Origin: a virus
Length of the DNA: 33,428 bases
Direction: 5' to 3' (one strand)
Virus record (IMG/VR): IMGVR_UViG_3300044729_003371
Location: 1 to 33,428 of that record
Position numbers and translations under genes: made by a program. Of the stretch, positions 1-33,428 are shown one piece after another (positions within the stretch are counted from its first letter, which is position 1; each line of letters begins with the position of its first letter). Below the pieces are notes generated by a model. It saw only the letters and a program-made list of their open reading frames with translations. It searched no databases and was not told the origin of the DNA.

Positions 1-2048
1 GTAAATCCTCTGAATCCGCTGTTAGTATCAGCACTCAAAAATTCTAAAATTCCTCTGCTACTACCAAAGGCAGGTATACAATGTGACTCATTCCAATTTG
101 GTTCGCAAGGCGGGTCCGTGGTGTGTGGTTGACATTCTGGTATTAGATCGTACACACAATCACAACACATTCTTTCTTGAGGATTTATTGCTATTACATA
201 ATCGGGATTCAGCCAATCACCACATGCATTTCCAAATTGTTCGATTGGAATTTCCCCAAACCCTTCCAAATCAACAGGTATTTCAGGGTAACCCGGCAGA
301 GGTACACGCCTTATCGGATCAGGGATTCCAGGAGCAGTGCCGTGTCCTGTTTTGCCTATTATAAGACAATTCCTGAATATATCGCTCCAAGATTCTGGTT
401 TTGATTCTGGAGATGTTTCCTGCGTAGCATCACCGTAATTTGGATACCCATGAGGCTCTTGACCGTATGGACTTATTATATCTTCCCATCCTTCCGGATG
501 GGGACTACCAGGAGGATACCCCAAAGTTTCACATGGATTCAAAAGACAACCACAAGGACCACCCGCATCACCATATCCACGCTTCGCACACTCAAATTGA
601 CAATACAACCAACCAACTAACAGTTCTCTACGAAGATTCTGTAAAAATAAACCGAAAATTATCTGAGCAGCACCAAATTGTGTGTATCTATTCCATATAT
701 TTGGACCTAATACCGGATCATTGACATAACCCGGAATGCCACTTGCATTTACATTGACTATTAAACAATTAATCAGGTTGAAAAATGTTGCAAGAGCATT
801 AACTGAAGTACAACAGTCTTCGGAATCGGAATTAGATGGTAGATATTCGGATGATGGTGTTCTTGCTAAGTTCAAGAAGGCTTGTCTGCAAGGCCCAGAT
901 GGGATATCCTGAGGAAGAGTTGGGGTTAAAATTTCTCCTCGCATCATTCTACTTAAATAATATTCCAAAAATTTTAGTATTTCACCAGGAATACTGCCCA
1001 TTGAATCAGGATCCTCAAAAACACCAATGGGAATACCACGGGGAAATAATTCTTCTAGTGTTTCTCCCTCAGGATTAATTCCTTCCTCCCAAGGCCAAAA
1101 TGGAGTCGTCGGTCTCATATCCGGTGGGTCCGGTGGAACTGGATCATAATAAGAAGGAGTACTATACGGGATTAGTTCATCCGGCCAATATTCCTGACCA
1201 AGTGGTGGAACAGTCTGCCACCTTTCGGCCCATGAAGTGGGGCGCAGCCAAGCAGGCAACGGGAACCATGCGGGAATAGTTAATGACCTGTTTTCAAAAT
1301 ACTTTAGCAAATTCCTTCTATAAGAATGAATCAGATACTGTAACCACATTTTTTCAACGAACTTCCGTAGACTATCGTCCATGGGATTGGGAAATAGGAT
1401 CGGCGGCGTGGCAGTGCCTTGTTCGGGTTGAGTAGGATATAGATGTGGTTTCCAATTTTTTAAAATGTTCCTCACCAATCTTTGAGCATCACAACACCTT
1501 TGCATTTTTCTTTGAGATTCGGCATCATATTCAAAGTCATCAGAAGAAGCGAATCTAAATTCAGGAGAAATATATTCAGATTGAAATGTTGATTGAATAA
1601 GTCTTGAATAAGTTTCAATGTCTTCACGATTTTTCGAATTCAAAATATCTGTAAGAGAGGATTGAATGGAAGAAATAAAATTTTCGGTGGAACAAACTGT
1701 TGGATAAACAAAAATTAATCCTTCTAAAATCTTGCTACGAATCGGATTGACTTCTCCAACACTAAGTAAAATATCATAAAACCATGTTCCTTCTTTCAAA
1801 TTAGAAGTTTGTGATGAATCGGCATATACTTTTACAAATATATTTGATTCAATGTCGGAATCAATTTGAGTTTGTAAATTTATAACACTACTAGAACTTG
1901 GATATTTTTTTATACAACAAATAGCAGTAATATCTCCAATTGAAATTTCTTCGGAAGACAATTTGTTTCCATTAGAATCCAAAGGATAGTATGTAAATGA
2001 AAAATCTGTATTTTGATCTATATCTCTATTGATAGAATGTTTTTTCAT
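1..2048 (-). CDS. Cys/Pro/Trp-rich virion structural protein, 3' end cut by window edge
   Basis: An open frame reads without a stop from an ATG at 2048 to the left edge, giving at least 682 residues, so the C-terminus is missing. I chose this start because it follows the upstream stop by a few bases and has an AGG eight bases before it. Residues 10-115 look like the beta-sandwich found at the N-terminus of many phage tail proteins, with a W-x-YD strand and a final RSKILEGLIFVYP strand. The middle is helical, and the rest is rich in Pro, Trp and Gly with many cysteines, often paired (ICC, RCC, DCC, GPCGC, MCCDC). It is the last visible gene of the baseplate/fibre operon, so a fibre, adhesin or baseplate-periphery role is inferred. 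I do not recognise the family. Small plus-strand ORFs in this stretch are shadows of it. Confidence 0.8.
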   Translation of the reverse strand, partial: MKKHSINRDIDQNTDFSFTYYPLDSNGNKLSSEEISIGDITAICCIKKYPSSSSVINLQTQIDSDIESNIFVKVYADSSQTSNLKEGTWFYDILLSVGEVNPIRSKILEGLIFVYPTVCSTENFISSIQSSLTDILNSKNREDIETYSRLIQSTFQSEYISPEFRFASSDDFEYDAESQRKMQRCCDAQRLVRNILKNWKPHLYPTQPEQGTATPPILFPNPMDDSLRKFVEKMWLQYLIHSYRRNLLKYFENRSLTIPAWFPLPAWLRPTSWAERWQTVPPLGQEYWPDELIPYSTPSYYDPVPPDPPDMRPTTPFWPWEEGINPEGETLEELFPRGIPIGVFEDPDSMGSIPGEILKFLEYYLSRMMRGEILTPTLPQDIPSGPCRQAFLNLARTPSSEYLPSNSDSEDCCTSVNALATFFNLINCLIVNVNASGIPGYVNDPVLGPNIWNRYTQFGAAQIIFGLFLQNLRRELLVGWLYCQFECAKRGYGDAGGPCGCLLNPCETLGYPPGSPHPEGWEDIISPYGQEPHGYPNYGDATQETSPESKPESWSDIFRNCLIIGKTGHGTAPGIPDPIRRVPLPGYPEIPVDLEGFGEIPIEQFGNACGDWLNPDYVIAINPQERMCCDCVYDLIPECQPHTTDPPCEPNWNESHCIPAFGSSRGILEFLSADTNSGFRGF

Positions 2049-2055
2049 TTTTAGC

Positions 2056-2937
2056 CTATTGCCATTTTTCCCAAGATATTTCATTCGAATTTATGTTTGA
2101 ATTCATTGGACGGTAGGGTCCACATAAAGACAAAAATTTTTGTATTTTTTCTGAAGTTTTTTTGTTTAATCCCACAGTTTCATTTTTTATTTTTTGTAAA
2201 GAACTATAACAATTTGGCGTTAAAGCACAACAAAGATCACATTCAATAGGAAAATTGATTGAGATAGATTTAAACTCGGCTTTAAGTTCATTCATTAGAT
2301 TAAAACAAATATCTTCAGACAATATAATATTTGGTTCTGATGATATAGTATTAGAATCTTGTTTACCGGACAAAACGGCTGATCTGAATGGTACTTCAAC
2401 AGAATCTGTTAAATCCATTGATACTCTCAACAACAAATTTCCAAGATACTCTTTAACAGTGGTACAATGAAACTGATTGATTCTCTTTTTATATCTCGGT
2501 AATCCACTACATTCAGAAACAATAAGATTGTACATGCTATTTATCAGATCTCTCAAAATGGTCAATTTTCCCTTTGGTTCTCCATTTTTACAACAATATC
2601 TGTCATCCCAGTTTGCTCTAAAGTAAGACAAAAAAAGTTTCTGTATTTTAGAATCTTTAATTAATTCTGTAAAAATGCTATTAACAACTTGGATTGCAAA
2701 GTTGTCCTCTCCAAGAAGAAATTCAGATCTTATATCTTCATCCTCTGACAATCTCCAAACTAGAACAGATTCTTCATATGTAAAAAGATAGGTTCTATAG
2801 TACCAGAGAAAATCTTTACTCATACTAAGTAAAAAATATTCCTTATGTAAGTTAATATTTCTCTCATTGGAATTTAATCCCCAAGTTTTCCACTTTGCGT
2901 AAATGTCGCAGCAAGATTGTGTTGATGTTGTTGTCAT
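2056..2937 (-). CDS. Cys-rich hypothetical structural protein (293 aa)
   Basis: Family not recognised. I prefer the start MTTTSTQSCC at 2937, whose ATG overlaps the upstream stop as ATGA; a longer frame begins at 2958. The protein looks mostly helical and has no membrane segment. It carries cysteine doublets and clusters (SCC near residue 9, YCC near residue 117, and CDLCC plus CYS near residues 235-245), a trait shared with the protein encoded just downstream. Tight coupling to the tail-collar fibre gene suggests that it is a fibre or baseplate accessory component. It could equally be a chaperone for the neighbouring fibre, as small genes after tail fibres often are. Function unknown. Confidence 0.75.
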   Translation of the reverse strand: MTTTSTQSCCDIYAKWKTWGLNSNERNINLHKEYFLLSMSKDFLWYYRTYLFTYEESVLVWRLSEDEDIRSEFLLGEDNFAIQVVNSIFTELIKDSKIQKLFLSYFRANWDDRYCCKNGEPKGKLTILRDLINSMYNLIVSECSGLPRYKKRINQFHCTTVKEYLGNLLLRVSMDLTDSVEVPFRSAVLSGKQDSNTISSEPNIILSEDICFNLMNELKAEFKSISINFPIECDLCCALTPNCYSSLQKIKNETVGLNKKTSEKIQKFLSLCGPYRPMNSNINSNEISWEKWQ

Positions 2938-5900
2938 GATGTTATGAACACTTCCCAAATATTATCAGGATCTACGAGATTGCCGTTGACATTTCGGCAA
3001 TTGAAATTCAATGTTTGTCGATTATTAGAATCCTTCGTCTTGTTAATTACAGTGAAGAACTTATTAATTCCACCACCAGAAAATATAACTCCAAAATCAC
3101 CAGCATTGAATATTACATTTTGTTTTAGTTTTATGGTAAAATCACCGAGGCCATTTCTATTAATACTTTCCGATGCACCTTTTAGAACTGTGGAAGCAAT
3201 GGGATTTCCTGTTGCAGGAGTACATTCCACTCTAGCAACAATTTGCTGAGGACCGTGTTGATCTTCTGATTTGCTTAATTTACCTGTGACACTATTAATC
3301 AATAAAGAGTAAGTTTTTTCAGGCTCACTTGTATCGACATTTTGAATAGTTTTATCTATATCAAATATAAGATCAATTTTTCCTTGAGTATCGGTTGAAT
3401 GTTTAATTGTTATAACATCTGCGGGAGTATTAAAAGAAGACGAATAAACACCACCAACTTGCAAAACAAGTTTTCTTGTAATATTTCCCGCCGGATCCGC
3501 AAGACCCGTATCAATTACACCCTTGATAATACCAGCAAGTTTAGGACTTATATTACTTCCTGTTTGTGCATTTCCCCAGAATTGTAAAGACATTTCGTCT
3601 ATGGCGGCTTGGTTTTGTTCTGAAGCATTTGCATTATCATTAAATATAACTATGGATGACTGCTTGTCATTTCCCCCATGGACTTTGATTGCAGAATTCA
3701 AAAATGTATTTCTAATAGATTCAAATTGTATGTTATTAGCAATATCATAATATGACTGCCCTGAATAACCATTTGCAATATACAAATCAGCATTCTTATT
3801 TTGAAAGTATGGTAATGAGAGAATTTGAAGTCCACATCTGTCATTGTCAACAGAAGATTTAATCGTGCCAGAATTTCTTGTGATTGAAAACTGACTTGAG
3901 AATGTCGTTGATGCCGCAAACAATGCATGAGAATTAACATTCAAATGTGATGTGTTATCTACACCAACAACAATTCCGCCGGTTACCGTGAGTGTTGAGT
4001 GGAATGTATCCGGCCCATCATGCCCATTAGAAAGCACTTTGGAATTATTCCTGAATTGATTTCTTCCGGTGCTCGTTAATCCTGTTTGATTTCCATCGTG
4101 TCGGATGTAACGATCATCATGATTGTGACCGGTCAAAATCATGGCAGAAATGCCTTTTCGTGCCCTAATTATCCAATAAACTGCAACAAATTCGGATACA
4201 TTGCTGTGTGCGCCTAAATCACCAACACCAAGATTATGTGGTCCCTGAGCAGTAAAGTACCTATCCTTACCTGAGTTAATTTGGGCGGAAGTAGCGGGAC
4301 TAACAGCAGGACTACTAAAATGTCCCCCTATTGTGACTGTTTCGGAAAGAGAACCGGTTGCACCAATAGAAATCCTACTTAATCTATGTGTGTGGGGTGG
4401 TATTTCATTTTCTTTAAGAACAACTAACTGATCGCCACCATGATAACCAACAGGAATTCCAGTTAAAAACGGTTGTCCGTCTAATGTACTTTCAACCGGT
4501 GCATTTGGGAAAAGAGACAGTTTATTATAAAAATTAGTGCCTTTTGACGCACCAAGAAGAAATTTCTCTCTTATATCAGGCAATAAAAATACACTTGTTT
4601 CACCTGTTTTGCTGCTGATTCTTCCACGAACTCTGAAATTTGTAGAGTCAATAGTTTCCCAATCAGTGCCACTCCAAATCCACCCCGAAACCGTAATATC
4701 TCCAGTTTGATCGTCAACTGATAGAACAACACTATCCTGTAAAAGCGGTCCACCGGTTGATCTCCATCCTTCAATTACAACCGCATCCCCTGCAACAAAC
4801 CCTTTGTGTCCTCCCGAAATTGTAATTGTGGTTGGATCATTATCAAATTCTGGTAGAATCAGAATTGCATTTGCTGCATTTAATTCACCAATAACTGCAA
4901 ATAATTCGGGCCATAATGATTTTTCTAATCTACTACCGTCACAAAGCAACCACCCTGATGGTATTGCAGAAATCAATCCCATATATGGAGAAATAGTTCC
5001 AACAGGAACAAGTCCTTGAACATCAATAACATCAGTTTCTTCACCCTCAACCGCACCTAGATAATTGTGAATGAATCCATTATCTGGCCCAAGGGCGACA
5101 AGAATTGGTTTTCGCACTTCTCCGAGTTCTAATTGATGTGCTCCAGAATCTGGATTCAAAATCAAAGCACCAGCATCATCCGCACTTAAGAAATATGCAT
5201 GACCAGTTACGAGCGGAAGAATATCTGATATGTTACTTCCGGGAGGGCCAGTCAGGTTGCTTATGAATCCATTTGCAATAATGCAAAAATTATTTGCGTC
5301 AGAAACGCCGCTCACAATTCCCAAAACTTCAGCAGTTTCCCGACTAGTTGCAATTGCAGCAGTCATTGTTCCAGTATCAGGATTAAGTCTAACAACATCA
5401 CCAACATTAAAACTGTGTCCTGACAATGTATAACATTTATCTAAAGCCTCAAGTTCATTGTCGATCCAACCTGGATCTATTGTTCCGTCTGCGAGTGCAA
5501 TTGGAATTGACCAAGCAGTTGGCATGGTTGTTCCGTGTGCCCCATCCAAGAAATCGACATTTAATAGTTCTGCAAAATTCTTTACTCTATTTCCCGTTTG
5601 TCCCGAAACTGTTACATTAGGATAAGTTGGACCAGATGCTCCTGACCAAATTGTAAATGATGCTGTTTCTCCGGAGTTTATGTGTTGTTTAAATCCGAAT
5701 ACGAGGGGCTGTTGACTGGTTGTAAGACCGTAATTTTGTCTTGTAATGCTCCAATAACCGAACTGGTTGTTTCCGGTTCCAAGACCACCAAGTCTAATTG
5801 ATGGCGATTCTCCAACAAAATGAAACTTGTGGTTATTTGTATTATTTGTACCATAACCGAACGAACGGAATACAGAAGATATAATTGAGTTAGAATCTCC

Positions 5901-6929
5901 ACTAACTCCAAGATTGGTATTAGTTACAAATGAATTGTAGATGTCATTGTTTGGGCCTTGGGTATTTACCCAAATAAATTCTTTGTTGCCCTGAGAACCA
6001 CGAACAACAAGTCCTGCCTCATCAAGATCATTATCTGTAAATAATGCTTCAGTTACAGTTGGCCCCGCAACCATGAAAAAGTCAAATGTAGCACCAGTAA
6101 TACTAATTGCACCACCAGCAACAATATCATTCACACCACCAAATGTAAAATTGTGCAATTTGAGTCCAGTAAATTGCCCAAAATCAACTTGACTAATTTG
6201 TCCTACTGTGGTATATGCTGATAGATTAGTAACCCCGGGATCATAGTAATAGAATGTGGCACCCTGAGCCGGAAATGTTCCTGCATATGTTGGACCCGTA
6301 ACATCGATACTTAATAATCTATGATAAGCAATTTCAATTAATTTGTCTTCGATTCTTAAATCATTGGAATCGATATTTGATGCAGTACCTTGAACACTCA
6401 AATTACCATTGATCGACACATTACCATTGAACTGAAATCCTGGTGGGAGATAAACAGTAGGAGGTAAAATTTGTTCCGCACGAACTCTCTTAGGAGTTCC
6501 TGCCCCTGACCCAAGACTATTATCTCTAGTATCACTAACAATAAACCAATCATTCACTGATGGGAACGAATTGGTATTTCTATTTGAGATTACTGCGTCT
6601 GCGTATCCAGTTGCCCCCACGATGGTCATCTTCGAAACATCGATCATCGTGTGGCTTAGGTAATAATTGGGTGTTACACTTGTTCCAACTCCTATTCCGG
6701 GTCCAGGCCAAACCTTTAATGTGTAAACACCGCTGGTATCTCCATCGACACAGGTGCTTTCCATTGTCAAACCGCCATCGGTTATGCCAACATTAATGTC
6801 ATAAACTTGCAGTGGATTTATTGCATCAATTATCTCATTTGTTCTATCATACCATGTATAAAATGTATCTGATAGAACAAGATTGTCTATGTTGATTAAA
6901 TCGCAATTACCAGTACATGTGCAAGCCAT
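2934..6929 (-). CDS. Tail-collar-domain fibre/baseplate protein (1331 aa)
   Basis: A large virion fibre-like protein. The N-terminus (MACTCTGNCD) leads into beta-rich repeats. Residues about 164-200 hold an NGNVSINGNLSVQG type strand repeat followed by a DLRIEDKLIEIA segment, a module common in marine T4-like fibres. A phage tail-collar domain begins near residue 637 (GTISPYMG, then SGWLLCDGS) and ends near residue 930 with histidines typical of the fold (IPPHTH) and VYWIIRARKG. It is followed by GHNHDDRYIRHDG, a motif frequent in trimeric fibre shafts. The C-terminal 390 residues are further beta-structure without an evident chaperone domain. In T4 the collar fold is found in short tail fibre gp12. 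A host-binding or baseplate-peripheral role is inferred. The start overlaps the preceding stop by one base (TAATG), with AAGGA upstream. Confidence 0.88.
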   Translation of the reverse strand: MACTCTGNCDLINIDNLVLSDTFYTWYDRTNEIIDAINPLQVYDINVGITDGGLTMESTCVDGDTSGVYTLKVWPGPGIGVGTSVTPNYYLSHTMIDVSKMTIVGATGYADAVISNRNTNSFPSVNDWFIVSDTRDNSLGSGAGTPKRVRAEQILPPTVYLPPGFQFNGNVSINGNLSVQGTASNIDSNDLRIEDKLIEIAYHRLLSIDVTGPTYAGTFPAQGATFYYYDPGVTNLSAYTTVGQISQVDFGQFTGLKLHNFTFGGVNDIVAGGAISITGATFDFFMVAGPTVTEALFTDNDLDEAGLVVRGSQGNKEFIWVNTQGPNNDIYNSFVTNTNLGVSGDSNSIISSVFRSFGYGTNNTNNHKFHFVGESPSIRLGGLGTGNNQFGYWSITRQNYGLTTSQQPLVFGFKQHINSGETASFTIWSGASGPTYPNVTVSGQTGNRVKNFAELLNVDFLDGAHGTTMPTAWSIPIALADGTIDPGWIDNELEALDKCYTLSGHSFNVGDVVRLNPDTGTMTAAIATSRETAEVLGIVSGVSDANNFCIIANGFISNLTGPPGSNISDILPLVTGHAYFLSADDAGALILNPDSGAHQLELGEVRKPILVALGPDNGFIHNYLGAVEGEETDVIDVQGLVPVGTISPYMGLISAIPSGWLLCDGSRLEKSLWPELFAVIGELNAANAILILPEFDNDPTTITISGGHKGFVAGDAVVIEGWRSTGGPLLQDSVVLSVDDQTGDITVSGWIWSGTDWETIDSTNFRVRGRISSKTGETSVFLLPDIREKFLLGASKGTNFYNKLSLFPNAPVESTLDGQPFLTGIPVGYHGGDQLVVLKENEIPPHTHRLSRISIGATGSLSETVTIGGHFSSPAVSPATSAQINSGKDRYFTAQGPHNLGVGDLGAHSNVSEFVAVYWIIRARKGISAMILTGHNHDDRYIRHDGNQTGLTSTGRNQFRNNSKVLSNGHDGPDTFHSTLTVTGGIVVGVDNTSHLNVNSHALFAASTTFSSQFSITRNSGTIKSSVDNDRCGLQILSLPYFQNKNADLYIANGYSGQSYYDIANNIQFESIRNTFLNSAIKVHGGNDKQSSIVIFNDNANASEQNQAAIDEMSLQFWGNAQTGSNISPKLAGIIKGVIDTGLADPAGNITRKLVLQVGGVYSSSFNTPADVITIKHSTDTQGKIDLIFDIDKTIQNVDTSEPEKTYSLLINSVTGKLSKSEDQHGPQQIVARVECTPATGNPIASTVLKGASESINRNGLGDFTIKLKQNVIFNAGDFGVIFSGGGINKFFTVINKTKDSNNRQTLNFNCRNVNGNLVDPDNIWEVFITS

Positions 6930-7126
6930 TATTTTTTATTCCTTATTTCTTCTACTAAAATGCGAAGTTGGGAAACCTCTTGTTCTAGCCTATTTAGTCG
7001 ATCTTTATCCATTTGAATCTTTTTACATCGATCTTCATACTCTTTAATTGCGGCAGTATCAACAGATAAGATTGCCCCACTTGACATGTCACGAACCATT
7101 TTTTTATTCTTTACAGGAATTTTCAT
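6929..7126 (-). CDS. Small coiled-coil protein (65 aa)
   Basis: A short lysine-rich protein. Residues 25-62 form a likely coiled coil with heptad-like hydrophobics (IQMDKDRLNRLEQEVSQLRI). It is coupled on both sides: its ATG overlaps the stop of the DUF4815 gene by four bases (ATGA), and its stop overlaps the fibre gene start by one base. It is too small to be structural alone. A trimeric connector, assembly factor or minor baseplate component is possible, but function is unknown. Confidence 0.75.
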   Translation of the reverse strand: MKIPVKNKKMVRDMSSGAILSVDTAAIKEYEDRCKKIQMDKDRLNRLEQEVSQLRILVEEIRNKK

Positions 7127-10100
7127 GTTGCAATTATTCTGAGATTTTTAATTCTCGGTATTGATCGTGGGTCACTGGGCAATGTAGTTGTACTATTGGA
7201 ATACATTACAATCTTAATAGAAAATGATCTAAACTTCGATAGATTAAGACCTGTACTTGTGTACATTATTTCTCTGAAATCATCAAAGTTTTGTGAGTAC
7301 CCTGAATCATTGCTTGTTAGTTGTGTGTATCCTATACTGCTAAAATCTCCTTCTCCGACAGGAAGAGGACGAACAAAAACTTGTATATTTGAATCGTAAG
7401 GGTTGCACAATGACATTTGAACATGTACATTTGTACCTTCAAATCCAGGTTCAAGTGTTACTTGTTTGGTGATATATCTTGCATCACTTGGAGCAGTAGC
7501 ACCTAAATTTGTTGGAAACAGTTCTAAATTTGTTGCGATTACATTATTATTATTTATCTGATTTGCAACAATAACATAATTTGATGTTTCAGTATCTAAA
7601 ACCGGAGAAACATATTGATCGCCAATCATATTGACTAAAATTTCCGAGAACTTACCTGTTCCGAGATTTCTTGTCGATTTATTAGATGGTCTGTCGATGT
7701 TTTTGTTTGGTTGTATAGATTTGAACGATCCGTTTATATCCTCCATCAAACCCCTTTCACTTAAGAAAATTGAAGTATTCGATGGAAGTATCTGGTTAAA
7801 ATTAATACGCATCATATCAAAGAATGTATTTGAATTGTAGTTTTCGATTAAATTCTCATATTTAATATTTCCTGCTTGTGGCGAAAATTTACATGCATGA
7901 ATTGTAAATTTGATTGAGTCGTTTTCCTTTTTAGTCAAAGTTCCACTATTTTGTGGTAAGAATAAACTTCTCACTCCAGGTTGTTTTGATGCTTTGATAT
8001 CTGTTTCGGCTTCTGAAAGTTTAATTATATTTTGTCCGACTTCTGCCCCAAAAACTGTGTATAGATTGCTGTTTGAGATCAGCGAAATGCAGTATTCTTC
8101 TCCAGAAATTAAATAGATTGGGCTTGTGAACTCAAATATTGTTTCTGTCGATCCATTCGAAGATGTTGTTATATCTGAAGAATATACAGTGGTTTCCCCA
8201 AATGGCATCACCTTTGATGGGTGTGGATAACCAGATTGTGTTGGCTTTAGTAAAAGCGTGATTGGAGAATTCGCATCTTCATCCTTTGTTGCAAATGAAA
8301 CCCCAATCTTCTTTACAAAAATTCCATTTGCATACTTGACTGGATCAACAAAGAATGTTTGACTTATTGGATCTGTAAATCCAAAAAAGTCTGTCGATAA
8401 CAACTCTGTCAGATTTGACTGTATTTTATTTGTTTTAACAGATCTGCGCCGTATTGTTGCAGATCTAGTTGATAAAATTCCATCTTCGTTTAGTGTATCA
8501 ACTGTTCCAGATGAATTGAAAATTGCATCCGCAGCCATTGAAGTGTTTTTGGGATCGTTTGTTTCGCTGTCGGTAATTCTAAAAACTCTTCGTCCAGACA
8601 AGAAATGATTTTCTTGATCTTGATTCATGAGATATTTTAACGAATTTACTTCACCGAGATTTGATGTTATTTGTGAACCGCCTGTGCAATATGCTGTGAT
8701 ATTAACATTATCCAAGAAAACATAAAACTTGGTGTTTGGCTTGAGTCCCTTTGCGGACATCTCAATTTCACTATCCCTCATGAAAGGGACCACATCTTTA
8801 CGAATTAATTTAGAGATTGACTTTCTCTTAAACCCTTCAGGAGTTCCGGATTTAAATGTATTTCCAAGGCTTATTCCTTTGGTTCCTGCGACAACAGAAT
8901 TCCTAACATCAATGATGTTTTGTTTGGTGTTAATTTCATTTGCAATTTCCCTTCCATACCAAATCGATTCCCAATCGTTCCATTGAGTTCCGAATCCAGA
9001 ACCAAATTGCCAAGCATCATTCTCACCATCAACATTTACCTTAACTGATGCTGTAATTGAGTCATCAAACCAAAAATCTGCTGAAGGATTCAATTTCAAT
9101 GTCCCCAGATAATTGAAGACGCTAGATGGATTTATTGGAAATGTTTTTGTTGCAAGTGGTTGAGATACCTCTACCGTAGTTGTATAATCAAGAGTAACTA
9201 TTCCATCCAAAGATGATGTTAAACCCGATACCTCAATTGGTCCTGTAATTCCAAATGCCCTAGAAATAAATGGGGGGCGCAATTCATTCTTCTCAAAATC
9301 AATTGATGATTTATACATTGGGTTTGAAATATCGCCAATATTATGTCCCTTGAATTGATCTACTAAAATTCCCTTCTTTGGAATCTCTAAATTATTTTCA
9401 TCGACTACAGAAAGAGACTTTGCTTCTTGTTCAAGTAGCGACAATGTTGTATAATATTCCACTGCCTCAATTCTTTTCTCAAGATCACCAATATCTCTCA
9501 TGGTGTATCTCTTATTTTCATTAAACCGTACAGATACATCTTTTTCATCAAAAGTGTAGGGATTTAATGTGACAGTATACAAAGTCATAGAGTTAGGATC
9601 ATCAGGTGGAGTCTGTGCATCCAGACTAGGAATGCCTTTGATAATGGAAAACTTCCTATCTCTAGTTAAAACAACCTTATCTGTTCTTGGAAGATAGTGT
9701 TGATAAGAAAATTCTTGATCATTTGCTGCTGTATTAATTGGGAACCAAGGATAATTAATTACATTTCCACTTGCTCCACGATCTGGTCTAAAGTCAATAA
9801 CATCAGCAAGATCATATCTCTTTCCTGTCGTTCTACTTGTATACGACGGAATTTGTGAATATGAATCAGAATATGAGTCAACTGTGAATGGTCCTCTGAC
9901 ACCCGTTCTATTGTAAATGACAAGAGATGCTTCAAATGGTCCGGTCACTCCAGTAACACCGGATGAAAGCACCAATCTAGACCAGTCGTAAAGGTTGTCT
10001 CTCTGTCCGTTATCAAATGTAAAATATTGCTTCAATTGCGATCTTACATCTTTTGTTCCCGTGATAGAAAGTATCTCAACAACATCAACCTTTCCACCAA

Positions 10101-12069
10101 GGTATAGAACTGTATTCGAATACTGATCTGATGTCAGTCCACTAAACTGACCAGTAAACCCACCAGCAGTTGGTCCCATTTCAATTATATCTCTAACTTT
10201 AGATCTTAATTGAGAACCATCAATAGCCGAAACATCTATACTAGTAACGATATACGCCTTTTGTCCCTGCGTTACACCGATTCCCTCTAAAGTCAAATCA
10301 AGTGTTTGGGATGAAGTTTTATATGCCGTTCCGCCTATTGCAACACCATTACTATTAAATACAATCACATCTTCATCTGGCAAATTTGTGTAATCTGCCG
10401 GAGAAGAAAATGAAACATTCGACGGGGATGATGTATAATCTGTAACATTTAATGTTCCTCTGCACTTTCCGCTACTTTGTACGGTTGGAAAATTTCCAGA
10501 GCCAAATTGAATTTCAAAAAACCCTGCAATAGCATAATCAGCGTCAGTAACAGTTTTGCCACGGGTTCCTGTTGGGAACTCATACAAAAGATTACTATTT
10601 TGCAAATTGATAAGTCCACCACTTCCGGTTATGGAAAATGCGTGGGTTGTTCCTGTAGAGAAAGAAGATATTCTTTTTACTTCATCAAACGAAGCAGTGC
10701 CTTGCATCTCAACATTAAATAAATGTAGATTGTAAATTTGATTTGCGGTGTTATATGGTTCTATCCATCTTACTCTTGCTGTACCAATAATGTCGAGTGA
10801 TGATCCACTTGAACCTCTACTTAGATTGTAAAGAGGTTGTGTATTAAACTGCTCTGCCCCATTCAAACTACCTGTCATCCCTGAAAATTGAACTCGGCAA
10901 TATGGTCCAAGAGAGCGATTGAAATATAAATCTGAAACTGTTCTAATATGATTTGAATCTCTTGTTGCATCTATCGGAAGTCTGGTTATTCCTTGAGTTT
11001 CAAATTCGTATCCAAAAATGTATGCTTTTCCTGGCTCAAGATCAGCAAACAAATTTCCTGTTTGCCCATCGGATGTAATTCCAGGACCACTCTGTATCGT
11101 AATTTCAAATGGCCTTACGGTATAGTTACCCGATTCATCATATGTTCTACGAGCCAGAGTATCCTCAAGAGAAGCATAGTCTGGATATTTTTCAATCTTA
11201 ATTGGACTTCCATCGACAAAACGAATAAACTCTATAAAGTCTTTTCTAGAAAAGTTGTCAGTAGAACTTGTATCTGCTGCCGTAAATGACTGCTGTGAAA
11301 TTCTTAAATCAATCTTAAATCGATCTGCGCCGGGAGCATTATAATTATATGCGCCATATGCAGGATCATTTAGTGTGTTATCATCTTCCGATTGCACAAA
11401 ATTTCTTAAAACATCAAATCCAATACGAGTTGTAGGTTCGTCATAAACACGAACTTGATTTCCATCAGATCCCGAAAGTGAGTATGCACCCAATGACTGA
11501 AAGTCATTAAGTACAAAATACCCTTCTACAAATCTAACTCCTCTATCAACTGAAACGATTAAAGAATTACCAACCGGATAAACATAAGAATTTCCTGTAA
11601 TATTTGCGCTTATGTATGAACCGTTTGATGCCGTTCCACCAATTTCATCCTCAAATGCAAATGCAGTTCCTCCTTCAAGATACTCATAAAAAATTACAGG
11701 AATATTGTCAATGGAGGATCCTGAATATCCATGTTCCGCATGAACTACTTTTGCCTTTGCTCTGTTATTAGAAAATATAGTAGTCCCAATAAAATCTTTT
11801 ACATCATTTGTTCCCGATAATCCCGACACACGGGCAAATTTTAAACTATTAACTGTAATTTTTCCATCAAGAACCATACTACCTTCTTCAAAAACATGAG
11901 AACCAAATCTCTCAATTTGATTCTGAAGAATGGATTGTATTTGCGTTAGTTCTCTGGCTTGCACCCCATATCCAGGACGAAACATAATCCGAAGAAATTT
12001 TTTATCTTCATTAAAATCATCGTAATAAGGATCTGAGTTAAATATTTGTGAATTATACGGTGTTGTCAT
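7123..12069 (-). CDS. DUF4815-type giant baseplate/tail structural protein (1648 aa)
   Basis: The N-terminus (YNSQIFNSDPYYDDFNEDKK, then FRPGYGVQARELTQIQSILQ) is the hallmark of the DUF4815 structural proteins of marine T4-like phages. The first 600 residues alternate beta-strands with short helices. A region around residues 860-890 (RDIGDLEKRIEAVEYYTTLSLLEQEA) is a likely coiled coil. The C-terminal third is beta-rich, and its last strand ends IPRIKNLRIIAT. An AAGGT Shine-Dalgarno lies eight bases before the ATG. It follows the gp8-like gene by nine bases, so it occupies the position of T4 gp9/gp10, and a peripheral wedge or fibre-attachment role is inferred from position. There is no visible enzymatic domain. 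Confidence 0.9.
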   Translation of the reverse strand: MTTPYNSQIFNSDPYYDDFNEDKKFLRIMFRPGYGVQARELTQIQSILQNQIERFGSHVFEEGSMVLDGKITVNSLKFARVSGLSGTNDVKDFIGTTIFSNNRAKAKVVHAEHGYSGSSIDNIPVIFYEYLEGGTAFAFEDEIGGTASNGSYISANITGNSYVYPVGNSLIVSVDRGVRFVEGYFVLNDFQSLGAYSLSGSDGNQVRVYDEPTTRIGFDVLRNFVQSEDDNTLNDPAYGAYNYNAPGADRFKIDLRISQQSFTAADTSSTDNFSRKDFIEFIRFVDGSPIKIEKYPDYASLEDTLARRTYDESGNYTVRPFEITIQSGPGITSDGQTGNLFADLEPGKAYIFGYEFETQGITRLPIDATRDSNHIRTVSDLYFNRSLGPYCRVQFSGMTGSLNGAEQFNTQPLYNLSRGSSGSSLDIIGTARVRWIEPYNTANQIYNLHLFNVEMQGTASFDEVKRISSFSTGTTHAFSITGSGGLINLQNSNLLYEFPTGTRGKTVTDADYAIAGFFEIQFGSGNFPTVQSSGKCRGTLNVTDYTSSPSNVSFSSPADYTNLPDEDVIVFNSNGVAIGGTAYKTSSQTLDLTLEGIGVTQGQKAYIVTSIDVSAIDGSQLRSKVRDIIEMGPTAGGFTGQFSGLTSDQYSNTVLYLGGKVDVVEILSITGTKDVRSQLKQYFTFDNGQRDNLYDWSRLVLSSGVTGVTGPFEASLVIYNRTGVRGPFTVDSYSDSYSQIPSYTSRTTGKRYDLADVIDFRPDRGASGNVINYPWFPINTAANDQEFSYQHYLPRTDKVVLTRDRKFSIIKGIPSLDAQTPPDDPNSMTLYTVTLNPYTFDEKDVSVRFNENKRYTMRDIGDLEKRIEAVEYYTTLSLLEQEAKSLSVVDENNLEIPKKGILVDQFKGHNIGDISNPMYKSSIDFEKNELRPPFISRAFGITGPIEVSGLTSSLDGIVTLDYTTTVEVSQPLATKTFPINPSSVFNYLGTLKLNPSADFWFDDSITASVKVNVDGENDAWQFGSGFGTQWNDWESIWYGREIANEINTKQNIIDVRNSVVAGTKGISLGNTFKSGTPEGFKRKSISKLIRKDVVPFMRDSEIEMSAKGLKPNTKFYVFLDNVNITAYCTGGSQITSNLGEVNSLKYLMNQDQENHFLSGRRVFRITDSETNDPKNTSMAADAIFNSSGTVDTLNEDGILSTRSATIRRRSVKTNKIQSNLTELLSTDFFGFTDPISQTFFVDPVKYANGIFVKKIGVSFATKDEDANSPITLLLKPTQSGYPHPSKVMPFGETTVYSSDITTSSNGSTETIFEFTSPIYLISGEEYCISLISNSNLYTVFGAEVGQNIIKLSEAETDIKASKQPGVRSLFLPQNSGTLTKKENDSIKFTIHACKFSPQAGNIKYENLIENYNSNTFFDMMRINFNQILPSNTSIFLSERGLMEDINGSFKSIQPNKNIDRPSNKSTRNLGTGKFSEILVNMIGDQYVSPVLDTETSNYVIVANQINNNNVIATNLELFPTNLGATAPSDARYITKQVTLEPGFEGTNVHVQMSLCNPYDSNIQVFVRPLPVGEGDFSSIGYTQLTSNDSGYSQNFDDFREIMYTSTGLNLSKFRSFSIKIVMYSNSTTTLPSDPRSIPRIKNLRIIAT

Positions 12070-12078
12070 AACTTTACC

Positions 12079-14445
12079 TTACAACTCTATAACGAGTTTA
12101 ATTTCTTCTCTCTGTTCTAAATCTCTTTTTATCGGTTTGATATTTTGTATGTATAGCACTTCTCCAGTTCTATACTTAAGTTGTCCAATGTGTTCAATAC
12201 TTTGAATCAAAGCATCAACTGAAGTTGTGTTTCCAGAAGAACCAAATGCAACATACTCAACTGTTTGACCTGTGGCAAACATTCCTTGTGATCCGGCAAT
12301 CGTCAAATATCCATTTGTTCCCCCTGAAACAACATCCCAGTCCATCACATAACCATTTCCGGATGTAATTCCTGTAGCGAATGAAACAAATGCATCTTTA
12401 TAGAAAGTATCACTTTGAAAATCTTCGCCAAATAATTTTAACTTTGTAGTCAAATCATAAATTGACGGAACATTTTTAAGTTCAGTATCAATACTTATTA
12501 TTTTACCTTCTCCAGTTGAACCATTTGAACCCGCAAAGTATGGTTGTGTCTGTAGCACCAACTCTCCAATATTAAATTTGCCTTTCGGATCTTCAAGATG
12601 CAAAATCCCTCGCTGTAAAGTTCCGGCGGCTGTCTGCCATTTGTAAATTTCACCCGAAGATCTAGATTCAGGAATATTTTCTGATCTATTACCGACACCA
12701 TGTGCGTAGTGTCTACGATTATAGGTTTTACCACTAGATGCGAATTCAATATTTTGAGGCGACAAAACCAATCGCAAAAGGTGTCTACCTTCGGTTCCGG
12801 CAACTGTTTTGTGGGAAACATCATAAACGGTTAAACCTCCAACTGTTGCTCCGGCGGCAAATGTCCCACCAACAATTCTATCCAAAACTAATTCACTTGT
12901 AGCAGTTACTCCTGTAGTACCGACATTCCACTCTAAAACTCTACCAACTATAGATGTTCCTAGTTGACCCGCAGTTTCACCCACAGTAAATGTTCCGGTT
13001 AAACCAACTTGAAAGAACTTAAGTCTAGTATGTGGATTTGATAAGATAGGATTTCTTATTATTCCAAATTGTCTAAAATCATTATCTGTATTAAGTTTAC
13101 TGGTTTGAGTGCATCCATCGGCACAATTTCCCTGAACTAATTCATCTCCGTCAAAATCACTAACAATCATGTATGCAGCACATCCAAGTTCTTTGAATGG
13201 GTTTGCACCATGGCCGCCAGGGGGCGGAATAACGCCATGAAGAACTTTTTTCAAATCAAGGTATTCCCTTGGTGTATTTGAAAATACTGTCGTTAAGCCC
13301 TTTGGTATATCAAGTTCAATGAATGTATAATCTTTACCGCCATCTATAATTTCAATGCTGCTAACATACCTAGACAAAATATTACTACAGTCAGCCGAAA
13401 CACCGGCAGTTTCTCCAAACCTAACTGTGAAATCTGCGGTTCTATTTGTTGGGTTGTTTGTATTATTGTTCGCAAATCCATCCCCGTTTACTAAAACTCT
13501 AGGTTGAATACTAAAAAAGGTTTGTTTATTGGGGTCTTCTGAACCTGATATTCCAAGAACAAGTGGATCTATTGTAACTCTTGCCGTTACACCAAGCCAA
13601 TTATAATCCTTAATGATTCTACGCTGTCCTTGACCAGGACCAGCGTCGAATGAAAGAATCATATTTCTGTAAAAGTTTGAATTAGGAGATAATTCGGGAG
13701 AAGATATCTGTACTGTGGTTCCTCCAGCATCAACATTGTTTACAACTATATTTGAACTTGATGGGAGAACGCATGATGGACTTGATACCCAATATACCTT
13801 TGCGGGTTCATCCATATAAGCAAACTCTATCTTTCCATTTACAGCGGCTTTTTGAATATTCCACTGTAATATCCTATCATCATTTTCACGAATAGAATCA
13901 ACAAATTCAACTGGCATATACCCAATAGAACCTATTTTACTTTTTGTGAGAAATTTTCGTTTGCTTTCAGGAATTTGATAGATAAACTTCCATCGATAAC
14001 CATCACTCAACTTTCTGACAATAGGATCTGTGTGTGTCGGTGGAATTAAAGATTGCCCACCCAAGTTATTGTCTATACAAATATACACTCTTTCTTCATC
14101 AACTAATGCATAAAAATCTGCTGGACTAAGATCATCAAAAAGATCTATATTATTTCTATAAGCCGTATAAACAGTCCCCGATGACCAATCAACTCTACGA
14201 ACGACAAAAGAAACATCCGATCTGTTAATCCTTTTGGCTGCAATCATGTTTCGCCAAAAATTGGTATCGTCCTCTACAGAATCTAAAGATCTTAAAGGGA
14301 TATCCCCACCTGTTGTGCTCGACCAGGGAGTGATCTTACCTATACTGAGATATAAATTATCATCTGAGATGTCACTGTATTGATTTACAAGTGTATCTAC
14401 TATGAATCTTTTGTGATTTTGACGAAATGGATCGCAACTTGACAT
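12079..14445 (-). CDS. 8: Baseplate wedge protein, gp8-like (788 aa)
   Basis: Both ends resemble T4 gp8. Near residues 30-45 is LYLSIGKITPWSS (compare IFITFGRSEPWSS in T4), later GYRWKFIYQIP (compare YVWEYLFEIP), and the C-terminus reads TGEVLYIQNIKPIKRDLEQR, then a final EEIKLVIEL strand. T4 gp8 has 334 residues, so this protein is more than twice as long. The extra middle part carries repeated beta modules (for example around residues 475-540 and 690-735, with FxxGxTV patterns). In T4, gp8 is a wedge subunit joining gp7, gp10 and gp6. It sits just downstream of the gp7-position gene, as in T4. Start: an ATG 17 bases after the upstream stop. Confidence 0.8.
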   Translation of the reverse strand: MSSCDPFRQNHKRFIVDTLVNQYSDISDDNLYLSIGKITPWSSTTGGDIPLRSLDSVEDDTNFWRNMIAAKRINRSDVSFVVRRVDWSSGTVYTAYRNNIDLFDDLSPADFYALVDEERVYICIDNNLGGQSLIPPTHTDPIVRKLSDGYRWKFIYQIPESKRKFLTKSKIGSIGYMPVEFVDSIRENDDRILQWNIQKAAVNGKIEFAYMDEPAKVYWVSSPSCVLPSSSNIVVNNVDAGGTTVQISSPELSPNSNFYRNMILSFDAGPGQGQRRIIKDYNWLGVTARVTIDPLVLGISGSEDPNKQTFFSIQPRVLVNGDGFANNNTNNPTNRTADFTVRFGETAGVSADCSNILSRYVSSIEIIDGGKDYTFIELDIPKGLTTVFSNTPREYLDLKKVLHGVIPPPGGHGANPFKELGCAAYMIVSDFDGDELVQGNCADGCTQTSKLNTDNDFRQFGIIRNPILSNPHTRLKFFQVGLTGTFTVGETAGQLGTSIVGRVLEWNVGTTGVTATSELVLDRIVGGTFAAGATVGGLTVYDVSHKTVAGTEGRHLLRLVLSPQNIEFASSGKTYNRRHYAHGVGNRSENIPESRSSGEIYKWQTAAGTLQRGILHLEDPKGKFNIGELVLQTQPYFAGSNGSTGEGKIISIDTELKNVPSIYDLTTKLKLFGEDFQSDTFYKDAFVSFATGITSGNGYVMDWDVVSGGTNGYLTIAGSQGMFATGQTVEYVAFGSSGNTTSVDALIQSIEHIGQLKYRTGEVLYIQNIKPIKRDLEQREEIKLVIEL

Positions 14446-14452
14446 GGCTACT

Positions 14453-14459
14453 TATTTAG
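14453..14459 (-). promoter_or_regulatory. CTAAATA, weak late-promoter-like box before gp8-like gene
   Basis: The minus strand reads TCTAAATAAGTAGCC directly before the gp8-like ATG. CTAAATA resembles the T4 late -10 element TATAAATA. It lies in the only 17-base gap of this part of the operon. In AT-rich DNA such a match is weak evidence. Confidence 0.25.
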
Positions 14460-14462
14460 ACA

Positions 14463-16568
14463 TCATGGATTCGGTGGAGAGCAGGTATATTCAAATACTA
14501 CACTATCAGAAAGTCTTTGTATGGGCTTCAATAGCCCATCGACAATATCAATACGGATGGAATAGATCCCATCCGGTAAAAGATTTACACTAAATTCTCT
14601 TTCGTTAATATCAAGATAAACTGGTTTTTTGAAACCTGGAGAATTGGGAGTCATGATAATTCGTATTTTAGAATCTTGATTAAATTCTGCGATTCTAGGT
14701 AAATTTTGACTATTTTGTATGTCAAATTTAATCGTAATTGGACAAGATTTTATCTTTGACCGAACTTCCTGTCCATTTAAAGGCTGCAATATATTAATTA
14801 TTGGTTTTGCAAATGCCTCTCTAGATTCAACTTTACAGTCAAATTCTTCGCCTATTGGCATTTCAAAAAATGCTCTTGTTGTAATCTTCCTGAATGATGA
14901 TTTATCATTGTATTTTAAGAACGCATATTTCTTTTCAAAAGACGGATCTTGAAAATCCGCCGTCCATCCGTTTGGGGGACCGCCGCCTGTAACTGAACAC
15001 CATTCCGGCCATGTATCCACGAAATCGGACAATTGATTTCTCCAAATTTGTGCTATAGTTGGTCCACTAATTTTTCTATTTGGATGTTCATATATGATCC
15101 AAAAAGGATCTGCATTTTGATATCCACTAAGGCCGAGTGGCAAAAATCCTGGACCGGTTGCTTCAATAAATGCCCTTAAGTTAGTTATTGGATTTCCAAT
15201 ATTAGTGAGTTGATCTGGCACACCAATTGTGCCCCCATATTGGATTAGAGGATCATGTTTGTTTGGATTATATCCTGCTGCAACATTAGTGCCTATTGCA
15301 TCTCCTGTACCTGGAATTGAGAACCATTCTTGCAAATTATCGTAAGTATTAAATGTATAGGGGCAGTAATGACCGATGATTGGTCGTTCAAATCTCATAA
15401 GCGCAGAAGCATTCGATAAATTTGCTCTAGAGCACCTTTTAATCAAAACTTGACCAAACATAGCAGTTCCCGCAGGATGTATCAACCTACGAACTGCTTC
15501 ACGATATTCATCAATAACCAATTCTGTTTTCAAAACATAAGAATAATCTTGATAGTAGTGATTATCTTGAATGACTTTTTTATTACTCAATCTTCCGTCT
15601 GAGTTTAAATAATAACCTTCAAATTCACACAATGATCCTAAATTTGCTACTCCGGAAAACCCCGACCCATTTATGGACTGAATAGACACCGATGGAATCG
15701 CTAAATAATTGACTCCAAAATCGTCCATTCGAATTCTTTTTACCGATCCGTTCGCATTTACAACAGAGACTTGACCCTTTGCTGAAATTCCACTATCACC
15801 TGCCGCAGGAGTAAATACAACTGTATCTCCCACAACATACCCCGATCCCCCATTGTTAACGGATACTGATGAAATCACTTGATATATGCTAATCTCATTA
15901 AGAATTTCATCACCGACATTAAATGAAAATCCTCTACTTCCAGGTCTAAATTGTCCGTTTCTTCCCGTCAAAACTAATTCAGCAATGTTATATTGATCTT
16001 GTTGAAATAAACTGACATCTATTACCTTTGCTGATGATGTTATTTTACCCTCATTATCTCTCTGATAAATTATTCTACCTATACATTCAAAAATTCGTTC
16101 CCCAAGCGAATTTGATGCTTTGATAGAAGTTTTCTCATACCATTTTGCATCAGAAACTTTTAAAATATCTAGTTTTGGATAATAAATTTCAACGGAAGCA
16201 TCATACAACACTCTAAACAAAAATTCGTATGATTTTTCTGTTCCCTTTGCACGATAAAACGATTTGATGTGCTTCATCAATTTCCTAACATCCAAAGGAG
16301 TTCCATCTCTAGAAGTTGCTAATTTCGTAGGAAAATTGTAAAGATACTGTTTTTTGAAATGATCAACAAAATCATTTAATGTATCATCAACATCAATTAC
16401 ATCCTGCAAAACCATAGGACTTAAAATTTTGCCTGATCTGTCTTTATTTTGTAGCCATTCATAGTAAGCATCTAAAAAAGCAACAAGTGTTGGATGATCA
16501 ACCCTAATAAATTCAGGAAGTCTTCCAGGCACCAAATCACTAATATTATCAAGTGATTTATTTGTCAT
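14463..16568 (-). CDS. Virion structural protein at the gp7 wedge position (701 aa)
   Basis: The N-terminus (LVPGRLPEFIRVDHPTLVAF, then LDAYYEWLQ) is typical of a conserved structural protein of marine T4-like phages. Residues 90-140 (DVRKLMKHIKSFYRAKGTEK, then SYEFLFRVLYD) are also characteristic. Residues about 225-315 form a beta module with GGSGYVVGDTVVF. The last 100 residues look like an immunoglobulin-type beta sandwich (ILQPLNGQEVRSK, then PDGIYSIRIDIVDG). It lies between gp6 and gp8, the place of gp7 in T4, so it may be the functional gp7 equivalent, although T4 gp7 is longer (1032 residues) and I see no direct motif match. Its ATG overlaps the gp6 stop by one base (TGATG). Confidence 0.75.
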   Translation of the reverse strand: MTNKSLDNISDLVPGRLPEFIRVDHPTLVAFLDAYYEWLQNKDRSGKILSPMVLQDVIDVDDTLNDFVDHFKKQYLYNFPTKLATSRDGTPLDVRKLMKHIKSFYRAKGTEKSYEFLFRVLYDASVEIYYPKLDILKVSDAKWYEKTSIKASNSLGERIFECIGRIIYQRDNEGKITSSAKVIDVSLFQQDQYNIAELVLTGRNGQFRPGSRGFSFNVGDEILNEISIYQVISSVSVNNGGSGYVVGDTVVFTPAAGDSGISAKGQVSVVNANGSVKRIRMDDFGVNYLAIPSVSIQSINGSGFSGVANLGSLCEFEGYYLNSDGRLSNKKVIQDNHYYQDYSYVLKTELVIDEYREAVRRLIHPAGTAMFGQVLIKRCSRANLSNASALMRFERPIIGHYCPYTFNTYDNLQEWFSIPGTGDAIGTNVAAGYNPNKHDPLIQYGGTIGVPDQLTNIGNPITNLRAFIEATGPGFLPLGLSGYQNADPFWIIYEHPNRKISGPTIAQIWRNQLSDFVDTWPEWCSVTGGGPPNGWTADFQDPSFEKKYAFLKYNDKSSFRKITTRAFFEMPIGEEFDCKVESREAFAKPIINILQPLNGQEVRSKIKSCPITIKFDIQNSQNLPRIAEFNQDSKIRIIMTPNSPGFKKPVYLDINEREFSVNLLPDGIYSIRIDIVDGLLKPIQRLSDSVVFEYTCSPPNP

Positions 16569-18499
16569 CAGTTTATCCTAAACGGAAATCCAACATCACT
16601 ACTATTCCTATCGATTACTGTTTTTTCTGGCACAATAACAAGATCTATTTCTCTATCATTAATCAACAACACTTGATTTCTACGCACTAAAACATCACCA
16701 CTCTGTGGAACAACAATTATTTTAATTTCTACCGAATTATTTTCTTCCGGAATGCTCAAAGGAGAAAACGATTTCAATTGAACTAAACCCGTATTGTAAT
16801 TAATTGTCCCTGCCCTATTAACAAGATAAATTTTTTCCTCATTCACCTTTTTATAAATTCGAACATTCCCGTACCCATCATCATCAAGATACGCAACAAC
16901 ACTAGGTTTATTTACAGCAGTTGATGTTATATCTCTGTAATAAAATGATGATGAAGTCAGAATAGAAGGATATCCATCTATTGGGTGAAATATTGAATTA
17001 TCAAACTTAATTGTATAAGGCAAAGTTCTTTCAAATTGTGGTTCTATACGCTTTTCTAGTTTAATCACAGTATTACTACTATTGATAGATGAATCAAGAG
17101 AGTCTATAAAAGTATTGAACTTAGACTGTCTAAAATTCTTTCCAAACTGATCTAAGAATGTATTTCCATATTCCACAATTTTAGCAGTTATTTTTGACAC
17201 TAAAACATCTGGACTTACGGCTGTTAACTGCGGATCGTAAAATACCTTTGTACTCAAATTGATATATGTCAAATCAGGATCGACTATTTCTGGAGTAACG
17301 GTCACCAAATTTCTTTCTCCCAAAACAGTTTTAGTAATTGCTTGCTTTTCTGTAATACTAAGCCGACTAGCATTTTTAGGTTTAATGGAAATGAATACTT
17401 TTCCATATTGCGGCGGATCATTCTCTTCTCCCCCCCAAACTAAAAAAGACTCCGATCTGGACGAATATTCTTTTGCAAGAATCGAAGAATAGTCTTCTGA
17501 TGTTACTGCCCGATCTTGTGCCTGATAGTTCTTAGGAGCATAGAATTTAACAGACTCTGTGCTTTCGGGTTCAGTTCCCCCGTAAGATGCTTGTGGAATC
17601 CCCTTAGAATCTTTAATTACATCAACCAAAAACTCTGGATTACTTGATGTAAATACTCTTGATTGCTCGGAATCGGTAGATCCAATCCCATTTCCACTTT
17701 CGCCGTTCGTAGAAAGATACACCATTTGAATTAAATTGCCATTATCTAAATTCTTTCCAACTATTCCATCACCAAAATATATTTCCCATTTACCATTTTC
17801 TGCTTCTTGAGTAAAGAAAACTCTTGAATCGCCATTAAGAACATTAATATCTGTTGATTTTGACCATATTTGATCAAACCCCTCGGTATCTGTCACTGAT
17901 CTTTGTACTCTAATGGAAAGAGTGTCTATATCAATATTTGGATCTTCGATTAGAAATCTTTGTAGTGTATCTTTTGTATTTACTATGTACGATGCGGTTT
18001 TGAGAACTCCTTCGTGGAGAACAACATTCGACGCAATAAACTTCCCCCCCAAAACACGAATTCTAAAATTATCTAGAGTTACAAATGATACATTTTCCCC
18101 ATCTACATTTCTTGCAAAAAATGTAGTTCCCGCATTAACATATTCTTTACCGGATGCAACAGACACTCCCGCTGGTTCTGATCTTCCTGATTGAATAGGA
18201 AACAACTCAACATTTACCACAACTCTTGCAGACTTTTTGGATCTTGGTCTATAGTTAAGGTGTTTAGCCAAGGAAACAACAGAATTTCTAACAACGGCAG
18301 AGTCTATAAAGGCTTCATTTGCAATCATATTTGCATAAAATGCTTGATAATGCGTGTTATATGCAAGAAGATCTAGTAAAATATTAAGAGTCGATCCTTC
18401 AAAATCGTAATCTTTGAACTTATCTTGACCACGCAAATAATCTTTTAGACTTTTTTTAATCTGATCGAAGTCAAGTTCACGAATAGGAGTATTAGACAT
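16568..18499 (-). CDS. 6: Baseplate wedge subunit gp6
   Basis: Gp6 forms the dimeric wedge ring that joins the baseplate into one structure in T4. At 643 residues this protein matches the family size (T4, 660). The N-terminal block is diagnostic: LRGQDKFKDYDFEGSTLNIL, then LLAYNTHYQAFYANMIANEA, then NSVVSLAKHLNYRPRS, a pattern shared with gpJ-type wedge proteins of P2 and Mu. A second conserved block, QAQDRAVTSEDYSSILAKEY, lies near residue 330. Its start overlaps the gp25 stop by one base (TAATG), so the two wedge genes are probably translationally coupled. Confidence 0.95.
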   Translation of the reverse strand: MSNTPIRELDFDQIKKSLKDYLRGQDKFKDYDFEGSTLNILLDLLAYNTHYQAFYANMIANEAFIDSAVVRNSVVSLAKHLNYRPRSKKSARVVVNVELFPIQSGRSEPAGVSVASGKEYVNAGTTFFARNVDGENVSFVTLDNFRIRVLGGKFIASNVVLHEGVLKTASYIVNTKDTLQRFLIEDPNIDIDTLSIRVQRSVTDTEGFDQIWSKSTDINVLNGDSRVFFTQEAENGKWEIYFGDGIVGKNLDNGNLIQMVYLSTNGESGNGIGSTDSEQSRVFTSSNPEFLVDVIKDSKGIPQASYGGTEPESTESVKFYAPKNYQAQDRAVTSEDYSSILAKEYSSRSESFLVWGGEENDPPQYGKVFISIKPKNASRLSITEKQAITKTVLGERNLVTVTPEIVDPDLTYINLSTKVFYDPQLTAVSPDVLVSKITAKIVEYGNTFLDQFGKNFRQSKFNTFIDSLDSSINSSNTVIKLEKRIEPQFERTLPYTIKFDNSIFHPIDGYPSILTSSSFYYRDITSTAVNKPSVVAYLDDDGYGNVRIYKKVNEEKIYLVNRAGTINYNTGLVQLKSFSPLSIPEENNSVEIKIIVVPQSGDVLVRRNQVLLINDREIDLVIVPEKTVIDRNSSDVGFPFRIN

Positions 18500-18891
18500 T
18501 ATCGGGTTCTCTTTAGTGTTAAGTCTGCTGTAAATACGGTTGAAACATTATTTATTGTATACAAAATCTTAACAATAACTAAATTTCTATCTACATTATG
18601 TTCTATGTCAACGATGCTTTTGGCTATCCTCGGTTCATACTTCGCAATAATTCGTTTGATTCTTCTTTTAATTTCTTCTATAGTAATTGGGTTAACATTT
18701 TCGAATAAAATATCGGAGATTCCGGAATTTAATTCAGGATGAAAAGGTTTTTCATTTGTTTTTAGAAAAATTAAATTCTTCAATGCTCTTCGGATAGCCT
18801 CTTCACCAGACTTGATAGAAACATCATTTGTGAACAAGTTTCTTTCAAAATTTATGTCTAAATCCGCTGAATTTCCATTGAATTTTTCCAT
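18499..18891 (-). CDS. 25: Baseplate wedge subunit gp25
   Basis: A 130-residue member of the gp25 family (T4 gp25 is 132), related to P2 gpW and type VI TssE. Residues 29-62 hold the family core (GEEAIRRALKNLIFLKTNEK, then PFHPELNSGISDILFEN), and the conserved EPR triad is at residues 86-88 (KYEPRI). In contractile systems this protein contacts the first sheath ring. The ATG at 18891 has a good Shine-Dalgarno (AAAGGA) and lies 15 bases after the PAAR gene. Confidence 0.95.
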   Translation of the reverse strand: MEKFNGNSADLDINFERNLFTNDVSIKSGEEAIRRALKNLIFLKTNEKPFHPELNSGISDILFENVNPITIEEIKRRIKRIIAKYEPRIAKSIVDIEHNVDRNLVIVKILYTINNVSTVFTADLTLKRTR

Positions 18892-18906
18892 ATGTGTTTT
18901 CCTTTA

Positions 18907-19194
18907 TTATCCACCACAAAATACATTTAGTGAACCTGTGGCTGCTGCTGAACCACATTTAACCGGATCTCCTATTCTCACTGCTTGTCTGCTATTAACA
19001 AATACACTTGATGATCCTTGTGCTGTAGTGCTTCGATGACAAGATTTACCACAACAATGTTTTTTCCAACCATCATTTCTCCTATGCCACCCTCTACTAT
19101 TTACAATAACATTTGATGATGCTGATATATTCGGTCTCGGGGGAAAACATCCGTGGCCCGTACAAATATCTCTAAGTCTATGAACTGCTGGCAT
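18907..19194 (-). CDS. PAAR-motif spike tip protein
   Basis: PAAR proteins cap and sharpen the central spike of contractile tails (T4 gp5.4 has the same role). From MPAVHRLRD the protein has 95 residues. It starts with P-A-x-H-x-x-D, has CTGHGCFPPRP and VNSRGWHRR, and ends RIGDPVKCGS, then TGSLNVFCGG, the usual PAAR spacing. Cysteines at 11, 16, 47, 48, 52, 80 and 93, plus several histidines, suggest a tightly bound metal, as known for the family. A longer start at 19206 (MLIK added) overlaps the upstream stop and is possible. I prefer 19194 because the family begins at this methionine. Confidence 0.9.
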   Translation of the reverse strand: MPAVHRLRDICTGHGCFPPRPNISASSNVIVNSRGWHRRNDGWKKHCCGKSCHRSTTAQGSSSVFVNSRQAVRIGDPVKCGSAAATGSLNVFCGG

Positions 19195-19199
19195 TTTAA

Positions 19200-19877
19200 T
19201 TAACATCCTGGTCCAGGGTAATAACCTTTTTTTTTCATCGCCAAAATATATTCTTTATTTGATACGGGTTTTCCATTCAAATAAAACTGATTATCAATAT
19301 TTAGGACAAATCTATCCCGTCTTGCGCTCCAGTCTGTTCTAATATTCATTATTAAATATTTATCGTCGTAATTACTAGTATTTCCTGAATCAAATGCTCT
19401 AACTAAAAAATTGCTGGCGAGACCGCCCACCGAAAAAGACAAATAATTTGATTCATTAAATTTAAAATCTGATGGCACATTTAACCGCTTTGGGGCGATT
19501 TTCTCAATCCCGTCTATAAATCCACACAATTTTCCCGTATCAATATTCAAATATAAACTCGGAGGAAATTCCCCACCTAAAAGTGCATATTTAATAGGAC
19601 CATCACCAGGACCACAACAATTGGAGAGAGTAAATCTATCTCCTGCATTTGGTGGAAAATATGTTCCGTTTTTGGCCGCTGATGAACACCTTGTATAGTT
19701 AACCGATATCTTTAGATCATTACACCCATTATCACAAACCCTTTGATTCTCGTATATGGGAATTCTTCCAAATGTTTCATTGGTATCTTTCCAAGTAAAC
19801 ATACAGTTACTTGCTATAGGACCGAATCCACCAGGATAGTAATATTCAATCGGATATTGATTGCTCGTCATTGGCAT
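19200..19877 (-). CDS. Ig-like-domain protein next to PAAR (225 aa)
   Basis: Family not recognised as a whole. Residues about 92-185 resemble the putative Ig domain of large surface proteins (IKYALLGGEFPPSLYLNIDT, then GKLCGFIDG, the usual 'sum-is-greater, fragment of a theoretical structure' pattern). The N-terminus is aromatic (YYYPGGFG). Nine cysteines are scattered through it, including VCDNGC at 48-52 and a CC pair at 87-88. It lies between gp5 and PAAR genes and overlaps the preceding stop by one base (TAATG), so it probably belongs to the spike complex or its surroundings. Exact role unknown. Confidence 0.75.
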   Translation of the reverse strand: MPMTSNQYPIEYYYPGGFGPIASNCMFTWKDTNETFGRIPIYENQRVCDNGCNDLKISVNYTRCSSAAKNGTYFPPNAGDRFTLSNCCGPGDGPIKYALLGGEFPPSLYLNIDTGKLCGFIDGIEKIAPKRLNVPSDFKFNESNYLSFSVGGLASNFLVRAFDSGNTSNYDDKYLIMNIRTDWSARRDRFVLNIDNQFYLNGKPVSNKEYILAMKKKGYYPGPGC

Positions 19878-20479
19878 TAGAAATCACCGCCGTCAATGAT
19901 AGTAGGTGGATCTCCGACTACAAATAAAGGTGCATCAGGAACAATTTGTGTATCTAAATTTTCAGGAGTATACTGTGTGGAAAGAATTCGATCAAGTTTT
20001 TCTTGCTGTTCAATATTATAAATCAATTTAGTACCTAATTCATAATCGTTGGCCCCATTGCCACTAACTCCCCCATAAATTACAGAGTTTTTAAGTAAAA
20101 CCCTTGTCTCATCTACAGATAAAGAACCATCAAATTTAAATTCTTCTAATTCTTGCTTAGTTCCGAATCCCCCTCCGAATGCCAAAGGAGAAACTTCGGC
20201 GGGAACTGGAATTCCAAATGCTACTATTTCTTTAGATGGAGATTGTGGAAATATTTCTTTCAGATTTGCATCAACAATTTCTAAATTGTTCAACAACTCG
20301 TCATTAAGCAAAGCATCGTCATATGTAGATGGAATTTCAATTGTTGGAATTTCCGATAAACTTATAAACTCTTGTCTAATATTTTTATTTGGAATTAAAA
20401 CCCCGTCAAAATCCGGAAGATCAACCGCTACATCTTTGACTTTTGGAGAACTGCCTTTATATGGAGTTGGTCCGATCAT
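19877..20479 (-). CDS. Hypothetical acidic protein after gp5 (200 aa)
   Basis: Not recognised. It is an acidic protein, rich in Asp, Pro and Ile, with low-complexity stretches and little predicted hydrophobic core. The first 60 residues look extended (MIGPTPYKGSSPKVKD), and it ends with FVVGDPPTIIDGG. No transmembrane segment or cysteine is seen. It begins two bases after the gp5 stop with a strong AGAGGT Shine-Dalgarno inside the end of gp5, so it is made together with gp5. Position between gp5 and PAAR suggests a spike-associated linker or assembly factor. Confidence 0.75.
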   Translation of the reverse strand: MIGPTPYKGSSPKVKDVAVDLPDFDGVLIPNKNIRQEFISLSEIPTIEIPSTYDDALLNDELLNNLEIVDANLKEIFPQSPSKEIVAFGIPVPAEVSPLAFGGGFGTKQELEEFKFDGSLSVDETRVLLKNSVIYGGVSGNGANDYELGTKLIYNIEQQEKLDRILSTQYTPENLDTQIVPDAPLFVVGDPPTIIDGGDF

Positions 20480-20480
20480 A

Positions 20481-21572
20481 TTAACCTCTACTGAATATTT
20501 TCGTAACGGTTGTTCTCAATTTAGACAAAAGAGTCTGAATTTTTTTTGAAGACGATCCATTTGGGTTGAAATCAATTCTTGGGGCAACAAACAACATATT
20601 TCCATCACTTGCACAAGTAAATTTACCATTCACTTTATGTAAAAAATTGCCCTGTGTTTCCATAACTGTATTTCCTTTCACAAGCACATGCATATTACCT
20701 TCAGTTTCAATTTCTAAATTTTTCCCCACACGAATTTTCATCAATTTGTCCGTATTCCATGTGGTATTACCTTTAACCAAAATCAGTCGATCATTGAGTG
20801 TTATATTCCACTCATTGCCCACAACCTTATGAACCATACTTCCATTTGGATGGATTTCTTCGAATGTTCCTGATTTATGATACCTATGAATTCTTTCTGC
20901 TCCAGGAGTATCATCAACCTCAAATATGTGTCCTGATTTAGTTTCTGTAACATGATTAAAGGGATATTTTGCAGCATACGGGGTCTTAGGTTCTTGCCAG
21001 GCACCATATAATGCAGTTTTGCAACTAACTATCTCATCTTTTTTCTTTTTTACGATAGTCCAATCGGTGTTCTCGTTTCTAACTAGTCTATTTGTATCTG
21101 GTTCACCCATTCTTCCTTCAATTGGGTAAATACCATCTGGATCTCTAAATCCTAAAGAACTATTGATTAATCTGTTTCTATAAGAAGATTTGCCAAAATC
21201 ATTGTATGGAACCTGAAAAGAACTTTCTTGTTCCAAATCTGGCTTTTGAATTCCACTATAAGAACCAATAACAAATGGTTGTTGTGCATTTTTGCCGTCT
21301 AGAAAGAATCCAATAACCCAAGATCCCTGTAAAAGTCCGGTGGGGGAACTACCAATACCCGACATCGCAGCACTAGTAATCGGTTGCATAACATGTGCCC
21401 AAGGCAAATCCTCTGTTGGTATTCCATAACTAGTCCGATTATCTGTATGCCACCCCAAAACACGAACCCTAACTCTACCGAGTTTCTTCGGATCGTGTAT
21501 ATCTTCAATTACACCATACCACCAAACAAAATGGTCCAGACCAACATAATCTGCTCTATTAGATTCAATCAT
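20481..21572 (-). CDS. 5: Baseplate hub/spike protein gp5, without lysozyme domain
   Basis: Residues 15-110 are the gp5 OB-fold (WYGVIEDIHDPKKLGRVRVR, then LPWAHVMQPITS and GSWVIGFFLDG), as in T4 gp5 and VgrG. Residues about 225-345 are short alternating strands (LILVKGNTTW, LEIETEGNMHVLVKGN) that should form the trimeric beta-helix needle. T4 gp5 has a lysozyme domain between these parts. Here the OB-fold runs on into a 110-residue linker with no lysozyme motif, so this 363-residue protein (T4, 575) is probably a non-enzymatic spike. The ATG overlaps the upstream stop as ATGA. Confidence 0.9.
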   Translation of the reverse strand: MIESNRADYVGLDHFVWWYGVIEDIHDPKKLGRVRVRVLGWHTDNRTSYGIPTEDLPWAHVMQPITSAAMSGIGSSPTGLLQGSWVIGFFLDGKNAQQPFVIGSYSGIQKPDLEQESSFQVPYNDFGKSSYRNRLINSSLGFRDPDGIYPIEGRMGEPDTNRLVRNENTDWTIVKKKKDEIVSCKTALYGAWQEPKTPYAAKYPFNHVTETKSGHIFEVDDTPGAERIHRYHKSGTFEEIHPNGSMVHKVVGNEWNITLNDRLILVKGNTTWNTDKLMKIRVGKNLEIETEGNMHVLVKGNTVMETQGNFLHKVNGKFTCASDGNMLFVAPRIDFNPNGSSSKKIQTLLSKLRTTVTKIFSRG

Positions 21573-22885
21573 TTCAAGTCCTGCAACTTTTTATCAGGTA
21601 ATTGTTCATAGTAAGAGTCTCTAGCGATTGTCATTCTCATAGTGTGTACACCACTAACAATATTATGCAATATAGTTGTAACCATGTATTTACCGGATAA
21701 GTATGAGTCTAAGAAATCGCTCTTTCCCTTTGTATATTCTTGTGAAAAGAATTCAACATTAATAACATTTCCGACACGAATAGTAGAATCTCCATAAACA
21801 TCTATCACCAATGTCATGGCATTCATCCGATTCAATAATGACTGTCTACTTTGTGAACTATCAATATAATTAGTATCTTGTAAATCATTAAATTGAAAGA
21901 AGTTTTTCGAATAATATTTTGTGTGTGACAAGATATTATCTTGGATGGGATTGTCATAAACAACCATTCTTCCTTTATTTAAATGGGGCGTATTGTTAAA
22001 TTCGGATCTATATGAGTATGGATTTGAATAATACGACTTAGTGGTCATTTCATGCACAAGCATGTTTGATGCATAAACTCCCATAGATGTTTCTTTTATT
22101 TTATCGCCCAAATCACGAACAGAATAACTTGTAATATTTCTCAATTCAGATTCGATCATTCTATCTCCACTAATTGATCTAAATCCTCCGGGTGCAGATT
22201 TGTATGTGCACACAGGATCTGTCGTTTTTAAAGAAGAAAGCGATCTGAAGTTAAATCCATCAAGAGTTTCATAATAAAGATAATCCGATATAGATTTGTT
22301 TTGAGGCGCAATTGATCTGTGGGTAAACCAATTTATGGCATATAAGGGAGACCAATTTGGAATAATAACCGTAGATTTTCCAAATGTATTTTCGGCTAAC
22401 AACGGCTTTACTTTTGGTGTTACTCCCGAAGTTTCACTCCTCATTGAGTTATGAATATCACTAGCCATTTCTGAAAATGTAAGGTTTTTCATAACTCGGT
22501 TAAGTTTTGTTCTAATCGAAATTTCTGCTATGTGCGATACGAATTCCAATCTAACCGCAATAGCATTTGGTGCGGCACCACGAACATAGGTGGATATTTT
22601 GAAAATTTTAAACCGAACTTTTCTTGGAATATCATCTACACCTGGAGTATAAAATGTGATGAACAAATCTTCATCGCCAACTATAGGTGTATTTTTGACT
22701 AGGTTCATTGAGTCCGAAAAGACAAGAGATCCTGATAAAAAATTTGAATATATGTCCTCATATATCGAAAAGTCGCTTACCATCTTACGGAGGTCAAGTC
22801 TAAATCCAGAATAAGAAACTACTGTGACATCATCGACAATCACATCTCCAGCACGATAAAGTCTGTCTGATCTAAATTCAGCCAA
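21569..22885 (-). CDS. Baseplate hub protein, gp27-like (438 aa)
   Basis: Beta-rich hub candidate. The N-terminal block (YSGFRLDLRKMVSDFSIYED, then IYSNFLSGSLVFSDSMNLV) resembles the first tube-like domain of hub proteins such as T4 gp27. The C-terminal part (VIDVYGDSTIRVGNVINVEF, then GKYMVTTILHNI) resembles the second tube-like domain. Length is close to T4 gp27 (391). It lies directly upstream of gp5 and is coupled to it. In T4, gp27 and gp5 form the hub complex. The identification rests on pattern and position rather than a strong signature. The start overlaps the gp53 stop by eight bases. Confidence 0.75.
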   Translation of the reverse strand: MAEFRSDRLYRAGDVIVDDVTVVSYSGFRLDLRKMVSDFSIYEDIYSNFLSGSLVFSDSMNLVKNTPIVGDEDLFITFYTPGVDDIPRKVRFKIFKISTYVRGAAPNAIAVRLEFVSHIAEISIRTKLNRVMKNLTFSEMASDIHNSMRSETSGVTPKVKPLLAENTFGKSTVIIPNWSPLYAINWFTHRSIAPQNKSISDYLYYETLDGFNFRSLSSLKTTDPVCTYKSAPGGFRSISGDRMIESELRNITSYSVRDLGDKIKETSMGVYASNMLVHEMTTKSYYSNPYSYRSEFNNTPHLNKGRMVVYDNPIQDNILSHTKYYSKNFFQFNDLQDTNYIDSSQSRQSLLNRMNAMTLVIDVYGDSTIRVGNVINVEFFSQEYTKGKSDFLDSYLSGKYMVTTILHNIVSGVHTMRMTIARDSYYEQLPDKKLQDLK

Positions 22886-23771
22886 TGAATATCTTTCTTA
22901 TATCTTTAATAATGACATCGATCAAATCGGGGCGCATTATCTTTATATTTCTTTTTTTGTCGTTTTTGCTAATTTCATATTGATAATTTGAGACTGCTAT
23001 TACATCTTTATTTGTCAATCTAATCAGTTCTTTATTGTAAACAGCATAGTAGTCAAGAATACTTGCATTAACTACTTCGTTGTTAACAATTAAAAGAGAG
23101 TGGTGGTCCTGTATTTCACCTGTGTTCAAATCTTCAAAATGATGAACTGAATATTTATTGTCATCAACCACCCTTCCAACTGTAGTATACAATGCAATTC
23201 CATCATTTCTAATATGAACAAGATCTCTAGTTTGTTTTAATGGATCTAGTACTCCAGAACTTACTTTAAATTCTGCTGTACTATCTTGTCTAATCACCAA
23301 TTTATACAAATTAGGATCCCAATCCAAAACAGTTCCGATTGCATTACCTTGAGTAACTTTACCGCCAATCTCATACCATATATCTCTGTATGATTGATTT
23401 TCTATCTGTAAAGCACCATTTTTTGAATATTGTGCCGTTTTGAGATTAACGAACAGGGTCTTACCACTATATCTTTTTTGAACGGATGTCTCCAAATCGT
23501 TGCTTGAAATGGGCCACTCAAATAACGGATCTATTATTTCATTGAATAGTAAAATAACCCAATGTAAATCTGATTGACCATATACACGATAAGCAATGTG
23601 TTCTGGTCTTTCACCATCTCTTATAGTGTAATTACTATATGCAGATTGTGTATTTTTGATATAATCTATAATTTTAGCACGAACTAATATATTTCGTGAA
23701 TTTACAAATTTATACTTACCTTTAACTATGTCTGGATAATCAAAAGTAGGCATATTGGAAAAATACGCCAT
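22878..23771 (-). CDS. 53: Baseplate wedge protein gp53
   Basis: The gp53 signature is clear in residues 1-110: MAYFSNMPTFDYPD, SRNILVRAKIIDYIKNT, and the LysM-like RDGERPEHIAYRVYGQSDLH, then WVILLFNEIIDPLFEWP. T4 gp53 has 196 residues. This one has 297, with a C-terminal beta module (residues 130-265) that carries a DWDPNLYKLVIR strand and ends with basic residues. In T4, gp53 links neighbouring wedges around the hub. It is separated from gp48 by one base. Confidence 0.93.
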   Translation of the reverse strand: MAYFSNMPTFDYPDIVKGKYKFVNSRNILVRAKIIDYIKNTQSAYSNYTIRDGERPEHIAYRVYGQSDLHWVILLFNEIIDPLFEWPISSNDLETSVQKRYSGKTLFVNLKTAQYSKNGALQIENQSYRDIWYEIGGKVTQGNAIGTVLDWDPNLYKLVIRQDSTAEFKVSSGVLDPLKQTRDLVHIRNDGIALYTTVGRVVDDNKYSVHHFEDLNTGEIQDHHSLLIVNNEVVNASILDYYAVYNKELIRLTNKDVIAVSNYQYEISKNDKKRNIKIMRPDLIDVIIKDIRKIFIG

Positions 23772-23772
23772 A

Positions 23773-24951
23773 TTATGCCCCTTGTTCTGTAATAGACTGC
23801 TGTGTCAGAATTTCAAGTTCGCTAAGTTCAAGTTCTAAAGTTACTTTAGTTGGACTAACAACACCTGTTGGGTCGGGTTTTGTTGTTGTAAATGTATTTT
23901 CTCCATAAATCAGATTTATTCCAGTAATTGCACACTTTCTAATTTTCGGTAAACGAATATTCTCTTTGTTTTGATACAAAAAAGAAACTCCGACCTCAGC
24001 AGGAAAATCTAAAAACCTTCCTCCTGATGATCTTTTAGGGTGTGCATATTGTCTAAAGATTCTTGTAATATTATCTATTGTAACTGCTTCAGAATAGGAT
24101 CTAGGAATCATATTGAAAGAGAACTTAAAAGATCTTCTGCCAACTCCTTTGAATAGATGAACAGTAAATGGATTTTCGATTTGTCTTTGTTTTAATTGGA
24201 GATCTGCTATCAAAGAATCCGAGCCGCCAAATAAATTTGAAACACTATCAGCGGCCCTAACCGCAGCAAATCCAAGTTTTCTTGCAATTTCTGCTTGCAT
24301 GGCACCACCCTCCTCGGTTTGTGTCTCAGTCAAACTTCGCAACAATTTTCCAATCTCAAGACTAGATTTGTCTGTATCCTGATAGTCCATTTTATATCCA
24401 AAATTCAATGTACCTGGAAGATATAAATAAACAGTAGCAACATGTTCGGTGAGATTATCTAGTTGAAGTTGTTCTGTAACATATGAATCTCTGCCCGTGG
24501 AAATATTGTCTATTGGTTGGATAAAATTTTGAACTCCCAAAACTTCAACAGCGGGAGTTGCGGCAGCACCAAACAGAGATAAAAATTGACTTGCGCTTAC
24601 ACTACCATTCGCATTTCTAACTGACTCCACTGCTTTTGTTGCAAATAAATCTTGTAAAAATCTTTCTTTACGCAAGTTCAATCCGCCAGTTTCGTAGATG
24701 TCAAATCTAACTGAAAATTGGTATTCTTCAGAATTTCCAAGATCGGACGGATAAACGAGAATGGGTGGAGCAGACTTTGGTTGTTCAGTTAATTTTTCAT
24801 GAAACAAATCATTATAAGTTTCTTTACCATAACTTGCAATTTCTCTGGCTTGTTCTAAAGACCAATTAACTGCTCCTTCCGGATAAAGTGAGGAAAGGGA
24901 TGGCATTCCGCTATTTGATATAAACGAGGATAGGTTTAAATTATCTAACAT
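23773..24951 (-). CDS. 48: Baseplate tail-tube cap gp48
   Basis: T4 gp48 forms the ring that joins the hub to the tail tube. From the methionine at 24951 (MLDNLNLSSFISNSG) this protein has 392 residues (T4, 364). The family region begins near residue 60 (PSDLGNSEEYQFSVRFDIYE). Conserved parts include TVYLYLPGTLNFGYKMDYQD and, near the C-terminus, RSFKFSFNMIPRSYSEAVTI, then IRKCAITGINLIYGENTF. A longer frame from 25011 adds a hydrophobic MDLFIVTILIF stretch and would overlap the divergent gp4 gene, so I reject it. Confidence 0.85.
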   Translation of the reverse strand: MLDNLNLSSFISNSGMPSLSSLYPEGAVNWSLEQAREIASYGKETYNDLFHEKLTEQPKSAPPILVYPSDLGNSEEYQFSVRFDIYETGGLNLRKERFLQDLFATKAVESVRNANGSVSASQFLSLFGAAATPAVEVLGVQNFIQPIDNISTGRDSYVTEQLQLDNLTEHVATVYLYLPGTLNFGYKMDYQDTDKSSLEIGKLLRSLTETQTEEGGAMQAEIARKLGFAAVRAADSVSNLFGGSDSLIADLQLKQRQIENPFTVHLFKGVGRRSFKFSFNMIPRSYSEAVTIDNITRIFRQYAHPKRSSGGRFLDFPAEVGVSFLYQNKENIRLPKIRKCAITGINLIYGENTFTTTKPDPTGVVSPTKVTLELELSELEILTQQSITEQGA

Positions 24952-24956
24952 AAAAG

Positions 24957-24963
24957 TATTTAG
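24957..24963 (-). promoter_or_regulatory. Late-promoter-like CTAAATA before gp48
   Basis: The minus strand reads TACTAAATACTTTT directly before the gp48 ATG. It resembles the T4 late element TATAAATA. The 37-base gap between two divergent operons must hold promoters for both, which raises its likelihood, but the match is imperfect. Confidence 0.35.
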
Positions 24964-24975
24964 TAGATAAATTTC

Positions 24976-24983
24976 AATAAATA
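24976..24983 (+). promoter_or_regulatory. Late-promoter-like AATAAATA before gp4
   Basis: AATAAATA differs from T4 late TATAAATA at one position. Transcription from such a box should begin at about 24989, next to the gp4 start codon. It lies back to back with the minus-strand box and is the only gap upstream of the plus-strand operon. Confidence 0.4.
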
Positions 24984-24988
24984 TCAAG

Positions 24989-25468
24989 ATGGTTACTATG
25001 AAAAGATCCAACGAAAGTTACAAAGGAAAATATCGCCCAAAAAATATAGAAAAGTATAAGGGCGACCCAACTAACTGCTTTTATCGTTCTCTATGGGAGC
25101 GAAAATTTATGATTTTCTGCGACGATAACTCGTCAATATTAGAATGGTCATCTGAAGAAATTGTGATTAGATATGTTTCACCTATAGATGGCAAATCGCA
25201 CAGATACTTTGTTGACTTTTGGGTCAAGGTTAAAGATAAAGGTGGAAAAAACAAAGAATATCTGATTGAAGTGAAACCAAAAGCACAAACTAAAAAACCC
25301 GAACCCCCAAAGGACAAAAAAACATCAAAATCGAAGATAAAAGAAATACAAAATTGGCTTATCAATAATGCAAAATGGACAGCGGCAAAGGAAGTGTGTG
25401 AAAATAAGGGCTGGGAGTTCAAAATAATCACAGAAGATATTTTATTCTCGAAAACAAAAAATCAATGA
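24989..25468 (+). CDS. 4: Head completion protein gp4 (TnsA-like nuclease fold)
   Basis: Very similar to T4 gp4: YKGKYRPKNIEKYKGDPTN, FYRSLWERKFM, EWSSEEIVIRYVSPIDG, HRYFVDFW and YLIEVKPKAQTKKPEPPK. T4 gp4 is needed to complete filled heads before tails join. Glu37 (WERK), Asp76 (FVDF), Glu94 and Lys96 (IEVKPK) fit an E-D-ExK restriction-endonuclease-like active site. At 159 residues it is near the T4 length (150). ATGs at 24989 and 24998 are both possible starts; if the late box at 24976 is used, the second would have a short leader. It is the first gene of the plus-strand operon. Confidence 0.95.
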   Translation: MVTMKRSNESYKGKYRPKNIEKYKGDPTNCFYRSLWERKFMIFCDDNSSILEWSSEEIVIRYVSPIDGKSHRYFVDFWVKVKDKGGKNKEYLIEVKPKAQTKKPEPPKDKKTSKSKIKEIQNWLINNAKWTAAKEVCENKGWEFKIITEDILFSKTKNQ

Positions 25469-26067
25469 GCAAAAAAGAAGTACAAAAGGTAATAAATGAG
25501 TTTAAAAGATCTGGAAAAGATTTGTTATCCGATCAATCTACCAAATGGCTTGCAACAAATCTTTCGAAAATTAGAACTCAAATTAGATCTGACCAATACA
25601 ACCGCCAAAACCCCTCTCAAATTAGATCTACAAATGCGATTAGGGAAGGGGCAATGTTATTTTTTGGATATGATCCAAAAACTGAAAACTTGGAATTTTG
25701 GGACACTTTTCCATTAGTGATACTATTACATAAAGAAGCCGATTCATTCCTTGGACTAAATCTGCACTATCTTCGACCTAATGTTAGAGCAGATTTTTTA
25801 AATTCTATGTTGAGGTTAGTCGATAATCCGAACTACACAAAAACCCCAAATGCAATCTTCAAAGCCACATATCCAATGCTAAAGGGGGTATCTAAACTAA
25901 AACCCTTTAAGGCTGCGATCAAAAGATACTTAGTTAGTTCTGTAGTCACCAAAATTAATATAATCCCGTCAAATGAGTGGAAGTATGCTACATTCATGCC
26001 TCTTGAGAAATTTCAGGGAGCAACCCGTGAAAAAGTTTGGGTGTGGGCTGATAAATACATTAAGTAA
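25465..26067 (+). CDS. Conserved T4-like protein of unknown function (200 aa)
   Basis: It overlaps the gp4 stop by four bases (ATGA). The middle block (GAMLFFGYDPKTENLEFWDT, then FPLVILL and GLNLHYLRPNVRADFLNSML) recalls a protein found in many marine T4-like genomes. The C-terminus is basic and ends KVWVWADKYIK. In T4 the gene next to 4 is gene 2 (DNA end protector), so a packaging, DNA-end or head-tail joining role is a positional guess only. No catalytic motif is seen. Confidence 0.6.
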   Translation: MSKKEVQKVINEFKRSGKDLLSDQSTKWLATNLSKIRTQIRSDQYNRQNPSQIRSTNAIREGAMLFFGYDPKTENLEFWDTFPLVILLHKEADSFLGLNLHYLRPNVRADFLNSMLRLVDNPNYTKTPNAIFKATYPMLKGVSKLKPFKAAIKRYLVSSVVTKINIIPSNEWKYATFMPLEKFQGATREKVWVWADKYIK

Positions 26068-26069
26068 AA

Positions 26070-26924
26070 ATGACAAAATTTGTAGACAATTTCATTGCAA
26101 ATATGCGAGGAAAGGGATTTGCGAGGGCAAATCGCTATCTAGTTCTAATTCAACCTAATCCATATGTCGCATCTCAAATTGGAATTCCATCAAATACTAT
26201 AACACAAAGACTTGCAATGACATGCGCTTCTGTGTCTCAACCGTCTAAATCATTTACAACTCACGAGATGTCTGTAACTCAACCAGTCAGGCTTATTCCA
26301 TATGGAATCAATACTAATAATACCGCTGGCGTTTCAATTGAGTTTTATGTTTTGGGCGATATGTTTGAAAAAAACCTGTTTCAATTGTGGCAAAATATCA
26401 TAATCGATCCAATAACAAAACAACAATCATATTACAATGATTATGCTAAAGGATCTTCAATAATCATCGCACAAATACCAAACATAGTTTCTTCGTTTGA
26501 GGGAAGTCTGAAAGCCATAGTTGAATTGGAACAAATCGCCGGAATAAAGTTGTCTGAAATATATCCTTACAATTTCACTGTAAATGGTGGGTCACAAAAC
26601 TATGCATCTGCAAACGAACCATTGAAAGTAAAAGTTGATTTCATGTTTCGTGAAATCAATCTAATAAAAGAACCAAAACCATTTGACACTAACAGTGGAA
26701 TTCGTCTTGTTGATGATAATGGAAACGACAGAGAACAAGTAAGGTCTGTGGCAGAAAATATAATTGCAAGACTCGGTTCGCCAAGACAGACCACAATCGA
26801 AGAAGCACAACTAGACTTCGAAGAAAACCAAAGAAAACAAGCACAAATGCACCTTGAAAGATCCGTGCTACAACGAGGTGTTACATTCATAACACAGGCT
26901 CAAGGTTTACTAGGATCACTTTGA
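26070..26924 (+). CDS. 54: Tail-tube-fold protein, probably baseplate tube initiator gp54
   Basis: The N-terminus (FVDNFIANMRGKGFARANRY, then LVLI) and the alternating strands that follow fit the tube-protein fold shared by T4 gp19, gp48 and gp54. A conserved end-of-fold strand, LKVKVDFMFREINL, lies near residue 195. At 284 residues with a helical C-terminal tail (residues 220-284), it is longer than tube protein gp19 (163) and close to gp54 (320). It sits with gp48 (across the divergent gap) and upstream of gp26 and the tape measure, which favours gp54. A diverged gp19 is the alternative. Confidence 0.7.
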   Translation: MTKFVDNFIANMRGKGFARANRYLVLIQPNPYVASQIGIPSNTITQRLAMTCASVSQPSKSFTTHEMSVTQPVRLIPYGINTNNTAGVSIEFYVLGDMFEKNLFQLWQNIIIDPITKQQSYYNDYAKGSSIIIAQIPNIVSSFEGSLKAIVELEQIAGIKLSEIYPYNFTVNGGSQNYASANEPLKVKVDFMFREINLIKEPKPFDTNSGIRLVDDNGNDREQVRSVAENIIARLGSPRQTTIEEAQLDFEENQRKQAQMHLERSVLQRGVTFITQAQGLLGSL

Positions 26925-26942
26925 CAGAAATAGGAGATTGAA

Positions 26943-27656
26943 ATGAGTACATTATCAAATTTAATACCAACAACGCCATCGTATGAAATAACGCTTCCCA
27001 GTGATGGAAGTAAAATAGAATTCAGACCATTTTTAGTTAAAGAAGAAAAAATTCTTCTTATAGCATCAGAATCTAAAAATGAGAAGGAAATGGTCCGTGC
27101 AATACAAGATGTCGTATCTGCTTGTACATTTGGGAAATTGAATATGTCCAGTGCCCCAATGGTGGATATTGAATATCTCTTCCTAAAAATCCGTTCAAAG
27201 TCAGTAGGGGAAAGTGCAAAACCGACTCTGAAATGTAAGAAATGTAGCAAACTGAACACCTTAGAAATAAATCTAGACACCATTGAGGCAGAAAAAAGTC
27301 CCGAACACAATAAAAAAATAGAAATATCGAAAAATGTAATAATTGAGATGAGATATCCTAAATTTAGTGATGTTGAGTTGATACAAAATGTCAATACGGA
27401 TGCCGAAAAACTCGTAAACATGATGGCGGTTTGCATCGAAAAAATCTACACACCCGAAAACACATTCAACACAAAAGAACTGTCTACAAAAGAAGTCATA
27501 GAATTCATCGACAATCTAACACAAGTTCAATTTAGAATGTTAACAAAATTCTTCGAAACAATGCCCCAAGTAACAAAAAAGGTAGACTACAAATGCAAAC
27601 ATTGTGGGAGTGATGAGTCAATTACTCTGCGAGGTGCTCAGGATTTTTTCTCATAA
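26943..27656 (+). CDS. 26: Baseplate hub assembly protein gp26-like, zinc ribbon (frame-0 product)
   Basis: A member of the T4 baseplate gp26 family: the N-terminal IEFRPFLVKEEKILLIASES is characteristic. Two CxxC knuckles, Cys98/Cys101 (CKKC) and Cys218/Cys221 (CKHC), probably bind one zinc. The frame ends GAQDFFS at 27656. A TAGGAGA Shine-Dalgarno precedes the ATG. It lies directly before the tape-measure gene, the position of lambda G and other tail chaperones, and its last codons form a canonical slippery sequence (see the frameshift entries). The normal product has 237 residues. Confidence 0.85.
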   Translation: MSTLSNLIPTTPSYEITLPSDGSKIEFRPFLVKEEKILLIASESKNEKEMVRAIQDVVSACTFGKLNMSSAPMVDIEYLFLKIRSKSVGESAKPTLKCKKCSKLNTLEINLDTIEAEKSPEHNKKIEISKNVIIEMRYPKFSDVELIQNVNTDAEKLVNMMAVCIEKIYTPENTFNTKELSTKEVIEFIDNLTQVQFRMLTKFFETMPQVTKKVDYKCKHCGSDESITLRGAQDFFS

Positions 27657-27847
27657 CGACCTCTCATGATAGCCTGTTAAATTTCTTTGAAACTAATTTC
27701 GCAATGATGCAACACCACAAGTACTCATTAGCCGAAATTGAAAACATGATTCCGTGGGAGCGTCGAATATACATCGAATTACTAATACAGCACTTGAAGG
27801 AAGAGAAAGAGAAAATGGAAGCCGAAAGAATGAACAGAAATAGTTAA
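26943..27847 (+). CDS. Predicted -1 frameshift fusion gp26-extension (tail chaperone GT analogue)
   Basis: Reading 26943-27650 and then 27650-27847 gives a 301-residue product. The 65 extra residues begin LITTSHDSLLNFFETNFAMM and continue with the compact helical part YSLAEIENMIPWERRIYIEL, then a charged tail LKEEKEKMEAERMNRNS. The extension has no start with a Shine-Dalgarno: the first in-frame ATG pair at 27704 lies in the middle of a conserved-looking helix. It fills the otherwise gene-free 204 bases before the tape measure. In lambda and many phages a frameshift of this kind makes the chaperone that coats the tape measure. This assignment is inference. Confidence 0.65.
27644..27650 (+). 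other. Slippery heptamer T TTT TTC for predicted -1 frameshift
   Basis: In the gp26 frame the codons are GAT TTT TTC TCA TAA, so the last six bases before TCA plus the preceding T make T TTT TTC, a perfect X-XXY-YYZ site four codons from the stop. After a slip the ribosome continues at C27650 into a frame open for 65 codons. I see no strong downstream stem; only a weak 4-bp pairing (TCAT 651-654 with ATGA 666-669) is visible. Confidence 0.75.
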
Positions 27848-27860
27848 AGGTTAGAAAAAC

Positions 27861-30386
27861 ATGCCCGACCCAGGTGAATTTAATCCCAACAATAGAATAG
27901 CGCCAGGTAGCGACTCGACTGAAAGATCTCAGCCGGATTTTTCTCTTTTCAGTTCTCAACTAGAACTACAAAAAGAACAAACTGAAATACTGAAAAAGAT
28001 ATCAGATCAGTTACTAAACAACCAAAGGCTTGTTGAAGAGTCTTTGGAAAAGGCGAATGGATCTATTGAAGCAATTCAAAAGATCGAAGCAGAAAAAGAT
28101 AAGTTTAATACAGAGGTATTCTCAAGGATATCTGAAACTGAAAACAAATTAATACAGAACCAAAGATATGTATCGGATGCAGTTTCATCTTTCGGTCCTC
28201 AGGATGTAGCATCAGAATTCAAGAGATTTGCTTCCTCATTTAATTCCGATTTTAGAGAACTCAGAGATCAAAATAATGTGCAGAGAGCATTTAACGATGA
28301 AATCCTATCTGTTTCTGCAACTAAAGATATGGGGTCTATAGACTCAAATCAACTGTCGGAGGTGATGAGTAAAACAAATATCAGTCTTGACAGTCTGGTT
28401 ACAGTCAATAAAGCATTAATAGATGAGATGTCAAGTAGAGGCATTGATACTGAAGATGCCGAATCCTTTGACAAATTCAAAAACGAAAAAGTTGTTGACA
28501 GCGAATTCTTCGGAAAAATTGCATCAATTCTTGAAGGAGAAGGTGCCCCTGAAGAACAAGTGGGAGTATTCAAAAATATAGAATCTCGTCTGATAGAACA
28601 AAGTGATGTGATGAAAGATGATCGGAGAATGCAACTTGAAAAAGAAGGTGAGAATGAAGAATTACCCGACTGGTTCAAACAAGTTGATCCTGATATAGAA
28701 ACGATGACTGAAAGTCTTGACGAAATTCAATCAAATACTGAACCATCTAGTCTAGGATTTCTGATTAAAACAATAGTTGCGACAGTAGTTGCTCTTGGTA
28801 CTGTGGGTGGAATTCTCTACTTGCTATTAACTAAAGGTGTGGAATTTGCTAAAAATAAATTCGTTGATTATGTAAAATCATTTTTCACCCGTGCGGTCAT
28901 ATCGATGGGCGAGTTTGCAGCGGATTTTGGAAGATCAATTCGTGCGCTCGGTTTACCCGAAAAATTTAAAAATATAGGACTAGTCGTTGAATCTTGGTTC
29001 GGATCTATATTTGGATCAGAAGGGCAATTGGTGTCAATTTGGAATAGTTTTAAAGATTTTATAGGCGACTTTGGCGACTTTGAAGACCTTAAAGATATGT
29101 TCAAAGGAGAAGGATTCGTTGGAAAAGTCGCCAAAGGAATAATAGATGGTTTGAGGGGAATTAGTAAAGACAGCAGAATAATTAAATTTATCACAGGGCT
29201 TTTCGAAGGTGAAGGTATGGTTGGAAGTATCTTCGCTAAGATAGGCAATATTTTTAAACCAATATTGAAGCCTATAAGTACAGTTGGTTCATTCTTAGGG
29301 AGAATCGGATCATTCTTTGGTACTATTTACAAAGTAGTATCTCCAATATTAGGAACAATATTCAGAGTAGTATCAAAAATTGCATTGCCTCTAACTATAG
29401 TGATTGGAATTATCGATGGAATCGTTGGAGCATTTAAGGGATACTCAAAAGACGGAATAAAAGGTGCTATCGTAGGAGCGATAGCATCAATTATAGAGGG
29501 ATTCACCGGAATATTGAAATTTTTTGGAATCAATTTAGATTTTGAAACCATCTACGATTACATCATGAGTTGGGTAAATGATTTCTGGGGAACATTAAAA
29601 AAACATCTAAGCGGAATTTGGAACTTTATCGTTGGAATATTTACAAAAGTTGGAAGTTGGATATGGGCAGCGATTAAATGGTATTGGAATTTTTTCTTAG
29701 AATACAACCCCATATCTTTATTGTATAAAACACTAAAATGGGTTGGTACAAAAATCTATAACTTATTGACCGGCAAGCAAGGAATAGGGGATATAATCGA
29801 TGAGGTCAAAAACTTTTTCAAATCTATACTCGATGGGCTTCTAGGTTTAGCACAAGCGATTTATGATTTTATAACCGGACAGTCTGTTGAGGAGATTGCT
29901 AAGACGACCGAAACAGACGCAGAAACTTTAGCAGAAACCTATGAAAAGGGTGAAAGTGATGCTGGTTGGGTAGCAAAAAAGACCGCTTTAAATTTTTTCG
30001 GAATGGGCGATTCATCTGTATCGTTAGCAGCGGATCCAGAAACAACAGCATTATTAGCAAAAATGAAAGGGGAGAGAACTGAAGACGCTGCTGATATTAA
30101 TAAAACACATCCCGATGCAAATAAACCAAAACCCGAATCAGTAATTCAATCTCCCGCTGACGAAGGGGTAGGTTCTATGATGTCGGGTTTAATGGGAGAT
30201 TTATCTTCAGCAATGGAGGGTATACCGGAAAATATTGGAGAGTCTATTGGTAATATTTCAACAAATAATTTCAACATGCCGCAAATTAATCGACCAGCAG
30301 AACCAACTATAATCGCACCACAGTCTTCAAGAAATACAGAACCAACTATACGAATTATGCAGTATAGTGCACAGCCTGCCTTCTAA
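27861..30386 (+). CDS. Tape measure protein (gp29-like, 841 aa)
   Basis: It has the composition of a tape measure: a helical, coiled-coil-rich N-terminal 280 residues (LELQKEQTEILKKISDQLL), a membrane-like segment near residues 296-320 (LIKTIVATVVALGTVGGILY), and repeated Gly/Phe hydrophobic stretches at residues 430-560 (KIALPLTIVIGIIDGIVG and similar). It is followed by a flexible Pro/Ser/Asn-rich C-terminus. T4 gp29 has 590 residues, so a longer tail than T4 is possible. No peptidoglycan hydrolase or peptidase motif is visible. The start has AAAGGTTAG upstream. It directly follows the predicted gp26 frameshift extension, which fits a chaperone-client pair. Confidence 0.85.
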   Translation: MPDPGEFNPNNRIAPGSDSTERSQPDFSLFSSQLELQKEQTEILKKISDQLLNNQRLVEESLEKANGSIEAIQKIEAEKDKFNTEVFSRISETENKLIQNQRYVSDAVSSFGPQDVASEFKRFASSFNSDFRELRDQNNVQRAFNDEILSVSATKDMGSIDSNQLSEVMSKTNISLDSLVTVNKALIDEMSSRGIDTEDAESFDKFKNEKVVDSEFFGKIASILEGEGAPEEQVGVFKNIESRLIEQSDVMKDDRRMQLEKEGENEELPDWFKQVDPDIETMTESLDEIQSNTEPSSLGFLIKTIVATVVALGTVGGILYLLLTKGVEFAKNKFVDYVKSFFTRAVISMGEFAADFGRSIRALGLPEKFKNIGLVVESWFGSIFGSEGQLVSIWNSFKDFIGDFGDFEDLKDMFKGEGFVGKVAKGIIDGLRGISKDSRIIKFITGLFEGEGMVGSIFAKIGNIFKPILKPISTVGSFLGRIGSFFGTIYKVVSPILGTIFRVVSKIALPLTIVIGIIDGIVGAFKGYSKDGIKGAIVGAIASIIEGFTGILKFFGINLDFETIYDYIMSWVNDFWGTLKKHLSGIWNFIVGIFTKVGSWIWAAIKWYWNFFLEYNPISLLYKTLKWVGTKIYNLLTGKQGIGDIIDEVKNFFKSILDGLLGLAQAIYDFITGQSVEEIAKTTETDAETLAETYEKGESDAGWVAKKTALNFFGMGDSSVSLAADPETTALLAKMKGERTEDAADINKTHPDANKPKPESVIQSPADEGVGSMMSGLMGDLSSAMEGIPENIGESIGNISTNNFNMPQINRPAEPTIIAPQSSRNTEPTIRIMQYSAQPAF

Positions 30387-30395
30387 AAGAAACAA

Positions 30396-30409
30396 CCCCC
30401 TTTCGGGGG
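30396..30409. terminator. CCCCC-TTTC-GGGGG hairpin
   Basis: A perfect 5-bp GC stem with a 4-base loop, nine bases after the tape-measure stop and between convergent genes. It has no T-tract on either side, so it is a probable rather than a classical intrinsic terminator, or an mRNA 3'-end stabiliser. Confidence 0.5.
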
Positions 30410-30416
30410 CTGTCGG

Positions 30417-30437
30417 ACCAAAGATGCGATCTTTGGT
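30417..30437. terminator. ACCAAAGAT-gcg-ATCTTTGGT hairpin between convergent operons
   Basis: A perfect 9-bp stem with a 3-base loop, just downstream of the first hairpin and 18 bases beyond the gp32 stop. It can act on either strand. The lack of a T-tract keeps the call as probable. Confidence 0.6.
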
Positions 30438-30454
30438 GGGGTTATGAGTATTTA

Positions 30455-31375
30455 TCACTCATCATCTTCCGCTAACTTACGGAAGTATGAAAGTGCCTCA
30501 GATTCATCATCGTCATCAACAACACTCTTTGCAGTAGTCTTCTTGGAAGACGATTCGGCAATCTGATTAGCCTTCCCCATCTTAGTACGGAAGTCCTCTG
30601 GCTCGGAATCTTCTGCCTTTACAGATGCGGCAGAAGATGCCTTCGAAACCTGTGTAAATCTTGCCGAGAGATCTTCATAAGATTTGAACTGATCTTCCGC
30701 AACAAACTCCTTAAGAGCATATTCCTTCTTCCACAATACTTCCAACTTAGAATCGTCGCCCTCAAAGAGTGGTGCAGGAGCAGAGAAGCCGCTCTTTTCA
30801 TAGGAAACATACCCTGAATCCATATGTGCTTTCAACTTAAAGTTGGCTCCCTTCCAAAAATCAAAAGGATTAAACTTAGGCTCATCGGGATCGGAAGGAT
30901 TCATGGCTTCCTGCAACTTATCAAAGATCTTCTTACCATACTTAAAAAGAAAGACCTTTCCTTCGTTGTCACGATTTGCGGGATCGGAAACCACAAGAAT
31001 GTTGCTGATATAAGATAACTTGCGTTTACGATCACGGGCAATCTTCTTGTTGGATTCGATGCCGCTGTTCCAAAGTTCATTGTTTGCCTCGCAAACAGGA
31101 CATTTGCGGCCAAGTGTCGTTGGACAGTTTTCAATGAACCATCCCCCCTTGCCTTGGAATCCGTGACTAAAAACCCGAATCATGGGAATCTCTTCGCCAT
31201 CGGCTGCCGGGAGAAAACGAATCACAGCCATACCATTTCCACCCTTGTCTCGCTCAAGCGACCAGAAGCGTTCATCCTTTTGATAGCCACCTTCCTTGCC
31301 GCCCTGCTTTTCCATTTCCTTCTGTAGTTTATCAATACCGGTTTGAGCATTTTTCTTCAAATTAGCGAATGACAT
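30455..31375 (-). CDS. 32: ssDNA-binding protein gp32
   Basis: A 306-residue homologue of T4 gp32 (301), the single-stranded DNA-binding protein of replication, recombination and repair. It shows all three regions: a basic N-terminus (FANLKKNAQTGIDKLQKEM), the zinc-binding core with His71, Cys84, Cys92 and Cys95 (SHGFQGKGGW, ENCP, RKCPVCEANNE), and an acidic C-terminal tail (DDDDESEALSYF, AEDDE) that recruits partner proteins in T4. A strong AAGGAG Shine-Dalgarno lies five bases before the ATG. Its codons look more GC-rich and restricted than in neighbouring genes, in line with high expression. Confidence 0.97.
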   Translation of the reverse strand: MSFANLKKNAQTGIDKLQKEMEKQGGKEGGYQKDERFWSLERDKGGNGMAVIRFLPAADGEEIPMIRVFSHGFQGKGGWFIENCPTTLGRKCPVCEANNELWNSGIESNKKIARDRKRKLSYISNILVVSDPANRDNEGKVFLFKYGKKIFDKLQEAMNPSDPDEPKFNPFDFWKGANFKLKAHMDSGYVSYEKSGFSAPAPLFEGDDSKLEVLWKKEYALKEFVAEDQFKSYEDLSARFTQVSKASSAASVKAEDSEPEDFRTKMGKANQIAESSSKKTTAKSVVDDDDESEALSYFRKLAEDDE

Positions 31376-31380
31376 TGTAT

Positions 31381-31386
31381 CTCCTT
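31381..31386 (-). promoter_or_regulatory. Strong RBS of gene 32
   Basis: The minus strand reads AAGGAGATACA before the ATG, the best Shine-Dalgarno of the replication block. The 58-base gap to the gp33 stop could hold a separate promoter, but I see no convincing -35/-10 pair. Confidence 0.7.
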
Positions 31387-31433
31387 GTATTTTAAGTGTA
31401 GCGATGTGTTTGAATTGTAACTAAGATATCACA

Positions 31434-31673
31434 TTAGTCAAGAGGTAACTTCGTGGTTTTTCTTTTTCCACGAACCATATTCAACGATTCAAATTCACTC
31501 TTGAGTTTTTCACGGATAGGTTTTGAGAGCAACTTTGCAGCCGACTCAGGCTCAATACCATATTTTTCACACAAATCAATGATTGATTCCATGTATTTAC
31601 CGTTATTTCTTGTTCGGGTAAGTTCTTCGACTTCTTTTGAGAAGTCGTGATCTATATTCATAATTGATCCCAT
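31434..31673 (-). CDS. 33: Late transcription co-activator gp33
   Basis: A 79-residue protein (T4 gp33, 112) placed next to gp32 as in T4. The core, YMESIIDLCEKYGIEPESAA, then KPIREKLKSEFESLN, matches the helical gp33 core that binds the RNA polymerase flap. The basic linker and LPLD end resemble the hydrophobic/acidic tail with which T4 gp33 contacts the sliding clamp. Its presence implies T4-type late promoters and a partner gp55 elsewhere. The ATG overlaps the upstream stop (TAATG); MNIDHDF, four codons on, is an alternative start. Confidence 0.8.
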   Translation of the reverse strand: MGSIMNIDHDFSKEVEELTRTRNNGKYMESIIDLCEKYGIEPESAAKLLSKPIREKLKSEFESLNMVRGKRKTTKLPLD

Positions 31674-31885
31674 TAAATCATCCCTTCCTGTTCAGGATCT
31701 TCTTGTATGGGCATAGACTCTATAGTCTGAACCCATCTAAAAACTGCTCTTTCGAACTCTTCATGTGTCAGTAAAAGACCAAGTTGTTCACCCTTTTCGG
31801 TCATGAAACGAACACAATGATACTTTTCAATTTTTGCTGGCGGCAACACTTCACCCGAACTGAATAGTCGCTTGATGAATTTCAT
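31673..31885 (-). CDS. Small hypothetical protein (70 aa), out-of-frame overlap with nuclease
   Basis: Not recognised. It starts inside the 3' end of the nuclease gene with 35 bases of overlap in another frame. An AGGAG Shine-Dalgarno at 31893-31897, seven bases before the ATG, shows that the start is real. The N-terminus is basic (MKFIKRLFSSGE), and the rest is a small alpha/beta domain (KYHCVRFMTEKGEQLGLLLT). In T4 this place between replication genes holds 59 or dsbA, but I see no similarity to either. Confidence 0.75.
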   Translation of the reverse strand: MKFIKRLFSSGEVLPPAKIEKYHCVRFMTEKGEQLGLLLTHEEFERAVFRWVQTIESMPIQEDPEQEGMI

Positions 31886-32534
31886 TTGCTATCTCCTGTA
31901 CTTCTCTGAATGAATATTTATCCCAGTAAGTCTTTATAACATCGAACATTGACTTTTTATAGTCAGATGGATCCTCAACGAATTCTTGTATTGTACCATC
32001 GTCCGTAACGATCAAAATGACAACTCTCTCAATCAAATCATCTTGATCGTAGTTTTGATTCCACATGTATGCATATGCAGTTGTCTGATGAAAATAATTG
32101 AGAATCTGATCTTTACTCTTGTCTTTGCCTGCGGTTTTAAAATCTACTACAGCCAACTTGCCATCGTATTCAGCAATACAGTCTACTCTTCCCGCAAGTA
32201 AAATTTTATCTGACCACATTGAAGTTTCAATTGCACGAATCTTGCCTATTTTGTCCAAACAAGGCTTCAGCAGATCAAACTTCATCCTATCGAATGGATC
32301 AGTTGGTATTGTTTTATTTTCACCAAGATAATCTTCCATCACTTGATGTAGACGATTACCTCTCGCTAATGCCTTTTTCGAATTGGCAAGATTTTGTGGA
32401 TTTTTCCTCCACTCACGCCAAAAATCTTCCATTTCATGGTTGACAACTGTGGTAACCGATGGATACCAACGAAGTGTTGTTGGGGATTGATAGTATCTAC
32501 CCTTACCCTCTAATTCGACTGAATTCAACTTCAT
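31851..32534 (-). CDS. MGME1-like PD-(D/E)XK exonuclease
   Basis: A single-domain nuclease of 227 residues. Motifs in order: YPSVTTVV at 24-31, RGNRLHQVMEDY with His63, GRVDCIAEY with Asp118, VVDFKTA with Asp131 and Lys133, and HQTTAYAYMW with Gln150 and Tyr154. This matches the His, Asp and DxK arrangement of mitochondrial genome maintenance exonuclease 1 and of phage relatives. The family cuts single-stranded DNA ends. Here, beside gp32 and RNase H, it probably trims flaps or ends in replication or recombination. T4 itself lacks it; it occupies the slot where helicase loader gp59 would be expected. Confidence 0.88.
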   Translation of the reverse strand: MKLNSVELEGKGRYYQSPTTLRWYPSVTTVVNHEMEDFWREWRKNPQNLANSKKALARGNRLHQVMEDYLGENKTIPTDPFDRMKFDLLKPCLDKIGKIRAIETSMWSDKILLAGRVDCIAEYDGKLAVVDFKTAGKDKSKDQILNYFHQTTAYAYMWNQNYDQDDLIERVVILIVTDDGTIQEFVEDPSDYKKSMFDVIKTYWDKYSFREVQEIANEIHQATIQFG

Positions 32535-32536
32535 TA

Positions 32537-32794
32537 CTAGTAATCACGCATTTTGTGGCGTGGATGCGCTTTCTTTATTTTAGATAGTACTTCTCTGAAG
32601 CCATTATCCACCTTGCCTACGCTGCCAACCCGAATAGGGTCGCAAGCAGATGGAGCCTCTTTAATTATCTGTTCTACCTTCTTTTGACCACATTTTTCAC
32701 AAGGCTTTTTGGTTGGCTTCTTGCGATCATCAATACGAAGCATCTCTTCGAATTCATGGTTGCAAGCCCTACAGATGTAGTCATAGAATGGCAT
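32537..32794 (-). CDS. FmdB-family zinc ribbon protein
   Basis: The N-terminus MPFYDYICRACNHEFEEMLR is the standard FmdB opening. Cys8/Cys11 and Cys32/Cys35 (CEKCG) form the zinc ribbon. A basic C-terminus (LSKIKKAHPRHKMRDY) follows. FmdB-type proteins are annotated as putative regulators with little proven function. A DNA, RNA or polymerase-binding role in this early replication block is a guess. It begins 12 bases after the upstream stop. Confidence 0.88.
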   Translation of the reverse strand: MPFYDYICRACNHEFEEMLRIDDRKKPTKKPCEKCGQKKVEQIIKEAPSACDPIRVGSVGKVDNGFREVLSKIKKAHPRHKMRDY

Positions 32795-32808
32795 AGTACT
32801 AGTTGTAT

Positions 32809-33039
32809 TTAGTCAACATCTGAATCGGAATTTGATGGACTTCCCTTAGCCGTCGTAATCGGTTGAACATCGCTACTCTTAACCCAAAAGAATTCCGGCC
32901 CCCACTCTCGGGAATAAGTGCTAACGAAATACTGCGTCCCCCAAACAGGATCTTCTTCGACCTTGCGAACGGTCGCAACCTTATCCAGCGAGTTAACATA
33001 AACCTTCTGAGGAACAACGCCCTGATGATTCTTAGACAT
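32809..33039 (-). CDS. Small hypothetical protein (76 aa), first gene of replication operon
   Basis: Not recognised. Residues 10-55 look like a small beta-barrel (KVYVNSLDKVATVRKVEEDP, then WGTQYFVSTYS), followed by a Ser/Asp tail. A Shine-Dalgarno (AGGAT) lies before the ATG. It is the first gene after the minus-strand promoter. The ORF at 32799-33017 is a shadow. Confidence 0.72.
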   Translation of the reverse strand: MSKNHQGVVPQKVYVNSLDKVATVRKVEEDPVWGTQYFVSTYSREWGPEFFWVKSSDVQPITTAKGSPSNSDSDVD

Positions 33040-33074
33040 TTTCTATCCTATTTTCTATCTTGAAACTTTACGGC

Positions 33075-33096
33075 ATCCCAACATCCAAATTGGGAT
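33075..33096 (-). promoter_or_regulatory. 5'-end stem-loop of the gp32-block transcript
   Basis: ATCCCAA (33075-33081) and TTGGGAT (33090-33096) make a perfect 7-bp stem with an 8-base loop. With transcription predicted to start at about 33097, the stem would form the very 5' end of the mRNA, 35 bases before the first ATG. Confidence 0.5.
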
Positions 33097-33103
33097 TTCA
33101 TGT

Positions 33104-33132
33104 AATATACACCCATATTTAATCCCTGTCAA
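33104..33132 (-). promoter_or_regulatory. Minus-strand sigma70-type promoter for gp32 block
   Basis: Perfect -35 TTGACA (33132-33127), a 17-base spacer, and -10 TATATT (33109-33104). Predicted start about 33097, upstream of the gene at 33039. Confidence 0.72.
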
Positions 33133-33141
33133 GTCTTGACA
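33127..33141. promoter_or_regulatory. Palindrome TGTCAAG-T-CTTGACA shared by both -35 boxes
   Basis: A perfect 7-bp inverted repeat around one T. It contains TTGACA on each strand, so it carries the -35 elements of both divergent promoters and could also be an operator. Confidence 0.7.
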
Positions 33142-33163
33142 ACTTAAGTTTTGTCTGTATACT
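33136..33163 (+). promoter_or_regulatory. Plus-strand sigma70-type promoter for rnh
   Basis: Perfect -35 TTGACA (33136-33141), a 16-base spacer, and -10 TATACT (33158-33163). Predicted start about 33170, at the rnh ATG. Confidence 0.7.
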
Positions 33164-33170
33164 ATTCGGT

Positions 33171-33428
33171 ATGATCCTTTTGGACATGAACCAAATCACT
33201 ATTGCTAACTTGATGGCTGAGTCAAAGGGTAAGCCCAATATGGATATTGGTCTTATTCGTCATATGGTAGTCAATAGTATTAGACTTATCAGACTTAGGT
33301 TCTCAAGTGAATATGGTGAACCTGTTTTGTGTTATGACTCCCGTGTACGGGCGTGGCGCAAGGATATCTTTCCACAATACAAGGCCAATCGAAAAAAGGT
33401 TAGGGAAGAGTCCGATATTAACTGGGAT
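33171..33428 (+). CDS. rnh: RNase H / 5'-3' exonuclease (T4 rnh-like), 5' part only
   Basis: The 86 visible residues align with T4 RNase H, the FEN-type nuclease that removes lagging-strand primers: ILLDMNQITIANL, HMVVNSIRLIRLRFS, PVLCYDSRVRAWRKDIFPQY and KANRKKVREES, then NWD. Asp5 and Asp56 are the first metal-binding acids. The N-terminus is about 14 residues shorter than T4's, so this start is the natural one. It runs off the right edge. The promoter -10 box ends seven bases before the ATG, leaving no room for a Shine-Dalgarno if that promoter is used. Confidence 0.9.
   Translation, partial: MILLDMNQITIANLMAESKGKPNMDIGLIRHMVVNSIRLIRLRFSSEYGEPVLCYDSRVRAWRKDIFPQYKANRKKVREESDINWD

Follow-up and report, generated by a model that had tools for sequence, protein, structure and literature searches.

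Programmed −1 frameshifting in the lambda tail genes G and GT, and in their counterparts, was reportedly described by Xu, Hendrix and Duda in 2004. In lambda, a short chaperone gene lies just 5′ of the tape measure gene, and a −1 shift near its 3′ end adds a C-terminal domain (PMC5009743). The phage locus considered here shares this layout, in that the gene precedes the tape measure gene, has a −1 site near its 3′ end and would gain a C-terminal domain, but it differs in the slippery sequence, T_TTT_TTC, in the encoded protein, a PF12322 protein with paired Cys motifs that is far from gpG in sequence, and in the position of the stop codon, one codon past the slip. The −1 signal of E. coli dnaX consists of an upstream Shine-Dalgarno (SD)-like element, a slippery heptamer and a downstream structure. 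The signal of our phage has the same three-part layout; however, the slip site of dnaX is A_AAA_AAG (PMC5009743), whereas that of the phage is T6N, and the phage stem encloses a loop of ~84 nt and has its 3′ arm within conserved extension codons. In phage Adele (Vandenendeviridae / Andersonviridae), a −1 frameshift in the tail assembly chaperone (TAC) gene occurs at the polyT motif GTTTTT, which is conserved across families (PMC12846349). These are other phage families with another, invariant motif, whereas the kind of signal described here combines T6 with an SD-like element and a long-range stem.

Phage T4 gp26 and gp51 belong to the same protein families as the products of our locus, the short form corresponding to T4 gp26 and the long form to T4 gp51. 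In T4, the two forms come from two separate genes, 26 and 51, on opposite strands, whereas in our phage both are predicted to come from one gene by a −1 slip. The TAC genes of T4-like phages were reportedly identified by Vladimirov, Gautam and Davidson in 2022 (Virology 566:9-15). A passage of the PRFect paper cites that work for T4-like phages that have a short TAC gene and a long, fused one (PMC10885494), and a passage of the Adele paper refers to it for polyT slippery sites in the TAC-N genes of T4-like phages (PMC12846349). Given these two citations, the idea of a frameshifted T4-like TAC is already in the literature, and a first-pass annotation of the DNA studied here, which did not know of a chaperone role of gp26 as established for T4-like phages, has been overtaken on this point. 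The principle is thus already known; what may be new is the detailed RNA signal, namely the SD-like element and the long-range stem. The detail added here comprises the size of the conservation test, a start-codon test, these two elements and the breadth of the comparison.

The −1 extension of the gp26-like gene and its conservation

The DNA analyzed, hereafter the window, is a viral contig of 33,428 bases from a marine T4-like phage (IMG/VR IMGVR_UViG_3300044729_003371, positions 1 to 33,428). The frameshift locus (Table 1) sits between an upstream tail-tube-like gene (26070-26924) and a downstream gene, the best PHROG matches of which are tape measures (phrog_58 and other tape-measure PHROGs). 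The gp26-like protein matches PF12322 (T4_baseplate) with an E-value of 1.1e-61 and 208.7 bits, above the curated cut-off of 24.5, and phrog_150 with an E-value of 1.2e-64 over positions 10-232 of that model. Its reading frame ends with GAT TTT TTC TCA TAA. The −1 frame re-reads C27650 and stays open for 65 codons (27650-27844, stop at 27845-27847), and the predicted fusion, which reads DFFLITTSHD across the junction, has 301 aa as compared with 237 aa for the short form. The extension matches phrog_634 (“baseplate hub assembly catalyst”) with an E-value of 1.4e-26 and also aligns to the C-terminus (231-281) of phrog_150, the gp26 family; because one part of the phrog_150 model matches gp26 and the other the extension, the model spans both. 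A tblastn search with the extension produced matches in 574 phage records. By homology, the extension is the gp51 domain, and both pieces of gp51, the PF12322 domain and the extension, are present at this locus, their joining in one protein being predicted. The first-pass annotation had placed a T_TTT_TTC heptamer beside the gp26 stop codon, followed by an open −1 frame of 65 residues in which the only ATG codons lie far inside and lack an SD sequence, and had called the next gene a tape measure; all of these readings agree with the sequence and with the PHROG matches, the heptamer lying one codon ahead of the TAA. In the database records examined, the extension is either annotated as a separate gene or not annotated, and many phage genomes may therefore need a joined gene here. 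Elsewhere in the window, a 1648-aa protein encoded among the baseplate genes (7123-12069, minus strand) matches only PHROGs of unknown function (phrog_358, E-value of 1e-280, and phrog_877), and two proteins encoded on the minus strand between gp5-like and PAAR-like genes (19200-19877 and 19877-20479) have no PHROG match.

Table 1 Features of the frameshift locus in the window and short-run sites at related loci
Feature	Coordinates	Strand	Basis
gp26-like gene, putative short tail assembly chaperone (TAC-N), 237 aa	26943..27656	+	PF12322, phrog_150, AlphaFold2
GAGGTG, SD-like element (putative stimulator)	27631..27636	+	anti-SD energy; shuffle comparison
Slippery heptamer T_TTT_TTC	27644..27650	+	sequence; T6[CTA] in 157/157 + 22/22 loci
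−1-frame extension, 65 codons + stop (gp51 domain; putative C-terminal part of TAC-NC)	27650..27847	+	phrog_634, phrog_150, tblastn
Zero-frame stop TAA, 3 nt past heptamer	27654..27656	+	sequence; locus comparison
5′ arm of long-range RNA stem, CGACCUCUCAUG, 6 nt past heptamer	27657..27668	+	fold, arm duplex, covariation
3′ arm of long-range RNA stem, CGUGGGAGCGUCG, within conserved PWER codons	27753..27765	+	fold, arm duplex, covariation
Tape measure protein gene, 841 aa	27861..30386	+	phrog_58 tail length tape measure, E 1.3e-12
Short-run sites of Vibrio phage K353 and Ackermannviridae	L171 3190-3226; L172 3265-3301; L173 3205-3241; L174 3127-3163; L178 3262-3298		

Related loci were collected from viral contigs (80 through gp26 and 80 through the extension) and from three isolate phages, and removal of duplicates left 157 distinct loci, each of which contains both gp26 and the extension. 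The extension is in the −1 frame in all 157, and every one of them carries a T6 run at the same codons, followed by C (n = 113), T (n = 33) or A (n = 11); in the loci with T_TTT_TTA, Phe-Phe becomes Phe-Leu, yet the T run is preserved. The distance from the heptamer to the stop codon is 0, 3, 24 or 27 nt, with 3 nt in 116 and 0 nt in 25 of the 157 loci. Genome contigs from a separate genome collection, used as a hold-out, display the same arrangement, with the −1 extension and T6[C/T/A] at the same codons in 22 out of 22 loci. Furthermore, the codon preceding TTT ends in T in all 136 non-redundant loci, as compared with 62% expected by synonymous choice (log10 P of −29, a figure that is optimistic because the sequences are related). 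The comparison of loci confirms that the −1 break with its T6 run is not due to chance, and the slippery site that the first-pass annotation had proposed to look for at the stop in homologues is indeed kept.

Many records annotate the extension as a separate gene, gp51, as is the case for the Synechococcus myovirus S-PM2 and the Pelagibacter phages Mosig and HTVC008M, and such a gene might be started internally or by termination-reinitiation; an ATG is located close to the beginning of the extension in 38 of the 136 loci. However, ATG, GTG and TTG are all absent from the −1 frame before codon 18 in 67 of the 136 non-redundant loci, and a search for an SD-preceded start of the extension, the well-placed start that would speak for an independent gene, found none in any of the 136. 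In the window itself, the sole −1-frame start close to the junction, an ATG located 20 codons into the extension, lacks an SD sequence (anti-SD energy of +0.4 kcal/mol). Moreover, amino acid conservation of the extension begins at the slip site, upstream of the annotated gp51 starts, which fall inside the conserved domain or past the stop (one record omits gp51), and a separate gene gives no account of the conservation of T6. Hence, we regard a separately started gp51 as very improbable.

Candidate stimulatory elements and the proposed slip

In the window, the SD-like element is GAGGTG, with a best anti-SD energy of −9.5 kcal/mol. Across the 136 loci, the SD-like strength is −6.09 kcal/mol as compared with −4.87 ± 0.10 in synonymous shuffles, a difference of ~12 sd, and the profile peaks 8-16 nt 5′ of the heptamer. 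Glu codons in this region are GAG in 42 out of 64 cases, against a background of 23%. Judged from these comparisons, there is selection on codon choice in favor of an SD-like element upstream of the heptamer.

On the downstream side, the computed RNA fold in the window (−26.2 kcal/mol, z of −2.63) has a long-range stem of 12 pairs with one bulge, the two arms of which form a duplex of −18.0 as compared with −5.7 for synonymous shuffles. This stem emerges only when ~115 nt or more are folded; a short hairpin right after the slip site was considered and rejected, folds of 40-80 nt of the window having given z above 0. Across loci, the arm duplex averages −12.5 kcal/mol, whereas synonymous shuffles give −6.0 ± 0.2 and pairing the arms of different loci gives −9.9 ± 0.2, and the fold z is −2.0 at the stem versus −0.8 to +0.3 in control stretches. 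In a codon alignment of 134 rows, columns +13 to +24 pair with columns +109 to +120, with C-G/U-A exchanges; the covariation score is 0.196 versus 0.131 and was reached in 0 of 500 shuffles, a slide of +2 nearly equaling it (0.194), and in the same test the counts of double-change pairs and of pair types were not above those of shuffles. Both arms show strong synonymous bias, at extension codons 4-5 and at the Arg codon of PWER. RNAalifold returned no consensus structure for an alignment of 34 sequences, whereas the 134-row codon alignment and the arm-duplex tests did show the stem. Because the stem is weak in some hold-out loci and RNAalifold gave a null result, it appears to be a common but not universal stimulator. 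Taken together, the synonymous-shuffle and alignment tests indicate that codon choice is selected for a long-range stem beginning 6 nt after the heptamer.

In our assessment, it is very probable that a programmed −1 slip, helped by the SD-like element and the stem, yields gp26 and gp26-51 as a chaperone pair; the slipping itself, its efficiency and the binding partners of the products are what we infer. Ribosomes translating gp26 would arrive at T_TTT_TTC, the P site then holding TTT and the A site TTC. Some of them, aided by GAGGTG upstream and by the long-range stem from 6 nt downstream, would slip back one base into the −1 frame and complete the gp26-51 fusion of 301 aa, whereas non-slipping ribosomes would terminate one codon on and produce gp26 of 237 aa. 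The short and long forms would then serve as TAC-N and TAC-NC, keeping the tape measure protein, whose gene comes next, in solution and bringing tail tube or hub subunits to it, like gpG/gpGT in lambda. A broader proposal, for which we see the chances as evenly balanced, is that a three-part signal, new for this gene, sets the chaperone ratio in marine T4-like phages: T_TTT_TTN would be preceded at ~7 nt by an SD-like element and followed at 6 nt by a stem that pairs ~84 nt away with the PWER codons. As the 3′ arm would be reached and opened only after a ribosome has slipped, such a signal could adjust itself to ribosome traffic.

The fusion could also be produced from mixed mRNAs if RNA polymerase, rather than the ribosome, slipped on the T run, and runs of T8 do occur at some loci. 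Nevertheless, most loci, the window included, have T6 followed by C, and a selected SD-like element together with a downstream stem at ribosome-friendly spacing fits ribosomes and not polymerase, which makes polymerase slippage highly improbable. Although homopolymers are error-prone and T4 gp51 is a one-frame gene, a sequencing or assembly error in a gene that truly has a single frame has a vanishingly small probability and is refuted for practical purposes by the recurrence of the identical break across 157 loci as well as in the isolate genomes of independent projects.

Probable chaperone fold and relationship to T4 gp26 and gp51

The AlphaFold2 model of gp26 is of high confidence, with a pLDDT of 90.8. 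When its N-terminal domain (residues 1-98) was compared with solved structures, the best matches were 2ob9, the HK97 tail assembly chaperone (matching residues 1-88 with a Z of 7.9 over 87 residues, a score that common arrangements can also reach), 3fgx (7.7) and YqbN, 3klu (6.8), the next match having a Z of 4.3; Foldseek E-values were above 0.1. YqbN and 3fgx are of the same kind as 2ob9, which is titled a tail assembly chaperone. When solved structures were searched by sequence, neither gp26 nor the extension had a relative among them. On the strength of the fold matches to the model, the site before the tape measure gene and the short/long pair, the most likely identities of gp26 and gp26-51 are TAC-N and TAC-NC, like lambda G/GT. 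The frameshifted gp26 chaperone put forward in the first-pass annotation is supported for this phage by the conserved slip site, the lack of a start and the existence of fused homologues, but does not extend to T4 itself with its two genes on opposite strands.

Phage T4 gp51 is essential yet missing from the particle, and gp26 and gp51 are both listed as hub assembly chaperones (PMC3004832). Their interpretation as the short and long tail chaperones would offer a testable answer to this long-standing puzzle, with marine phages encoding both in one gene. T4 gp26 is the short form, whereas T4 gp51 contains both domains in one frame; its Tevenvirinae relatives likewise have a single frame for the gp26-like domain plus the extension, and these are the kind of fused homologues for which the earlier annotation had proposed a search. 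Citrobacter phage Merlin resembles T4, with a short gp26 and a one-frame long gp51 on the opposite strand. In a tree of gp26, gp51 and frameshift-type proteins, T4 gp26 and gp51 are placed on separate well-supported branches; the tree has long branches and a midpoint root and does not give the order of duplication.

The −1 extension with T6 is also found in Pelagibacter phage HTVC008M, Stenotrophomonas phage Ps15, Sinorhizobium phage phiM12, Aeromonas phage phiAS5 and Vibrio phage D525. Ackermannviridae and Vibrio phage K353 retain a −1-frame extension with a shorter T run at the site. Loss of the slippery site with the extension kept, which in close relatives would have told against frameshifting, was thus seen only in this distant clade. 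There, TTTTC, GTTTTTC or CTTTC replaces T6, and the slip site is non-canonical. In HTVC008M (L166, 3178-3240), a run of T8 lies directly before the stop codon, and transcript slippage there could add to ribosome slipping. T4 gp26 (L001, 3303-3929) weakly matches phrog_1140, “baseplate hub distal subunit” (E-value of 9e-4), a match suggesting that the gp26 family may have one more remote relative in the hub protein gp28.
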